NCBI RefSeq assembly: GCF_003148685.1
Contig: NZ_QGGR01000003.1
Coordinates: 186,001 to 250,000, forward strand
Source of the DNA: Actinoplanes xinjiangensis
GTDB taxonomy: Bacteria; Actinomycetota; Actinomycetes; Mycobacteriales; Micromonosporaceae
Direction of reading: 5' to 3'
Length of the DNA: 64,000 nt
The notes below the pieces were generated by a model. The model searched no databases. It had not been told where the DNA came from and saw only the letters and a list, made by a program, of their open reading frames with translations. This document shows positions 1 to 64,000 of this stretch, one piece after another. Position numbers and translations under genes: made by a program. Every line of letters starts with the position of its first letter. The stretch's first letter is position 1.

Positions 1-600
1 TTCGGCGAGGATGGCGTAGAGCTTGCGCTTCGTGTCGTTGAGCACCTCCAGCGCCTTCTGGCGCTGCTCCGGGGTGCCGCTGAATCCGACCTGCTTGAGG
101 GCGCCCATGATGCCGACCGCCGCGTCGCGGAAGTCCTGCACCTGGGACATGGTGTCGGCGCCGATCTGGGACCACGGCGGGTTCTGTGCGGCGGTCTCGG
201 CCTCGGGCCGGCCGTCCTCGGTGAGCCGGTAGCTCTTGCGGCCGCCCTCGGCGGTGACCTCGATGAGGCCCTCGTCCTCGAGCAGCTGCAGGGTCGGGTA
301 GACCGACCCGGGGCTGGGCCGCCAGACGCCGCCGGTGCGGGCGTCGAGCTCCTGGATCATCTCGTAGCCGTGCATCGGCCGCTCCACCAGTAGCGCGAGG
401 ATCGCCGGCCGAACATTCTGCCGGCCGCCGCGACCACCTCGCCGGCCGCCGGGGCGGCCGAACTCCGGCGGCGGGAAACCGGGTCCGCCCGGGCCGCCGG
501 GGCCGAAGGGAAATCCGGGCGGGAACCCGAACCCGCGCCGGCGGAACTCGCCGACCCACCCGTGTCCGCCGTGTCCGTGCTCTCCGTGCATGTGCCTCAT
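1..600 (-). CDS. PadR-family transcriptional regulator with His/Gly-rich N-terminus (3' end outside window)
   Basis: Reading from ATG at 600, the frame stays open for 200 codons to the window edge, so the C-terminus is missing. After a low-complexity head (residues 1-60), the segment RPAILALLVERPMHGYEMI and the following SPGSVYPTLQLLEDEGLI are the classic PadR winged helix. PadR proteins are usually repressors that respond to small molecules or stress. The head is odd: five histidines within residues 3-13 (HMHGEHGHGGH), then Phe/Gly/Pro repeats. The histidines could bind metal, but that is inference. It is divergent from the GNAT gene, and the gap contains a candidate operator. Confidence 0.85.
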   Translation of the reverse strand, partial: MRHMHGEHGHGGHGWVGEFRRRGFGFPPGFPFGPGGPGGPGFPPPEFGRPGGRRGGRGGRQNVRPAILALLVERPMHGYEMIQELDARTGGVWRPSPGSVYPTLQLLEDEGLIEVTAEGGRKSYRLTEDGRPEAETAAQNPPWSQIGADTMSQVQDFRDAAVGIMGALKQVGFSGTPEQRQKALEVLNDTKRKLYAILAE

Positions 601-616
601 GATCTTCTCCGTACTG

Positions 617-634
617 TCGTCGATAGTTAGACGA
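617..634. promoter_or_regulatory. Candidate operator in the padR-GNAT divergent gap
   Basis: TCGTC at 617-621 and GACGA at 630-634 form an inverted repeat around an 8-base AT-richer spacer, just upstream of the PadR start. The gap is the only AT-rich stretch nearby. PadR regulators often repress themselves through short inverted repeats close to their promoters, so autoregulation is plausible. The repeat is short and could be chance. Confidence 0.3.
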
Positions 635-714
635 TATGTCGGCAAAGTGTCGGCGACAAGGGTTTCTGGGTTCGCGGGGTTGCGACACGTGTCGACGGGC
701 CCCTATCTGGCAAT

Positions 715-1563
715 GTGGTACCTGTGTTGACGGTGCCCATTCGCCAGCTCGGTGAGCCCGAGCGTGCGGCCGTCGAGCGGATTCTCGACGCCGATCCCTA
801 CGCGGGTGCCCAGATCGCGGAGCGTGTGGCCACTCACGGGCTCAACTGGTGGCGCTCCGACGGGCGGATCTACGGCTACGAGCCGCGTCGCCAGATCGAG
901 TCGATCATCTGGTCCGGCGCACACCTGGTGCCGGTCGGCGCGACCCCGCCCGCGACCGCCGCGTTCGCCGATCTGCTCGGCGCCGAGCCGCGGATCTGCT
1001 CGTCGATCATCGGCCGCTCCGAGGCGGTGCTGGACCTGTGGGCGCGGCTCGGTGGCAACTGGGGGCCGGCCCGCGACGTGCGACCGCACCAGCCGCTGCT
1101 GGTGACCGACCGGGACCCGGCCGTCCGCCCGGACCCGGCGGTCCGGCTGGTCCGCTCCGGCGAGGTCGATCTGCTGTTCCCGGCCGCGGTGGCGATGTAC
1201 ACCGAGGAGGTCGGCGTCTCGCCGATGCAGGACGACGGTGGGCGCGGCTACCGGCGGCGGATCGCCGAGCTGGTGAAGGCGAAACGTGCGTACGCCCGGT
1301 TCGACGGCGACCTGGTGGTCTTCAAGGCCGAACTGGCGATCGTCACCCGGCGGACCACACAGGTCCAGGGCGTCTGGGTGCACCCCGACTACCGGGGCCG
1401 GGGTCTGGGCACCGCCGCGATGGCTGCCGTCGTGGCCGACGCCCTACGCCGGGTGGCTCCCAGCGTCAGCCTCTACGTCAACGACTACAACACCTCGGCC
1501 CGACGCGTGTACGCCAACTGCGGCTTCACCTCGGCCGGCAGCTTCGCCACCGTGCTCTTCTGA
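715..1563 (+). CDS. GNAT-family N-acetyltransferase (DUF4081-type N-terminal domain)
   Basis: The protein has up to 282 residues. The C-terminal half holds the acetyl-CoA loop (VWVHPDYRGRGLGTA, around residue 220) followed by the typical GNAT end, LYVNDYNTSARRVYANCGF. The N-terminal half resembles the DUF4081 domain that is fused to GNAT in actinobacteria. The substrate is unknown. A GNAT gene lies beside ispG in M. tuberculosis too (Rv2867c), so the position is conserved, although here it is convergent with ispG. The start is uncertain: GTG at 715 opens the frame, but GTG at 724 is equally possible and neither has a strong Shine-Dalgarno sequence. Confidence 0.85.
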   Translation: MVPVLTVPIRQLGEPERAAVERILDADPYAGAQIAERVATHGLNWWRSDGRIYGYEPRRQIESIIWSGAHLVPVGATPPATAAFADLLGAEPRICSSIIGRSEAVLDLWARLGGNWGPARDVRPHQPLLVTDRDPAVRPDPAVRLVRSGEVDLLFPAAVAMYTEEVGVSPMQDDGGRGYRRRIAELVKAKRAYARFDGDLVVFKAELAIVTRRTTQVQGVWVHPDYRGRGLGTAAMAAVVADALRRVAPSVSLYVNDYNTSARRVYANCGFTSAGSFATVLF

Positions 1564-1648
1564 GCCGGACGACACCGGAGTCGGATCTCGTCGGGGGCGG
1601 ACCTCCGCGGGAACGGGATTCTCCGGAACGGACGTCTGTGGAAACGGG

Positions 1649-1674
1649 CGAAGGGCCCCTCGCGGGGCCCTTCG
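1649..1674. terminator. Hairpin between convergent GNAT gene and ispG
   Basis: Eleven bases, CGAAGGGCCCC (1649-1659), pair perfectly with 1664-1674 around a 4-base loop. It lies in the gap between two convergent genes, so it can serve both strands. There is no long T tract, as is common in high-G+C actinobacteria. Confidence 0.75.
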
Positions 1675-1679
1675 TCGCT

Positions 1680-2852
1680 TCAGTGCACGGTTACGGTCGG
1701 GCCGGGGAGCAGCTCGCGCAGTTCGTCGGGGAGTTCGGCGCCCATCTCGTCGGCGAGGCGGAGTGCCTCCTCCACCAGCGTCTCCACGATGATCGACTCG
1801 GGCACCGTCTTGATGACCTTGCCCTTGACGAAGATCTGGCCCTTGCCGTTACCGGAGGCCACCCCGAGGTCGGCCTCACGGGCCTCGCCGGGCCCGTTGA
1901 CGACGCAGCCCATGACGGCCACCCGCAGCGGCACCGGGAAACCCTCGAGGGCCGCGGTGACCTGCTCGGCGAGGGTGTAGACGTCGACCTGGGCGCGACC
2001 ACAGGACGGGCAGGAGACGATCTCCAGGCCGCGCTCGCGCAGGCCCAGCGACTCCAGGATCTGGTTGCCGACCTTGATCTCCTCGACCGGCGGGGCGGAC
2101 AGCGACACCCGGATGGTGTCCCCGATGCCCTCGGCGAGCAGCGCACCGAACGCCACCGCGCTCTTGATCGTGCCCTGGAACGCCGGCCCGGCCTCGGTCA
2201 CCCCGAGGTGCAGCGGGTAGTCGCACTGCTGGGCGAGCTGCCGGTACGCCCGGATCATCACGACCGGGTCGTTGTGCTTGACCGAGATCTTGATGTCGCG
2301 GAAGCCGTGCTCCTCGAAGAGCGAGCACTCCCAGAGCGCCGACTCGACGAGCGCCTCGGCGGTGGCCTTGCCGTACTTCTCCAGCAGCCGCTTGTCGAGC
2401 GAGCCGGCGTTGACGCCGATCCGGATCGGGATGCCGGCGTCGGAGGCCGCCCTGGCGATCTCCTTCACCTTGTCGTCGAACTGGCGGATGTTGCCCGGGT
2501 TGACCCGGACCGCGGCACAGCCGGCGTCGATCGCGGCGAACACGTACTTCGGCTGGAAGTGGATGTCGGCGATCACCGGGAGCTGCGACTTCTTGGCGAT
2601 CGCGGGCAGCGCCTCGACGTCGTCCTGGGACGGGACGGCGACCCGGACGATCTGGCAGCCGGACGCGGTCAGCTCGGCGATCTGCTGAAGGGTCGAGTTG
2701 ACGTCCGAGGTGAGGGTGGTCGTCATCGACTGGACGCTGACCGGGGCGCCGCCACCGACCAGCACACCCCCGACGTTGATCTGGCGGCTCTGCCGGCGCG
2801 GAGCCAGGGGCGGTGGGGGTACCGCAGGCATTCCGAGACTGATCGCGGTCAT
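1680..2852 (-). CDS. ispG: (E)-4-hydroxy-3-methylbut-2-enyl-diphosphate synthase (flavodoxin/ferredoxin)
   Basis: This 390-residue protein is full length for bacterial IspG (GcpE). It reductively converts MEcPP to HMBPP in the MEP isoprenoid pathway in the cytosol. The N-terminal TIM-barrel part is seen in [20 protein letters not shown]. The C-terminal part has the [4Fe-4S] cysteines in [11 protein letters not shown] and in [12 protein letters not shown]. It is the last gene of the dxr-rseP-ispG cluster, 55 bases after rseP, so two MEP-pathway genes sit around a site-2 protease, as in mycobacteria. ATG at 2852 is the natural start. Confidence 0.97.
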
Positions 2853-2907
2853 TGGGGGTTGCTCCCGGCCTTCCGTGTCGCGTGGATGAGGTGAGCTCGC
2901 ACGGAAC

Positions 2908-4167
2908 TCACGGGAAGATGGTAATGGGGTTGATGATGTCAGCGGTCGCCGTCAACAGGGTGAACGCACCACCGATCAGGATGACCGCGTACGTCAACGG
3001 CATGAGCTTGTAGTAGTCCACCCGGCCCGGATCGGGCCGCCGGAGCAGGCGGTACAGCCGGGAGCGCAACGCCTCGAACCAGGCGATGGCGATGTGACCG
3101 CCGTCGACCGGGAGCAGTGGCAGCAGGTTGAACAGGCCGATGAACACGTTCAGCGAGATGAAGACGCCCCAGAAGACCTCGGGCACGCCCCGCTCCAGGG
3201 CCTCGCCGCCGATCCGGCTGGCGCCGATGACACTGATCGGGGTGTCCGGGTCACGCTCGTCGCCGGTGATCGAGTTCCACAGGGCGGGGATCTTCTCCGG
3301 GATGCGCGCCATGGCCCGCATCGAGTTCTCGACGAGGAACCAGTTGTACTCACCGGAGGCCGGGATCGCGCTGAGGCCGTTGTAGTGGATGACGGCCGGC
3401 TGGTCGGTGGTCCGGCTGATCCCGGCCACGGCGACCGTGGTGATCGGACCGGACGGGTCATCGATCGGGCGCCGTTCGGCGGAGATCAGGCTGATGGTCG
3501 CCTGGGCCGTCTGACCGTCACGCGTGTATTCGAAGACGGTCGGCCCGGTCGGCGCCGCCCGAATGGCGTCGGTGAGCTGCCCGTAGTTGGCGACCGGGGT
3601 GGCGCCGACCTTGGTGATCACGTCACCGGTCTTGAGGCCCGCGGCGGCGGCGGGGCCGGAGGCGGCGCTGCCCACACCGGGCTTGCACTCGGTGGCGGTG
3701 TCGGTCAGGGAGGTCAGGAGACAGTCGGCCACCCGGACCATGGCGGGTGCGGCCCGCTCCTCCGCGGCGGTCCGCGGAAGATCCATGTTCGGCAGGCCGA
3801 TCGCCCACGCCATCACCCAGGCGCCGACCAGCGCGAGCATGAAGTGCGTGATCGAGCCGGCGGCCATCACGACGGTCCGCTTCCAGACCGGGAACCGCCA
3901 CATGGCGCGGTGCTGGTCCTCCGGGGCGACGTCGTCGTCCTGCGGCGTCATACCGACGATCTTGCAGAAGCCGCCGAGCGGGATGAGCTTCAACCCATAC
4001 TCGGTCTCACCCCGGTGGAACGAGAAGATGGTCGGACCGAAACCGACGAAGTACTTCGTGACCTTCATCCCGAAGCGCTTGCCGGTGACCATGTGTCCCA
4101 GCTCGTGCAGGCTCACCGAGATCAAAATGGTCAGCGCGAAGGCTGCGCACCCCAACCAGAACAGCAT
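2908..4167 (-). CDS. rseP: Site-2 intramembrane metalloprotease, M50 family (RseP/Rip1-like)
   Basis: The protein has 419 residues. The zinc motif HELGH occurs at residues 21-25 inside the first membrane helix. A PDZ domain follows at about residues 160-240 ([16 protein letters not shown]). The third zinc ligand is in the C-terminal helix motif [12 protein letters not shown]. The family cleaves transmembrane anti-sigma factors and other membrane proteins; the mycobacterial counterpart Rip1 sits in the same dxr-rip-gcpE order. Its ATG overlaps the dxr stop by one base (ATGA), which indicates translational coupling. Confidence 0.95.
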
Positions 4168-5375
4168 CAGGCTCCTTCAGCCACAGTCTCGATGGTCCGC
4201 TGCGCCTGGGCACGCGCCCATGCTTCCGCGGCAAGCACGTCTTCGACGGTACCCGGCTCCGCGAAATCCGGGGCCGCCGCCAGCACCTGTTCCAGCGTGT
4301 CGACGATGCCCAGGAACGGTAGCCGACCGGAGACGAAAGCGGCCACACACTCCTCGTTGGCGGCGTTGTAGACGGCCGGCAGGCAACGCCCCGCCCGGCC
4401 CGCCTGTTTCGCCAGCTCGACCGCGGGAAACGCCTCGTGGTCCAGGGGCCGCAGCTCCCAGTTGTGCGCGCTCGTCCAGTCCACCGCGGCGGCCGCCGAC
4501 GGCACCCGCTCCGGCCAGGCGAGCGCGAGCGCGATCGGCAGCCGCATGTCCGGCGGGCTGGCCTGGGCGAGGGTCGACCCGTCGGTGAACTCGACCAGCG
4601 AGTGCAGCACCGACTGCGGGTGCACCATCACCTCGATGTCGTCGTACGGCACGCCGAACAGCTCATGGGCCTCGATCACCTCGAGCGCCTTGTTCACCAT
4701 GGTGGCCGAATTGATCGTGACGACCGGCCCCATGTCCCAGGTCGGGTGCTTGAGCGCCTCCTCGGGTGTGACGTTCGTCAGCTCCTCGCGCCGCCGGCCG
4801 CGGAACGCCCCGCCGCTCGCCGTGAGCACCAGCCGCCGCACCTCGGCCGCGGTGCCGCCGCGCAGGCACTGGGCCAGCGCCGAGTGCTCGGAGTCGACCG
4901 GGACGATCTGCCCCTCCTTGGCGATCCGCCGGACCAGCGAGCCACCGGCGACCAGGGACTCCTTGTTGGCCAGCGCGAGGATCCGGCCAGACTCCAGAGC
5001 GGCCAGGGTGGGGGCCAGGCCGAGACTGCCGACCACACCGTTGAGGACCACGTCACAGGGCCACCGGGCCAGCTCGGTCATCGCATCCGGCCCGGCCACG
5101 ATCTTGGGGAGTTTGAAGTCGCCGGTCGCCCAGCCGCGTTTCTGGGCCTCGGCGTAGAAGGCGAGCTGGAGGTCCTGGGTGACCGAGGCGCGGGCCACCC
5201 CGACCACCTCGACGCCCAGTTCGAGGGCCTGGGCGGCGAGCAGCGCGACGTTACCGCCGCCCGCGCCGAGGGCCACCACCCGGAACCGGTCCGGGTTGCG
5301 CCGGACGATGTCGATGGCCTGGGTGCCGATGGACCCGGTGGAGCCGAGCAGTACGAGGTCTCGCATACCGCCCAT
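4167..5375 (-). CDS. dxr: 1-deoxy-D-xylulose-5-phosphate reductoisomerase
   Basis: This 402-residue enzyme converts DXP to MEP with NADPH and a divalent metal, the first committed step of the MEP pathway. The NADPH fold is [20 protein letters not shown] at the N-terminus. Substrate and metal residues lie in [23 protein letters not shown] and [23 protein letters not shown] at 5375 or the ATG three codons later could be the start. It leads the coupled dxr-rseP-ispG unit. Confidence 0.97.
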
Positions 5376-5456
5376 TCTCGCGGACGGCCCCGGAGGCCCC
5401 TACGTGCGCCCGTGGGAAAGCCGACGGTCCGCCGGCCGCCGGAGAGCGGGCCCGCG

Positions 5457-5939
5457 TCAGGACCGGACGTGCGCCCGCATGAACGCGATGACTTCGGCGG
5501 CCGTCTCCGGCGGCAGCGCGACGGTCGGGACGGCGTAGAAGCCGCTCTGCCCGGTCCGGGCGATGAGCAGCCCCGGCGCCTCGTCGAGCCGGTCCACGGC
5601 CGCCCAGCGGATGAAGTACTCGGTCAGGTCGGTGGTCATCCGGACGCCCTGGTCGTCGATCCGGTACTCGGTGGGACGACTGAGCAGTCCCTGCATCCTG
5701 CCGACCACGGTCCGGACCGTCAGCTCCGGCACCAGCAGGATGCAGGCCAGCCCGAAAAGTACGGTGACGATCCGGAAGACGAGTTCGTCGTCCAGCGAGA
5801 ACACCAGCCCGAACACGATCAGGAGCGCACCGGCCAGCCGGAAGAACCGGGCCTGTCCCCGCATGAACCGCCGGATCGAGACGACGAGTTGCGCGCGGGT
5901 CGGGTGCGCGGAGAACGAGAAGGCGATGTCGGTGTCCAC
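5457..5939 (-). CDS. YcxB-like membrane protein, function unknown
   Basis: A 160-residue protein with a short N-terminal domain and two adjacent membrane helices (FRLAGALLIVFGLVF and VFRIVTVLFGLACILLV). A C-terminal cytosolic part has the YcxB-type pattern: strands, a Trp-containing segment (EYFIRWAAVDRLDEAP), then a phenylalanine-rich end. YcxB-like proteins have no established function. It is divergent from the YihY gene, with starts about 50 bases apart, so the two promoters must overlap. Confidence 0.7.
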   Translation of the reverse strand: MDTDIAFSFSAHPTRAQLVVSIRRFMRGQARFFRLAGALLIVFGLVFSLDDELVFRIVTVLFGLACILLVPELTVRTVVGRMQGLLSRPTEYRIDDQGVRMTTDLTEYFIRWAAVDRLDEAPGLLIARTGQSGFYAVPTVALPPETAAEVIAFMRAHVRS

Positions 5940-5989
5940 GAATGCGAGATCATAGTGATCCCCGGCATCGATCGGGGTACCTGTCAGGC

Positions 5990-6817
5990 GTGCACAAGGT
6001 GATCACGGCCCTCATGCGGCCGCTGCGTGGCAAGGACGTCGCGCTGCACGCCGCGGCGATCACCTTCTACAGCGGCATCGCGGTGGTGCCGGTGGCGCTG
6101 CTGGCGATCTGGCTGACCGGGCTGCTGGTGGGCGCCGAGCGCGTACGCGAGCTGACCGGAAGGACGCTGGCCTCGCTGCCGGACGAGATCGGCGCGCCCG
6201 GCGCGCTCGCCGCCCTGATCGACGCCGGGCTGGCGCTGACGCCGATGTTCGCGCTGGCCAGTCTGCTGCCGGCGACCCTGTACGGCGAGGGCCTGCGCCG
6301 GGCGTTCGCCTCGATCGCGCGCCCCGGCGAGAAGCTGGTCGGCTGGCGCGGCCGGCTGCTCTGGCTGCCGCTGCTGGCCGCCGCCCCGGCCCTGCTGCTG
6401 TCGCTGCTGCTGGCGCTGCCGACCACGAGCAGCCTGTGGGTACGCGGCGGCTGGTGGTCGGTGCTGGCCGTGGTGCTGTCGTTCCTGGCGATCTGGTTGC
6501 TGCTCACCCCGGTGGTGATCTGGGTGTTCCGCTATGTCGCCCCGGGGCGCCCACCGTGGCTCACCACCGTGCTGATCGGCTCGTTCACCGCCGCGAACCT
6601 GTCCGGTTTCCTGCACGGGTTCGTGCTGTTCACGTCGTTGCCACTGGACCTGGGGGTGCCGTTCGGCGGGCTCACCGAGGTGGGGGCGGTGGTGGCGATC
6701 GGGCTGTGGCTCTACCTCTTCCACGTGGTCCTGCTCACCGGTTTCGCGGCTACCCGGGCCGTCGGGCCGCGATTCTCGGATGATTCGACGAGGTCACCGA
6801 GCGCGATCACAAGATAG
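5990..6817 (+). CDS. YihY/BrkB-family polytopic membrane protein
   Basis: A 275-residue protein with about six hydrophobic helices. The early motif ALHAAAITFYSGIAVVP is the family hallmark (residues AxxxTFY), and later helices include LSFLAIWLLLTPVVIWVFRY. The family was once annotated as ribonuclease BN in error and its true role is unknown. GTG at 5990 matches where family members begin; an ATG 16 codons upstream also keeps the frame open but would overlap the promoter of the divergent neighbour. It is followed closely by the FAD oxidoreductase gene. Confidence 0.85.
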   Translation: MHKVITALMRPLRGKDVALHAAAITFYSGIAVVPVALLAIWLTGLLVGAERVRELTGRTLASLPDEIGAPGALAALIDAGLALTPMFALASLLPATLYGEGLRRAFASIARPGEKLVGWRGRLLWLPLLAAAPALLLSLLLALPTTSSLWVRGGWWSVLAVVLSFLAIWLLLTPVVIWVFRYVAPGRPPWLTTVLIGSFTAANLSGFLHGFVLFTSLPLDLGVPFGGLTEVGAVVAIGLWLYLFHVVLLTGFAATRAVGPRFSDDSTRSPSAITR

Positions 6818-6828
6818 CCTCGCGAACC

Positions 6829-8382
6829 ATGACCCCCATTCCGGACCGTGCCGACGTGGTGATCATCGGGGCCGGTCACAACGCTCTGGTCTCCGCGATC
6901 CTGCTCGCCCGCGCCGGGCTCGACGTCGTCGTGCTCGAGGCCGCGGGTGTGATCGGCGGCGCCACCCGCACCGAACACCCCTTCCCCAAGGTGCCCGGCC
7001 TCGGCCAGTCCACCGGCTCCTACCTGCTCGGGCTGATGCCGCCGGAGCTGCTGCGGACCCTCGACGTGGACATCCCCGTGCTGCGGCGCGACCCGCACTA
7101 CTTCCTGCCCGGGGTCGGCGCCGGTTCGCCGTACCTCCTGTTCGGCAGTGACGGCAAGGCCAACCGGGCGCAGCTCAGCGACCGGGACGCGGCCGCCGAC
7201 GAGGCGCTGGCCGTGGAGATCGGCGCGATCCGCGCCGATCTCGCGCCGGCCTGGCTGGAGGAGCCGACGCCGGTCGAGGAGATCGCCGACCGGCACATCC
7301 GGCCGCAGCTGCAGAGCACCTTCCTCGATCTGGTACGCGGTTCGGTCGCCGGCTACCTGGGCCGGTTCGGCTTCGCCAGTGAGCTGCTCGTCGCGATGTA
7401 CGCGGTCACCGACGGCCTGTCCGGGCTCAACGCGGGACCCGACGATCCGGGGACCGGGCACAACTTCCTGGTGCACAACATGTGCCGGCTGCCCGGTTCG
7501 GACGGGACCTGGCTGATCGCCGAGGGCGGCATGGGCACCGTGTCGCGGACCTTCGCCGACGCGGCCCGCGCCGCCGGGGCACGGATCTTCACGGATGCCC
7601 GGGTGACCTCGGTGACCGTCGACGGCGGGGCGGCCAGTGGGGTCGTGCTGGCGGACGGGCGGGCGGTCGACGCCCGGGTCATCCTCGGCGGCTGTGACCC
7701 GTACCAATTGATGGATCTCGTCCCGGATGGTGCTCTGCCCGCCGCGCTGACCGAGCGGATGGCCGCCGTCAAGCGCCCCGGCAGCACCCTCAAAGTCAAC
7801 CTCGCGCTGCGGGACCTGCCGGTCTTCGACTGCCTGCCGCCCGGCGCGCCGTCGCCGTTCGGCTCGACCATCCACCTGCTGCCCGGCAGCGGCTCGCCGA
7901 TGGCCAATCTGCGCGGCATGTGGGCGGACGTGCAGGCCGGGATCCTTCCGGCCGAGCCGACCATCGAGTGGTATCTGCACACCACCGTCGACCCGTCGCT
8001 GCGCGACGAGGCCGGACACCATTCCTCGGCGTTGTTCGTGCAGTCGGTGCCGTTCGAGCTGGCCGGCACGTCGTGGGACGAAGAGCTTCCGGGGTACGTC
8101 GACCGGCTGCTCGCCATCTGCGACAGGTATGCGCCCGGCACCTCGGACCTGGTCGCCGACGTGTTCCCGCTCACTCCGCCGGGGATCGAGCGGCATTTCG
8201 GGATCACCGGCGGGCACATCCACCACGTCGACAACACGGTCGCGTTCGACAAGCGGATGCCCTACGCCACCGGGCTGGACGGTCTCTACCACGGCTCGGC
8301 CGGGGCGCACCCGGCCGGCAGCGTGATCGGCGCGGCGGGCCACAACGCGGCCCGCCGCATCCTCAAGGATCTCGCCGTCTAA
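6829..8382 (+). CDS. Phytoene-desaturase-like FAD-dependent oxidoreductase (PYROXD2-like)
   Basis: A 517-residue protein with the dinucleotide-binding start DVVIIGAGHNALVSAILLAR and the matching C-terminal FAD contact (GLYHGSAGAHPAGSVIGAAG). This architecture belongs to the phytoene dehydrogenase/carotenoid isomerase superfamily. No phytoene synthase or other carotenoid gene is in the window, so it is more likely one of the generic NAD(P)/FAD oxidoreductases than a carotenoid enzyme. Its stop overlaps the stop of the convergent Rieske protein by four bases, leaving no room for a terminator. Confidence 0.8.
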   Translation: MTPIPDRADVVIIGAGHNALVSAILLARAGLDVVVLEAAGVIGGATRTEHPFPKVPGLGQSTGSYLLGLMPPELLRTLDVDIPVLRRDPHYFLPGVGAGSPYLLFGSDGKANRAQLSDRDAAADEALAVEIGAIRADLAPAWLEEPTPVEEIADRHIRPQLQSTFLDLVRGSVAGYLGRFGFASELLVAMYAVTDGLSGLNAGPDDPGTGHNFLVHNMCRLPGSDGTWLIAEGGMGTVSRTFADAARAAGARIFTDARVTSVTVDGGAASGVVLADGRAVDARVILGGCDPYQLMDLVPDGALPAALTERMAAVKRPGSTLKVNLALRDLPVFDCLPPGAPSPFGSTIHLLPGSGSPMANLRGMWADVQAGILPAEPTIEWYLHTTVDPSLRDEAGHHSSALFVQSVPFELAGTSWDEELPGYVDRLLAICDRYAPGTSDLVADVFPLTPPGIERHFGITGGHIHHVDNTVAFDKRMPYATGLDGLYHGSAGAHPAGSVIGAAGHNAARRILKDLAV

Positions 8383-9929
8383 CCCTCTTTACTGGCCCTG
8401 ATCTTGTGGCCGACGCCGGTCAGGCATCGGCCACTGGGCAGGTCGAACTTCCAGCCGTGCAGCTGGCAGGTGAGCACGTTGCCGTCGAGGACACCGAATC
8501 GGGACAGGTCGGCCTTCAGGTGCGGACAGCGCCTCTGGACCGTCCAGTCGCCGAACTGGATGTCCTCGGCGTCGACGGACTTCTCGTGCTCGTCGTACCA
8601 GCCCTCGGCGTACTGCAGGCGCTCCTCGGACAGACACTTGAAGAACGCGTACACGAACTCGTTGTACTGCCCGATCCGGGCCGCGGAGAAGCGGCAGGAC
8701 AGGAACAGCGAGTTCACCCAGTCGCCCTCGTCGATGAAGATGAGGTGCTCGATCAGCTCCCGCTGGGTGCGGAACCGGTAGCGGACCTTCTCGTCGGCAT
8801 ACGCCCGGACCTGCTTGCCCGGGAAGTCCACGACGATCGACTCGACCTCGTCGCCGTCGTACGACACCAGGTCGAAGCGGACCGGGCCGCCGACGCCCTT
8901 GGCCATGTAGAGCGACTCCTCGAGCAGCGGCTCGATCCGCTTCTTCAGCTCCTTGAGGACATCGATCTCCGGGTGCCGCCAGGACGCCTTCTCCGCCTCG
9001 ATGATCGGGCGCTTGCGCTCCCGCATCTCCTCCAGGTGCGCCTTCTTGTTGGCGAAGAACTCGTCGACCGGCGTCGGGTGCGTGGTGGTCTGCCTCGTGC
9101 CGCCGTCAGTCAGCTCGGTCACGCTGCCGGGCAGTTGGACGACCGCGTTGGTGCCGCCGACCTTCGCATACTCCGTCAGGAACACCGACTGGTCGGGGAA
9201 GATGTTGCCCTCGTCACCGTGGATGTCGTTGAACTGCCACAGCTCGTCGTCGAGGAAGCACGGCGGACCGGCGATCGGGAAGACGAAGTCCGCCTTCAGG
9301 TCGTCGATGTAGCGCCACGTACGGTCGAACTGGCGCTCCCGCTTCTGCTTGCCGAACGCGGTCTTCGCGTTGTCCGGCAGCTCGTAGACCATCGGATACC
9401 AGATGGCGCCGGAGAACTGCAGCATGTGGGCGTGCACATGGCCCAGCTCGTTGAACCGGGTCAGGTCCGCGGGACGGGCGTCGTTCTGGTTCAGGACGCG
9501 GATCCCGTCATACTCCACCCAGAGCGACGAGTCGCCGATCGGGCCGTCGGTCGGGCTGATCAGCGCCTGGATCATCACCTTCAGGCCGCCGTCGAGCTCG
9601 TGCACCTCGTCCGACTTCGTCCGCAGGAAACTGGTGAAACCCAGCGCCCGCAGCTCGTCCTCCAGCTGGCTCGTCGGATACTCCGGCAGCAGGACGGTCG
9701 CCTTCTTGTTGATGAACCTCTTCAGGTGCTCCGCGTCGAAGTGGTCCCGGTGCAGGTGGGAGACGTACAGGTAGTCGACGTCGCCGAGCGTCTCCCAGTC
9801 GAGGAGGGAGTTGTCCGGGAACGGGAACCACGAGGCGAAATACGCCGGATTCACCCACGGATCGCACAGAATGCTGCCGGCAGCGGTGTCGATCCGCATG
9901 CTCGCATGGCCGGTGCCCGTGATCCGCAC
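8379..9929 (-). CDS. Metallo-beta-lactamase-fold protein with C-terminal Rieske domain (CMP-Neu5Ac hydroxylase-like)
   Basis: The start is GTG at 9929, preceded by GAGGAG at good spacing, giving 516 residues. The N-terminal half is a UlaG-type metallo-hydrolase with SHLHRDHFD at residues 57-65. The C-terminus has a Rieske [2Fe-2S] signature, CPH at 468-470 and CQLH at 488-491. The combination resembles CMP-N-acetylneuraminate hydroxylase with domain order swapped (in CMAH the Rieske part is N-terminal). The substrate is unknown; no sialic-acid genes are visible nearby. Electron transfer to a metal-dependent oxygenase or hydrolase site is inference. Confidence 0.75.
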   Translation of the reverse strand: MRITGTGHASMRIDTAAGSILCDPWVNPAYFASWFPFPDNSLLDWETLGDVDYLYVSHLHRDHFDAEHLKRFINKKATVLLPEYPTSQLEDELRALGFTSFLRTKSDEVHELDGGLKVMIQALISPTDGPIGDSSLWVEYDGIRVLNQNDARPADLTRFNELGHVHAHMLQFSGAIWYPMVYELPDNAKTAFGKQKRERQFDRTWRYIDDLKADFVFPIAGPPCFLDDELWQFNDIHGDEGNIFPDQSVFLTEYAKVGGTNAVVQLPGSVTELTDGGTRQTTTHPTPVDEFFANKKAHLEEMRERKRPIIEAEKASWRHPEIDVLKELKKRIEPLLEESLYMAKGVGGPVRFDLVSYDGDEVESIVVDFPGKQVRAYADEKVRYRFRTQRELIEHLIFIDEGDWVNSLFLSCRFSAARIGQYNEFVYAFFKCLSEERLQYAEGWYDEHEKSVDAEDIQFGDWTVQRRCPHLKADLSRFGVLDGNVLTCQLHGWKFDLPSGRCLTGVGHKIRASKEG

Positions 9930-10072
9930 TTTGATCGCTCCTCTGCTTACGGCTTGCACAACCGCCTCTGCGGTTCTTGACCGCCTCGAAAGTACAGCCG
10001 GGTTGCTGCGGTTCGCCCGTCGACCCCGTGACAGACTGTTTCAGATCCACCATCGACTAGGAGGTCGCCACC

Positions 10073-10312
10073 GTGGCTGCGGAAGAACACCACGAGGAGG
10101 TCTACGCGCCCGACCAGCTGAAGCCCGGCAACCGCAAGCGGGCTCAGAAGGGCGCGATCATCTCGGCCGCGATCATGCTGCTCTACTTCTGGGGCAACCA
10201 GCAGGGCAACACCGAGAAGGTGTGGCTCGTCGTGATCGCGATCGGCCTTGTCGCCGTCCTCATCGGCGACGCGGTCCTGCGCCGCAGCGGTCTGCGCCCC
10301 AACGACCAGTAA
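10073..10312 (+). CDS. Small membrane protein, function unknown
   Basis: A 79-residue protein that starts at GTG 10073, with an excellent Shine-Dalgarno (TAGGAGG) nine bases upstream. It has a charged N-terminus (EEHHEEVYAPDQLKPGNRKR), then two hydrophobic helices separated by GNQQGNTEK. A perfect terminator follows directly, so it is a single-gene transcript. I do not recognise a characterised family. Confidence 0.7.
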   Translation: MAAEEHHEEVYAPDQLKPGNRKRAQKGAIISAAIMLLYFWGNQQGNTEKVWLVVIAIGLVAVLIGDAVLRRSGLRPNDQ

Positions 10313-10324
10313 GGCCCCGGCAGC

Positions 10325-10352
10325 AAAAGAGGGGGCCGAGGCCCCCTCTTTT
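10325..10352 (+). terminator. Strong intrinsic terminator
   Basis: AAAAGAGGGGGCC (10325-10337) and GGCCCCCTCTTTT (10340-10352) pair perfectly and end in a T run on the plus strand, with an A run on the other side. This is the clearest factor-independent terminator in the window. It ends the 79-residue gene and could also stop leftward transcripts from the DivIVA-like gene. Confidence 0.9.
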
Positions 10353-10398
10353 TCGCATGCCTGATCTCACCGCCGGCTTCGCATGCCTGATCTCACCG
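10352..10398. repeat. 21-bp direct repeat at the 3' end of the DivIVA-like gene
   Basis: The 21-base sequence at 10352-10372 occurs again identically at 10378-10398, a 26-base period. The second copy contains the TGA stop of the minus-strand DivIVA-like gene; the first copy is a duplicated stop region lying between that gene and the terminator. It looks like a recent local tandem duplication. Confidence 0.85.
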
Positions 10399-11679
10399 GC
10401 GGCGCAGCAGGATGTCCTTCACCTCGCGCAGCGCGGCGTCGACCTCGGCCTCGAAGTAGCCGTTCGGCACCAGGCCGAACTGGAGCATGTCGAGATCGTT
10501 CTCGTTCACCGGCATCGGACCGCGGCCCGTCATCGCCTGCAGGATGCCCTCGAACAACCGGTCCACCTGCATCGGGTCGTAACCGCTGCCGAACCGGCGC
10601 GGCTGGAACGTCCGCCGCAACTGGTCCACCCGGTACAACTCGCCACCCGGCTCACCCAGCGGCGGGCCGAGCTGCGGCTGCTGCGGCTGCTGAGGCTGGC
10701 CGTAACCGCCGCCGCCCCCGCCGTACGGCGGGCCGCTCATCGGCGCGCCCGGCATCGGCGAACCCGGCATGGCCATCGGCGAACCCGGCATCGGGGCGCC
10801 CGGCATCTGCTGCCCGTAGCCACCGCGCGGATCCCGGTCCGGCATCCGGATCTCGGCGGTCATGTCCGCCTTGCCGTGCCGGCCCGCCTCGAAGCCGTCG
10901 TAGCCACCCTGGTCGTACCCACTCGGGTCGTAACCGGGCGGCGGGCCGGGACGCTGCGGCAGCTGCGACGGCGGGGGCTGCTGCTGCGGCTGCTGCTGGC
11001 CGTAGCCGGTCGGCTCGTCGTAACGCCCGTACGGGTCCGGGCCCGGCGGCAACTGCTGCTGACGCTGCGGCATCTGCGGCGGCATCATCCGGTCGTCGCG
11101 CATCGGCGCGGGCAGCCGCTCGGTCGGCGGCGACGCCATCTGGGCCGCCGGGTTCATCCCCGGGGCGCCGGGGCCACCCGGGCCACCGAATCCACCGGGA
11201 CCACCGCGGCCCGGCATGCCCTGCGGCTGCATGCCCTGGCCCTGCGGGAAACCCTGGCCCTGCGGGAAACCCTGCACCTGCGGGCCGGGGCCGGCGGGCC
11301 CACGGTCGAAGCCACCGCGGTCGAAGCCCTGGCTCTGGCTCATCGCCGGCGGGCCGGAGACAGAGCCGGCCGTCAGGCCGCTGCGCATCGAGTCGCGCAT
11401 CGGGTCCGACGCGGGACGGCCGCCCCGCTCCTCGAACTCGGCGAGCTGGCGCTCGACCCGGTCGAGATGCAGGTCGACCTGCCACTCGTCGTAGCCGCCG
11501 AACCGCACCCGGAAGACGACGTCGTGCACCTCCTGCGCACCGACCGGCGGACCGACCTGCTCACCGGCCAGGGTCGCCTCGACCCGGTCCAGGAACGCGT
11601 CGACCTCGTCGACCTTGTAGCCACGCCGCAGCGCACGCCTTCGGAAACGCTGCCCCTGACTCGTCACAACGTCTCCCAC
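10393..11679 (-). CDS. DivIVA-repeat protein with long Gly/Pro/Gln-rich linker
   Basis: A 428-residue protein starting at GTG 11679. Four copies of a DivIVA-like motif (GYxxxxVDxxLxxV) are visible: RGYKVDEVDAFLDRVEATL near residue 20, GGYDEWQVDLHLDRVERQL near 61, SGYDPMQVDRLFEGILQAM near 365 and NGYFEAEVDAALREVKDIL near 406. Between pairs lies about 250 residues of low-complexity sequence rich in Gly, Pro, Met and Gln. DivIVA motifs target curved membranes and polar growth sites in actinobacteria. The layout, two motifs at each end of a disordered linker, suggests a bridging or scaffolding protein, which is inference. It is not the main Wag31, which is coiled-coil and sits by ftsZ. Confidence 0.8.
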   Translation of the reverse strand: MGDVVTSQGQRFRRRALRRGYKVDEVDAFLDRVEATLAGEQVGPPVGAQEVHDVVFRVRFGGYDEWQVDLHLDRVERQLAEFEERGGRPASDPMRDSMRSGLTAGSVSGPPAMSQSQGFDRGGFDRGPAGPGPQVQGFPQGQGFPQGQGMQPQGMPGRGGPGGFGGPGGPGAPGMNPAAQMASPPTERLPAPMRDDRMMPPQMPQRQQQLPPGPDPYGRYDEPTGYGQQQPQQQPPPSQLPQRPGPPPGYDPSGYDQGGYDGFEAGRHGKADMTAEIRMPDRDPRGGYGQQMPGAPMPGSPMAMPGSPMPGAPMSGPPYGGGGGGYGQPQQPQQPQLGPPLGEPGGELYRVDQLRRTFQPRRFGSGYDPMQVDRLFEGILQAMTGRGPMPVNENDLDMLQFGLVPNGYFEAEVDAALREVKDILLRRR

Positions 11680-11704
11680 TCCGCTCGCTGGGACCTGCGC
11701 CCAG

Positions 11705-12898
11705 TCACTGTGCCACCTCCGCGTCGGCTGCGGCGCCCCCTGCGCTCGCGTCCGTCAGCTCACCCGCGGCCAGCTGGCCGCACGCGCCGTCGATCTCCCG
11801 CCCCCGGGTATCGCGAACCGTCGTCGAGACGCCGGCCTCCTGCAACCGGCGGACGAACTCGCGCTCGACCGGTTTCGGGCTCGCATCCCACTTGCTGCCC
11901 GGCGTCGGGTTCAGTGGGATGAGATTCACATGGGCCAGCTTGCCTTTCAGAAGACGGCCGAGCAGGTCGGCACGCCAGGGCTGATCGTTTACGTCCCTGA
12001 TCAGGGCGTATTCGATGGAAACCCGACGGCCGGTCTGTGCCGCGTAGTCGAACGCGGCGTCGAGCACCTCGGCCACCTTCCAACGCTGGTTGACAGGCAC
12101 AAGCTCATCGCGCAGATCATCATCGGGGGCATGAAGTGACAGCGCAAGAGTCACCGAGAGCCCTTCGGCGATCAACCGGCGCATAGCGGGCACCAAACCC
12201 ACCGTCGACACCGTGATGTGCCGCTGGGAGAGCCCGAGACCCTCCGGAGCCGGCGACGTCAGCCGCCGCACGGCCTCGATCACCCGCGGATAGTTGGCCA
12301 GCGGCTCGCCCATCCCCATGAAGACCACCCGGGACAACCGCGGCGGCGAACCGGTCACCGCGCCCGAGGCGGCCACCCCGGCCAGATAGACGACCTGGTC
12401 CACGATCTCGGCCACCGACAGGTTGCGGGTCAGGCCCTGCTGGCCGGTCGCGCAGAACGGGCAGGCCATGCCACACCCGGCCTGGCTGGAGACACACGCC
12501 GTCACCCGGTCGGGGTAGCCCATCAGGACGCTCTCCACCAGCGCGCCGTCGTGCAGCCGCCACAGTGTCTTGCGGGTCGCCCCGTCGTCACACGCCTGCT
12601 CCCGGATGGGGGTGAGCAGCGTGGGCAGCAGATCCGCGGTCAACCTGTCCCGCGAGCCGGCCGGCAGGTCGGTCATCTCGGCGGCATCCCGCACCAGGCG
12701 GCCGAAGTAGTGGGTGGAGATCTGCTTGGCCCGGAACTCCGGCTCGCCCAGGCTCGCGACGGCGCTCCTACGGGCGGCGAGATCCATGTCGGCGAGATGG
12801 CGTGGAGGCATGCTGGGGCGACGGCGTGTTTTCATCAGCCCGGACGGCAGGATGTCGGGCTGATCGGGACTGATCGGGATGACCGGAAGAATCGTCAT
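11705..12898 (-). CDS. rlmN: Dual-specificity rRNA/tRNA adenine-C2 methyltransferase
   Basis: A 397-residue radical-SAM enzyme that methylates C2 of A2503 in 23S rRNA and A37 in some tRNAs. The radical-SAM cluster motif is [14 protein letters not shown] (CxxxCxxC). The catalytic cysteines of the ping-pong mechanism are in [11 protein letters not shown]-type context and near the C-terminus (DGACGQLA). It follows cdsA with a gap of about 43 bases, as in other actinobacteria. The N-terminus may be 20-30 residues shorter if one of the later ATG codons is used. Confidence 0.95.
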
Positions 12899-12941
12899 GG
12901 CGTATCCAGTCTCCCACGTCCGCCGAGTAGGTCGCCCACAG

Positions 12942-13970
12942 CTAGCTCGGCAGGATGATCGCGAAGAGCAGGTATGCGGTCGGGACGGCGAACAGGATCG
13001 AATCCAGCCGGTCCATCAGGCCGCCGTGCCCGGGCAGCAGATTACTCATGTCCTTGACCTTCAGGTCCCGCTTGAGCATCGACTCGGCCAGGTCGCCGAG
13101 GACCGCCATCACCGAGATGACCGCGCCGAACAGCAGGCCCCAGTGGACCGGCACGTCCAGCAGGAAGAACAGCAGGGCGCTGCTGCCGATCGCGGCGGCC
13201 GTCACCGAGCCGGCGAAACCCTCCCACGACTTCTTGGGACTGATCTTCGGCGCCATCGGATGCTTACCCAGGAACACACCCGCCGCATATCCCCCGGTGT
13301 CCGAGAGCACCACGGCGACCAGGGTGCAGATCACCATGAGCGGGCCGTCGTTCTCGTCCATCCGGACCAGCATCGCCGCGAAGCTCAGCAGGAACGGGCC
13401 GTACACGGCGATCAGCACGCTCGGTGTGAAGTCACGGCGCACCGCCGCGACACCGTCGGCGAGGCGCCACAGGACGGCCGCGCCGATCGTCACGATCAGC
13501 CCGAGGACCAGGGCGTCGGCTCCCTCGAACCACGCCAGGCCGGTCATCAGCACACTGCCCGCGACCAGCGGGATCAGCGGCGGGTTCGCGCCCGTCGTGG
13601 AGAGCGCCCGGGCCATCTCCCACGCGCCGATGCCGGACGCCACCACCAGCACGGCCAGCAGCGCCACCGGCTGGATCAACAGCGAGGCGAGGACGATCAG
13701 GCCGAGACTCAGGCCGACCGCGATGGCCGCCGGGAGATTACGGCCGGCCCGTCCGCCGCCCTGCGGCTTGCGTCCCCGGCCGGCCCGGCGACGGCCCGGA
13801 CCACCCTCCTCGCGCGCGGGTTCGCTCATCGGCTCCGTCCCGGCGTACGCGGAAACGGCCTCGGGGCGCCGGACTGCGGCATTCGGGTCCTCTGACTCAT
13901 GGAAGTACGGCGCCGGCACGCTCGTGTCGTCGCCGGGGATCTGCCGGGCACGGGGATCGACGTAGGACAT
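12942..13970 (-). CDS. cdsA: Phosphatidate cytidylyltransferase
   Basis: Starting at ATG 13970 (preceded by GAGG), the protein has 342 residues. A polar, charged head of about 85 residues is followed by eight or so membrane helices. The CdsA signature is seen toward the C-terminus: [16 protein letters not shown], then [14 protein letters not shown], and finally [20 protein letters not shown]. It makes CDP-diacylglycerol from phosphatidate and CTP, the precursor of phosphatidylinositol, phosphatidylglycerol and cardiolipin. The frr-cdsA gap has a terminator, so cdsA likely has its own promoter. Confidence 0.95.
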
Positions 13971-14156
13971 CAGACCTCGGGCGGGGTGGTGGGCGGGAGC
14001 GCCGCCGAACGCACTGACAAAACCAGGACCCCTACCTGCCGAAAATCTACGCCTCACAGGAACCGTGCAGAGCGTACTGCAAAGGTGACGCCTGAACAGC
14101 TGTCGAGATGGCGGGCAATTTAACCACCGGTGAACCCGCGTCGGCCGAACAGAGGA

Positions 14157-14193
14157 GAAGCCCGGCCCCCTCTGCGGAGGTACGCCGGGCTTC
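14157..14193 (-). terminator. Hairpin downstream of frr
   Basis: GAAGCCCGGC at 14157-14166 pairs with GCCGGGCTTC at 14184-14193. It lies ten bases beyond the frr stop and upstream of cdsA, so it probably ends or attenuates the rpsB-tsf-pyrH-frr transcript. Confidence 0.75.
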
Positions 14194-14202
14194 CACTGAT
14201 GT

Positions 14203-14760
14203 TCAGACCTCGAGGAGCTCGGCTTCCTTGTGCTTGAGCAGCTCGTCGATGATCCCGACGTAGCGGTGCGTCACGTCGTCGAGCTCCTTCTCCGCCCGGC
14301 GGCCATCGTCCTCACCGGTCTCGCCGTCCTTGACGAGCTTGTCGATCTGGTCCTTGGCCTTGCGGCGCACGTTACGGATCGCGACGCGCCCGTCCTCGGC
14401 CTTACCGCGGGCCACCTTGATCATTTCGCGGCGGCGCTCCTCCGTCATCTGCGGGAGGTGGATGCGCAGCTGCGTACCCTCGTTGTTGGGGTTGACCCCC
14501 AGGTCGGAGTCCCGGATCGCCCGCTCGATCGGCCCCAGCTGGGACGCGTCGTACGGCTTGACGATGACCATGCGCGGCTCCGGGACACCGACGGACGCCA
14601 TCTGCGTCACCGGTGTGGGGGCGCCGTAGTAGTCGACCAGGATCTTGGAGAACATCGCGGGGGTGGCCCGGCCGGTCCGAATGGCGGCGAACTCCTCCTT
14701 GGCGTGCTCGACCGCGCTCTCCATCTTCTCCTCGGCCTCGAAGAGGGTTTCCTCGATCAC
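14203..14760 (-). CDS. frr: Ribosome recycling factor
   Basis: 185 residues, the normal length. RRF splits post-termination ribosomes together with EF-G. Clear family stretches are the N-terminal [20 protein letters not shown], then [20 protein letters not shown], and the C-terminal helix with DELVKDGE-type and HKEAELLEV sequence. It follows pyrH by about 60 bases in the conserved rpsB-tsf-pyrH-frr order. Confidence 0.98.
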
Positions 14761-14821
14761 CGGCTCTTCTCGCCTCCTTGCTGTCTTCGGTGGTGCCGGA
14801 TGTGGGGACTTGGACGCGACC

Positions 14822-15586
14822 TCAGTCGGCGGTGATCAGGGTGCCGATCCGCTCACCGGCGCACGCACGCACGATGGTGTCGTCGCCCTCCGCGCCGAAG
14901 ATCAGCATCGGCAGTTTGTTCTCCTGGCAGAGGCTGAAGGCGGCCTGATCGGCCACTCGCAGACCACGCAGGAGAACCTCCTGGAAGGTGATGGATTCCA
15001 GTTTCTTGGCGGTGGGGTCGATCCGGGGATCGGCGGTGTAGACGCCGTCGACGCCGTTCTTGCTCATCAGCACCATGTCGGCACGGATCTCCAGCGCGCG
15101 CTGGGCGGTGACCGTGTCGGTGGAGAAATACGGCATGCCGGCGCCGGCGCCGAAGATCACGACGCGGCCCTTCTCCAGGTGCCGGATGGCACGCAGCGGA
15201 AGATACGGCTCGGCGACCTGGGCCATCGTGATGGCGGTCTGCACGCGCGTCTCGATGCCCTCCTTCTCCAGGAAATCCTGGAGGGCCAGGCAGTTCATCA
15301 CCGTGCCCAGCATGCCCATGTAGTCGGCCCGGTTACGGTCCATACCGCGCTTCTGCAGCTCGGCGCCGCGGAAGAAGTTACCGCCGCCGACCACCACGGC
15401 GACCTGGATGCCGCGCCGGATGACGGTGGCGATCTGCCTGGCCAGCGACTGCACCACATCGGGCTCGACGCCGACGTCGCCGCCGCCGAACACCTCACCG
15501 GAAAGTTTGAGGACGACCCGCCGTGGGCGCATGGTCGGCAGGCTCTGATCGTCGGCCGCGGCGGACTGCTCGGTCAGCATCGTCAT
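14822..15586 (-). CDS. pyrH: UMP kinase
   Basis: From ATG 15586 the protein has 254 residues; a TTG ten codons upstream is less likely. It phosphorylates UMP to UDP. The amino-acid-kinase fold is seen in [37 protein letters not shown] and the nucleotide-binding [19 protein letters not shown]. The hexameric bacterial enzyme is regulated by GTP and UTP. The Ala/Asp/Ser-rich head before MRPRRVV is longer than in E. coli, as usual in actinobacteria. Confidence 0.97.
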
Positions 15587-15691
15587 GAGACCCGCCTTCC
15601 CTTCTCCATCTGTCAAGAGACCTTATGCGACCGGGAGGCCGGGCGCTCAATCGCGTACCCGACCTCCCGACGCATTGCTTTCGGTGCTGCC

Positions 15692-16522
15692 TTACTCCTG
15701 GCCGACCTCGAACCGGACGAACCGAGTGATCTCGATGCCCGCCTCGGTGGCGATCTGCTTGACCGTCTTCTTGTTGTCGACGACCGAAGGCTGCTCCAGC
15801 AGGACGAAGTCCTTGAAGAAGGAGTTCACCCGGCCTTCGATGATCTTGGGCAGAGCCTGCTCCGGCTTGCCCTCCTCACGAGCGGTCTGCTCGGCGACGC
15901 GGCGCTCGGTCTCGACGACCTCGGCCGGCACCTCCTCGCGGCTCAGGTACCTCGGCCGCATCGCGGTGATCTGCATGCCGATGCCACGGGCGTCCGAGTC
16001 GGCCGCCTCGTCGTCCTTGCCGGTGTACTGCACCAGGACGCCGACCTGCGGAGGCAGGTCCTGCGCCTTGCGGTGCAGGTAGACCGCGACGGTGCCGTCG
16101 ATGATCGTGAAGCGGTTGACCACGATCTTCTCGCCGATCTTGGCGGCGTACTCCTCGACGGTCGCGGCGACGGTCTTGCCGTCCTCCAGCGTCGCGGCGA
16201 GCAGTGCGGCGGCGTCAGCGATCTTGTGCTGCTCACCGAACTCGACGAAGCGCTGGCCCAGGGCGACGAAGTCCGGGGTCTTCGCGACGAAGTCGGTCTC
16301 GCAGTTCAGCTCGAGCAGCGCGTTGCCCGAGTGGCTGACGATGCCGTTGGCGGCGGTCCGGCTGGCCCGCTTGCCGACGTCCTTCGCACCCTTGATGCGC
16401 AGGAACTCGACGGCCTTCTCGAAGTCGCCCTCGGACTCCTCCAGCGCCTTCTTGCAGTCCATCATGCCGGCACCGGTGAGGTCGCGGAGCTTCTTCACGT
16501 CCGCGGCGGTGTAGTTAGCCAT
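15692..16522 (-). CDS. tsf: Translation elongation factor Ts
   Basis: 276 residues, typical for actinobacteria. It exchanges GDP for GTP on EF-Tu. The N-terminal UBA-like domain ([20 protein letters not shown]) and the core contact loop for EF-Tu ([19 protein letters not shown]) are intact. It follows rpsB by 29 bases, so the two are cotranscribed. Confidence 0.98.
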
Positions 16523-16551
16523 GACTCTTCTCTCGATGTCAGTCGGTTGAC

Positions 16552-17502
16552 TTACTCAGCCGCGACAGCGGCGGGCGCGGCGGCCGGGGCGGCAGCGGCG
16601 GGCGCGGCCTCAGCCTCGGCGGCCGGAGCCTCAGCAGCCGGAGCCTCAGCAGCGGGAGCCTCGGCAGCCGGGGCGTCGACGGCGGCGGCCGGCTCCTCGG
16701 CCTTCTTCTCGGCGCCCTCGTACAGGTCCCGCTCCCACTCCGGCAGCGGCTCACCCGCGGCGACGGTGCCGGCCTCGGGCTTCTCGTCGGCGCCGGCGCC
16801 ACGGCCACGGCCGGAACGGGCGATCAGACCGTCGGCGACGGCGGCCGCGATGACCTTGGTCAGCAGCTCGGCGGACCGGATCGCGTCGTCGTTGCCCGGG
16901 ATCGGGAAGTCGACCTCGTCCGGGTCACAGTTGGTGTCCAGCACGGCGATGACCGGGATGTTCAGCTTCCGGGCCTCGTCGACCGCGATGTGCTCCTTCT
17001 TGGTGTCCACGACCCAGATCGCCGACGGCGTCTTGGTCATGTCACGCAGACCACCGAGGGTCTTGGTGAGCTTCGTCTTCTCGCGGAAGAGCTGGAGGGT
17101 CTCCTTCTTGGTGTAACCCGCGGCGGTGCCGGTCAGGTCACCCAGAGCCTCGAGCTCCTTCATGCGCTGGAGACGCTTGTACACCGTCTGGAAGTTGGTC
17201 AGCATGCCGCCGAGCCAACGGTGGTTCACGTACGGCTGGCCGACCCGCGTCGCCTGCTCGGCGATGGCCTCCTGCGCCTGCTTCTTGGTGCCGACGAAGA
17301 GGATGTGACCACCCTCGGCGACGGTGTCCCGCACGAAGCTGTACGCCTTCTCGATGTAGTCGAGGGTCTGGCGCAGGTCGATGATGTAGATGCCGTTGCG
17401 CTCAGTCATGATGAAGCGCTTCATCTTCGGGTTCCAGCGCCGGGTCTGGTGCCCGAAGTGGACACCGCTTTCCAGCAGTTGGCGCATGGTCACGACGGCC
17501 AT
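16552..17502 (-). CDS. rpsB: 30S ribosomal protein S2 with Ala/Pro-rich C-terminal extension
   Basis: From ATG 17502, 316 residues, against roughly 240-280 in most bacteria. The body is canonical: [20 protein letters not shown] at the start and [20 protein letters not shown] after it. After about residue 240 comes an extension of roughly 70 residues of Ala, Pro and Glu with repeated [15 protein letters not shown]. Such tails are common on S2 in high-G+C actinobacteria and are probably disordered. The gene leads the rpsB-tsf-pyrH-frr unit. Confidence 0.97.
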
Positions 17503-17837
17503 GATGGGTACTCCCTGATCTTCCCTGGTTATCACGCTCACCGACGATGAGCGCCCTGGCGCCTGGTCAGTGGCCGCAGTCGGACCCGACGGAATCGGGA
17601 CCAGGGAGGGCCACCGCCTCCGGCCGTCGCTGAAAAATCAGCACTTGGATCCGGAGGAGGGCACGCGAGGTCGACCGCACAGGCGGTCGCCATGGACCAG
17701 CATACGCCAAGCCACCCGCGAGCCCGGGCCGCCCTCGGTCTAGCACGAAGCGGGCACCGGCGCGCAGCCGTCCACATCACGGCACCCTCCACAGGGCGCC
17801 GGACGGCGGCCCCACATTCCTGTGACGGTGCCGGGTC
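17503..17837. promoter_or_regulatory. Divergent intergenic region between rpsB and yraN
   Basis: This 335-base gap has no convincing gene. It must carry the rpsB promoter and leader (leftward) and the yraN promoter (rightward). Small hairpins occur near the rpsB side, for example GCTCA/TGAGC around 17538-17554 and a GGCGCC-containing stem near 17560-17570. They could be part of an S2 leader, but I cannot match them to a described S2-binding motif. It is also one end of the apparently inverted segment. Confidence 0.45.
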
Positions 17838-18197
17838 ATGACGACTCAGCGACGGGCGGTCGGCGCCTACGGCGAGCGGCTGGCCGCCCGGCACCTCCAG
17901 GAGATCGGGCTCACACTGCTCCAGCGCAACTGGCGCTGCGCCGACGGCGAGATAGATCTCATCCTGCGTGACGGCGCCGACCTGGTCTTCTGCGAGGTCA
18001 AGACCCGGCGCACGGCCGCCTTCGGCCCGCCGGCGGCAGCAGTCGATCACCGCAAGGTGCGCCGGTTACGGCATCTGGCGGCCCGCTACCTCACCGACGA
18101 GGGGGTACGCGGGGAGCGCATCCGCTTCGACGTCGTGGAGGTTCTGCCGCAACGCCGGGGCGCCACCCGGCTGGTCCACATCCGGGACGCGTTCTGA
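17838..18197 (+). CDS. YraN/UPF0102-family endonuclease-like protein
   Basis: A 119-residue protein with the family's Holliday-junction-resolvase-like fold: GAYGERLAARHLQEIGLTLL, then the metal-site pattern GEIDLILRDGADLVFCEVK (E-x-D ... ExK). The function is not established. Its TGA overlaps the ATG of yifB by one base, so the two are coupled, as in M. tuberculosis Rv2898c-Rv2897c. Confidence 0.92.
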   Translation: MTTQRRAVGAYGERLAARHLQEIGLTLLQRNWRCADGEIDLILRDGADLVFCEVKTRRTAAFGPPAAAVDHRKVRRLRHLAARYLTDEGVRGERIRFDVVEVLPQRRGATRLVHIRDAF

Positions 18198-19732
18198 TGG
18201 GCTACGCACGGGTCCTCTGCGCCGGGCTGGTCGGCGTCGCCGGGCACCTCGTCGAGGTCGAGGCCGACCTCTCCAACGGGCTGCCCACCCTGCTGCTCAC
18301 CGGCCTGCCCGACACCGCCCTCAACGAGGCACGCGACCGGGTGCGCGCGGCGATCGTCAACTCCGGGGGTGACTGGCCCAACCGGCGGATCACCGTCAAC
18401 CTGCTGCCCGCGGCCCTGCCGAAACACGGCTCCGGTTTCGATCTCGCCGTGGCCGTCGCGGTCCTCGCCGGAGCCGGTGACCTGCCACCGGCCCGGCTCG
18501 ACGGGGTCGCGCTCATCGGTGAGCTGGGCCTCGACGGAACCGTCCGGCCGGTCCGCGGCGTGCTGCCGATGGTCGCCGCGGCGGCACGGGCCGGGATCAG
18601 CCGGGTGATCGTGCCGGCGGCCAACGCGTGCGAGGCGACCGTGGTGCCCGGCGTCACGGTCCGCGCGGTGGACACCCTGCACCGGCTCGTCGACTTCGCC
18701 CACGGGACCGGAACGCTGCTGGACCCGCCGGACCTCCCGCCGGCACCCCCGCCCGCCGGACCCGACCTGGCCGACCTCGCCGGCCAGGAGACCGGCCGGT
18801 ACGCCCTGGAGATCGCCGCCGCCGGCGGACACCACCTCGCCCTCTTCGGGCCGCCCGGCGCCGGCAAGACCATGCTCGCCGAGCGGCTCCCGTCCATCCT
18901 CCCGGAACTCGACGACGAGGCCGCCCTGGAGGTCACCGCCCTCCAGTCGATCGCCGGGGTGCTGCCAGCCGACGGGCGGCTGGTCCGCCGGCCGCCGTTC
19001 CAGGCCCCACACCACAGCTCCACCCTCGCCTCCCTCGTCGGCGGCGGCTCCGGGCTGATCCGGCCCGGAGCGCTCTCCCTCGCCCACCGCGGCGTCCTCT
19101 TCCTCGACGAGGTGCCGGAGATGAGCCGGGCCACACTGCAGGCGCTGCGGCAGCCGCTGGAGAGCGGGCGGGTCGTGCTGTCCCGGGCCCGCGGCACCAC
19201 CGAATACCCGGCCCGCGCCCAGCTCGTCGTCGCCGCCAACCCGTGCCCCTGCGCGTCACCGGCCGGCGACCAGGCCTGCCACTGCCCGCCCGCCGTGCGG
19301 CGGCGCTACCTCGGGCGGCTGTCCGGGCCGCTGCTCGACCGCATCGACATGCGGGTCAACCTGCTCCCGGTGCGGGCCGCGCAGCTGCTCGCCGACTCGG
19401 CACCCGCCGAACCGTCCACGGTCGTCGCGGCCCGGGTGGCGCGTGCCCGGGAGTCGGCGGCCGCCCGCTGGGCCGCGGACGGCTGGCGGGTCAACGCCGA
19501 GGTGCCGGGGCCGGTCCTGCGGCGTTCACCGTGGCGGCTGCCACCCCGCGCCACCGCCGTCCTGCACGGCGCCCTGGACCGGGGCGCCCTGTCGGCCCGC
19601 GGCTACGACCGGTGTCTCCGCCTCGCCTGGACCGTGGCCGACCTCGACGGCCGGGACCGGCCCTCGGAGGGCGACGTGTGCGAGGCGTACCAGCTCCGGA
19701 TGGGAGAGGCCGCCCATCGTGTCCCGAAGTGA
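18197..19732 (+). CDS. YifB/ComM-family Mg-chelatase-like AAA ATPase
   Basis: A 511-residue protein with an N-terminal Lon-like domain (ARVLCAGLVGVAGHLVEVEA), a Walker A motif GPPGAGKT at residues 218-225, a Walker B segment GVLFLDEVPEM and the C-terminal Mg-chelatase-like domain. Two CxC-type segments (NPCPCASPAGDQACHCPP) are normal for the family. ComM acts as a hexameric helicase in branch migration during transformation in Vibrio; the actinobacterial role is not proven. It sits between yraN and dprA. Confidence 0.95.
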   Translation: MGYARVLCAGLVGVAGHLVEVEADLSNGLPTLLLTGLPDTALNEARDRVRAAIVNSGGDWPNRRITVNLLPAALPKHGSGFDLAVAVAVLAGAGDLPPARLDGVALIGELGLDGTVRPVRGVLPMVAAAARAGISRVIVPAANACEATVVPGVTVRAVDTLHRLVDFAHGTGTLLDPPDLPPAPPPAGPDLADLAGQETGRYALEIAAAGGHHLALFGPPGAGKTMLAERLPSILPELDDEAALEVTALQSIAGVLPADGRLVRRPPFQAPHHSSTLASLVGGGSGLIRPGALSLAHRGVLFLDEVPEMSRATLQALRQPLESGRVVLSRARGTTEYPARAQLVVAANPCPCASPAGDQACHCPPAVRRRYLGRLSGPLLDRIDMRVNLLPVRAAQLLADSAPAEPSTVVAARVARARESAAARWAADGWRVNAEVPGPVLRRSPWRLPPRATAVLHGALDRGALSARGYDRCLRLAWTVADLDGRDRPSEGDVCEAYQLRMGEAAHRVPK

Positions 19733-20094
19733 CTGCCTCCTGGCGTACCCGTTCCGCCCTTCCGAGTCCCCCGCCCCACCACCCTGCCGGGACGTGTCTC
19801 GCCCGCCGCCGCGCCCGGATGCGCTGGTTCCGGCGCTTCGCCGGGACGCGCTTCGCCGGGACTGGCGTTCTCCACCGCTTCGCTGCGGCGACTCTCGCCG
19901 CGTTCCGTCTTCTCCACCGCTTCGCCGGGGCGACCTTCCCGCCGGAGTCACCTCCCCAGGCCTCCCCTCTTCCGCCGCGTCGGCGACGTGCGCCTCGCCG
20001 GGACTGGCGTTCTCCACCGCTTCTTCCGGGGCGCATCGGGTTCGCCGGCGTGCTTTTCGTCTCTTGTCTGTTCCCTTCTCGATCGGAGAGTGAA
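19733..20094. repeat. Repeat-bearing spacer upstream of dprA
   Basis: No gene is supported in these 362 bases. A 29-base sequence is identical at 19853-19881 and 19995-20023, and its core TTCTCCACCGCTTC occurs a third time at 19910-19923. Shorter GCTTCGCCGGG units lie around 19835-19925. The frame continuing from yifB/dprA reads through as Arg/Pro/Ser-rich low complexity and is not a credible protein. The repeats separate dprA from yifB, which are usually adjacent or overlapping. Confidence 0.7.
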
Positions 20095-21327
20095 GTGAGC
20101 GTTTCGGCATCCGCTCCCGGCAGGACCGGGACGCCCGCGCCCGGCGGCCCGGAGGATCGCGCGGCGCGCGTCGCACTGACGTGGCTGGCCGAGCCGGGGA
20201 ACCGTGCCGTCTGGGCACTGGTGGAACAGGCCGGGGCGCCGGCCACCCTGGACCGGCTGCTCAGCGGCGACATCCCGGACGCCCGGCTGCGGTCGGCGGT
20301 CTCCGCCCGCGCGGCCGCCGGTGACGCCCGCCGGATGGCGGAGATCGCGATGCGCCGGGCCGACCGGCTCGGCGCGCGCCTGGTGGTGCCGGCCGACGAG
20401 GAATGGCCACGACGGGTCGCCGACCTCGCGACCCTGGAACTGGACACCGGAGGCCGGATCAACAACGACACCCGGCCGCCGCTCTGCTTCTGGGTACGCG
20501 GGGCGTGGCCGCTCGGCGAGACGCTGGAACGGTCGGTCGCGATCATCGGAGCACGGGCCGCCACCGACTACGGCATCCACGTCACCGGTGAGCTGGCATC
20601 GGCGATCAGCCAGGACGGGTGGACGGTGCTGTCCGGCGGGGCGTTCGGAATCGACGCCGCCGCCCATCGCGGGGCGCTCACCGCCGGAGGGCGCACCGTG
20701 GCCGTCCTCGCCTGCGGGATCGACCGGCCCTACCCGGTCGGGCACACGGCGCTGTTCGACCGGATCGCCGACTCCGGCCTGCTGATCAGCGAATGGCCGG
20801 TCGGGGCCGAACCGCTACGGCACCGCTTCCTGATCCGGAACCGGGTCATCGCGGCCGCCACCGCGGGCACGGTCGTCGTCGAAGCGGCCGCACGCAGCGG
20901 CGCCGCCCAGACGATGAGCCGCGTATTAGCGCTCAACCGGCCGGCGATGGTCGTTCCCGGACCGGTGACATCGGCGATGTCGGTCGGGTGCCACGAGATC
21001 CTGCGGAACAATCCATACGCACGGGTGGTCACCAATGCCGCCGAGGTGCTCGAGGAGATCGGCCGGATCGGCGAGTACTTCGCCGAGATACCGCGCGGAC
21101 CGCAACGCCGACATGATCACCTGGACGAGGAGGCGGCACTCGTCCTCGAAGCTCTGCCACGGAGCGGCACGTCCACCCCGGAGCAGCTCGCGGCCGAGGC
21201 ACGGCTGGATCTGCGCACGGTGCTGCGACGCCTGTCTCTTCTCGAGATCGCAGGGCTGGTGGTGCGTACCGCTGACGGTGTCTCCCTCGCCCCCGCGCGG
21301 GGCCCGAGCCGGGCCGCAACCGGCTGA
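20095..21327 (+). CDS. dprA: DNA-processing protein A (DprA/Smf)
   Basis: GTG at 20095 has GGAGAG just upstream and gives 410 residues. The Rossmann fold of the family is clear: SVAIIGARAATDYGIHVTGE, SGGAFGIDAAAHRGAL, ISEWPVGAEPLRHRFLIRNR and VVEAAARSGAAQTMSRVL. A C-terminal winged helix follows (RSGTSTPEQLAAEARLDLRT). DprA loads RecA on incoming single-stranded DNA in competent bacteria. It is widespread in non-competent actinobacteria, so it is not evidence of transformation here. Confidence 0.95.
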   Translation: MSVSASAPGRTGTPAPGGPEDRAARVALTWLAEPGNRAVWALVEQAGAPATLDRLLSGDIPDARLRSAVSARAAAGDARRMAEIAMRRADRLGARLVVPADEEWPRRVADLATLELDTGGRINNDTRPPLCFWVRGAWPLGETLERSVAIIGARAATDYGIHVTGELASAISQDGWTVLSGGAFGIDAAAHRGALTAGGRTVAVLACGIDRPYPVGHTALFDRIADSGLLISEWPVGAEPLRHRFLIRNRVIAAATAGTVVVEAAARSGAAQTMSRVLALNRPAMVVPGPVTSAMSVGCHEILRNNPYARVVTNAAEVLEEIGRIGEYFAEIPRGPQRRHDHLDEEAALVLEALPRSGTSTPEQLAAEARLDLRTVLRRLSLLEIAGLVVRTADGVSLAPARGPSRAATG

Positions 21328-21420
21328 CGGGAGCGAATCAACCCTGCCGGAGGCATGACGGTGACCGGCCCGTCGCCGTCAGGCCGCCGCGTCAGCGACG
21401 ACCGGCTCCGAGCCGGTCCA

Positions 21421-21438
21421 CGGTCACCGCTGTGACCG
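21421..21438. terminator. Small hairpin between convergent dprA and HTH gene
   Basis: CGGTCAC (21421-21427) pairs with GTGACCG (21432-21438) around a 4-base loop, eight bases beyond the stop of the minus-strand HTH gene and about 95 bases after dprA. The sequence GGTGACCGG near 21360 could form a longer alternative stem with this region. A bidirectional terminator is plausible. Confidence 0.45.
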
Positions 21439-21445
21439 GACGAGA

Positions 21446-21655
21446 TCAGTCCTCGGACTCGTCCAGGTCCCGGCGATGAACCTTCATCCACGCTTCGACG
21501 TCCTCCACCAGCCATACCTTGCCCTGCGCAAGGTCGGCTACCGGCTTCGGAAAGTCGGCACGGCTGGTGATCTGGTACGCCCGCTGTCGGCTGACTCCGC
21601 CCAGACGGATGCGGATCTCGTGCGCGCCCATGAGGCGGATCGGCTTCACTCCCAC
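21446..21655 (-). CDS. AlpA/excisionase-like helix-turn-helix protein
   Basis: A 69-residue protein from GTG 21655 (GTG 21649 is an alternative). The sequence MGAHEIRIRLGGVSRQRAYQ followed by FPKPVADLAQGKVWLVEDVE is the MerR-like winged helix of small AlpA/excisionase-type DNA-binding proteins. These often accompany mobile or accessory modules. It is divergent from two small Cys-containing genes, and the gap between them is unusually AT-rich, suggesting that it regulates both. Confidence 0.75.
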   Translation of the reverse strand: MGVKPIRLMGAHEIRIRLGGVSRQRAYQITSRADFPKPVADLAQGKVWLVEDVEAWMKVHRRDLDESED

Positions 21656-21738
21656 ATGATCGACCGTAGGCGCGGGACTATTAGTCTCTGACCAAGTTGT
21701 TAGGAGACAGCTAGTCCATAGTCAACTAAGGTGGTCCC
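21656..21738. promoter_or_regulatory. Divergent promoter/operator with inverted repeats
   Basis: The gap between the HTH gene and the 125-residue gene is AT-richer than anything nearby. It holds the palindrome GACTATTAGTC (about 21676-21686), a GTCTC...GAGAC inverted repeat just to its right, and repeated TAGTC units up to 21725. These are reasonable operator half-sites for the HTH protein and nearby promoters, but the binding protein is inference. Confidence 0.5.
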
Positions 21739-22116
21739 ATGCCTAGCCGTCACCAGCCTAGTGGCCCGGTTCCCCATCATCCCCGCCACCGTCGGGACTG
21801 GCGCACCCTCTGGCGCCGCTGCATATGCGGGCTTCCCGCGCCCTGCATCGACCGCTTCCCGCCGGCGCCGCCACCGCCGTACCCGCGATGGGCGTCACCG
21901 TCTCCTGACCAGCGGACACAGGGTGCCGGCGGCATCTACCGGTCCCGGTCGGCCCCACCCGGGGCGGGTGCCCCGGCCACCACTCCGGACAGCCCTCACC
22001 GCCCGACCCATCCGGAGCTGAACGTCGGCCGTGCGGGGCGCCTGACCCCCGCCCAGGAGCACCGCGTGAATCAGGGCGCCCGGCGGCGGAATCGTCGCCA
22101 GCCCCGCAGCCATTGA
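21739..22116 (+). CDS. Small Arg/Pro-rich protein with CxCGxPxPC motif, function unknown
   Basis: A 125-residue frame from ATG 21739. It has a distinctive core, HRRDWRTLWRRCICGLPAPC, which puts three cysteines in a compact zinc-ribbon-like arrangement, followed by Pro- and Arg-rich sequence with LTPAQEHRVNQGARRRNRRQ near the end. I recall similar small proteins next to AlpA-like genes in Micromonosporaceae but know no function for them. The composition is biased, so some doubt remains. Confidence 0.55.
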   Translation: MPSRHQPSGPVPHHPRHRRDWRTLWRRCICGLPAPCIDRFPPAPPPPYPRWASPSPDQRTQGAGGIYRSRSAPPGAGAPATTPDSPHRPTHPELNVGRAGRLTPAQEHRVNQGARRRNRRQPRSH

Positions 22117-22156
22117 CGTCCCGCGCCCGAGTGGCCGATCACTTTCGGGGGAAGCC

Positions 22157-22414
22157 TTGCCGACCGCACCGCAAACCGAGCATCTCCACGACCGCCCACA
22201 TTGGCGGTGCCGCGTGTGCAGCCGCCCCTGGCCGTGCCCGGAGGCGCAGACCCGTCTTCTCGACGAGTACGACGCATACCCGTCGCTGCTGAAGATCTAT
22301 CTGTCCGCCCAGATGTACGAGGCGCTCGACGACCTCACCGTCGACGGCCAGTCGGCGCCCGTGGACCTGTATGAGCGCTTCCTTGCCTGGACCAGGACCC
22401 GACCAGCCTCCTGA
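22157..22414 (+). CDS. Small Cys-rich protein of a Micromonosporaceae-type family, function unknown
   Basis: An 85-residue protein starting at 22157, with SD-like GGGGGAAG just upstream. The motif HWRCRVCSRPWPCPEAQTRL puts three cysteines together and is followed by a helical part (LKIYLSAQMYEALDDL) and the ending LYERFLAWTRTRP. Proteins of this type are frequent in Micromonosporaceae, sometimes annotated as flavin reductase without good reason. It forms a pair with the gene before it. Zinc binding is inference. Confidence 0.65.
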   Translation: MPTAPQTEHLHDRPHWRCRVCSRPWPCPEAQTRLLDEYDAYPSLLKIYLSAQMYEALDDLTVDGQSAPVDLYERFLAWTRTRPAS

Positions 22415-22981
22415 TCTCCACAGCCACGCGAAACCGCCCCGGCGTCTCCCGGCTTCACCTCACACCCACCGGGCCAAGCGCTCGATCGCCACGGGCAGTT
22501 CCCACATCTTCAGCGGCCGCGGGCCGCTCTCCGCCTTCCCCGCCGCACGCCTATCCCTGACTTGCAGGCCGCTCTCGCCTTGCCAACCGCAGGCCTATCC
22601 CTGGCCTCGCCGACCGCGCACCTATCCCTCAGGATGCTGGCCACAGGCCTACCCCGGCCTTGCCTGCCGCAGCCCATCCCGGTCTCATCGCACGGCCGGC
22701 GTCGCGTCCCTCGAAAGGCGACGGCATTCGACCGGTAAATGGCAGAAGGGCCAAGGCCCGCGGACGAACGATCAGGTGACGACGAGCGCGGTCGGCCAGC
22801 ACGAGTCGATGCGACGGCGTGGAACATTGTGACGGCCTGATTCATCGAGACCGGCGCCAGTCAGCGCAGCAAGGCCCGCAAGCCGACACGGCTTGCGAGA
22901 GCCAGCGCGTGAAAGCGCCGGGCCGCACGCAACGCGGCCAGCCCGCACGCAACGGGGCCGGGTCGCACGCGATGGTTGTGG
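22415..22981. repeat. 567-base gene-free region with degenerate repeats
   Basis: No credible coding sequence is present on either strand. Units resembling CCGCAGGCCTATCCCTGG start at 22543, 22587, 22614, 22641 and 22667, the last four with a 26-27 base period. A second small array repeats CCGCACGCAACG at 22923 and 22943. The region separates the HTH cassette from the flavin-enzyme gene and looks like decayed or expanding repeat DNA. Confidence 0.6.
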
Positions 22982-23443
22982 TCAGGTGCGAGTGCGGCGG
23001 TGGTGGCCCCGGCCTGCGTGCCAGGACTCGATCACCAGGTGGTCGGCGGGGGTGCCGACGTAGGTCAGGGCGACCTCCTCGATGTCGAGGCGGAAGAACG
23101 CGGCGTCGGCGTGTGGGGTGCCCGGTGGGGGCGGGACCTCGACGGCGCGGCCGGAGACCTTGGCATCGCCGGGGCCGGCGGCCGGGTCGTCTGCCGGGGG
23201 CTCCAGGGTGGGGCTGTGCATCGCGATCCGGGGGTCGCGGCGCAGGTCTCGCAGTTTCACCGAATCCGGCATCGAACCGAACGTCAGGTCACCGTCGGTG
23301 AATTGGGCCTCGGAAGCGCTGATCCGGGGTGAGCCGTCGCGGCGCAACGTGGCGATCGTCTTGTTGGTGCCCGCTTCGAAGAGAGCCCGCACACGGGCCG
23401 CGAACTCCGGGGCGTCCTTCTCGATTTCCTCCCAGCGTGCCAT
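22982..23443 (-). CDS. Pyridoxamine 5'-phosphate oxidase-like/F420-binding split-barrel protein
   Basis: From ATG 23443 the protein has 153 residues. The split-barrel core is recognisable: TIATLRRDGSPRISASEAQF, GSMPDSVKLRDLRRDPRIAM and the closing strand with HADAAFFRLDIEEVALTYVG. In actinobacteria this family includes F420- or FMN-dependent reductases and heme-binding proteins; the cofactor cannot be told from sequence alone. The C-terminus is basic (HHRRTRT). It is divergent from xerC. Confidence 0.8.
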   Translation of the reverse strand: MARWEEIEKDAPEFAARVRALFEAGTNKTIATLRRDGSPRISASEAQFTDGDLTFGSMPDSVKLRDLRRDPRIAMHSPTLEPPADDPAAGPGDAKVSGRAVEVPPPPGTPHADAAFFRLDIEEVALTYVGTPADHLVIESWHAGRGHHRRTRT

Positions 23444-23516
23444 GGCAGCGACGTTAGACCCGGGGTATGACAAAGATGCTTGACTGACGGCTCTGCTCGA
23501 CGGACGGTCTGAGGCG

Positions 23517-24752
23517 ATGCGGATACGGGAACTGCACGAACGGCTGCCGACGGCCCTGCGTGCGGCGGTGGACGACTTCGGCCGGCACCTCGCCGTGGTG
23601 GAAGGGCGTTCGGAACACACCGTCCGGGCGTATGTCGGGGATGTCGTGTCGCTGCTCGATCATGCGGCTGCCGAGGGCCGGGTCACCGTCGCCGACCTGG
23701 ACATCACGGTTCTCCGCGGGTGGCTCGCGGCCCGGATGGGGACGGGTGCGGCACGTTCCTCGCAGGCCCGGCGGGCGGCGGCGGCGCGGGCCTTCAGCGG
23801 CTGGGCACACCGCACCGGTATCTCGCCGGATGATCCGGGCGCTCAACTGGCCAGCCCGCGTGCTCACCGGAGTCTGCCCACCGTTCTGCGCGCGGATCAG
23901 GCGGCGAGCCTGATGACCCCGGCGGGGATGAGAGATGACAGCACCCGCGGCTCGGAGGGAGATGATGGGGCCCCCACCACGCAAAAGAACGACCACGCCA
24001 GCGCTACGGCCGGAACCGGCGCGGCCGGCGCCACGGCTGAAAAAGACGGGAGCGGCGCCACGGCTGAAAACGACCGCGGCGAAGGCACGGGGGGTGACGA
24101 CCGTGGCGGCGTCACGGGAGGTGACGACCGCGGCGGCGCCACGGCGGGGAACCACGGGGGCGCCACGGCGGGGAACCACGGAGGCGTCACGGCGGGGAAC
24201 GACGGAGGCGGCGCTGAGACGGGGAACGGTGAAAGCGGCGCGGGAGACGGTCTGGAGATCCGGGATCGGGCGGTTCTCGAGTTGCTCTACGCCACCGGGA
24301 TCCGGGTCGGGGAGCTGTGTTCGCTGAACCGGGCCGACGTCGATCACGCCCGGCAGGTGGTGCGGGTGTTCGGGAAGGGTGCCAAGGAGCGAGCCGTTCC
24401 GTTCGGGCATCCGGCGCGGCGGGCCCTGGACGCCTGGCTGCGCCTGGGCCGGCCGGCACTGGTCAACCGGGCCAGCCGGGACGCTCTGTTCCTCGGGGCC
24501 AAGGGCGGCCGCCTCCAGCCGACCGTGGTGCGGCGGATCGTCGCGGACGCCGCACGGGCGGCCGGCCTTCCGCACACCAGCCCGCACGATCTGCGGCATT
24601 CGGCGGCGACGCATCTGCTGGACGGTGGCGCCGATCTGCGGGCGGTGCAGGAACTGCTCGGGCACAGTTCGCTGGCGAGTACACAGATCTACACACATGT
24701 GTCGACCGAGCGGCTGCGTGCGGCGTTCAATCAGGCGCATCCACGGGCCTGA
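23517..24752 (+). CDS. xerC: Tyrosine recombinase XerC with Gly-rich insertion
   Basis: A 411-residue protein; XerC is usually near 300. Residues 1-135 are the SAM-like core-binding domain (VEGRSEHTVRAYVGDVVSLL). The catalytic domain begins at about 246, with the active-site residues in ATGIRVGELCSLN (R), GKGAKERAVP (K), SPHDLRHSAATH (HxxR), LLGHSS (H) and the nucleophile in TQIYTHVS (Y). XerC resolves chromosome dimers at dif. The insertion at residues 138-245 is made of Gly/Asp/Asn/Ala repeats, sits exactly between the two domains where a linker normally lies, and keeps the frame. Confidence 0.93.
   Translation: MRIRELHERLPTALRAAVDDFGRHLAVVEGRSEHTVRAYVGDVVSLLDHAAAEGRVTVADLDITVLRGWLAARMGTGAARSSQARRAAAARAFSGWAHRTGISPDDPGAQLASPRAHRSLPTVLRADQAASLMTPAGMRDDSTRGSEGDDGAPTTQKNDHASATAGTGAAGATAEKDGSGATAENDRGEGTGGDDRGGVTGGDDRGGATAGNHGGATAGNHGGVTAGNDGGGAETGNGESGAGDGLEIRDRAVLELLYATGIRVGELCSLNRADVDHARQVVRVFGKGAKERAVPFGHPARRALDAWLRLGRPALVNRASRDALFLGAKGGRLQPTVVRRIVADAARAAGLPHTSPHDLRHSAATHLLDGGADLRAVQELLGHSSLASTQIYTHVSTERLRAAFNQAHPRA
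24108..24206 (+). repeat. In-frame 24-bp tandem repeat inside xerC
   Basis: Units of the form GGCGCCACGGCGGGGAACCA start at 24135, 24159 and 24183, exactly 24 bases apart, with a related unit starting at 24108. Each encodes eight residues like GGATAGNH. The surrounding 23930-24250 is more degenerate repeat of the same type. Period and frame suggest slippage-driven growth. Confidence 0.85.
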
Positions 24753-24769
24753 CATCGTACGATCCCAGC

Positions 24770-25963
24770 ATGAGCGCCCCGGCAGGAGGACCACCGCAAC
24801 CGATTCCCGGCGGTCGGCTCCTGTTCTCGCTGGATCCGTCGGTGTCCTATCTGAATCACGGCTCGTTCGGTGCGCTGCCGATCAGCGTGCAGCGTGCCCA
24901 GCAGCGGCTGCGCGACGAGATGGAGTCCAATCCGCTGCGGTTCTTCGCCGTCGGCCTGGAGGACCGGATCGTCCACAGCCGACGTCATCTGGCGACGTTC
25001 CTGGGTGCGGATCCGGACGGTAGCGCCCTGATCCAGAACACGACGGCCGCGGTGTCGATGATCCTGCGGTCGGTGCGGCTCGGACCGGCCGACGAGGTGC
25101 TGCTGACCGATCACTCCTACGGCGCGGTCACGATGGCGGTCCGCAGCCGGTGCCGGCAGGCCGGGGCCAGTGCGCGGACGGTGGCGGTGCCGCTGGGCCT
25201 GCCGGCCCGGGAGGTGGTCACCCGGATCCGGGCGGCACTGCGGCCCGGCCGCACCAGGCTGCTGGTCATCGATCAGCTGGCGTCGGCGACGGCGGCCCTC
25301 TTTCCGGTACGGGAGATCGTCGCCGCCGCCCGCGAGCACGACATCCCGGTGCTGGTGGACGCCGCCCACGTGCCGGGCATGCTGCCGGTGGACGTGTCCG
25401 CGATCGGCGCCGACTTCTGGGTGGGGAACCTGCACAAGTGGGGCTGGGCGCCCCGTGGCACGGCGCTGATGAACGTGGCACCGGCCTGGCGCCGCCGGAT
25501 CGAGCCGCTGGTCGTGTCCTGGGCCCATGACGAGGGCTATCCGGGCGCGGTCGAGTTCCAGGGGACCGTCGACTACACGCCGTGGCTGGCCGCGCCGGCC
25601 GGGGTCTTCACACTGCGGACGCTGGGTCTGGAGGCCGTCCGGGAGCACAACGAGGCGCTTGTCACGTACGGCCAGAGGGTTGTCGGTGAGGCTCTCGGCC
25701 TCGCGCCCGCGGACCTGCCGCATCCCGGCGGACCGGGGGTGGCCATGCGGGTGGTGCCGCTGCCGGCCGGCCTCGCGACGACCGTTCCGGAGGCGCAGGC
25801 GCTGCGGCAGCACATCGCCGACAAGCTGGCCACCGAGGTCGCGGTGAACGCCTGGGGCGGCCGGGGGCTGCTGCGGTTGAGCGGCCAGGTCTACAACCGC
25901 CCGGAGGAGTACGAGCGGTTCGCCGAGCGCCTGCCCGCGTTCCTGGCCGAATACCAGCGCTGA
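24770..25963 (+). CDS. Class V aminotransferase-fold PLP enzyme (isopenicillin N epimerase-like)
   Basis: ATG at 24770 gives 397 residues; it starts 17 bases after xerC. The N-terminal YLNHGSFGALPISVQRAQ and the PLP lysine region FWVGNLHKWGWAPRGTAL are typical of the CefD/isopenicillin N epimerase subgroup, which also includes cysteine desulfurase-like and hercynylcysteine lyase-like enzymes. The partner aspartate is in VLVDAAHVPGM. No beta-lactam or ergothioneine genes are in view, so the substrate is unknown. Confidence 0.85.
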   Translation: MSAPAGGPPQPIPGGRLLFSLDPSVSYLNHGSFGALPISVQRAQQRLRDEMESNPLRFFAVGLEDRIVHSRRHLATFLGADPDGSALIQNTTAAVSMILRSVRLGPADEVLLTDHSYGAVTMAVRSRCRQAGASARTVAVPLGLPAREVVTRIRAALRPGRTRLLVIDQLASATAALFPVREIVAAAREHDIPVLVDAAHVPGMLPVDVSAIGADFWVGNLHKWGWAPRGTALMNVAPAWRRRIEPLVVSWAHDEGYPGAVEFQGTVDYTPWLAAPAGVFTLRTLGLEAVREHNEALVTYGQRVVGEALGLAPADLPHPGGPGVAMRVVPLPAGLATTVPEAQALRQHIADKLATEVAVNAWGGRGLLRLSGQVYNRPEEYERFAERLPAFLAEYQR

Positions 25964-25990
25964 GGACCCGGGGAGGCCGAGCCGGCACGC

Positions 25991-26056
25991 GGAGACGGGT
26001 AGGCGGAGACGGGTAGGCGGAGACGGGTAAGCGGAGACGGGTAAGCGGAGACGGGT
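25991..26056. repeat. 14-bp tandem repeat, five copies
   Basis: GGAGACGGGT occurs at 25991, 26005, 26019, 26033 and 26047, separated by AGGC twice and AAGC twice. The last copy touches the TGA stop (26056-26058) of the minus-strand M23 gene. The array fills most of the gap between two convergent genes. Confidence 0.95.
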
Positions 26057-26517
26057 CATCCGTTCAGGGGCAGCAGGCGGACCCGGCCCAGGCCGAGCAG
26101 GGCCAGCGGGTCGAGATAGACGTCGCCGCGGCGGAGGCCCCAGTGCAGGCAGGTGACCTGGGGGCAGCCGGGATGGCCGGGCTCGACGGACCCGATCGGA
26201 TCGCCGGCCGCGACCACGTCGCCGGCCCGGACGGTCGCGGTGACCGGCTCATAGGTGGTGCGCAGCCCACCGGCGTGCTGGATGCTGATGACGCCGCGCC
26301 CGGCGAGCGTCCCCGTGTAGACGACGACACCGCCACCCGCGGACCGCACCGGCGCACCCGCGGTCGCGCCGAGATCGACGCCCCGGTGACCGGCGAGCCA
26401 CGGCTCAGGGGGCGGATCGAAGCGCCGCAGCACCCGGGGTGGCAGCACCGGCCACTGATAGGACGGCACGGCCCCGAGAGTGGGCAGCAGGAGCAGGACC
26501 AGAGCGAGAGCGGGCAT
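26056..26517 (-). CDS. Secreted or membrane-anchored M23 (LytM) peptidase
   Basis: A 153-residue protein with an N-terminal hydrophobic signal or anchor (MPALALVLLLLPTLGAV) and a compact LytM domain. Zinc ligands are visible as GHRGVDLG (HxxxD) and TCLHWGLR. The usual second motif is HxH; here the first histidine position is Cys, as I recall for this small actinobacterial subgroup, so catalytic activity is uncertain. An M23 gene also lies near rpsB in M. tuberculosis (Rv2891). Here it is next to DUF2469, on the far side of the apparently inverted block. Confidence 0.85.
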   Translation of the reverse strand: MPALALVLLLLPTLGAVPSYQWPVLPPRVLRRFDPPPEPWLAGHRGVDLGATAGAPVRSAGGGVVVYTGTLAGRGVISIQHAGGLRTTYEPVTATVRAGDVVAAGDPIGSVEPGHPGCPQVTCLHWGLRRGDVYLDPLALLGLGRVRLLPLNG

Positions 26518-26589
26518 GCCGCCGAGACTGCCGGGCCGGAACCCGTCTCGCGACCGTCCCTGTGGACAACCGCCGGGTGTGGACGACCG

Positions 26590-26913
26590 TCAGCCGCCGA
26601 AGCCCGGCTCGTCGGGCAACGAGATGTCCGGCTTTTCCAGCTCCTCGACGTTGACGTCCTTGAACGTCATCACCCGCACGTTCTTCACGAAACGGGCCGG
26701 ACGATACATGTCCCACACCCAGGCGTCGTGCATCTCGACCTCGAAATACACCTCGCCGTCGGAGTTACGCACGTGCAGGTCGACCTGGTTGGCCAGGTAG
26801 AACCGGCGCTCGGTCTCCACCACGTAGGAGAACTGGCGGACGATGTCGCGGTACTCCCGGTAGAGCTGCAGCTCCATCTCGGTCTCGTACTTCTCGAGAT
26901 CCTCTGCGCTCAT
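26590..26913 (-). CDS. DUF2469 protein, function unknown
   Basis: A 107-residue, Tyr- and Glu-rich, highly conserved actinobacterial protein (EKYETEMELQLYREYRDIV; VWDMYRPARFVKNVRVMTF). Its ATG overlaps the rnhB stop as ATGA, as in the Rv2901c-Rv2902c pair. The constant pairing with RNase HII hints at a nucleic-acid role, but none is established. Confidence 0.93.
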   Translation of the reverse strand: MSAEDLEKYETEMELQLYREYRDIVRQFSYVVETERRFYLANQVDLHVRNSDGEVYFEVEMHDAWVWDMYRPARFVKNVRVMTFKDVNVEELEKPDISLPDEPGFGG

Positions 26914-27743
26914 CGTGTCTCGCCCTCCATGGCACTATCTTCCCCCACCGACGGCGACGGCTGAGGCTGCTCGCTCGACGCCACGCCGACGGTACCCTCA
27001 GGCGCCTGGAGAATCAGCAGCGGCTCGGTAACGGATACGTCGAACAGAGCAGGCGGCGGGTCGGCCGGGCGGCGCGCCCGTGGGGGCCGGTTGCCGCGGC
27101 CGGATGCCGCGGCGACGTTCACATATGAGAAGCGGTGCTCGGAGCACGGCCCGTGGGTGGTCAGCGCGGTGCTGTGCTCCTCGGTGATGTAGCCCTTGTG
27201 CACCGCGAATCCGTAGTCGGGGAACTTCGCGTCCAGCTCGACCATGAGCCGGTCACGTGTGACCTTCGCCAGGACGCTGGCGGCCGCGACGCACGCGGCG
27301 ACCCGGTCACCTTTCCACACGGCGAGGCCGGGCACGCCGAGGCCGTCGACCGGGAAGCCGTCGGTCAACACGTACTCCGGGCGGACGTCGAGGGAGGCCA
27401 GTGCCCGGCGCATCGCCGCGAGATTGCAGACGTGCAGGCCGCGGGCGTCGACCTCGGTCGGCGGGATGATCATCACGGACCAGGCGAGGGCCTTGGCGAC
27501 CACCTGGTCGTAGACCCGCTCCCGGGCGGCCGGGGTCAGCAGTTTCGAATCGGCGAGGCCGGGGATCTCACCGCGTCTGCCCTCGGGCAGGATCGCGGCG
27601 GCCGCCACGAGCGGGCCCGCGCAGGCGCCGCGGCCGGCCTCGTCGGCGCCGGCCACGTGCCGGAAGCCACGACGCTGCAACGCCTGCTCCAGGGCGTACA
27701 GCCCGGCCTCGCGGCGGACGACGGTACGCGGTGGGGCCAGCAT
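26910..27743 (-). CDS. rnhB: Ribonuclease HII with extended C-terminus
   Basis: 277 residues. The enzyme nicks RNA, including single ribonucleotides, in RNA-DNA duplexes. Catalytic Asp34-Glu35 lie in GADEAGRGACAGPLV; further conserved blocks are LTDGFPVDGLGVP and AACVAAASVLAKVTRDRLM. After about residue 210 there is a Pro/Arg-rich tail of some 65 residues not needed for the fold. It starts at ATG 27743, which overlaps the stop of a 31-codon frame upstream. Confidence 0.95.
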   Translation of the reverse strand: MLAPPRTVVRREAGLYALEQALQRRGFRHVAGADEAGRGACAGPLVAAAAILPEGRRGEIPGLADSKLLTPAARERVYDQVVAKALAWSVMIIPPTEVDARGLHVCNLAAMRRALASLDVRPEYVLTDGFPVDGLGVPGLAVWKGDRVAACVAAASVLAKVTRDRLMVELDAKFPDYGFAVHKGYITEEHSTALTTHGPCSEHRFSYVNVAAASGRGNRPPRARRPADPPPALFDVSVTEPLLILQAPEGTVGVASSEQPQPSPSVGEDSAMEGETR

Positions 27744-27838
27744 CAGAAACCCCCGGAAGCGACGACGACGGTACGCGAGGAGGCCGGCATCCGAGACCCC
27801 TGGGAAGCGACGACGACAATACGCGAGGAGGCCGGCAT
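27743..27838 (-). CDS. 31-residue repeat micro-ORF coupled between NUDIX gene and rnhB
   Basis: ATG at 27838 overlaps the NUDIX stop (ATGA) and the TGA at 27743-27745 overlaps the rnhB start (ATGA). The product would be two copies of a 16-residue unit, MPASSRIVVVASQGSR then MPASSRTVVVASGGF. The DNA is a 37-base direct repeat (27755-27791 and 27803-27839, two mismatches). The unit resembles the rnhB start itself, MLAPPRTVVRR, so it may have arisen by tandem duplication of the rnhB initiation region that preserved both overlaps. It may serve only to relay translation. Confidence 0.55.
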   Translation of the reverse strand: MPASSRIVVVASQGSRMPASSRTVVVASGGF

Positions 27839-28311
27839 CAGGACTCCTCGGCGACGGCGTCGACGGTGAGCCGCCGCAGCAGGGCGGCCAGGTCGGCGGG
27901 GAAGATCTCCTCCTGGCTCGCCTCGATCTCGGCGGCCGACCACCACCGGTGCTCGGTGATGGTGAGGCGCTCCTCCTCGTCCATCCCGGCGGTGTCGACC
28001 TGCCAGTCGGGCACCCGGAGCAGGAAGAAGTCCTGCTCCTGCCGATACTGCCGGCGATCGTACGAGAACTCGGTCACCTCGTGCCGGACCGGCTCGCCCA
28101 GCCGGTCCGCCGTCACCCGCAGCCCGGTCTCCTCGAACAGCTCGCGGCAGGCGGCGTCGACGGTCGTCTCACCCGTGTCCAGGCCGCCGCCGGGAGTGAA
28201 CCACCAGCGCAGCCCGGGCCGCGCCGGGTCACCGCCGTGCAGCAGCAGCACCCGACCGGCCAGATCGACCAGGAGAACCCGGCCGGCGCGGCGATCTATC
28301 ACCTCGGTCAC
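27838..28311 (-). CDS. NUDIX hydrolase
   Basis: A 157-residue protein from GTG 28311. The Nudix box is intact (GGGLDTGETTVDAACRELFE followed by ETGL), matching GX5EX7REUXEEXGU. The substrate is unknown. The residues WWFTPGGG before the box are like those of NTP pyrophosphohydrolases of the MutT type. It lies in the lepB-to-rnhB operon. Confidence 0.92.
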   Translation of the reverse strand: MTEVIDRRAGRVLLVDLAGRVLLLHGGDPARPGLRWWFTPGGGLDTGETTVDAACRELFEETGLRVTADRLGEPVRHEVTEFSYDRRQYRQEQDFFLLRVPDWQVDTAGMDEEERLTITEHRWWSAAEIEASQEEIFPADLAALLRRLTVDAVAEES

Positions 28312-28335
28312 GCGACCAAGCCTATTGCGCGAGTG

Positions 28336-28995
28336 TTACTTGCCCGCGTCGGGGATGGCGTCGAATTCGTCCGGGACCGACAACCAGGTGGCCCGGCCGA
28401 CCGGCCAGAAGATCGTGAAGGCCCGGCCGACGACCGAGTCGACCGGCACCGTCGCCTCATTGATCTTGCCGGGGTCGTCGGTGGCGCTGCTGTCGATGTA
28501 GTGCTGGAGCGAGTCGCCGGAGGCCTCCCGGTGGTCACCCATCACCCAGAGACGGCCGGACGGGACGGTGACGCTGAAGCTCCGGCTGGCGACCCGGTTG
28601 CGGGTGCCGTCGGACTCGACATACACGTACGGCTCGTCGAGGGAGGTGCCGTTGATCATCAGGCGTTGCTGCGCGTCACAGCACTCGACCTTGTCACCGG
28701 GCTGGCCGATGACCCGCTTGATGAAGTCCTCGCCCTCGTTGCCGGACTGCCAGACACCGGGCGCCTTGAACACGATGATCTCGCCGCGCCGCGGCTCACG
28801 GAAGTCGTAGACGAGCTTGTTGACCAGCACCCTGTCCCACAGTTCGAGGGTGTGCTGCATCGAGGGCGACGGGATGTAGAACGTCTGCAGCACGAAGGCG
28901 CGCACCAGGACGGCGACGAGGATCGCCACCCCCAACAGGATGGGAAGCTCACGCCAGAACGATCCTTGGCGCTTCTCGGTCTGCTCGTCAATCAC
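28336..28995 (-). CDS. lepB: Signal peptidase I, first of two
   Basis: 219 residues. One N-terminal membrane helix (PILLGVAILVAVLVRAFVLQ) precedes catalytic Ser45 in FYIPSPSMQHTL; the general base is Lys93 in DFIKRVIGQPGD. Box E is GDHREASGDS. Its GTG overlaps the stop of the upstream paralogue by four bases (GTGA), so both are translated together. It cleaves signal peptides of exported proteins at the outer face of the membrane. Confidence 0.95.
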   Translation of the reverse strand: MIDEQTEKRQGSFWRELPILLGVAILVAVLVRAFVLQTFYIPSPSMQHTLELWDRVLVNKLVYDFREPRRGEIIVFKAPGVWQSGNEGEDFIKRVIGQPGDKVECCDAQQRLMINGTSLDEPYVYVESDGTRNRVASRSFSVTVPSGRLWVMGDHREASGDSLQHYIDSSATDDPGKINEATVPVDSVVGRAFTIFWPVGRATWLSVPDEFDAIPDAGK

Positions 28996-29882
28996 GCTCG
29001 GAGCCTACGTCGTCTCGTCCATAACGACATGCCGGAACGCGCGGATAAAACCACACCCAACAGAAGAGGGAACACGTTTGTGGCGACGACCGGCTCCTCC
29101 TCCCGCGCCGGGAGCGGATGCGCCGCGGCCGCCGACGGGTACTGCTGGGCGAACTGTTTCCAGACATCCGGGACGTCCAGGCTGGTGAACCGCTCACTGG
29201 GCCAGACCACCACGAACGCCCGGCCGATGATGTTCTCGATCGGCACCGTTCCCTGGCAGCGGGCGTCCTGCGAGACCGAACGATGGTCGCCCATGACGAA
29301 CATCTCGCCGGCCGGGACGGTCACCTCGGTGAACCGGCGGCTGGTGCACTGGCCCGCGATCGGCGGCTGACTCAGATCGGAGTTGAAGCCCTCGGCGATG
29401 TACGCCTCATCGATGCCGACCCCGTTGACGGTGATCCGCCCGCCGGAATCACAGCAGGCGACCTTGTCACCCGGAAGACCGATCACCCGTTTGATGAAGT
29501 CACGCTCACCGGGACGGCTGACCCCGACGAGATCGCCGACGGTCCGGCCGAGCTTGGCGAGGAAGGTGTTGCTGACCTCCTCGGTGACCTCGGGCGCCCA
29601 GTCGTCGGTCCCGCGGAACACCACGATCTCGCCGCGCAGCGGGTCACGCATGTCGTAGACGACCTTGTTGACCAGCACCCGGTCCTTGATCTCCAGGGTG
29701 CTCTGCATCGACCCGGAGGGGATGTAGAACGCCTGGACGAGGAACGTCCGAATGAGCACCGCCAGACAGAACGCCACGACCAGTAGCAACGGAAGTTCCT
29801 GCCAGAGAGGCATCTCCTTCCGCACCACGCCGCGCCGGCGTCGTGCCGGCCGATAGCCTTCCATCGGATCCACGCTTCGCAT
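28992..29882 (-). CDS. lepB: Signal peptidase I, second paralogue with C-terminal anchor
   Basis: 296 residues. The N-terminal helix LPLLLVVAFCLAVLIRTFLV is followed by Ser58 (YIPSGSMQ) and Lys131 (DFIKRVIGLPGD). It has an insertion of about 30 residues between boxes C and D (ending VGVSRPGERDFI) that the other copy lacks, and a second hydrophobic helix near the C-terminus (VVATNVFPLLLGVVL). Tandem signal peptidases next to rplS are usual in several actinobacteria. Confidence 0.95.
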   Translation of the reverse strand: MRSVDPMEGYRPARRRRGVVRKEMPLWQELPLLLVVAFCLAVLIRTFLVQAFYIPSGSMQSTLEIKDRVLVNKVVYDMRDPLRGEIVVFRGTDDWAPEVTEEVSNTFLAKLGRTVGDLVGVSRPGERDFIKRVIGLPGDKVACCDSGGRITVNGVGIDEAYIAEGFNSDLSQPPIAGQCTSRRFTEVTVPAGEMFVMGDHRSVSQDARCQGTVPIENIIGRAFVVVWPSERFTSLDVPDVWKQFAQQYPSAAAAHPLPAREEEPVVATNVFPLLLGVVLSARSGMSLWTRRRRLRA

Positions 29883-29922
29883 CTCCCGCCGCCTACCGGC
29901 CGAACCGCCCCCGGATACAGCA

Positions 29923-29965
29923 CTACCGCCCGAGTTTCCCGGCTAGGGAGAGTTACGGGCGGTAG
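29923..29965 (-). terminator. Hairpin between rplS and the lepB operon
   Basis: CTACCGCCCG (29923-29932) pairs perfectly with CGGGCGGTAG (29956-29965), with a 23-base loop. It lies downstream of rplS and upstream of the lepB pair, so it may end the rplS transcript or sit in the lepB leader. Confidence 0.6.
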
Positions 29966-30047
29966 GACTGGAATGGTTCACCTACAGCGCGTCCGGCACG
30001 GGCGCAAGCTTAGTTCGCTCGGGCCCGTCCCGGAAACACCGCGGAGA

Positions 30048-30404
30048 TCAGACGGACTGCTTCTCCCGAAGCTCCTTGATCTTCGCCTTCTTGCCACGCA
30101 GCTCACGCAGGTAGTAGAGCTTGGCGCGGCGGACGTCACCACGGGTGAGAACCTCGATCCGGTCGATCGCCGGGCTGTTGAGCGGGTAGGTCCGCTCGAC
30201 GCCGACGCCGAAGCTGATCTTGCGGATCTTGAAGGTCTCCCGCAGGGCGGCACCCTGGCGGGCGATCACGACGCCCTGGAAGACCTGGACACGGGACCGG
30301 TTACCTTCGACGACCCGGGCGTGCACCTTGAGCGTGTCACCGGCCCGGAAATCCGGGAGGTCGGTGCGCTGCGACTGGGCGTCGATAGCGTCCAGCGTGT
30401 TCAT
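30048..30404 (-). CDS. rplS: 50S ribosomal protein L19
   Basis: From ATG 30404 (with GAGGAT upstream) the protein has 118 residues, the normal length. The sequence [20 protein letters not shown] and the C-terminal [20 protein letters not shown] are characteristic. L19 lies at the 30S-50S interface. The 13-base ATCCTCGTACTCA of its upstream region at 30411-30423 recurs at 30483-30495, so its ribosome-binding region appears partly duplicated. Confidence 0.98.
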
Positions 30405-30526
30405 CGCTGCATCCTCGTACTCAGAGCGCACCGTGAGTTCGGTGCGCGAATGGGCAATGCTGATCCCCCGCCACTCCTGAGGATCCTCGTACTCACCTCA
30501 CGGTGTGGATGAGCACGGCAACCTCA

Positions 30527-31291
30527 TTACTTTGCCACACCCGGAGGCGGGAGCTGTAATCCGGCCTCATCAAGGGCTTTCCGGTCCTTCTTGTCGAGGA
30601 GATCCGGAGGGTAGGCGGCATACATGTCGGGGCGGCGGTCGGCGGTGCGCAGCAGGCTCTGCTCACGCCGCCAGCGGGCGATCCGGCCGTGGTCGCCGGA
30701 CCGCAGCACGTCCGGCACCTCACGGCCGCGCCAGGACTGCGGCTTGGTGTAGACCGGGGCCTCCAGCAGGCCGGCCGCGTGCGACTCCTCGGTCAGCGAG
30801 TCGGCGTTGCCGAGCACCCCGGGCAGCAGCCGGGTGATCGCCTCCATGATCACGATGACCGCGACCTCGCCGCCGAAGAGCACGTAGTCACCGAGCGACA
30901 CCTCGTGCACCGGCATCCGGTCGGCGGCGTCGTCGATCACCCGCTGGTCGATGCCCTCGTAGCGACCACAGGCGAAGACCAGGTGCTCCAGGCCGGCGAG
31001 CCGGTGGGCGTCGGCCTGGGTGAAGGGTTTCCCGACCGGCGACGGTACGACCAGAGCCGCCCCCGGCGACGCGACGGCGTCCAGCGCCTCACCCCAGGGT
31101 TCGGGTCGCATCACCATGCCGGGACCACCGCCGTACGGACTGTCGTCCACCGTGCGGTGCACGTCATAGGTCCATTTACGCAGATCGTGCACGGTGAGAT
31201 CGAGGGTCCCGGTGGTCCGCGCCTTGCCGATCAGTGACAGATCGAGAGGCGCGAAGTAGTCCGGGAAGATCGAGATGATGTCGACCTTCAC
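30527..31291 (-). CDS. trmD: tRNA (guanine-N1)-methyltransferase
   Basis: GTG at 31291 gives 254 residues and the typical start [17 protein letters not shown]. It methylates G37 next to the anticodon and prevents frameshifting. The SPOUT knot is seen in [20 protein letters not shown] and [15 protein letters not shown]. It follows rimM by ten bases in the rpsP-khpA-rimM-trmD operon. Confidence 0.97.
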
Positions 31292-31301
31292 AGGCGGGCC
31301 C

Positions 31302-31871
31302 TCACAGGTCGAGCAGGCCTTCCGGGAGGTCGACGACGATCCGGCCACCACGCAGGTCCACGGTCGGGACCATCGCGGTGACGAACGGGATCAGAGCCGT
31401 CCCGCCGTCCTTCTTGGCGAGCACGATCAGGTCCGAGGAGGGCGCGTGCTCGATGCGCTGCACCGTGCCGTGTTCCTCGCCGGACACCGACTCCACGCGC
31501 AGCCCGACGAGCTGGTGGTCGTGGAACTCCTCCGGGTCCTCCGGCGGCGCCAGACCGGCGCTGTCCACCTGGAGGTACACGCCCTTCAACGCCTCGGCGA
31601 CGTTGCGGTCGTGGATGCCCTCGAAGACGGCGATCCCGCGGCCCTGATGCCAGCGGATCGACTCGAGGACGAGTTCTTTCGGGACTTCGAAGCGAGCACC
31701 GGGAGCGGGCGCGGCCGCCGGGCCGGCGCTCACCCGGCGGTCCCGGGGGACCTCCGTGATGAACACCGATCCGGCGGTGAAGCGTTCCTCGGGCTCGTCG
31801 GTCCGCACGACCACCGTGACCTCGCCCCGGATGCCGTGCGGTTTACCGATCTGGCCGACGACGAGCAGCAT
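31302..31871 (-). CDS. rimM: 16S rRNA processing protein RimM
   Basis: 189 residues. RimM binds S19 and helps mature the 30S head. The N-terminal [19 protein letters not shown] and the PRC-barrel part ([40 protein letters not shown]) are typical. It is three bases from khpA. Confidence 0.97.
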
Positions 31872-31874
31872 CGA

Positions 31875-32132
31875 TCAGTACGCGTCGACGATGTCGACCC
31901 GGATGCCACGACCGCCGATCGAGCCGATCACCTGACGCAGGGCCTTGGCCGTACGCCCGCCGCGCCCGATGACCGTTCCCAGGTCCTCCGGGTGCACACG
32001 GACCTCGAGCCGCTTGCCACGGCGCGAGTCGACCAGACGAACCCGGACGTCGGCCGGGTTGTCGACGATGCCCTTGACGAGGTGCTCCAGCGCGGGCCGG
32101 AGCGCCCCGTCAGCTTGCGTCGGCGCCGGCAC
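31875..32132 (-). CDS. khpA: KH-domain RNA-binding protein KhpA
   Basis: 85 residues from GTG 32132, which overlaps the rpsP end by 23 bases. A single KH domain with the GxxG loop in [20 protein letters not shown] is clear. KhpA works with KhpB as an RNA chaperone in Gram-positives and influences cell size; its place between rpsP and rimM is widely conserved. No better start codon follows within the frame, so the overlap is probably real. Confidence 0.92.
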
Positions 32133-32625
32133 CGGCCGGGTCCTGTGCAGTCTCGGCGACAGCCTCGCGGTTCGGCTCGGCCGGGTCGGCCGGCTTGGTG
32201 TCGGCCGGGCGAGCCTCGGCGACCTCCGGAGCGGCGGCCTTCTTCGCCGACTTGCTCTGGGTGGCCGGCTTGGTCTCGGTCAGACCGGCGGCAGCCTTGG
32301 CCTCGGCCTCGTAGACCTCGGACTTGCTCTGCTTGCTCGGCGCGACCAGCAGCGGCGGCGGAGCGGGCAGACCCTTGAACTTCTGCCAGTCGCCGGTCTT
32401 CTCCAGGATGCGCTGCACCGGCTCGGACGGCTGGGCGCCGACGGACAGCCAGTACTGAACGCGCTCGGACTTCACCTCGATGACCGAGGGGTGTTCCTTC
32501 GGCTGGTAGATGCCGATGTACTCGATGGCGCGGCCGTCGCGCTTGGTGCGCGAGTCGGCGACGACGATGCGGTACTGCGGGTTGCGGATCTTGCCCATCC
32601 GCAGGAGCCGGATCTTAACGGCCAC
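32110..32625 (-). CDS. rpsP: 30S ribosomal protein S16 with long charged C-terminal tail
   Basis: 171 residues; S16 is 80-90 in most bacteria and longer in actinobacteria. Residues 1-85 are canonical ([40 protein letters not shown]). The remaining half is Ala-, Lys-, Pro- and Glu-rich ([20 protein letters not shown]) and probably disordered. It leads the rpsP-khpA-rimM-trmD operon. Confidence 0.97.
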
Positions 32626-32758
32626 GGTTTATTCGCTCCTGATGACTGCGTGGTTGAGCCGAACGGAACCCACGTGGGGATTGCGGGACCGATGTCTCAT
32701 GGACTGGCATCGCGATCAGGGGTTAGAGGGCGCCTGTCGCATGCCGGATACCAGCTAA

Positions 32759-33439
32759 TCATTCTGCCAGACGAACGCGCGGGTCTCCCAACCGGGCCAC
32801 CACCGGCCGGTCCCAGCCGGACGGCAGCTCGGTGGGTGCGCCCCAGGACGGATCCGGACGGAAATCCGTCCAGGTGCCGTCGAAGGGGAACACCCCCGCC
32901 TCGATCCGGGTGATCACCCGCCGGCCCTCGGCCCACACCGCCGCCTCGTCGGGCACCCAGTACAGCTCCGGGAAGGCCAGGCGCTCGGCGAAATCGTCCT
33001 CGTCCTTCCACCGCCACACCCGATCACGGCCGGCCACGATGTCGAGGTCCTGGTCGATCACGTCGATCCCGGCGACGTCACCGTCGTCCCAGCGGACCGC
33101 GCTCTCCTCCAGGTTGACGTAGTACCCGGTGAACTCGCCCTCGTCGTCCCGGAAGAACCAGACCGAGTGGTTCTCGCCCGGCGGGAAGAACCGCAGCACC
33201 CCCGGGCCACGCCACTGCGCGGTCCGCGGGGCGCGGGGCGCGGCCATCCAGTCGGGGAACGCCAGATCCCGCGGGAACCGGCCGTCCAGAGTCGTCTCCA
33301 CGGCGATGACCGAGCCGCGGGCCACCCAGATGAGCAGCCCACGGTCGTCGTCCGAGATCACCCGGCCGGGATGCACGAAGGCGATCCGGCCGTGATGGGT
33401 GTCGCGATGGAGGATCAGCCGACCCGGTTCGAAGCGCAC
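32759..33439 (-). CDS. DUF402-family protein
   Basis: 226 residues. The DUF402 barrel is recognisable in the C-terminal half: FFRDDEGEFTGYYVNLEESA followed by DVIDQDLDIVAGRDRVWRWK and a later DEAAVWAEG. Members include nucleoside di/triphosphate phosphatases and RNA-binding FAU-1-like proteins, so a phosphatase role is possible but not shown. It begins two bases after the proS stop, so it is probably cotranscribed with proS. Confidence 0.8.
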   Translation of the reverse strand: MRFEPGRLILHRDTHHGRIAFVHPGRVISDDDRGLLIWVARGSVIAVETTLDGRFPRDLAFPDWMAAPRAPRTAQWRGPGVLRFFPPGENHSVWFFRDDEGEFTGYYVNLEESAVRWDDGDVAGIDVIDQDLDIVAGRDRVWRWKDEDDFAERLAFPELYWVPDEAAVWAEGRRVITRIEAGVFPFDGTWTDFRPDPSWGAPTELPSGWDRPVVARLGDPRVRLAE

Positions 33440-33441
33440 GC

Positions 33442-34848
33442 TCAGTACGAACGACCCAGGTAGGCGATCAGGTCCGGCTCCTCGTCCGACTCCGGCATCG
33501 AACCGTCCTCGCGGGTGAGGCAGCGCACCGTGACCGCCTTGCCGTTCGCCTCCTTCTCACCGGCCTCGCCGACCGCCGACCACGGCACCCGGGCGAACCC
33601 GGTCTGCGACGCCTCGATCGCCTCGCCGAGCGTCTTCACCTCGACGGTGCGCTCCACCCGGAACGCCAGGGCGTCGTCGTAGAGGCGCTGCTGGTCGGCC
33701 TTGAGGGCGGCCACCACGGCGTTCGCCACCTCGGCCAGCGGGATCGGCGACTTGGTGCCGTCGATCCGGCGGGCCACCACGGCGTTGCCGTTCGCCAGGT
33801 CGCGCGGGCCGACCTCGATCCGGATCGGGATGCCCTGCAGTTCCGCGTCCACCGCGCGACGGCCGAACGGGATGTCCGCGCGGTCGTCGAGCTTCACCCG
33901 TACACCCGCGGTCTTGAGGTCCTTGACCAGCTGGGCCGCCGCCTCGGCGACGCCCTCGCCCGCCTTGACCACCATGACCTGGACCTGGACCGGCGCGAGC
34001 CGCGGCGGAAGCCGCAGGCCGTTGTCGTCGCCGTGCACCATGATCAGGCCGCCGAGCATCCGGGTCGAGGTGCCCCACGAGGTCGTCCACGCGTGCTCGA
34101 CGGTCCGCTCGGCGGACGAGTAGGTGATGTCGAACGCCTTCGCGAAGTTCTGCCCCAGCTCGTGCGAGGTGCCCATCTGCAGCGCCTTGCCGTCGCCCAT
34201 CATGGCCTCGACGGTCATCGTGTTGGTGGCGCCGGCGAACCGCTCACCCCGGGTCTTGCGCCCCGGGATGACCGGGATGGCCAGGATCTCGGTCATGAAC
34301 GCCTCGTAGACGTTCTTGTGGATGTCGCGGGCGTGCTCCCGGGCGTCGGCCTCGGTGGCGTGCGCGGTGTGGCCCTCCTGCCAGAGGAACTCGGTGGTGC
34401 GCAGGAAGGTGCGCGGGCGCAGCTCCCACCGGACCACGTTGGCCCACTGGTTGAGCAGCAGGGGAAGATCACGATACGAGTCGACCCACTTGGCCATGAA
34501 CTCGCCGATCACGGTCTCACTGGTGGGGCGCACGACCAGCGGCTCGGCGAGCTCCTTGCCGCCGGCGTGGGTGACCACGGCCAGCTCCGGCGAGAAGCCC
34601 TCGACGTGGTCGGCCTCACGGCGCAGATAGTTCTCCGGGATGAAGAGCGGGAAGTAGGCGTTCTGGACGCCCTGCTCCTTGATGCGGGCGTCCATGTCGG
34701 CCTGCATGCGCTCCCAGATCGCGTAGCCGACCGGGCGGATCACCATCGTGCCGCGCACCGGGCCGTTGTCGGCGAGCTGCGCCTTGGCGATGAGGTCCTG
34801 ATACCAGCGGGGGAAATCCTCCGCACGGGGAGTGAGCACGCGAGCCAT
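33442..34848 (-). CDS. proS: Prolyl-tRNA synthetase, eukaryote/archaea-like type
   Basis: ATG 34848 gives 468 residues; a start 16 codons earlier is possible. This short form lacks the bacterial INS editing domain and has the archaeal-type C-terminus ending in Tyr (LIAYLGRSY). Class II motifs are visible: RPTSETVIGEFMAKW (motif 2 region), FLRTTEFLWQEGHTAH and the motif 3 region GTSTRMLGGLIMVHGDDNGL. It charges tRNA-Pro. Many actinobacteria carry this type instead of the long bacterial one. Confidence 0.95.
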   Translation of the reverse strand: MARVLTPRAEDFPRWYQDLIAKAQLADNGPVRGTMVIRPVGYAIWERMQADMDARIKEQGVQNAYFPLFIPENYLRREADHVEGFSPELAVVTHAGGKELAEPLVVRPTSETVIGEFMAKWVDSYRDLPLLLNQWANVVRWELRPRTFLRTTEFLWQEGHTAHATEADAREHARDIHKNVYEAFMTEILAIPVIPGRKTRGERFAGATNTMTVEAMMGDGKALQMGTSHELGQNFAKAFDITYSSAERTVEHAWTTSWGTSTRMLGGLIMVHGDDNGLRLPPRLAPVQVQVMVVKAGEGVAEAAAQLVKDLKTAGVRVKLDDRADIPFGRRAVDAELQGIPIRIEVGPRDLANGNAVVARRIDGTKSPIPLAEVANAVVAALKADQQRLYDDALAFRVERTVEVKTLGEAIEASQTGFARVPWSAVGEAGEKEANGKAVTVRCLTREDGSMPESDEEPDLIAYLGRSY

Positions 34849-34931
34849 GAGGAAGCATCGTAGTCCTGACCGGCCTGCAACCAGCCGGGTGGGCATCCCG
34901 TGTCCCTCATCGGAGAAAGACGGGGTGACGG

Positions 34932-35435
34932 ATGGACTTCGATGACTTCTACCGGGATACCGCCCGGCGGCTGGCCCGGTACGCCTACGGGCTCACCGGC
35001 GACCCGGTGGAGGCGCAGGACCTGGTCCAGGAGGCGTATGCGCGCGCCTGGCAACGGTGGCGGCGCCTGTCCGGGTACGACGACCCGGAAGCCTGGCTGC
35101 GGCTGGTGGTGAACCGGCTGTCCGCGGACCGGTGGCGCCGGCTCGGCATCCGCCGGGCACGGGCCGCCGCCGAACCACCGCTGCCGTCGGTCAGCCCACC
35201 GTCCGAAGACGTGGTGCTGCTGGTACAAGCGATGCGCGACCTGCCGGAGAAGGTACGCCGGGCGATGGCCCTGCACTACCTGCTGGACCGGTCGATCGCC
35301 GACATCGCCACCGAGACCGGCGCGGCACCCAACACCGTCAAGTCGTGGCTGTTCCGGGGCCGCACGCTGCTCGCGGCCGCCCTGGACGACCCCTCGGCCA
35401 AGCAGAAGGAGGAGGTGGCCCGCCGTGCCCGCTGA
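34932..35435 (+). CDS. SigE-family (ECF) RNA polymerase sigma factor
   Basis: 167 residues. Region 2 is seen in DPVEAQDLVQEAYARAWQRW and region 4 as a helix-turn-helix (SIADIATETGAAPNTVKSWL). The short length and the opening MDFDDFYRDTARRLARYAYG fit the SigE-family subgroup abundant in Streptomyces and Micromonosporaceae. It overlaps the next gene by 11 bases, and that gene encodes a membrane protein with a small cytosolic head, the typical position of an anti-sigma factor. Confidence 0.92.
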   Translation: MDFDDFYRDTARRLARYAYGLTGDPVEAQDLVQEAYARAWQRWRRLSGYDDPEAWLRLVVNRLSADRWRRLGIRRARAAAEPPLPSVSPPSEDVVLLVQAMRDLPEKVRRAMALHYLLDRSIADIATETGAAPNTVKSWLFRGRTLLAAALDDPSAKQKEEVARRAR

Positions 35436-36927
35436 CCTGGACGACCTGTTCACCACGCTGAGCCGGCAGGCCGACGCGATCCCGCTCGCCGGTGTCGAAC
35501 ACGCCCGGCAACGCGGCCGGCAGCGCCGCGCCCGTGGCGTGGCCGCCCTGGCCGCCGCCGCGGTCGTTGTGGTCGTCGCCGGAACCGGCCTGGCCCTCAA
35601 CCGGCCGCACACGACACCGGAGCCGCTGCTGCCGGCGACCGATCCGGCCCGGCTCCGTGGCCTGGCACCGGTCGGTGAGCCGCTGCGGATCGCCGACGGC
35701 CGGATGTGGAACAACACCCGGATCGCCGGGGAGCGGGTGATCGGCTTCTCCTCCGACGGGAACGGCGGCCACGAGACCGTCGCCCTCGACGCCCGGACCG
35801 GTGCGACCCTCTGGCGGATCACCGGCCGGGAGAGCTACTACCGGGGAGTCGCCACCACGTCCACGGTGGTGATGCTGCTGCGGGAGCTGGCGTCGCAGTC
35901 CGAGGCGGTACTCGAACCGGCCGCCCGGATCCTGGAGTTCCACGACGCGGTCACCGGCGAGAAGACGTGGGAACTGCCGCACACCGACCACGACCGGTTC
36001 GTCCTGCACGAGGACGTGCTGGTCCGGCTGGTCGGCGAGACGACCGCGATCGAGGGATACGACCTGGACACCGGACGGAAACTGTGGACCGCGCCGCCCG
36101 GTCACACCCCGGGCGACACGTCATCGCTCGTCCCGGCGCCGCCGCGGCTGATCAGCGGCATGCGGGTCGAGGCGGACGGCAACGACGACGCCGACGGGAC
36201 CACCTGGGCCCTCGGCGGGCCGGACACGGCGGACGCCATCCCGTACACCGACGACCGGCTGGTCGACATGAGCAGGTCGGGGAAGGTCACGATCCGGGAC
36301 ATCCGGACCGGCGAGGTGCGGTCGACGGCATCGGGCCGCCCGAACGCCGAACAGCTCATCGCCTACGAGGGGACGGCCTACGCCCAGGTCCGGGTCGGCG
36401 ACCTCATCGGGGTCGCCTCCCTGGACCGGATCCTCTACCAGTACCGGGCGGGGGACTCGTGGAGCTACGCGGCCCACTTCGCCTGCGGGCGCGACCGCCT
36501 CTGCGTCATCGAGGACCGCCCGATCACCGAGGAGCGGTCGGAGGCCCGGATCGTCCTGATCGACGCGAAGTCCGGGAAGGTGCTCCGGACGACCGGTGCG
36601 GTGCCACGCCACGGCGAGAACTCGATGCGGGTCGGCCGCATCCTGACCAGCGGCACCGGTGAGAAGGCGACCACCCTCTACGACGAGAACGGTGAGGCCC
36701 GCTACTCCGACTACGGGGTCGGCGGGTTCGTCGACGACGGCAACGCGCTGTCCATGAGCCAGGACGCCGGGGACCGGAGGTTCACGGTCCGCGGTGTCTC
36801 CACGGTCGACTACCAGAAGGTCGAACTGGGCGTCATCCCGGAGATCTCCGGTCGCTGCGACTGGAACGAGGAGATCCTCACCTGCCCCACCGGCCAGGAG
36901 TTGTGGATCTGGCGCTTCAACCGCTGA
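35425..36927 (+). CDS. Membrane-anchored PQQ-like beta-propeller protein, possible anti-sigma partner
   Basis: 500 residues from GTG 35425. A short N-terminal cytosolic segment of about 38 residues (ADLDDLFTTLSRQADAIPLA) leads into one membrane helix (VAALAAAAVVVVVAGTGLAL). About 440 extracytoplasmic residues follow with propeller repeats such as TVALDARTGATLWRI, YDLDTGRKLWTAPPG and VLIDAKSGKVLRTTG. The head resembles those of anti-sigma-like proteins partnered with SigE-family factors. A zinc-binding HxxxCxxC anti-sigma motif is absent. Sensing through the propeller is inference. Confidence 0.75.
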   Translation: MPADLDDLFTTLSRQADAIPLAGVEHARQRGRQRRARGVAALAAAAVVVVVAGTGLALNRPHTTPEPLLPATDPARLRGLAPVGEPLRIADGRMWNNTRIAGERVIGFSSDGNGGHETVALDARTGATLWRITGRESYYRGVATTSTVVMLLRELASQSEAVLEPAARILEFHDAVTGEKTWELPHTDHDRFVLHEDVLVRLVGETTAIEGYDLDTGRKLWTAPPGHTPGDTSSLVPAPPRLISGMRVEADGNDDADGTTWALGGPDTADAIPYTDDRLVDMSRSGKVTIRDIRTGEVRSTASGRPNAEQLIAYEGTAYAQVRVGDLIGVASLDRILYQYRAGDSWSYAAHFACGRDRLCVIEDRPITEERSEARIVLIDAKSGKVLRTTGAVPRHGENSMRVGRILTSGTGEKATTLYDENGEARYSDYGVGGFVDDGNALSMSQDAGDRRFTVRGVSTVDYQKVELGVIPEISGRCDWNEEILTCPTGQELWIWRFNR

Positions 36928-36953
36928 ACCAGCGGGCCGCCTTTCGGCCGCTC

Positions 36954-36983
36954 ATTCAGCGGGCACCTGGCCCGGCGCTGAAT
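36954..36983. terminator. Inverted repeat between convergent propeller and amidohydrolase genes
   Basis: ATTCAGCG (36954-36961) pairs with CGCTGAAT (36976-36983). Related CGCTGA and CAGCGG units flank it from 36921 to 37010. Its place between convergent genes fits a bidirectional terminator. Confidence 0.6.
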
Positions 36984-37010
36984 CAGCGGCCGCCCTTGCG
37001 GCGCCGCTGA

Positions 37011-38087
37011 TCATGTGATGACGGCGCCCCGCAGCACGATCCGGCGGGGCGCCCGGACCACCCGCAGGTCGGCGCGCGGGTCGGTCTCGTAGACCACCAG
37101 GTCGGCGAGGCCGCCTTCGACCAGGCCGGGGAAGCCCAGCCACTCCCGCGCCCGCCACGAGGCGGCGGCCAGCACGTCGACCGCGGGGATGCCGGCCTCG
37201 TGCAGGTAGAGCATCTCCTCGGCGGCCAGGCCGTGCCGGATGCCGCCGCCGGCGTCGGTGCCGACGTAGATCGGCACGCCGGCCTCGTGGGCGGCGAGGA
37301 CGACGGACGGGAACCGGTCGCGCAGGGCGAGCATGTGATCGGCGTACCCGTCGAACTTGCCGCGTGCGGAGTCGGCGATCTTCCCGAACGTCCGGATGTT
37401 GATCATCGTGGGCACCAGGGCGGTCCCGCGGCGGGCCATCTCGTCGATCAGGTCCAGGGTGAGTCCGGTGCCGTGCTCCACCGAGTCGACCCCGGCCCGC
37501 ACCATGATCTCCACGCCCTCCTCGGAGAACGTGTGCACCGCCGCCCGCGCCCCGGCCGCGTGGGCGGCCTCGACGGCGGCGGTCATGGTCGCGGCGTCCC
37601 AGCTGGGGGCCAGGTCGCCGACGCCGCGGTCGATCCAGTCGCCGACCAGCTTCACCCAGCCGGTGCCGGCCTTCGCCTGCGCGGTGACGGCCGCGGCGAC
37701 CTGGTCACCGGCCACCTCGACGCCGATGTCCCGCAGATAGCGGCGAGGGGCGGCGACGTGGCGCCCGGCGCGGGCCAGGCGGGGCACGCCCGGTTCGTCG
37801 TCCAATTCGGGGTACGGAAAAGGGGAACCCGCGTCCCGCAGGGCCAGAACACCCGCGTCGCGGTCGATGACGGCCAGCTCACGGGCCTGGTCGACACTCT
37901 CGATCGGTTTCGCCCCGAAGGCGATGCCGAGGTGGCAGTGCGCGTCGACGAGCCCCGGCACGACGAACCCGCCGTCACTGATCGTCTCGGCCCCGGCCAC
38001 CGGCTCGTAGGTGACCCGATCTCCCACCAGCCACAGATCCCGGACCTCACCGTCCGGCAGAACCGTCCCACGCACATGAAACGCCAT
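37011..38087 (-). CDS. Amidohydrolase-family metal-dependent hydrolase
   Basis: 358 residues. The metal ligands follow the amidohydrolase pattern: VDAHCHLG (HxH) near residue 50, GTGWVKLVGDW (candidate carbamylated Lys), ARAAVHTFSEEG (His), SVEHGTGL (His) and YVGTDAGGG (Asp). It resembles imidazolonepropionase- or prolidase-like members; the substrate is unknown. The gene lies 17 bases downstream of the Uma2 gene on the same strand. Confidence 0.88.
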   Translation of the reverse strand: MAFHVRGTVLPDGEVRDLWLVGDRVTYEPVAGAETISDGGFVVPGLVDAHCHLGIAFGAKPIESVDQARELAVIDRDAGVLALRDAGSPFPYPELDDEPGVPRLARAGRHVAAPRRYLRDIGVEVAGDQVAAAVTAQAKAGTGWVKLVGDWIDRGVGDLAPSWDAATMTAAVEAAHAAGARAAVHTFSEEGVEIMVRAGVDSVEHGTGLTLDLIDEMARRGTALVPTMINIRTFGKIADSARGKFDGYADHMLALRDRFPSVVLAAHEAGVPIYVGTDAGGGIRHGLAAEEMLYLHEAGIPAVDVLAAASWRAREWLGFPGLVEGGLADLVVYETDPRADLRVVRAPRRIVLRGAVIT

Positions 38088-38104
38088 GGGTAAGTCCTAC
38101 CGGA

Positions 38105-38689
38105 TCAGGCGTCGTCCCGTGCGGCGAGGTATTTGTCGCGCAGCGCGGTCAGCGCGGGCACATCGATGGTGATCGGATACGGCACGTCCGTGTCGAGGGC
38201 CTTGTTGGTACTCAGGGTCATCTCATACTCACCGGACCGACCCGGCCGGAAGATCGTCAGCTCCACACCCTCCCCGAACGTCGGGTCGACGACCCAGTAG
38301 TCGTCGACCCTCGCAGCCGCGTAGACCCTGGTCTTCGCATACATGTCCTGGAAGCGCGAGGTCGGGGAGATGATCTCCACAACGAGCATCGCGCCATCGA
38401 TCGGCACGGGTGAGCGCGTCATGTAGCGCTCATGCACCACCACAACATCGGGACGCAGCTCACTCCGGCAATCGATGTCAAGCGACAGATCCGGAACCGG
38501 CACGTAGGTGGCCGGACAATTCGGACGCAGCATCGTCGCCAGTTGATAGCCGAGCACCCGCTGGAAAGGGGTCGGAGACGGCAAGACCAGCCTTCCGTCG
38601 ATCAGCTCATAGCGGAGCACCTCAGGAAGACTGGCGAGATCTTCAACGGTCCAGTCGCGCTTATCAGGCAACCGAAGGGCGGCGGTCAT
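38105..38689 (-). CDS. Uma2-family (DUF820) putative restriction-type endonuclease
   Basis: ATG 38689 has GAGGAGAAGCTG before it, a strong Shine-Dalgarno, and gives 194 residues. The PD-(D/E)xK core is visible: ELIDGRLVLPSP, LRPDVVVVHERY, AMLVVEIISPTSRFQDMYAK and AAARVDDYWVVDP. Uma2 proteins are extremely common in actinobacteria and cyanobacteria; few have known roles. The region is locally less G+C-rich than its neighbours, which fits transfer. Confidence 0.88.
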   Translation of the reverse strand: MTAALRLPDKRDWTVEDLASLPEVLRYELIDGRLVLPSPTPFQRVLGYQLATMLRPNCPATYVPVPDLSLDIDCRSELRPDVVVVHERYMTRSPVPIDGAMLVVEIISPTSRFQDMYAKTRVYAAARVDDYWVVDPTFGEGVELTIFRPGRSGEYEMTLSTNKALDTDVPYPITIDVPALTALRDKYLAARDDA

Positions 38690-38775
38690 CAGCTTCTCCT
38701 CACTGGGATCGCCGCCCACGCTACTAGCCTCTTGACAGTTAGCGCAATACAACTTGAACCGTGACTAGCCCATCA

Positions 38776-40332
38776 TCAACGGTTGTCGTCCTTGGGCTTG
38801 TTCAGCTTGTTGAAGTCGAGCTTCGGCAGCTTGAAGCCGGGCGGCACACCCGGACCCCCACCGAGCGCACCCGGGTCCAGCCCCGGCGGCAGCTGCGGCA
38901 TGCCCCCCGGGAACCCGCCGGGCATCCCACCCGGACGCCCGCCGACCCGCGGCCGGTTGCCACCCTTGCCGCCCTTGCGCTTGTTCTTCGAGCTCTTCGT
39001 CGCGCTGCGGCGGCCGCCGGGCAGGCCCATCATCCCGGTCATCTGCTTCATCATCTTCTGCGCGTCGGTGAAGCGGTTGAGCAGCTGATTGACGTCCATG
39101 ACGGTGACGCCGGAGCCGTTGGCGATACGCAGTCGCCGGGAGCCGTTGATGATCTTCGGGTTGGTGCGCTCGCCCGGGGTCATCGAGCGGATGATCGCGG
39201 TGACCCGGTCGAAGTGGCTGTCGTCGAGCTCGTCGAGCTGGCCCTTGAGCTGGCCCATGCCGGGCATCATGCCGATGATGTTGGCGATCGGGCCCATCCG
39301 GCGGACCGCGATCAGCTGGTCCAGGAAGTCCTCCAGCGTGAACTGCTCGCCACCGAGCAGCTTGCTGGCCATCTTCTCCTTCTGGTCCTCGTCGAAGGCC
39401 TGCTCGGCCTGCTCGATGAGGGTCAGGAGGTCGCCCATGTCGAGGATCCGGCCGGCCATCCGGTCCGGGTGGAAGACGTCGAAGTCCTCCAGTTTCTCGC
39501 CGGTCGACGCGAAGAGGATGGGCTGGCCGGTGACGTGCCGGACGGAGAGCGCCGCGCCACCGCGGGCGTCACCGTCGAGCTTGGAGAGGACCACGCCGGT
39601 GATGCCGACGCCGTCGCGGAACGCCTCGGCGGTGCGCACCGCGTCCTGGCCGACCATCGCGTCGATGACGAAGATGACCTCGTCCGGGTCGACGGCGGAC
39701 CGGATGTCGGCGGCCTGCTGCATCATCTCGGCGTCGATGCCGAGGCGGCCGGCGGTGTCGACGATGACGATGTCCTTCGCCGCCCGCTTCGCGTGCTCGA
39801 TCGAGTCGCGCGCGACCTGGACCGGGTCACCGACACCGTTGCCCGGCTGCGGGGCGTAGACGTCCACCCCGGCGCGCTGGGCGAGCACCTGGAGCTGGTT
39901 GACGGCGTTGGGGCGCTGGAGGTCACAGGCGACCAGCAGGGGCTGGTGACCCTGGCCCTTCAGCCAGCGGGCCAGCTTGCCGGCGAGCGTCGTCTTACCC
40001 GAACCCTGGAGACCGGCCAGCATGATCACCGTCGGCGGCTGCTTGGCGAACTGCAGCCGCCGCCCCTCGCCGCCGAGGATCTCGATGAGCTCCTCGTTGA
40101 CGATCTTGATGATCTGCTGGGCCGGGTTGAGGGCCTGGGAGACCTCGGCGCCGCGAGCCCGCTCACGCAGGTTGGCGATGAACGCCTTGACCACGGGCAG
40201 CGCGACATCCGCCTCCAGCAGCGCGAGACGGATCTCGCGTGCGGTGGCGTCGATGTCGGCATCAGTGAGCTTGCCCTTGCCGCGGAGCTTGCCGAAGATC
40301 CCGGAGAGGCGGTCACTCAAAGTGTCAAACAC
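38776..40332 (-). CDS. ffh: Signal recognition particle protein Ffh
   Basis: 518 residues. The NG domain holds the P-loop LAGLQGSGKTTLAGKLARWL, the DTAGRLGIDAEMM motif and the SKLDGDARGGAALSV motif. The C-terminal M domain (MKQMTGMMGLPGGRR) binds 4.5S RNA and signal sequences. A Gly/Pro-rich tail follows. Ffh escorts nascent membrane proteins to FtsY and SecYEG. In M. tuberculosis it lies next to the glnD region. Confidence 0.97.
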   Translation of the reverse strand: MFDTLSDRLSGIFGKLRGKGKLTDADIDATAREIRLALLEADVALPVVKAFIANLRERARGAEVSQALNPAQQIIKIVNEELIEILGGEGRRLQFAKQPPTVIMLAGLQGSGKTTLAGKLARWLKGQGHQPLLVACDLQRPNAVNQLQVLAQRAGVDVYAPQPGNGVGDPVQVARDSIEHAKRAAKDIVIVDTAGRLGIDAEMMQQAADIRSAVDPDEVIFVIDAMVGQDAVRTAEAFRDGVGITGVVLSKLDGDARGGAALSVRHVTGQPILFASTGEKLEDFDVFHPDRMAGRILDMGDLLTLIEQAEQAFDEDQKEKMASKLLGGEQFTLEDFLDQLIAVRRMGPIANIIGMMPGMGQLKGQLDELDDSHFDRVTAIIRSMTPGERTNPKIINGSRRLRIANGSGVTVMDVNQLLNRFTDAQKMMKQMTGMMGLPGGRRSATKSSKNKRKGGKGGNRPRVGGRPGGMPGGFPGGMPQLPPGLDPGALGGGPGVPPGFKLPKLDFNKLNKPKDDNR

Positions 40333-40396
40333 GGTGCGACTTCCCGTTGGTCTGAATGGTCACGTCGACCGCAAGCCTAGCCGTACCGTCGCTGCC

Positions 40397-40615
40397 TCAC
40401 CGGTTCCGCATGCGGTAGGTGCGTGCGGCCGCCTCGATGCGCCGCTGAGTGCGGGTGCCCGGAGCCAGCGAGCGCCGGACCGCCGCGTAGAGGACGGCGC
40501 CGCCGCCCAGCACCAGCGCGCCCACGAACAGATACCAGAGCAGTGGTCCGAGCAGCCAGCTGGCCACCCAGCCCACCGCGACCAGTCCCACCAGGAATGC
40601 GATCGCCCTACCCAT
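40397..40615 (-). CDS. Small membrane protein upstream of ffh, function unknown
   Basis: From ATG 40615, 72 residues with two hydrophobic stretches (AIAFLVGLVAVGWVASWLLG and LWYLFVGALVLGGGAVLYAA) and a basic end (RIEAAARTYRMRNR). I know no family name for it. It lies 64 bases before ffh on the same strand. Confidence 0.65.
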   Translation of the reverse strand: MGRAIAFLVGLVAVGWVASWLLGPLLWYLFVGALVLGGGAVLYAAVRRSLAPGTRTQRRIEAAARTYRMRNR

Positions 40616-40843
40616 CGCCGGCCTCCCGCCGTCGTCGGAAATCACCCTTCCACCATGCCCTTCCGGCGCAACGGCCCGCATCGGCCGAGACCCCCATGCG
40701 TTCCCCCTAGGGGTGAGGTCGGCACGTTGCGGCACGCCGGGCGCACCGAAGTCGTATAACGCACTTAAGGGGATATAGACCGCAACTTCGCTCTGATCCT
40801 GGACGTTGAACCCTCGGCGGATGAGCGGCGAAAGGACGACGGC

Positions 40844-42601
40844 GTGGCGCTGCGACAGGTCCTGCGGCTGGCCCCCTGGCCGGTCCGACGGCGGGTCTTC
40901 GAGACGGTCGAGGCGCGTGTCCTGCCGCGCGTCGCCCCGGAACGGCGGCTGGGGGTCGCCCGTACCTTCATGCCCCTGGTCTCCACACGGGTCCGCGGCG
41001 CCGGCGGAGCCACCCTGCGCGTACGCACCGCCGCCGGGGTCCTGACCGCCCGCGCCGACCCGGCGGCCGCCCCCGCCGAGGTCCGCCGCCTCAACCTGGA
41101 CCGGGTCGTCAAGGCGCTCGACGAGGCCGGCGTCGACTGGTTCCGGGTGCCGATCCGGGCCGCCGGTCGCACCGCCGTGGCGGTCCGCGCCGCCGACCGG
41201 CCGGACGCCCTCGCCGCGCTCCGCCGGCACGTCGCCGACGACCGGGGATCACTGCGGGTCGTCCGCCCCGGCCGCCGCCGGAAGAACCCCCAGGTGGTGG
41301 CGGTGTGCTGGCCGGTCACCGATCCCGGCGGCAGCCTGGTGCTCGGGCCCGACCTGGCCTGTGAGGTCGAGTTCTGGACCGAACGGGACGGCCGGCTGGT
41401 GTCGCCGCGCCGCAACCCGGTCGCCGACTCGATCCCGGTCACCGAACCGGTCACGGTCGCGCCGGAGACGGCGTTCGGGTCGTTCAGCGCGCGCGGTGAC
41501 ACCACCGGCTACCGCACCCGGCGGATCTTCACCTGCGTCGACCCGGACCGCGTCGACTTCCCGATCGACGTGGTCTACACGTGGGTGGACGGCAGCGACC
41601 CGGCCTGGCAGCGCCGCAAGGCACAGGCGCTGGCCGACAACCCGTGGGTCGGCGAGGTCAGCGAGCAGGCCGCCAACGACTCCCGGTTCGCCAGCCGCGA
41701 CGAACTGCGCTACTCGCTGCGCGCCCTGCACTGCTTCGCGCCCTGGGTGCGCCGGGTCTTCCTGGTCACCGACGACCAGACGCCGGCCTGGCTGGACCGG
41801 GCCCACCCGCGGCTCACCGTGGTCTCGCACCGGGAGATCTTCGGCGACACCGGGCGGCTGCCGACCTTCAACTCGCAGGCCATCGAGTCCCGGCTGCACC
41901 GGATCCCGGGCCTGGCCGAGCACTTCCTCTACCTCAACGACGACGTGATCCTGGGCCGGCCGGTCACCCCCGAGATGTTCTTCACCCCGGGCGGCCTGAC
42001 CAAGTTCTTCGCCTCGGCCGCCCGGGTCGACACCGCGCCCCGCGGCCCCGCCGACCGGCCCGCCGACTCGGCCGCCAAGAACAACCGGCGGCTCATCCAG
42101 GAGACGTTCGGCCGGATGCTGACCCGCAAGATGATGCACACCCCGCACCCGTCGCGGCGCAGCGTCATCGCCGAGATCGAGGAACGGTTCGCCGAGCAGG
42201 TCACCGCGACCGCCGGGCACCAGTTCCGGCATCCCGACGACATCTCGCTGCTCTCGTCGCTGCAGCAGTACTACGCGTACCTCACCGGGAAGGCCGCGCC
42301 CGGCCGGATCCGCTACCTGTACACCGACCTGTCCGAACCGGTGACGCCGCTGCGACTGGCCCGGCTGTTGCGCAGCCGGGACGTCGACGCGTTCTGCCTC
42401 AACGACGTCGACGTGCACAGCGCCGCCGTCGCCGATCAGGAAGCCCTGGTCGCGGAGTTCCTCCCGGCGTATCTGCCGTTCACGTCCCCGTTCGAGTTGC
42501 AGCACCGCAACGTCCGCCCGATCGCGGCGCCCCGGCAGCCGAGTCCCGGCCGGGACGACCGCCCGGTGCCGCCCGGGATGGCACTGCCGCCCGTCGCCTG
42601 A
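40844..42601 (+). CDS. Stealth-family sugar-phosphate transferase
   Basis: 585 residues from GTG 40844. Stealth CR1 is exact at residues 241-256 (IDVVYTWVDGSDPAWQ). CR2 follows as ASRDELRYSLRALHCFAPWV with LVTDDQTPAWL, and CR3/CR4-like blocks include FLYLNDDVILGRPV and HQFRHPDDISLLSSLQQYYA. Stealth enzymes transfer hexose-1-phosphate from a nucleotide sugar to make phosphodiester-linked capsules, as in N. meningitidis SacB and GlcNAc-1-phosphotransferase. The first 240 residues are an extra domain usual in actinobacterial members. It opens the glycan island. Confidence 0.92.
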   Translation: MALRQVLRLAPWPVRRRVFETVEARVLPRVAPERRLGVARTFMPLVSTRVRGAGGATLRVRTAAGVLTARADPAAAPAEVRRLNLDRVVKALDEAGVDWFRVPIRAAGRTAVAVRAADRPDALAALRRHVADDRGSLRVVRPGRRRKNPQVVAVCWPVTDPGGSLVLGPDLACEVEFWTERDGRLVSPRRNPVADSIPVTEPVTVAPETAFGSFSARGDTTGYRTRRIFTCVDPDRVDFPIDVVYTWVDGSDPAWQRRKAQALADNPWVGEVSEQAANDSRFASRDELRYSLRALHCFAPWVRRVFLVTDDQTPAWLDRAHPRLTVVSHREIFGDTGRLPTFNSQAIESRLHRIPGLAEHFLYLNDDVILGRPVTPEMFFTPGGLTKFFASAARVDTAPRGPADRPADSAAKNNRRLIQETFGRMLTRKMMHTPHPSRRSVIAEIEERFAEQVTATAGHQFRHPDDISLLSSLQQYYAYLTGKAAPGRIRYLYTDLSEPVTPLRLARLLRSRDVDAFCLNDVDVHSAAVADQEALVAEFLPAYLPFTSPFELQHRNVRPIAAPRQPSPGRDDRPVPPGMALPPVA

Positions 42602-42631
42602 CCTTTGCCCTTTCGCACGAAGGAGACTCCC

Positions 42632-43894
42632 TTGAGCTACGACGTCGTCATCCTCGGCCTCGGGTATGTCGGGCTGCCACTGGCACAGCAGGCGATCCGG
42701 GCCGGCATGTCGGTCCTCGGCTTCGACATCGACGAGACGGTGGTCCGCTCGCTCGGCGACGGCCGCTCCCACGTGGACGACCTGAGCGACACCGACGTGG
42801 AGAAGATGCTGGCCGGCGGCTTCCTGCCGACCTCCGACGAGGCCCTGATCAGGCAGGCACGGACCGCGGTCATCTGCGTGCCGACACCGCTCGCCGAGGG
42901 TGACGGGCCGGACCTGCGGGCCGTCCTCGGCGCCACCTCCGCGATCGGCCGCAACCTGCGGCCCGGCATGCTCGTCGTGCTGGAGTCCACCACCTACCCG
43001 GGCACCACCGACGAGGAGGTCCGGCCGCGGCTGGAGCAGCTCTCCGGGCTGACCGCCGGCATCGACTTCCACCTGGCGTTCTCGCCGGAACGGATCGACC
43101 CCGGCAACGAGGTGTACGGCGCCCACAACACCCCGAAGGTGGTCGGCGGCTACACCCCGGCGTGCACCGACCGGGCCGAGGCGTTCTACGGCCGCTTCGT
43201 CGAGACGGTGGTGCGGACCCGCTCGACCCGGGAGGCGGAGACCGCGAAGCTGCTCGAGAACACGTACCGCCACGTCAACATCGCCCTGGTCAACGAGATG
43301 GCCCGGTTCTGCCACGAACTCGACATCGACCTCTGGGACGTGATCCACGCGGCGTCCACCAAGCCGTTCGGTTTCCAGGCGTTCTATCCCGGGCCGGGGG
43401 TCGGCGGCCACTGCATCCCGATCGACCCGAACTACCTCTCCCACAACGTCCGCAGCAAGCTCGGCTACCCGTTCCGGTTCGTCGAGCTGGCCCAGGAGAT
43501 CAACACCACGATGCCGGCGTACGTCGCCCGCCGCGCCCAGAACCTGCTCAACGCCGACGGTCACGCGGTGCGCGGTGCCACCGTCCTGCTGCTCGGCATC
43601 ACCTACAAGGCCAACATCGCCGACCAGCGCGAATCCCCCGCCGCGCCACTCGCCCGCCACCTGGCCGCCCTCGGCGCGACCGTCGCCTACCACGACCCGC
43701 ACGTCACCACGTGGGAACTCGACGGTGTGCCCGTCTCCCGTACCGACGACCTGCACGGCGCGGCCGCCGCCGCCGACCTGGTCATCCTGGTCCAGAACCA
43801 CCGTGAATACGACCCGGACCAGCTGGCCCGCATCGCCAAGCGCTTCTTCGACACCCGCGGCGTCACCACCGTTCGGGAGGCGCATCGCCTCTGA
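42632..43894 (+). CDS. UDP-N-acetylglucosamine-type 6-dehydrogenase (WbpA/WecC family)
   Basis: TTG at 42632 has AAGGAG eight bases upstream and gives 420 residues. The NAD fold is VVILGLGYVGLPLAQQAIRA; the catalytic Cys lies in GPGVGGHCIPIDPNYL; the C-terminal domain holds LLLGITYKANIADQRESPA. The enzyme oxidises C6 of a UDP-HexNAc to the uronic acid. GGHCIPIDP resembles WbpA more than WecC, so UDP-GlcNAc is the best substrate guess. It follows the Stealth gene by 30 bases and they probably share a transcript. Confidence 0.9.
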   Translation: MSYDVVILGLGYVGLPLAQQAIRAGMSVLGFDIDETVVRSLGDGRSHVDDLSDTDVEKMLAGGFLPTSDEALIRQARTAVICVPTPLAEGDGPDLRAVLGATSAIGRNLRPGMLVVLESTTYPGTTDEEVRPRLEQLSGLTAGIDFHLAFSPERIDPGNEVYGAHNTPKVVGGYTPACTDRAEAFYGRFVETVVRTRSTREAETAKLLENTYRHVNIALVNEMARFCHELDIDLWDVIHAASTKPFGFQAFYPGPGVGGHCIPIDPNYLSHNVRSKLGYPFRFVELAQEINTTMPAYVARRAQNLLNADGHAVRGATVLLLGITYKANIADQRESPAAPLARHLAALGATVAYHDPHVTTWELDGVPVSRTDDLHGAAAAADLVILVQNHREYDPDQLARIAKRFFDTRGVTTVREAHRL

Positions 43895-44440
43895 CCCGTG
43901 CACCACCCCCGCGGCCGGGGCGTCCCTCACCGCCCGGTCGCGCCCTCGGCTCTTCTCGCTTTCTCTTGTACGAACCAGCCCAGGCACCGAGCCTGTCACC
44001 GCAAGCCCCGCCCGGCTCCCGGCCGAAACGCGACCGCCGGGCCGGATGCGGTGGTCACCATCGGGACCCGCCCCCGAAAGCAGCGATCAGCGCACACATT
44101 CACCGATCGTGTGCGCCGGCCCGCGCCAGGACGTCAACGAAAGCGCACGATCCACCGACCGTGCGCGTCCACCCTCCCCAGGGCGACGACACCCGCACAC
44201 AAACGCGCTATGTGTGCGCCCGTCGTCCCCCGAGCCGATCGGTCCCGACCGTCGCGAGTCGTCGAGCACGGGCCGGGACGGGCGACGCGGGACAGGCGAC
44301 GCGGGACGGGCGACGCGGAGGTGAGGGCTGCCCCGCGGGTCCGCCGCATCAGCCCGGCGGGCGCGCTGGAGGCCGGGAGCGGGCAGTCACCTCGCGGGGA
44401 CAGCCACGGTCACTCGGCGTAGACCGTACAAAATGGGGTT
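43895..44440. other. 546-base gene-free region with palindromes and tandem repeats
   Basis: No supported gene. Frames here are low-complexity and overlap no recognisable domain. The region has three similar inverted repeats at 44090-44218 and three 14-base units (GGGACGGGCGACGC type) at 44275, 44289 and 44303. It separates the UDP-sugar dehydrogenase from the convergent GtrA gene, so terminators for both are expected here. Confidence 0.6.
44090..44218. repeat. Cluster of three related palindromes
   Basis: GCGCACAC (44090-44097) pairs with GTGTGCGC (44109-44116); GCGCAC (44143-44148) with GTGCGC (44161-44166); CGCACACA (44194-44201) with TGTGTGCG (44211-44218). The first two loops are similar (TTCACCGATC and TCCACCGACC). 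Repeated stems with a common sequence look more like protein-binding or REP-like elements than ordinary terminators. Confidence 0.7.
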
Positions 44441-44833
44441 TCAGGTGAACGTCCATCGGGAGTTGAGCAGATAGTTCAGCCCCGGGATCAGCAGGATCGC
44501 GACAACCTGGACCACCGCATAGGGGCCACCGAGCAGATCGGCCCCGACCCACAGGATCGTGGTGTTGAGGCCGAGGGCCGCAGCCGTGACGGTGAGGAAC
44601 CGCGGCCCGGTAACCGCATGTGCCGCATCGGACCGGAAGACCCACGCGCGCTGGAGCAGGTAGGAGACGGCGACGCTGGCGGCGAAGCCGGCGGTGGAGG
44701 CCGGCACCGGCGGCAGCCCGAGGAGCACGGCGGCGGCCAGGCCGACGGTGAGATGGGTGAGCGCGCTGAGTACGCCGCTCACGCCGTAGCGCGCGATCCG
44801 GGTGACGGTGTCAGCGTTCGGCACGCTGTTCAA
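44441..44833 (-). CDS. GtrA-family membrane protein
   Basis: 130 residues, four membrane helices (YGVSGVLSALTHLTVGLAAA; TAGFAASVAVSYLLQRAWVF; then two more), ending in the usual YLLNSRWTFT. GtrA proteins are thought to flip polyprenyl-linked sugars made by a partner GT2. Here it overlaps the end of the GT2 gene by 14-23 bases, depending on whether GTG 44824 or TTG 44833 is used, so the GtrA/GtrB pairing is strong. Confidence 0.9.
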   Translation of the reverse strand: MNSVPNADTVTRIARYGVSGVLSALTHLTVGLAAAVLLGLPPVPASTAGFAASVAVSYLLQRAWVFRSDAAHAVTGPRFLTVTAAALGLNTTILWVGADLLGGPYAVVQVVAILLIPGLNYLLNSRWTFT

Positions 44834-45767
44834 CCACCCAGCGTTCCGGGACGGTGGATTCGGCGCGCTCCTGGATCAGGTACCGGGGGCGGCCGCGGAC
44901 CTCCTCGTGGATCCGGGCCAGGTATTCGCCGATGACACCGAGGCCGATGAGGACGAACGTGCCGGTCACCAGCAGCAGCAGGATGACCGTGGTGAAGCCC
45001 GCCACCGAGCCGCCGCTCATCCAGCGGACCAGGGTCTGGATGCCGAGGATGACGGCGAACACGGCGAAGCCGAAACCGGCGAGGGTCACCATGTGCAACG
45101 GCGCCGAGGTGAAGGACGTCAGGCCGTTGATGGCGAGCCGGCACAGGCCGCGCACGGTCCAGCGCGACGTGCCGCCCTCGCGGTGGTCGATGTCGATCTC
45201 GACGGTGGCCCGGGTGAAGCCGATCCAGCTGCTGGTGCCGCGGAAGAACGACGAGTGTTCGGGCATCCGGCGCAGCGCGTCGACGGCGGGGCGGCCGAGG
45301 AGCCGGAAGTCGGTGGCGTCGACCAGGTCGACGCCGGTGAAGCGGGTGAACGTGCGGTTGAACAGTTTGGAGCTGAGCCGGCTGCCGAGTGACTGGCCGG
45401 TCCGGTTGCGTTTGACGGCCTCGACCACCTGGGCGCCCTCCTGCCAGCGCCGGACCATCGCCGGGATCGCGGACGGCGGGTGTTGCAGGTCCGAGTCGAT
45501 GATCACGACGGCGTCGCCGGTGGCGTTCTCCAGGCCGGCGAGCAGGGCGGCTTCCTTGCCGAAGTTGCGGGACAGCCGCAGGCCGCGCACCCGGGCGTCG
45601 ACGAGCGCCTGCCCGGTGATCCGGGACCACGAGTCGTCGGCGGAGCCGTCGTCGACCAGGATCAGCTCGAAATCGAGGGAGGCGGCTTCGAGGACCTCGG
45701 CGAGCCGGGCCACGAACCGGTCGACACCCGGCCCCTCGTTGTAGATCGGGGCGATCACCGAGATCAC
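44811..45767 (-). CDS. Polyprenyl-phosphate glycosyltransferase, GtrB/DPM1-like GT2
   Basis: GTG 45767 gives 318 residues and overlaps the preceding stop (GTGA). The GT2 domain is clear: VISVIAPIYNEGPGVDRFV, ELILVDDGSADDSW and DLQHPP as the DxD equivalent, with GLRLSRNFGKEAALLAGLEN. Two C-terminal membrane helices follow (LAGFGFAVFAVILGIQTLVR; TVILLLLVTGTFVLIGLGVI). It probably loads a sugar onto undecaprenyl or decaprenyl phosphate for flipping by GtrA. Confidence 0.92.
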   Translation of the reverse strand: MISVIAPIYNEGPGVDRFVARLAEVLEAASLDFELILVDDGSADDSWSRITGQALVDARVRGLRLSRNFGKEAALLAGLENATGDAVVIIDSDLQHPPSAIPAMVRRWQEGAQVVEAVKRNRTGQSLGSRLSSKLFNRTFTRFTGVDLVDATDFRLLGRPAVDALRRMPEHSSFFRGTSSWIGFTRATVEIDIDHREGGTSRWTVRGLCRLAINGLTSFTSAPLHMVTLAGFGFAVFAVILGIQTLVRWMSGGSVAGFTTVILLLLVTGTFVLIGLGVIGEYLARIHEEVRGRPRYLIQERAESTVPERWVVEQRAER

Positions 45768-47335
45768 CGGCGCACCGCCCGGTCGCAGAACGGGACGCCG
45801 GCCATGGTGCGGGCGGCGACATCCAGCGATTCGGTGTAGCGGCGCTGGAGGAACGGCTTGTGCCCGTTGGTCTGGAGGGCCTCGTCGAGCAGCGCGCACC
45901 GCCGGGTGTTGCCGGCCTTGGACCGTTCGAAGCCGCCCATCGCCGCGGCGATCCGGTTGTCCAGCTGGGCGGTCTTCAGGGTGGCGGTGGCGTCGGCGTA
46001 GGCGCGGTTGGCGGTGGCCGAGACGGCACCGCACAGCACCAGCGCGGCCAGGACGCCGACGGCGGCCCGGCGGCCGGCGAGGAGCAGCAGCGAGACGGCG
46101 AGCAGCATGCCGCCGGGAACGGTCAGCGCCGAGTCGCGCCAGCCCTGCTCCCACAGTTGCGCGCCGCTCATCGCGGCGCGGACGGCCACGCTGAGCGTGG
46201 CGAGCAGGGCGCCGCACGCGATCACCACGACGGCGAGGGCGGCGATTCCGGTCAGCGCCCGGTTCGCCGGGCGTGCGGCCCCCCCCAGGACTTTGCGGGT
46301 ACGCAGGGCGAGCGCCGCCAGCAGCAGGAACGCCACGACCGGAACCACACCGCGCAGCCAGTCCCCGGTGCCGGCGTCGGTGGCGGCCCGCCATTGCAGC
46401 GGCGGCAGCCAGGCGGTCATCCGGACCGGCAGCAGCAGGATCGAGCGGCCGTCGAGGACCAGGTCGGATCCCTGGTAGCAGCCGCCGTCGGCGCAGAACC
46501 CGCGGATGATCCACCGGACCGCGGCGAAGACCGGCAGGAAGCCGACCCAGAGCAGTCCGGCGAACCGCACCCCGGGTGAGACGAGCAGCTGCCGCTGGCC
46601 GGCCCCGAGCACGAACCGGCCACGGATCAGGACCGCGGCTCCGGCGAGGGGGACGGCGAAGTAGGCGGGCTCGTTGAAGATCGCGAGGGCGGCGCCGGCG
46701 GTGACCGCGAGCACCCCGTTCCACCAGCGGAGCCGGTCGAGCCGGCAGGCCGCGGCGGCGACCAGCAGGACGACGGCTGCGGTGCTGAAGTAGAGGCCGC
46801 CGAAGAGGATGGTCGTACTGTCCTGGCCGGCGGCGACGAGACCGGCGCCGACCGCGTACGGCAGGAGCAGCGCCACCGCCGACGGTGTGCCGCCGATCAG
46901 CCGGCCACGGTTGAGGACGCTCTCGGCGAAGACGACGACGGCCAGGGTGAGCGCGATCGCCGCGAGGATCGAGACGGCCCGCAGCATCACCGTGGCGGGC
47001 AGGCCGAGCTGCTGCATGCCGGTGAAGGCGACCAGGTCGAGGCTCTTCTCCAGCATCCGCCCGAGCGGCCGGAAGTTGCCGAGCCGCAGGTAGGCGTCGC
47101 CGCTGGCGATGGTGTGCGAGACGATCGCGGCCGGGTCGTCGCGGAACATGCCGCCGTGCCAGTAGACGTTGAACCGGTGGTCGCGGGACGGCGCGACGGC
47201 CAGCAGCGGGGTCAGGACGATCGCCGGGACGAGCACGCAGCGGCGGGCGATGTGGCCCCACAGCCGCGGGTTCGCCGGCGGCTCCGGGGACTCGGGTGCA
47301 CGAGCCGCCGGGATCGTCACGGTTTGAGCCGTCAT
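45764..47335 (-). CDS. Polytopic membrane protein, possible GT-C-type glycosyltransferase
   Basis: 523 residues from ATG 47335, which overlaps the stop of the gene before it (ATGA). There are ten or more hydrophobic helices with a large loop after the first (APSRDHRFNVYWHGGMFRDD). The C-terminus is soluble and helical (RRCALLDEALQTNGHKPFLQ). An Asp-containing first loop and its place before GtrB/GtrA fit a GT-C enzyme that would use the flipped lipid-linked sugar, but I cannot see a definitive GT-C signature. Confidence 0.65.
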   Translation of the reverse strand: MTAQTVTIPAARAPESPEPPANPRLWGHIARRCVLVPAIVLTPLLAVAPSRDHRFNVYWHGGMFRDDPAAIVSHTIASGDAYLRLGNFRPLGRMLEKSLDLVAFTGMQQLGLPATVMLRAVSILAAIALTLAVVVFAESVLNRGRLIGGTPSAVALLLPYAVGAGLVAAGQDSTTILFGGLYFSTAAVVLLVAAAACRLDRLRWWNGVLAVTAGAALAIFNEPAYFAVPLAGAAVLIRGRFVLGAGQRQLLVSPGVRFAGLLWVGFLPVFAAVRWIIRGFCADGGCYQGSDLVLDGRSILLLPVRMTAWLPPLQWRAATDAGTGDWLRGVVPVVAFLLLAALALRTRKVLGGAARPANRALTGIAALAVVVIACGALLATLSVAVRAAMSGAQLWEQGWRDSALTVPGGMLLAVSLLLLAGRRAAVGVLAALVLCGAVSATANRAYADATATLKTAQLDNRIAAAMGGFERSKAGNTRRCALLDEALQTNGHKPFLQRRYTESLDVAARTMAGVPFCDRAVRR

Positions 47336-47952
47336 GACTGCTGCAACGACGTGCGGCCCGGCGGAGTTGTGTCCAGCATCTCCGGCAATGTCGGCGGCCG
47401 CTCCGGGTCGACGAACACCACGTCGGTCGCGTCGTGCTCGGCGAACAGCCGGGACAGCCGCTCGGAGAGCACCACGTCCCACGGGTGGTCCGGGCGGTGC
47501 CGCTCCCACGTGGACCGGTCCGGCAGATACTCCAGGATCAGCCCGGACCGGCGCAGCAGCGAGAACTCCGGATTGTCGGTGAGGATCACCGCGCGGTGGT
47601 CCGGATCGACGAGCACCCGCCGGCGGACCGTCTGCGCGAACTCGCGGAGCCGGTCCAGGTCGAGGCCGATCGCCACGTACAGGCGGGCCTGGAGCGGGCG
47701 CTTGACCGTCTTACGGCGCGGCCCCGGCGGGACGCGGCGGATCCGGCCCACCAGCCGCAGCGGATCGCGGGCCAGCGTCACCAGGCCACGGCCGAGCCGG
47801 TACGACCCACTGCCGCGCAGCCGCCGGGCCGCCTCCCGTTCCTCGTCACGTTCCCCGGCCAGGCCGGCGCAGCGGGACCGCCACGCGTCCCGCTCCTGCT
47901 CGATCGTGCGCAGCCGCACGACCAGGGCCTGCATGTCGCCTTCGTCGGGCAT
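47332..47952 (-). CDS. Coiled-coil protein in glycan operon, function unknown
   Basis: 206 residues from ATG 47952, preceded by GGAGG. The N-terminal third is a charged helix likely to coil (ALVVRLRTIEQERDAWRSRC; GERDEEREAARRLRGSGSYR), with GSYRLGRGLVTLARDPLRLV after it, a pattern common beside actinobacterial glycosyltransferases. The C-terminal part (AVILTDNPEFSLLRRSGLIL; DVVLSERLSRLFAEHDATDV) looks globular and might be a degenerate nucleotide-sugar fold. Function unknown. Confidence 0.65.
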   Translation of the reverse strand: MPDEGDMQALVVRLRTIEQERDAWRSRCAGLAGERDEEREAARRLRGSGSYRLGRGLVTLARDPLRLVGRIRRVPPGPRRKTVKRPLQARLYVAIGLDLDRLREFAQTVRRRVLVDPDHRAVILTDNPEFSLLRRSGLILEYLPDRSTWERHRPDHPWDVVLSERLSRLFAEHDATDVVFVDPERPPTLPEMLDTTPPGRTSLQQS

Positions 47953-47962
47953 CACGTCCTCC

Positions 47963-50122
47963 TCACGTGAGAGCGGTCAGCCAGTCCGCGGCGTCGGCGG
48001 CCCCGTTGCCGGGAGCCACCTCCGCACAGCGGCGGCGCAGCGCGTCGCGGACGTCGGCCCGCACCGCGTGTGCCAGAACCCGGTCCAGGTCGTCGCCGTC
48101 CGGATCCTCGACGATCAGCGCGGCACCGGCGGCCGCGGCGAATCGGGCCCTGCTGACCTGGTCGTCCAGGGCGGTCTCCCGGTTCGGCACGAACACCGAC
48201 GGGATCTGAAAGGCGATCAGCTCATGGAACGAGTTGTAACCCGACGCGCTCACCACCAGGTCGAATCCGCGCAGGTGTCGACTGATCGGGTAGACCCGGA
48301 CCACGTGCGCGCCGGCCGGAGCGGGCATCGGCTCGGTGGCGATCGCCGATTCGGCCAGCACCACCTGGAAACCGGCGCCGCGCAACTGCCGGGCGATCCG
48401 GGCGGCCGGCGACGAGATGTCGTTGATGTTGCCGGCGCCGAGCTGCAACAGGGCGGCCGGGCGGCCGGGCACGAGGTCCAGGGCGGCGCGCGCCTCCTCC
48501 GCCGTCACCAGCTCGGCGGCGTCCAGGTAGGTGATCGGGCGGACCGGGAACACGCCGTCCCGGTCGTCGACGGTCGGGCCCTCGTCAGCGGCCGCGGCGA
48601 ACTCCCCCGGCTCCAGGACGTGCTGGAACGCCGACCGCCGCTCGATCCACTCGGTACCGGTGGCACGCCGCCACATCGGCCGGCGCACCCACACCCAGGT
48701 GACCTCCGGCCGGGACCGGGCGGCGGCGACGATGCCGTCGTGCGGGACGCTGTCCACCGCGACGACCGCCGGGCGGTGCAGATCGATCAGGTGCTCCAGG
48801 CGGCTGCGCAGCAGCTCGGTCCAGGACTGGCGGGGCAGGCCGAGCACACTGCGCGACGGGATGTACTCGGTGAGGAAACCCTCCCGGTGGGCGACCATCG
48901 CGCCGTGCGACTGGGTGGCGATCACCGTGGGGGTGCCCGCGGGCAGCCGGCGGCCGATCGCCATCAGCCGGGACAGGTGCCCGAGGCCGACGCCGTTGTC
49001 GCTGACCAGCAGCACCCCCTTCGGCGGGGCCGGCCGGGGCGCGGGGAGGGCCGGGGGCGGCGGCGCGTCCGGGCGGATCCCGCGCGCGGCCAGCCGGGAC
49101 AGGTGGGAGGCGTAGCCGTACCGGGACTCGATGAACTCCCGCCCGTGCAGCGACACCGCCCGGTAGCGCTCGCGGTCCGCGTGCAGTTCCCGGACCAGCG
49201 GCAGCACACCGGCCGGGGTGGTGTAGAGCGCCGCGTCGCCGAAGATCGGCCGGAAGTGCTCCCCGACGATGACCGGGACACCGGCCGCCATCGCCTCCAT
49301 GATCGTCCGGCCGAACGCCTCGATCAGGTCCGGGTCGTGGAAGTAGACGAAGAAGTCCAGTGTGTGCAGGAAGTCGACCGGCTCCATCGTCCCGAACTCG
49401 ATGACCTCCCAGTTCGCCGGCTTCCGGCCGAGCCGCTCGACGGCCAGCTCGCCGCCGCCGAGCACCCGCACCTTCACGTCCGGGACATCCGGGTACGCCT
49501 GGAGCAGTTCCTCCCGGGTCCGCGGCCACTTCACCGGGTCGGGCCGGCCGTGCCGCCCGATCACCGGCGCCCCCGCCCGGGCCGGGCGCTCCCGCCACCA
49601 CTCGGCCCCGTCGATGATCTCGTGCCAGTCGACGCCGGCCAGGGTCGCCTCCGGTTCGGCGCGGAGCACCTCGGCGCGGACCTGCGGGCTGATCGGCGCC
49701 CACTCGATCCCGGCGCCGAACAGGCCCTCCACCCGCTGCCGGACCGCTGCGAAGTCGTAGTACCGGGCCGGGTCCCCGGCGTCACCGGGCGCCTGGTTCA
49801 GGACCATCACCGCCCGCCCGGCCCGCACCGGCGGCCGCACCGCGAGGTCCTCGGTGAAGATCCGGGGCTGCCGGACGACCAGCAGCTTCGCCGTGACCTC
49901 CTCGCCGTCGGCGGCCAGGTACGCCGCCCCGTCCCGGATCAGGGCGGTGATCAGCGGATGGAACGGGCGGTCCCGCTTCAGATGCGGTGACCGCACGTGC
50001 ACGAGCACCGTGGTCAGGCCGGCCCGGGCCTGGGCGCGGACCTCCGCGGCGATGCTGGCCGACGTGCCGCCCGGATACCGGAAGTCCGAGAGGATCGCCA
50101 CGTCGTGAACGGTCGCCGTCAT
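47963..50122 (-). CDS. Two-domain glycosyltransferase: GT4-like plus MurG/GT28-like
   Basis: 719 residues from ATG 50122. Residues 1-350 form a GT-B-like domain with the GT4-type acidic motif EAFGRTIMEAMAAGVPVIVG (268-287). A Pro/Ala linker (351-367) leads to a second GT-B fold starting VLLVSDNGVGLGHLSRLMAI (370-389), which has the GxGH loop of MurG and UGT-like enzymes, and the donor-site region ASGYNSFHELIAFQIPSVFV near residue 645. Both halves look complete, so one polypeptide could make two linkages. First gene of the leftward operon. Confidence 0.8.
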   Translation of the reverse strand: MTATVHDVAILSDFRYPGGTSASIAAEVRAQARAGLTTVLVHVRSPHLKRDRPFHPLITALIRDGAAYLAADGEEVTAKLLVVRQPRIFTEDLAVRPPVRAGRAVMVLNQAPGDAGDPARYYDFAAVRQRVEGLFGAGIEWAPISPQVRAEVLRAEPEATLAGVDWHEIIDGAEWWRERPARAGAPVIGRHGRPDPVKWPRTREELLQAYPDVPDVKVRVLGGGELAVERLGRKPANWEVIEFGTMEPVDFLHTLDFFVYFHDPDLIEAFGRTIMEAMAAGVPVIVGEHFRPIFGDAALYTTPAGVLPLVRELHADRERYRAVSLHGREFIESRYGYASHLSRLAARGIRPDAPPPPALPAPRPAPPKGVLLVSDNGVGLGHLSRLMAIGRRLPAGTPTVIATQSHGAMVAHREGFLTEYIPSRSVLGLPRQSWTELLRSRLEHLIDLHRPAVVAVDSVPHDGIVAAARSRPEVTWVWVRRPMWRRATGTEWIERRSAFQHVLEPGEFAAAADEGPTVDDRDGVFPVRPITYLDAAELVTAEEARAALDLVPGRPAALLQLGAGNINDISSPAARIARQLRGAGFQVVLAESAIATEPMPAPAGAHVVRVYPISRHLRGFDLVVSASGYNSFHELIAFQIPSVFVPNRETALDDQVSRARFAAAAGAALIVEDPDGDDLDRVLAHAVRADVRDALRRRCAEVAPGNGAADAADWLTALT

Positions 50123-50204
50123 GGTCGGCTCAACGAAGCGTGCACACCCGGCGTCACGCACCCCCGCCCCGGTGCGTTGATCCTCCCGACAGTCGAGGGG
50201 GGCC

Positions 50205-52664
50205 ATGCGCAGGCAGCACACCACACCGGACGCGTACGGGACGGACCTGCTGGAACGCTACTGGCGGAACCTGAGCGCGATCGCGCCGACCGGTCCCGCC
50301 GCGGCCGCCCTGCACACCCGGTCGGCGGGGGCCCGTACCCTGCTGGCCTGGGCCGCGGCCCGCCGCCCGGCCGAGGAACTGATCGCCGCCGCCCGGGAGG
50401 GCCGACTGTTCCAGGACGCCGACCCGTGGGCGCTGGGGGAACTCGCCCGTGTCGTCACCCTCCAGAACCTCCACCCCGGCGACCGGGGTGACGGGCTGGC
50501 CCTGTTCGACTCGCTGCTGCGCACCTTCGGTCCGGCCGGCGTCGCCCCCGTCCACCAGGGACTGCACGCGCAGCTCGCGTTCGCGGCCGGTGATCCGGTC
50601 CGGGTCGCGAAACTGCTCGCCGACTACCCGTCGGTGCCGGACACCATCCGGGAGGCGCTGGGCGTCGACATGGCCACCAAGGACGAGTGGCCGGGCCGCT
50701 TCGCCGGCCTGTTCCCGGCACCCGGCCTGACACTGGTGCCCACCGACGTGACCGGATTCGACCGGATCCGGTCCGCCCCCGCACCCCGGCACGGATCGCC
50801 GCACCGGATCACCACGATCGTCACGACGTACCGGCCCGGCCCGGAACTCGTCACCGCGGTCCGGTCGCTCGTGGCGCAGAGCTGGACCAACCACGAGATC
50901 CTCGTCGTCGACGACGGATCCGGCCCCGGCCACGAATCCGTCCTGGACCGGGCGGCCTCGCTCGACCCGCGGGTCCGCGTCATCCGGATCCCCGGCAACG
51001 GCGGCACCTACCGGGCCCGCAACGCCGGGCTCGACGTCGCCACCGGCGAATTCGTCACCTTCCAGGACTCCGACGACTGGTCGCACCCGCTGCGCCTGGA
51101 ACGGCAGGCCGCCCCGCTGATCGCCGACCCCTCGATCGTCGCCACCACGTCGGCGGCCATCCGCGTCACCGAGGACCTGGTGGTCACCCGGCCCGGGTTC
51201 GCCGAGTTCCGGTCGTACAACCTGTCGTCACTGATGATCCGCCGGGAGACCGTCCTCGACCGGCTCGGCTACCTCGACCCGGTCCGCAAGGGCGCCGACG
51301 CCGAGTACGTGGAACGGGCCCGTGCGGTCTTCGGCCGGGCCGCCGTACGGCACCTCGGGGGCGAGCCGCTCGCCCTGATCCGGCTCACCGCGGGGTCGCT
51401 GTCCGGCACCGACATCGGGCCCGGCTGGATGCATCCGGCGCGGCACGCGTACCTCTCCGCCTTCCAGGCCTGGCACACCCGGGTCGCCGCCGGCGCGGAG
51501 ACCGCGGTACGCCCCCGAACCCCGCGGGACCGGCCGTTCGCCGCGCCCCGCGGCCTGGCCGGTGACGCCGGCCTGCGCCGGGCCAGCTACGACGTGATCC
51601 TGGCCGGCGACTGGAACGCCCACGGCGACACCGCCTGGCCGGTCGCCGAGCGCCTCCGCGCCCTCACCGGACCCGGCCGGGCCGTCGCCGTCCTGCACCT
51701 CGACACGTTCGGCAGCGTCGCCGGCAAGCCCGCGCGGCTGGATCCCACCCTCCAGCAGATGATCAACGCTCAGGTGATCGACCAGGTGATCCTCACCGAC
51801 GACGTGCACGCCCGGCTGGTCCTCGTGCACGACCCGGAACTGCTCGGATTCGCGCCCGATGTCCCGTCCGGCATCCGCGCCGCCCGGGTCGTCATCGCCG
51901 CCGACCCGGCGTGGACACCGGCGTCCGCGCACTGTGCCGCCGAGTCGCGCCGCCTCTTCGGCATCGAACCGCACTGGGCCCCCGCCGACGCCGCCGCCCG
52001 CGCCGATCTCGCCGCCGGACCGTTCGGCACCCGGCTGACCACCGCCGACCTGCCCGGCACCGTCAACCTGCGGCGCTGGCGGCTGCACCGCTCCGGGCCG
52101 CGCGCCGACCGCCCGGTGATCGGCCGGATCTGCGCCGGCGGCCCGGCCGAATGGCAGCGGCTGCGCGCCGGCACGTCACCGGCCCTGGACGTCCGCGTCC
52201 TCGACCGCAACGACCCGGCGCCGGCGGTCCCCCAGGGCTGGCTCGTCTTCCGCCCGTCCGACCTGGACACCCGCGGTTTCCTGCATCAGCTCGACTTCTA
52301 CCTGCACCTGCCGGCCGACGACCGCCTCCCGGCGACCTGCCCGGAGGTCCTGATCGCAATGGCGGCCGGCTGCATCCCGGTCCTGCCGCACCGCCATGCC
52401 GCGGTCTTCGGCGAGGCGGCCGTCTACGCCGAACCGGACGAGGTCCCGGCCGTCGTCACCGGCCTGCACCGGGACCCGGCGGCACTGCTGGCGCAGAGCG
52501 AACGCGGCCTGGCCTTCGTCCGGGAGAACCACCCGCACAGCCGCTACGCCGACGCCGTGGACGACTTCCTCACGCCCCCGGCCCCGACCGGCGAGGCCAT
52601 CACCGGCGAGATCATCGCCGCCTCCGGCCAGGTGCTGCCCCCACTGCCCGCCGGCGAATACTGA
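50205..52664 (+). CDS. Large glycosyltransferase (helical N-domain, GT2, C-terminal GT-B-like domain)
   Basis: 819 residues. ATG 50205 has GAGGGGG before it. Residues 1-195 are helical and TPR-like; the GT2 domain spans about 202-400 (ITTIVTTYRPGPELVTAVRS; EILVVDDGS; DSD at 288-290 in TFQDSDDWSHP). The last 350 residues include DYVILAGDWN-like strands, LVFRPSDLDTRGFLHQLDFY and EVLIAMAAGCIPVLPHRH, which resemble a GT4 donor domain. It is divergent from the leftward operon with an 82-base gap. A paralogue of identical length lies at 56670-59129. Confidence 0.85.
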   Translation: MRRQHTTPDAYGTDLLERYWRNLSAIAPTGPAAAALHTRSAGARTLLAWAAARRPAEELIAAAREGRLFQDADPWALGELARVVTLQNLHPGDRGDGLALFDSLLRTFGPAGVAPVHQGLHAQLAFAAGDPVRVAKLLADYPSVPDTIREALGVDMATKDEWPGRFAGLFPAPGLTLVPTDVTGFDRIRSAPAPRHGSPHRITTIVTTYRPGPELVTAVRSLVAQSWTNHEILVVDDGSGPGHESVLDRAASLDPRVRVIRIPGNGGTYRARNAGLDVATGEFVTFQDSDDWSHPLRLERQAAPLIADPSIVATTSAAIRVTEDLVVTRPGFAEFRSYNLSSLMIRRETVLDRLGYLDPVRKGADAEYVERARAVFGRAAVRHLGGEPLALIRLTAGSLSGTDIGPGWMHPARHAYLSAFQAWHTRVAAGAETAVRPRTPRDRPFAAPRGLAGDAGLRRASYDVILAGDWNAHGDTAWPVAERLRALTGPGRAVAVLHLDTFGSVAGKPARLDPTLQQMINAQVIDQVILTDDVHARLVLVHDPELLGFAPDVPSGIRAARVVIAADPAWTPASAHCAAESRRLFGIEPHWAPADAAARADLAAGPFGTRLTTADLPGTVNLRRWRLHRSGPRADRPVIGRICAGGPAEWQRLRAGTSPALDVRVLDRNDPAPAVPQGWLVFRPSDLDTRGFLHQLDFYLHLPADDRLPATCPEVLIAMAAGCIPVLPHRHAAVFGEAAVYAEPDEVPAVVTGLHRDPAALLAQSERGLAFVRENHPHSRYADAVDDFLTPPAPTGEAITGEIIAASGQVLPPLPAGEY

Positions 52665-52826
52665 CCGGCGGCGTGGGGGGGAGGCGCCCGGCCACCCGGA
52701 GCGTGGTCCGGCAACCCGACGGCGACGAGGAGGCACCCGTTTCGCATTCGAGGCCGATGAGCGCGGGCCGAAGAGAACGGTGAGCCCGGCGGTGCAGCCG
52801 GGCGCCGTACTCCGGAAGGGTCCCTC
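52665..52826 (+). other. Possible structured leader of the CAP-domain gene
   Basis: The 162-base gap before the CAP gene is rich in self-complementary segments. GCCCGGC (52784-52790) and GCCGGGC (52797-52803) form a stem just upstream of the Shine-Dalgarno, and CCGGCAACCC near 52710 resembles junction sequences seen in some riboswitches. I could not match it to a specific class. Cell-wall hydrolase genes in actinobacteria are sometimes under c-di-AMP riboswitches, so it deserves a covariance-model search. Confidence 0.25.
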
Positions 52827-53300
52827 TTGCGCTCGATGTTCCGCCGCCTCGCCCTGGCCGCCCTCGCCCCCGCCGCCGCCGTGATGTTCTTCGCGGCGCC
52901 TGCCGAGGCAGCCACGCCGGTGACGACGTTGCAGGCCGGCATCGCCGAGCTGACGAACGCGCAGCGCAAGTCGCACGGCTGCGGCGCCGTCACGGTCAAC
53001 GCGAACATCACCAGGGCGGCCCGCGCCCACAGCGTGTGGATGGCGAAGACCGGCACGTTCAGCCACGCCGGATCGGGTGGTTCGACGTTCTCGGCCCGGG
53101 TCAAGGCGGCCGGATACCAGCGGCCCGGTGGCGAGAACATCGCCTGGGGCTACCGGTCGGCCGACGCGGTGGTGCAGGCCTGGATGAAGAGCCCGGGGCA
53201 CCGCGCGAACATCCTGAACTGCAAGTTCAAGACGGTCGGGGTGGGCGCCGCGTACGCCGCGAACGGCGCCGCCTACTTCACGCAGGACTTCGGCTTTTAA
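52827..53300 (+). CDS. Secreted CAP (SCP/PR1)-domain protein
   Basis: 157 residues from TTG 52827 with GGAAGGG upstream (ATG 52836 is an alternative). A clear Sec signal peptide ends near AEA at residue 28. The CAP domain has SHAGSGGSTFSARVKAAGYQ, GENIAWGYRSADAVVQAWMK and SPGHRANILNCKFKTVGVGA, including the conserved His and Glu. Bacterial CAP proteins bind lipids or cations or act at the wall; the precise role is unknown. It lies inside the glycan island. Confidence 0.93.
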   Translation: MRSMFRRLALAALAPAAAVMFFAAPAEAATPVTTLQAGIAELTNAQRKSHGCGAVTVNANITRAARAHSVWMAKTGTFSHAGSGGSTFSARVKAAGYQRPGGENIAWGYRSADAVVQAWMKSPGHRANILNCKFKTVGVGAAYAANGAAYFTQDFGF

Positions 53301-53380
53301 GACCGCGGTCTCCAAGAGACCCGAAAGCACGGGCCGGAACCCCCTCCCGGCCCGCGCGGTGCCCCCGCACCGCGCACTGC

Positions 53381-53412
53381 GCGCCCCCGCCGTCCCCCGA
53401 CGGCGGGGGCGC
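53381..53412 (+). terminator. GC-rich hairpin after the CAP gene
   Basis: GCGCCCCCGCCG (53381-53392) pairs perfectly with CGGCGGGGGCGC (53401-53412) around an 8-base loop, 80 bases beyond the CAP stop. Confidence 0.75.
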
Positions 53413-53467
53413 GCTCGTTTCCGTTCCACGCCCGACGGCGGTGATCTTCAGGCAGCCGGTCGTGCCC

Positions 53468-53592
53468 GGCTGGTTCCCACCGCTGTCTCACGGCTCTTGA
53501 GACAGCGGTGGGAACCAGCCGAAAAGACCCGGCTGGCCGTCACCGCTGTCTCACAGCCCTCGAAACAGCGGTGGGAACCAGCCGAAAAGACC
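53468..53592. repeat. Twin long hairpins with 63-bp direct repeat
   Basis: The 23 bases at 53468-53490 pair perfectly with 53498-53520 around CGGCTCT. A second, imperfect copy pairs 53531-53550 with 53562-53583. The right arms plus the following GAAAAGACC form a direct repeat (53500-53529 and 53563-53592). They lie in the 306-base gap between convergent CAP and acyltransferase genes, which otherwise holds no gene, and may be tandem bidirectional terminators or a small non-autonomous element. Confidence 0.8.
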
Positions 53593-53606
53593 GCGAGGTG
53601 GGGCGG

Positions 53607-55580
53607 TCACGCGAGGCGGAGCTTCAGGAGGGGGGCGACCAGGCGGGCGTACGCCTCCGTCAGATGGTTGCTGTCCCGGTAGACGAGCGTGTCGCCGACG
53701 ACGAGCGGGCACCGGGTGGTGCACAGCCAGGGCACCGGGTCGATGACGGGTACGCCGGACGCCACCGAGATGGCCCGCTGCTGTTCACGCCAGCGGGGTT
53801 CGGGCAGCACGTCGGCGCGGGGCGCGGCGCAGCGGGAGATGGCTGTCGCATGGGTGCTGAGACAGTCGGCCGGTGCCACGGTGAGGAACGGCGTGTCGGC
53901 GATCATCGTGACCCGCCCGGCGAGGCGTTTCAGGGTGGTGAGCATGCGTACCCAGCCGGTCTGCCAGACGGCGTCGGGGTCGGCGGGCCGCCCGGTGAGC
54001 ACCTGCCGGTAGTTGACGCTGGACGAGACGACCAGCAGGTCCGGCCGCAGCCGGCCGATCCGGGTGACGACCTGGGACCGCCACGCGTCGCATTCGAGGT
54101 ACCGGGCGCGGGCGCGGCGCTCGTCGAGGGCGATCTGGGCGGGGCTGCACGAGCTGCGGGTGAAACTGTAGAGCCGCCACCCGTGCTGGCGGGCCAGCGT
54201 CTCCATGGCGGGGAACCACTGGAGCGCGTGCGAGTCACCGAAGAGGACGACGACCCGGCTCCCGGTGGTGTACGAGCAGTCGCTCTTCGGCCGGAACGGC
54301 CCGGTCAGCCCCACGTGGCAGCCGTCGAGCTGGGGTGCGAGCCGCTGGGTGGCCGCACCGTCGAAGTCGGGTCGCAGGTTGCCGGGAAGGTCGGTGGCGG
54401 TGACACCGGCGGCGAGCATCCGCTGGAGGGCGGCGGCCGGGTTCCGGGCGGCGGCGAGGGTCCGCCCCGCGTCGGGCGCGACGCCACGGGCGGGGATCTC
54501 CGGCGGGTGGAACATGCCGAAACCGGCCAGCGCGGCCGCCGAGGCGGAGAGGCCGAGACCGAGGAGGAGCCCCCGGCGGGATCGTACGGTCCACACGCGA
54601 TGATGCCGCACCGGATTCTCCAGCAGGTGATGGCTGACGACGGCGAACCCCAGCGCGGCGACGGCGACCGCGATCCGGGGTGCCGGGCCGGCCGGGGCGA
54701 GGAGCAGGAGCGGCCAGTGCCACAGGTACCAGCCGTAGGACATCCGGCCCAGCCAGCGCAGCGGGGCGGTGGACAGCAGCCGGTTGCCGCCGGCCGCGAT
54801 GACCGCGACGGTACCGAGGACGGGCAGCAGCGCCGCCGTTCCGGGGAACCGGGTCGTCTCGTCGAAGAGCACCGCCGCCGTGCCGACGGCGGCGAGCCCG
54901 GCCCAGGCGAGCCACGGCCGGTGACCGGTCGTGACGAGGGCGAGCAGTGCTCCGGCGCCCAGTTCCCAGGCCCGGCCGGCGGTGCCGAAATACGACGTGG
55001 CGTGCAGGCTCCAGGCGAACGACCCGACCGTGACCGCCGCCATCAGCACCGGCCCGATCCGGCCGCGGGCCACCAGCAGCGGCCACAGCAGATAGAACTG
55101 CTCCTCCACGGCGAGCGACCAGAAGTGCTGGAACGGTGACGGCGCCGGGTCGCCGAAGTAGTCGGTCCCGCCGGTGTCGAGGCGCACGTTCATCGTGTAG
55201 GTGGCGGCGGCCACGGCGTCGCCGGCCCAGGTGGTGAACCGGACCGGCGGCGCCAGATACCAGGCCCCGGCCAGGGTCACCACGATCACCAGGGTGGCGA
55301 GCGGCAGCAGGCGGACCGCCCGGCGCGCGTAGAACCGGGCCAACCGGATCCGGCCGGTCGCGGCGTATTCGCGGCGCAGCAGCCCGGTGATCAGAAAACC
55401 GGAGATGACGAAGAAGACGTCGACCCCGACGAACCCGCCGGACAGCCCCGGCACACCGGCGTGGGCCAGGACGACCAGCAGCACCGCGACGGCCCGCAGC
55501 CCTTCGATGTCCGCCCGGTGGGCGGGTGGTGCCGTCCCCGGGACCGGCCGGCTGCGGCGCCGGGGCAGCGTGACCGTCAT
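53607..55580 (-). CDS. OafA/YrhL-type membrane acyltransferase with SGNH domain
   Basis: 657 residues. The N-terminal AT3 domain (IEGLRAVAVLLVVLAHAGVP; GVDVFFVISGFLITGLLRRE) has about ten helices. The C-terminal extracytoplasmic SGNH hydrolase domain has VVLFGDSHALQWFPAMETLA and the closing DSNHLTEAYARLVAPLL. Such fusions acetylate cell-surface polysaccharides or lipids outside the membrane. The ATG overlaps the preceding methyltransferase stop by one base, so it is coupled to it and probably modifies the island's glycan. Confidence 0.92.
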   Translation of the reverse strand: MTVTLPRRRSRPVPGTAPPAHRADIEGLRAVAVLLVVLAHAGVPGLSGGFVGVDVFFVISGFLITGLLRREYAATGRIRLARFYARRAVRLLPLATLVIVVTLAGAWYLAPPVRFTTWAGDAVAAATYTMNVRLDTGGTDYFGDPAPSPFQHFWSLAVEEQFYLLWPLLVARGRIGPVLMAAVTVGSFAWSLHATSYFGTAGRAWELGAGALLALVTTGHRPWLAWAGLAAVGTAAVLFDETTRFPGTAALLPVLGTVAVIAAGGNRLLSTAPLRWLGRMSYGWYLWHWPLLLLAPAGPAPRIAVAVAALGFAVVSHHLLENPVRHHRVWTVRSRRGLLLGLGLSASAAALAGFGMFHPPEIPARGVAPDAGRTLAAARNPAAALQRMLAAGVTATDLPGNLRPDFDGAATQRLAPQLDGCHVGLTGPFRPKSDCSYTTGSRVVVLFGDSHALQWFPAMETLARQHGWRLYSFTRSSCSPAQIALDERRARARYLECDAWRSQVVTRIGRLRPDLLVVSSSVNYRQVLTGRPADPDAVWQTGWVRMLTTLKRLAGRVTMIADTPFLTVAPADCLSTHATAISRCAAPRADVLPEPRWREQQRAISVASGVPVIDPVPWLCTTRCPLVVGDTLVYRDSNHLTEAYARLVAPLLKLRLA

Positions 55581-56614
55581 CAGACGCGGGCGGCAGCCAT
55601 CGCCGGCGGCCGGGTGAACGCCAGCACCGCGTGCCGGCCGAGGAGCTCGCCCTCACGGGTCAGGCCGGTGAACCGCTCGGTCCAGGCGGCCAGGGCGGCC
55701 TGCTCGTCGGCCCGCCCGGCGTCGTCGAACACGATGGTCGCCCGGTCCGCGAGCCGCTTCTCGATCATGTGCATGGCCGGGTAGCGGGCGTCCGCCCCGG
55801 TCGCCGCGGGCGGGCCGTCGATCAGGACGAAGTCGATGTCGTGCAGGTCGGCCAGCGCTTCCGGGTCGTACCACGGGTAGTCGCGCCCGTCGATGCCGGC
55901 CGGGGTGAGCGGCGCGTCGCGTACCTCCGCGATGCCGGAGAGGCCGTGGGCCGCGAGCGCGGCGCGGGTCCGCGCCGCGTAACCACCGTCATGGTCCAGG
56001 GAGACCAGCCGGCCGCCGGACTTCTCCAGGGCGTAGGCGATCCACACCGACGAGGTGCCGCTGCCCAGTTCCAGGACGAGACGGGGCTGGCGGGTACGGA
56101 TCAGGTGCAGCAGTTCCAGCAGGTCGGTCGGGTTGAGCGCGAAGTCGCCGGACGACGGCATCGGGGCCCTCGGTGTGAAGCCCTGGAAGAGCTGGACGGT
56201 GGCCTCGAACTCGCGGGGCAGGCCGAGCACCTGGGCGGAGCCGGCCTTGCGGTCGGTGACCTGCTTGACCCGGGCGATGGCCTCGGCCAGTTCCAGGTGC
56301 CGGTCGCCGGCGGTGAGGCGTTCCCGTTCGACGGCGGCGACCAGGCGGCGCTGCATCTCCTCGACGGTGGTCCGCAGGTCACGCTGGGCGGCCAGGCCGG
56401 CCTTCTGCACCCGGGCGAGCCGCCGGAACAGCAGCATCAGCGCGGCCAGGATGATGCCGCCGAGCAGGGCCAGCAGGGCGGTGGCGATCCCGGCCCGGCC
56501 GGTGAGCGCGGTGGCCGCGGCGCCGGCGCAGAGGACGCCGGCGGCCGACATCACCACGGCCTGCGGGCCGGTGAAACGCGGCAGCCGGCGGCGGATTCGG
56601 CTCAGTTTGCTCAT
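55580..56614 (-). CDS. Membrane-anchored class I SAM methyltransferase
   Basis: 344 residues from ATG 56614 with GAGGAG upstream. Two N-terminal membrane helices (AVVMSAAGVLCAGAAATALT and IATALLALLGGIILAALMLL) and a coiled-coil stretch (about residues 70-115) precede a Rossmann fold: PRLVLELGSGTSSVWIAYAL (SAM loop), RLVSLDHDGGYAARTRAALA and DIDFVLIDGPPAATGADARY. Methyltransferases with this last motif are often sugar or O-methyltransferases (family 24-like). Coupled to the acyltransferase gene. Confidence 0.85.
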   Translation of the reverse strand: MSKLSRIRRRLPRFTGPQAVVMSAAGVLCAGAAATALTGRAGIATALLALLGGIILAALMLLFRRLARVQKAGLAAQRDLRTTVEEMQRRLVAAVERERLTAGDRHLELAEAIARVKQVTDRKAGSAQVLGLPREFEATVQLFQGFTPRAPMPSSGDFALNPTDLLELLHLIRTRQPRLVLELGSGTSSVWIAYALEKSGGRLVSLDHDGGYAARTRAALAAHGLSGIAEVRDAPLTPAGIDGRDYPWYDPEALADLHDIDFVLIDGPPAATGADARYPAMHMIEKRLADRATIVFDDAGRADEQAALAAWTERFTGLTREGELLGRHAVLAFTRPPAMAAARV

Positions 56615-56669
56615 GCGGGACTCCTCGTAGTGCAGTTCCGACGGGTCAACGGGGCCGGGACCGGCCTCG

Positions 56670-59129
56670 TTACGGCACGCGCTGTACGGGCGCCGGCGCG
56701 CCCACGGAACCCGGCGCACCGACCGCGGCCGGTGAGCCCGTGGGGAGGAGGGCGGCGATCCGGTCGGCGAACGCCGACGGGCGGTGGTCGCGGGCGACGG
56801 CGGCTCGGGCCAGCACGCTCTGCGCCGCGTACCGGCGGGGGTCGTCACGGAACCGGCGGACCAGGGCCGGCGCCTCCTCCGGGGTACACGGCACGGCGGC
56901 CTCACCGAACGCGCCGGCGAGACGCTCCGGAACGAACACGACACAGCCGGTGGCGGCCGCCTCCAGGGCCGGCCGGGAGATCAGCTCGGCGCAGTGTTCC
57001 GGCGGGAAGTGCAGGTAGAAGTCGAGCTGGGCGATGAAGGTCCGCGGGTCCAGGTCGGACGGCTCGTAGACGAGCCAGTGCGCGGGCAGGCCGGCCGGGC
57101 GCCGGGGCGTCTCGGGCAGGCGCAGGCGCACGTCGGCGTCGGTGCAGCGGCGGGGTACGTCGAGAGCGGCGGCCAGGTCACCGGGCCATTCCCCGGCATC
57201 GCACAGGTCGACGCCGACGACCGCCTGGCCGCGGGGGCCGGGCAGGGGCCGGGCGACGTCCAGTGGCTCGGCGACCATCGGCAGGTCGAAGTCGGTCGGC
57301 TCGGCGTCGGTCAGGGATTCCCGGACGGCGGCATCCTGCGGGCACCACAGCGGTACGCGCCCGAAGAGCCGCTCGGCCGCGGAGCCGGCCGCGACCACGG
57401 TGTAACGCCGGTCGCTGCCGTCCCGGCGGGCCGGGGCCCGGTCCGCGACGATCAGCACCCGTCCCGCCCGTAGTGCACACCCGTCCTCAGGAGCGAACTG
57501 AAGCACCTCGGGCTGGCGCACCAGCACCACGCCCGCGGTGACGTCGTCGGTCTCGAGCACCTGCTCCAGCCGTCCGGAATTGATCAGCCGCTGGACACCG
57601 TCGCTGAGCGACCGCCGCTGCCGGTGGACCGAGCGCAGCGATTCCAGGTGCAGGATCGCCACCGAGCGGCCGGCTTCCCGCAGAGCCCGGATCTCGGCCA
57701 GTGCCGACCGCTGCACACCGGTGAGGAACCGCCAGTCGGCGGCGACCACCACGTCGTAGTGCCGGGAGGAGGAGAGGCCGCTCAGGTGGGCGGGCACCAC
57801 GAACGGGCGCTCCGCCCGGTCCCGGTGCAGCGGCCGGGTGGTGGTGTGCCAGCACCGGTACGCCGACATGTACGCGGTCCGCGCCGGATGCATCCAGTAG
57901 GCACGGATCTCCGACCGCGACAGTGACCCCTCGGAGAGCCTGATCAGGGCCAGTGGTTTCGCGACCCGGCGTACCGCATCGTTGCCGAAGGCGGTCTGGA
58001 TCCGCTCCAGGAACTCGGAGTCGGCCGCCTTGCGCACCGGGTCGAACCAGCCGATCCGCCGGATCACCGCCTCCCGCCGGAACAGCAGCGACGACACGTT
58101 GACCCGGCCGCGCCGGATGCCCGGGCGGGTCATCACCAGCTGGTCGGTGACGCTGATGCCCTCGGAGGTGGTAGCGACCACGGCCGGGTCGGTGAGCATC
58201 GGCCGGACCTGGAACTCGACGCGGCGCGGGTGGGACCAGTCGTCGGAGTCCTGGAAGGTGACGAAGTCGCCGCGGGCGGCCTCCAGCCCGGCGTTGCGGG
58301 CGGCGTAGGTGCCGCCGTTGGCGGGCAGGCGGATCAGCCGGACCCGCGGGTCGAGGTCTTCGGCGGCGGCCAGGATCGCGTCGTGCTCGGGCGGCGACGC
58401 GTCGTCCACCACGATGATCTCCAGGTCCGGCCAGGACTGGGCGGCGATCGACCGGACCGCGGTGAGCAGCCCCTCCCCCGGGCGGTACGCGGTGACGACC
58501 ACCGTGACCCGCTCGCCGGCCGTCTCGGCGGGGTGCCCGGCCGAACCGGCGAGCCGGTCGAACGGGACCTTCTCCGGGGCGGCCGCCAGGATCGGCCCCG
58601 GCGCGGGGAACAGCGCCCCGAACCGGGCCAGCCAGGTCTCCTCCTCGACGAACCCGCCGGCGTGCGGATTGGCCAGGTCGATCTCCAGCGACTCGCGGGC
58701 CGCCGCCGGGATCCGCCGGTACGCGCCGAGCAGCTGCCGCGCGTTCGCCGGTCCCTGCCAGGCGTAGACCAGCTGGACGTGCAGGGCCTGGTGGGCCGGC
58801 GGCAGGGCGCGGGCGCCGCGGGCGGTACGGATCAGCGCGTACAGGGCGAGGGCGTCGTCCCGGTCACCGGGCAACTCGTCCTGGAGGGCGATGGTCTGCG
58901 CCAGCCCGGCCAGCAGCACCGGGTCGACCGGGCGGCGGATCCGGCGGGTGTCGCCCCGGCGGGCCGCCTCCAGCACCTCGTCCAGACCGATCCCGGCGGC
59001 CCGGGCCAGCACCCTGCGGGCGGCCACCGAGCGGTTGCGCATCGCCGTGTTCGGCAGCGACACCTCCGCCCCGGCACCGGCGAGGGCGACGTGATCGTCC
59101 AGCAACGCGGCCGGCTGCGCCTCAGCCAT
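56670..59129 (-). CDS. Large glycosyltransferase, paralogue of the gene at 50205
   Basis: 819 residues. It shares the full layout of the 50205 gene: helical N-domain, GT2 at about 207-400 (VTVVVTAYRPGEGLLTAVRS; DSD at 294-296 in TFQDSDDWSHP), and a GT-B-like C-domain with LVYEPSDLDPRTFIAQLDFY. Shared segments such as NGGTYAARNAGLEAARGDFV and WMHPARTAYMSAYRCWHT show common ancestry. It ends 55 bases before the methyltransferase, with which it likely forms an operon. Confidence 0.85.
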   Translation of the reverse strand: MAEAQPAALLDDHVALAGAGAEVSLPNTAMRNRSVAARRVLARAAGIGLDEVLEAARRGDTRRIRRPVDPVLLAGLAQTIALQDELPGDRDDALALYALIRTARGARALPPAHQALHVQLVYAWQGPANARQLLGAYRRIPAAARESLEIDLANPHAGGFVEEETWLARFGALFPAPGPILAAAPEKVPFDRLAGSAGHPAETAGERVTVVVTAYRPGEGLLTAVRSIAAQSWPDLEIIVVDDASPPEHDAILAAAEDLDPRVRLIRLPANGGTYAARNAGLEAARGDFVTFQDSDDWSHPRRVEFQVRPMLTDPAVVATTSEGISVTDQLVMTRPGIRRGRVNVSSLLFRREAVIRRIGWFDPVRKAADSEFLERIQTAFGNDAVRRVAKPLALIRLSEGSLSRSEIRAYWMHPARTAYMSAYRCWHTTTRPLHRDRAERPFVVPAHLSGLSSSRHYDVVVAADWRFLTGVQRSALAEIRALREAGRSVAILHLESLRSVHRQRRSLSDGVQRLINSGRLEQVLETDDVTAGVVLVRQPEVLQFAPEDGCALRAGRVLIVADRAPARRDGSDRRYTVVAAGSAAERLFGRVPLWCPQDAAVRESLTDAEPTDFDLPMVAEPLDVARPLPGPRGQAVVGVDLCDAGEWPGDLAAALDVPRRCTDADVRLRLPETPRRPAGLPAHWLVYEPSDLDPRTFIAQLDFYLHFPPEHCAELISRPALEAAATGCVVFVPERLAGAFGEAAVPCTPEEAPALVRRFRDDPRRYAAQSVLARAAVARDHRPSAFADRIAALLPTGSPAAVGAPGSVGAPAPVQRVP

Positions 59130-59193
59130 CGACTCTCCGTCCGTACCCGGTCATGTCCTTTCGGATCAACGCGGGTGGGACGGTGGAGTGACG

Positions 59194-61464
59194 CTAGACG
59201 GCGGCCAGGACGGCGGCCTCGACCCGCTTCCGTTCCTCCGCCGACGCCCAGGTTCCCACCAGGTAAAACGCGTCTACCACGTCGCTGCCGAGAGTGGAGA
59301 TGCGGGCCGCGCGGATCTCCGCGCCGGCTTCGTCGAGGGCGTGCGTCACGCGGTAGAGCAGGCCGGCCGAGTCGGCGGCGCGCAGCTCCAGCACCACCGC
59401 GTCGGTGGCCACGTCACGCTGCCACACCACCCGGGGTGAGGCGGTCCCGCCGCGCCCGCTCATCGCGCGGGCCCGGACCCGCTGGGTCACCGAGACGTCG
59501 CCGGCACCGACGCGGCGCAGATCGGCGGCGAGAGCGACCGGATCGTACGGCGACCCGTACCGCGGCGAGGTGGAGAACTCGACGATGGCCCGCCCGTCCA
59601 CGGTGATCGTGTCGGCGGCGACCACGTCGAGCCGGTGCATGGCCAGGCAGGCGGCCACCCCGGCGAGCAGGCCGCGGCGGTCGGCGGCGGCCACCGCCAC
59701 CCGGTCGCCGTCCAGGTGCACCACCGGCAGCGTGCCGTCGAGGAGTTCCGGGTCGGGTTCGGGCGGTTCCGGCAGGGCGCCGGTGTCGAGCGCGGTGTCC
59801 ACCTTGTCGACCAGCTCGTTCATCAGCCGCCCCTTCCAGTCCGACCAGGCGGCCGGGCCGGTGGCCAGCGAGTCGGCGCGGGCCAGCGCGTGCAGCAGGT
59901 GCAGCGTCTGGGTGTCGCCGACCTTCTCGGCCACGGTGGAGATGGTCTTCGGGTCGCTCAGGTCACGGCGGGTCGCCACGTCCGGCAGCAGCAGGTGCAG
60001 CAGGACCATCTTCTCGACGGTGGCGACGTCGGCGGGGCCCAGGCCGATCCGGGTGGCGATGTCGGCGGCGATCGGGGCGCCGGCGATGCTGTGGTCGCCG
60101 GGCAGGCCCTTGCCGACGTCGTGCAGGAAGGCGCCGATCAGCAGCAGGTCGGGGCGGTCCACCTCGCGGGCGAAGGCGGTGGCCTCGTAGGCGGCCTGCA
60201 CCAGGTGCCGGTCGAGGGTGTACCGGTGGATCGGGTGGTGCTGCGGGAGGCTGCGCATCCGGGCCCACTCGGGCAGCCACGCGTCGATCAGGCCGTACCG
60301 GTCGCAGGTCTCCCAGGTGGGCAGCAGACCGGGACCGGAACCGAGGAGCGAGACCAGCGCGGCGCGGGCCGCCGGGGACCAGGGGGCCGGCAGCGGCGGG
60401 CAGAACGCGGCGAGCCACTCGCAGGTGGCACGGGCGATCGGCAGCTGGGTGATGGCGGCGGCGGCGGCCACCCGCAACGAGAGACTGGGGTCCGGCACCG
60501 GGCCGATCGCGGTGCGGGCCAGCACCAGTTCGCCGTCCTGTTCGACGACGTCGCGGGCGACCGGGCGGCGGCTCGGCGGGGCGGACGGGCCACCGCGACG
60601 CCGTCCGCTGCGGAGGCGGTCGATGGCACGCCAGGCGTCGTCGACGGCATGGGCGACGGTACGGGCGTCGCCCGCCACCCGGCGCAACAGGTTGTCCGGC
60701 TCGTCGATGTCGAGCAGATCGGCGACCGCCTTGCGCTCCTGTGCGACGAGCCGGTCCACGCGGCGGCCGACGGCCAGGTGCAGCGCGTCACGGGTGTCGA
60801 GCAGGCGCAGGGTGGCGGCGCGGACCGCGGGTCGCAGGGTGTCGGCGATCCCGGCGCGGCCGATGCCGCGCAGCAGGGTCACGTCACGGAGCCCGCCGGA
60901 CGCCTCCTTGAGGTCGCCCTCCAGCAGGAAGGCGAGTTCCCCGTGCTGGGTCCACCGGCTGGTGGTGAGTTCCCGTAGCTGGGGCATCATCCGGACCGCG
61001 GTGCGGCGCCACTGGTCGGAGACGGCCGCGATCAGCTCCGCGGAGAGCCCGGCGTCGCCGGCCAGGTGCCGGGCGTCGAGGAGACCGAGGGCGACCTTCA
61101 CGTCGTCGTGGGCGACGGACAGAGCTTCCGGGAGGGTACGCACGGAGTGGTCCAGCCCGAGGCGGGCGTCCCAGATCGGATACCAGAGAGCGGAGGCGAT
61201 CCGGTCGATCCCGGCGGTGCCGTTGTGCACCAGCACCAGGTCGAGGTCGCTGAAGGGGGCGCAGTCGCGCCGGCCGAGCCCACCGACCGCGATCAGGCTG
61301 ACGCCGGGCAGGTGGGACGGGAAGAGCTGCTTGAGCCAGAGCTCCAGCGCCGCCGCCCGCTCGTCACGGGCGGCAACGCCGATGTGGTGCTTGAGTTCGT
61401 CGAGCGAGCCACCGGCGGCCGGACGTGCCGGAGGTGCCGGCGGCTCGCTCAACGGATTCGTCAT
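59194..61464 (-). CDS. glnD: PII nucleotidylyltransferase/deuridylylase-type GlnD
   Basis: 756 residues. The nucleotidyltransferase site is [20 protein letters not shown] (60-79). The HD domain is [20 protein letters not shown]. Two C-terminal ACT domains follow ([20 protein letters not shown] and [20 protein letters not shown]). In actinobacteria GlnD adenylylates PII (GlnK) rather than uridylylating it. It begins four bases after glnB. It stands where ffh would be expected next in M. tuberculosis. Confidence 0.95.
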
Positions 61465-61468
61465 GGGA

Positions 61469-61840
<372 letters not shown>

Positions 61841-63226
61841 CTAGCTGGGAACCTTCTGGCTGACGGAAGCCTTGCCGTCAGCGTCCACGGTTTCCTTGGT
61901 GCCGATACCGGCCAGGGCGAACGCGCCGCCCCCGCCGGCCCCGGAGGCCGGGGTGAAGTCGTAGCCGGTCTCGCCGTGCGCCGAGATGTCGATGCCACCG
62001 ACCTCGGCCTCGTCGCTGACCCGGCCGAGCTTGATCAGCTTGAGAATGTAGGCCAGGGCCGCCGCGACGATGAAGGAGTAGACCGTGACGAGGGCGCTTC
62101 CCTCGAACTGGCGCAGGAGCTGGGTGGCCCCGCCGCCGTAGAAGAGACCGTTGCTGGCGTTGAGGATCTTCTCGTCGGTGATGCCGGCGTTGACCGAGTC
62201 GGTGGCGAAGAAGCCGATCGCCAGGGAGCCGATCCAGCCGCCGACGAAGTGGACGCCGACCACGTCGAGCGAGTCGTCGTAGCCCAGCTTGTACTTCAGG
62301 CCGACGGCCAGGGCGCAGAGCACACCGGCGACGAGGCCGATGATGATCGCTGGGACCGGCTCGACGAAACCACAGGCCGGGGTGATGGCGACCAGGCCGG
62401 CGACCGCGCCGGAGGACGCGCCGACCAGGGTCGGCTTGCGGTCCCGGATCCACTCGACGGCGACCCAGCCGACGAGCGCGGCGCCGGTGGCGACCTGGGT
62501 GTTGATGAAGGCGATGACGGTGGTGCCGTCGACGGTCAGCTCGGAGCCGGCGTTGAAGCCGAACCAGCCGAACCACAGCAGGCCGGCGCCGAGGGCGACG
62601 AACGGCACGTTGTGCGGCCGCATGTTGTCCTTCGGCCAGCCGATCCGCTTACCGAGGACCAGCACCAGCGCCAGGGCCGCGGCACCGGCGTTGATGTGGA
62701 CCGCGGTACCACCGGCGAAGTCGAGCGCCCGGATCGTGGTGCCGATGAAGCCGCCACCCCAGACCATGTGCGCGACCGGGATGTAGACGATGGTGAACCA
62801 GCCCACGGCGAAGAGGACCCAGCCGCCGAACTTGAGGCGGTCCGAGACCGCGCCGCTGATCAGGGCGACGGTGATGATCGCGAACATCATCTGGAAGACG
62901 AGGAAGGCGTACGTCGGGATGCCGGTGTTGGCACCGAAGAACAGCCACTCCTCGGTGATCTTGGCCGCGTCGGCGCCCAGGTAGTCGAAGTTGCCGATGA
63001 TGTTCTGCAGGCCGGTGCTCTCGTTGACCCCGAAGGCGAGACTGAAGCCGTACAGAATCCACAGAACGCTGATGAGCCCCAGACACGAGAAGCTCATCAT
63101 CATCATGTTCAGAACGCCCTTGGACCGGTTGAGGCCACCGTAGAACAGCGCCAGACCCGGGGTCATGAGCAAAACGAGCGCAGACGACAGGAGCAACCAA
63201 GCGGTATTGCCGGTGTTGATCTCCAC
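61841..63226 (-). CDS. amtB: Ammonium transporter
   Basis: GTG 63226 has GAGGAGG upstream and gives 461 residues. Eleven helices are expected. The pore's twin histidines are in AVHINAGAAALALVLVLGKR and VGVHFVGGWIGSLAIGFFAT. The C-terminal part (GRVSDEAEVGGIDISAHGET) carries the PII-binding region and ends in a Gly-rich tail. First gene of amtB-glnB-glnD, normally induced under nitrogen starvation by GlnR. Confidence 0.97.
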   Translation of the reverse strand: MEINTGNTAWLLLSSALVLLMTPGLALFYGGLNRSKGVLNMMMMSFSCLGLISVLWILYGFSLAFGVNESTGLQNIIGNFDYLGADAAKITEEWLFFGANTGIPTYAFLVFQMMFAIITVALISGAVSDRLKFGGWVLFAVGWFTIVYIPVAHMVWGGGFIGTTIRALDFAGGTAVHINAGAAALALVLVLGKRIGWPKDNMRPHNVPFVALGAGLLWFGWFGFNAGSELTVDGTTVIAFINTQVATGAALVGWVAVEWIRDRKPTLVGASSGAVAGLVAITPACGFVEPVPAIIIGLVAGVLCALAVGLKYKLGYDDSLDVVGVHFVGGWIGSLAIGFFATDSVNAGITDEKILNASNGLFYGGGATQLLRQFEGSALVTVYSFIVAAALAYILKLIKLGRVSDEAEVGGIDISAHGETGYDFTPASGAGGGGAFALAGIGTKETVDADGKASVSQKVPS

Positions 63227-63341
63227 GCTGCCTCCTCTCGGAATAAGGTGTCCTCGCACACCGGACCTGGGGCAACGCCGCCTGTCGGCCGGTTCGGCGC
63301 GAAGCTTTCCGGCCTGCTGTTTCGAGCACGGTCTTCGCGCG

Positions 63342-63378
63342 ATTTCCGAGACGTCACGCGTTGTTTCCGACGTGTGAA
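63342..63378 (-). promoter_or_regulatory. Candidate double GlnR-binding site upstream of amtB
   Basis: Reading leftward, TTCAC-n6-GAAAC (63378-63363) is followed after five bases by GTGAC-n6-GAAAT (63357-63342). This matches the actinobacterial GlnR consensus GTnAC-n6-GnAAC twice, with one mismatch in each box and a spacing of five rather than six. It lies about 115-150 bases ahead of the amtB GTG, a normal distance for GlnR activation. Confidence 0.65.
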
Positions 63379-63464
63379 GAAAACCTCACAGTCCGCAAGG
63401 AGACCGGCTCTGAGCTGCCACGATATAGCCGGTTTCGCCCCGATCGCAGCGCTTTACCGCTAGG

Positions 63465-64000
63465 TCAGCGCAGTGCGTACTCGAGGGTGTGGCGCTCGTA
63501 GTCGAGCAGCCGCAGATCGCGCATCGGACGGCGCAGATGGCCCTTGTGCACGATCCGGACGAACGCCGGGTCGCCGGCCGCCGCCATCCGCCGGATGCCC
63601 TCGACGTGGTCGACGATCCGCTTACGGATGGTCCGCACCAGCCGGTGCCGGTCCCGCGGGATCAGACCGTACGCGTCGGCGAACAGCCGGAGGCGACGAG
63701 GCCGGTTCGGCCGCTTCCAGCCGAGGGTGTAGGAGTCCCGGTCGCTGAACAAAGGCACCCAGGTCCAGGCCGCATAAGCCACGTCGTAGAGCCGTGAGCC
63801 GGGCGACGCCAGATCGAAATCAATCAGTGCGAGGGTGCCGTCCGGACGCCAGACCACGTTGTGCGGGGCGGCGTCGTGGTGGCAGATCACCTCGGTGTCC
63901 GGCGGGGGCGGCCCGAAGGAGCGCCAGACCGCGCCGGGCGGGGGGACGAAACCGTACTGCGCGTCGTGGAACATCCGCAGCATGGTGCCGACGGTGACCA
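63465..64000 (-). CDS. Aminoglycoside-phosphotransferase-family kinase (5' end outside window)
   Basis: The open frame continues past the window edge, so the N-terminus is missing. The catalytic loop VICHHDAAPHNVVWRPDGTL (HxDxxxxN) and the metal motif ALIDFDLASPG identify a protein-kinase-like phosphotransferase of the APH family. Substrates in this family include aminoglycosides, choline and homoserine; this one has no known substrate and need not confer resistance. Confidence 0.85.
   Translation of the reverse strand, partial: VTVGTMLRMFHDAQYGFVPPPGAVWRSFGPPPPDTEVICHHDAAPHNVVWRPDGTLALIDFDLASPGSRLYDVAYAAWTWVPLFSDRDSYTLGWKRPNRPRRLRLFADAYGLIPRDRHRLVRTIRKRIVDHVEGIRRMAAAGDPAFVRIVHKGHLRRPMRDLRLLDYERHTLEYALR

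Follow-up and report, generated by a model that had tools for sequence, protein, structure and literature searches.

A very probable orthologue of the N-acetylmuramic acid hydroxylase gene namH in Actinoplanes xinjiangensis

A gene in 64,000 nucleotides of Actinoplanes xinjiangensis DNA (contig NZ_QGGR01000003.1, positions 186,001 to 250,000; called the window here) is very probably an orthologue of namH. Its product is predicted to hydroxylate the N-acetyl methyl group of UDP-N-acetylmuramic acid (UDP-MurNAc) using O2, giving UDP-N-glycolylmuramic acid (UDP-MurNGlyc). Our own evidence consists of the domain make-up, the conservation of the metal ligands, profile-based family membership, the distribution of the gene and its single copy. 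The link from gene to function and the use of O2 are carried over by analogy from published work on mycobacteria, and the activity of this particular protein is a prediction. The original namH paper is reportedly that of Raymond et al. 2005.

Rv3818 is described as the namH orthologue of Mycobacterium tuberculosis, encoding the hydroxylase that N-glycolylates muramic acid (PMC10050696, PMC3605390, PMC6194230, PMC10234563). The enzyme produces N-glycolylmuramic acid for peptidoglycan (PMC10050696, PMC6194230), its substrate is given as UDP-MurNAc and its oxidant as molecular oxygen (PMC10234563), and it is reported to have a UlaG-type N-terminus and a Rieske C-terminus and to be non-essential in M. 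smegmatis (PMC10050696). Mycobacterial muramic acid can be either N-acetylated or N-glycolylated (PMC13041923). Rv3818 mutations are also listed in a study on iron-related genes (PMC10916221).

The gene, its domains and their ligands

The features of the gene are as follows.

8379..9929, minus strand: namH homologue, 516 aa, metallo-β-lactamase (MBL, UlaG-type) + SCP2-like + Rieske (ORF, translation, Pfam, homologues)
9938..9944, minus strand: Shine-Dalgarno-like AGAGGAG, 8 bases 5' of the GTG start (read from the sequence)
9693..9926, minus strand: Pfam Lactamase_B_3, residues 2-79 (25.4 bits, cut-off 24)
9741..9758, minus strand: metal-binding motif H58-L-H60-R-D62-H63 (sequence, homologue alignment)
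8589..8960, minus strand: SCP2_Rv3818 (PF25451), residues 324-447 (Pfam)
8418..8540, minus strand: Rieske [2Fe-2S] domain match, residues 464-504 (Pfam, 36.6 bits, cut-off 20.3)
8457..8528, minus strand: stretch from C468 to H491 with the Rieske ligands C468, H470, C488 and H491 (sequence, homologues)

The reading frame runs from 9929 to 8379 on the minus strand, with a GTG start, a TAG stop and 516 residues. A longer frame of 526 residues starting at 9959 is also in the list of open reading frames; the GTG at 9929 is favored because of the Shine-Dalgarno-like motif eight bases upstream of it. Codon positions 1, 2 and 3 have G+C fractions of 0.627, 0.383 and 0.942, as is usual for a high-GC coding sequence.

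The earlier note on this DNA had described a UlaG-like metallo-hydrolase fused to a C-terminal Rieske cluster, and the Pfam matches at residues 2-79 and 464-504, together with the conserved motifs, bear this out. The Lactamase_B_3 score is only just over the Pfam cut-off, a Lactamase_B_2 match is also present under its cut-off, and no NCBIfam model scored above cut-off with the 516-aa protein. Structure matches of the MBL type extend to about residue 275-305, beyond the Lactamase_B_3 match. The Rieske ligands lie in the motif C468-P-H470-X17-C488-Q-L-H491. What the earlier note had missed is the middle domain, SCP2_Rv3818, which scored 171.1 bits against a cut-off of 28.2 and covered profile positions 1-119 of 119. 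Judged by sequence, it is this SCP2-like domain that identifies the family of the protein. The identification as NamH was made by way of a Pfam profile named after Rv3818 and of named relatives whose own status as NamH is putative.

Conservation of the ligands was examined in 110 homologue sequences. These were 107 from loci L001-L108 (hit at E 1e-10; L082 had no hit and was dropped) plus L109, L110 and L114; our own gene was counted twice (L081, L084), so there are 109 distinct sequences. HxHxDH is present in 109 of the 110, the exception (L108) being cut by a contig end. The earlier note had named loss of the Rieske ligands in close homologues as evidence against its reading; C-X-H-X17..21-C-X2-H was retained in all 110 sequences, and this check did not speak against the reading. 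Since close relatives with 83-97% identity make up 80 of the 110, the weight of this result rests on a diverse alignment of 29 rows, 26 of them at about 40-52% identity, from which the truncated L108 was left out. H58, H60, D62, H63, D128, D133, D150, C468, H470, C488 and H491 are invariant in that alignment. The conservation of the metal and Rieske motifs is not due to chance.

Relatives, distribution and gene neighborhood

At least 583 relatives were found in named genomes, and the best 80 of these, with 83-97% identity, were analyzed. They include Actinoplanes, Paractinoplanes, Micromonospora, Asanoa and Phytohabitans, and we take the genera of these 80, Asanoa and Phytohabitans included, to be Micromonosporaceae. 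Identity to the A. philippinensis homologue is 97%. Another 13 matches came from plasmid records, and six of these span 80% or more of the query at 43.4-52.3% identity: Rhodococcus ruber (two), Nocardia farcinica, Tsukamurella tyrosinosolvens, Nocardia sp. and Microbacterium sp. Residues 1-514 are 50.8 and 52.3% identical to the two R. ruber records and 51.0% identical to N. farcinica, and full-length identity to the R. ruber, N. farcinica and T. tyrosinosolvens genes is 49.9-52.3%. Both Nocardia/Rhodococcus-type relatives that were scanned have the same Pfam domains as the window protein. In addition, eight genomes of the same order, all from one family (f2), match at 49-51% identity. The likeness to NamH consists of a UlaG-type MBL part, an Rv3818-type SCP2-like domain, a Rieske domain and conserved ligands, with full-length homology at about 50% identity to the Nocardia and Rhodococcus genes; mycobacterial NamH itself was compared by profile and description.

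In the host's family, PF25451 occurs in 194 of the 200 sampled genomes; of the 184 good assemblies among them, 181 have it and three do not. Elsewhere it was found in 84/200 genomes of the order, 27/197 of the class and 26/296 of the phylum, these samples and that of the family overlapping, and in none of 14 control genomes. The genome of A. xinjiangensis has one copy; the only other match to the protein is a 44-residue Rieske stretch.

Several observations were made on more unusual relatives. Six of the 200 family genomes (G405, G455, G356, G397, G400, G416) have two PF25451 matches instead of one, and of the places listed, one in G397 and one in G455 lie in short open frames (310 aa and 270 aa). 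These could possibly be duplicates, fragments or assembly effects. Full-length NamH homologues with intact ligands and 40-47% identity are also present in three families of the same phylum outside the class (L098-L107). The annotation of the Microbacterium sp. plasmid (L111:5001-6758) splits its namH homologue into three CDS that overlap or adjoin one another, pointing to a frameshift in the gene or to errors in sequencing; N-glycolylated murein has been reported for four Microbacterium species (PMC10757982). On six plasmid records of haloarchaea, five from Halobaculum and one from Halolamina, there is a gene for an MBL protein with 26-28% identity to NamH residues 1-221. The one from Halobaculum salinum (L112:4001-5359, 453 residues) has neither a Rieske nor an SCP2-like domain, and its gene has glycosyltransferase and Gfo/Idh/MocA genes close by. 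It is possibly a sugar-modifying relative of NamH.

Published reports on cell walls can be set beside this distribution. namH is reported for Nocardia and Rhodococcus (PMC10234563), and for Micromonospora, Salinispora and Stackebrandtia both a putative namH homologue and walls with MurNGlyc are described (PMC6194230). The acyl type of Verrucosispora rhizosphaerae is glycolyl (PMC5754459), and we found the gene in two further Verrucosispora species (L064, L076). For two species, Catenulispora acidiphila and Rubrobacter radiotolerans, a NamH homologue is listed and evidence for MurNGlyc is absent (PMC6194230), and so the homologue and its product are not tied together everywhere. Our literature search on MurNGlyc in Actinoplanes itself found no usable statement.

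The earlier note had proposed an uncharacterised oxygenase with a nucleotide-linked or phosphorylated substrate. Two parts of this proposal hold, in that the protein is probably an oxygenase and its substrate probably nucleotide-linked. The word uncharacterised does not, since the family is that of NamH (Rv3818). An uncharacterised oxygenase resembling CMP-Neu5Ac hydroxylase (CMAH), with another nucleotide sugar or a phosphorylated compound as its substrate, would also have MBL and Rieske domains with conserved ligands, and the homologue carriers for which no MurNGlyc is reported (PMC6194230) would be consistent with it. However, the full-length family makes MurNGlyc in mycobacteria, the host's family has reports of glycolyl-type walls, and the gene is present in a single copy, so that the genome would then be without NamH. 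We consider such an enzyme very improbable, and it was dropped on the basis of the Rv3818 profile in Pfam and the namH papers. NamH, our preferred identification, is an already known enzyme and an ordinary, nearly universal one in this bacterial family.

The neighborhood of the gene was compared among the 69 of the best 80 named loci that have full flanks. A DivIVA-domain gene and rlmN are present in all 69, the DivIVA match often being just a conserved end, an FAD oxidoreductase in 64 and a BrkB-type gene in 52. In the window, this gene lies at 10393-11679 on the minus strand, upstream of namH and on the same strand; its product contains two DivIVA-domain stretches (TIGR03544), and its middle is long and rich in Pro, Gly and Gln. 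The CrtO/amine-oxidase-like FAD oxidoreductase (6829-8382, plus strand) is convergent with namH, and their ends overlap by 4 bases. The Rhodococcus and Tsukamurella loci have a neighborhood different from this one of DivIVA-domain gene, rlmN and FAD oxidoreductase. Seven genes of the window were looked for at the N. farcinica, Rhodococcus and Tsukamurella loci, and none was found there. Among the annotated neighbors in Rhodococcus and Tsukamurella are serS, SpoIID/LytB and genes for a HAD hydrolase and a lysophospholipid acyltransferase, with an N-acetylmuramoyl-L-alanine amidase in addition in Rhodococcus; the N. farcinica record carries no annotation at its namH locus.

Of the few genes flanking namH, none is an obvious reductase or electron-transfer partner. 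The FAD oxidoreductase was considered for this role and is an unlikely partner: it is CrtO/amine-oxidase-like, scores below the NCBIfam cut-offs and lies on the opposite strand. It was also not found in the flanks of five of the 69 relatives with full flanks, nor at the three Nocardia, Rhodococcus and Tsukamurella loci. Its place beside namH in the other 64 is expected from shared descent.

Proposed reaction and the fold of the presumed catalytic part

The substrate of NamH would be UDP-N-acetylmuramic acid, a peptidoglycan precursor of the cytoplasm, and perhaps later soluble precursors too. Hydroxylation of the N-acetyl methyl group would yield UDP-N-glycolylmuramic acid, and O2 would supply the oxygen. 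An NAD(P)H reductase or ferredoxin would reduce the C-terminal Rieske [2Fe-2S] cluster, and this would hand its electrons on to iron bound in the N-terminal MBL fold; there O2 would be activated and the methyl group oxidized. The SCP2-like middle domain may help to hold the substrate or join both metal domains. We infer the electron path, the iron in the MBL site and the role of the middle domain.

A variant compatible with the main reading is that the substrate is UDP-MurNAc-pentapeptide rather than UDP-MurNAc. In protein-interaction tests, M. tuberculosis Rv3818 interacted with MurF only among the Mur ligases; the authors' interpretation was that it acts on the last of the soluble precursors (PMC3605390). 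Since UDP-MurNAc is elsewhere given as the substrate (PMC10234563), we regard the later step as rather unlikely. This question concerns which step the enzyme acts on and leaves the identity of the gene unaffected.

The Rieske domain of CMAH stands N-terminal to its MBL domain. This order is reversed in the window protein, with the MBL match at residues 2-79 and the Rieske match at 464-504, in a comparison made from papers and description. As NamH and CMAH are both known relatives, the reversal is a difference between two known proteins. The resemblance to CMAH seen by the earlier note has a basis in print: CMAH is stated to be distantly homologous to the prokaryotic UDP-N-glycolylmuramic acid genes, with mono-oxygenase reactions in both cases (PMC6481270). 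The mammalian enzyme converts an N-acetyl methyl group to N-glycolyl on a nucleotide-linked sugar, as proposed here on a different sugar nucleotide, and is stimulated by NADH, cytochrome b5 and its reductase; its structure was unreported as of the 2016 review (PMC4819959).

An AlphaFold2 model was built on 33 sequences (the window's and 32 from the 80 close loci), with a mean pLDDT of 66 and a pTM of 0.64. Confidence in the model is middling; useful matches come from the MBL part alone, and the placement of the Rieske domain relative to it is beyond the model. In a Foldseek search of the PDB, the first three matches by E-value were CmlA (4jo0, 5kik) and FrsH (8a90), with low whole-chain TM-scores of 0.32-0.34 and rmsd of 7.4-8.6. 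FrsH was also the top PDB hit for the MBL part in two sequence searches (E 1.5e-5 and 9.7e-6). The sequence profile gave an E near 0.08 for CmlA with the MBL part and near 0.007 for NdmA with the Rieske part. The window protein resembles CmlA and FrsH in its MBL fold, matched at low TM-score, and in the HxHxDH motif, which is seen for FrsH in the sequence alignment. CmlA and FrsH are not known to have a Rieske domain and act on carrier-bound amino-acid substrates.

VIA-align bore mainly on the MBL part and barely covered the SCP2-like and Rieske parts. It gave 3rpc a Z of 19.2 (rmsd 3.2, 230 aligned), 5kik a Z of 17.5 (3.8, 228) and 8a90 a Z of 16.8 (3.2, 224). Some of the rows named metallo-β-lactamase among the structure matches are presumably UlaG. 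Hydrolases, including NAPE-PLD and RNases J, ranked level with or above CmlA and FrsH, and for that reason the fold rank by itself is no proof of an oxygenase. These many hydrolase and nuclease matches, which reach the Z values of CmlA and FrsH, and the generic lactamase domain in Pfam would suit a hydrolase in which the Rieske domain is an accessory redox sensor. That no oxygenase is involved is nevertheless hardly credible, since published namH work reports hydroxylation (PMC10050696, PMC10234563) and the best Foldseek and sequence matches to the MBL part are diiron hydroxylases.

For the predicted hydroxylase, a diiron site in the MBL fold is plausible, going by the conserved HxHxDH motif and the fold matches. 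The Rieske stretch weakly matches the Rieske non-haem iron (ring-hydroxylating) oxygenases of the NdmA type. At profile level, no Pfam match to a ring-hydroxylating catalytic domain was found at E up to 1, and there is no room for one because MBL-fold matches cover residues 1-305 and PF25451 covers 324-447. In contrast to the ring-hydroxylating oxygenases, the presumed catalytic site of the window protein is in the MBL fold. NamH, and by extension CMAH, may be a CmlA/FrsH-like diiron monooxygenase, with a UlaG-type MBL fold, a fused Rieske relay and no catalytic domain in common with classical Rieske oxygenases; we hold this tentatively, at somewhat under an even chance. Among the titles found by our literature search, none was on NamH as a diiron enzyme or on a NamH structure, though such work may still exist in print, and in the results of two PDB sequence searches with the protein, no molecule bore the name NamH or CMAH.

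Meaning for the cell wall and for hydroxylase chemistry

What had appeared to be an unknown oxygenase becomes, very probably, a known cell-wall enzyme whose family profile is found in 194 of the 200 genomes sampled from the host's family. Work on mycobacteria reports effects of muramic acid N-glycolylation on resistance to lysozyme and β-lactams and on recognition by NOD2 (PMC6194230, PMC10234563). The worthwhile question is the mechanism of the MBL/Rieske hydroxylases, and the Actinoplanes NamH could serve for such chemistry. If true, the diiron reading would mean a class of Rieske-fed oxygenase apart from the classical Rieske oxygenases.
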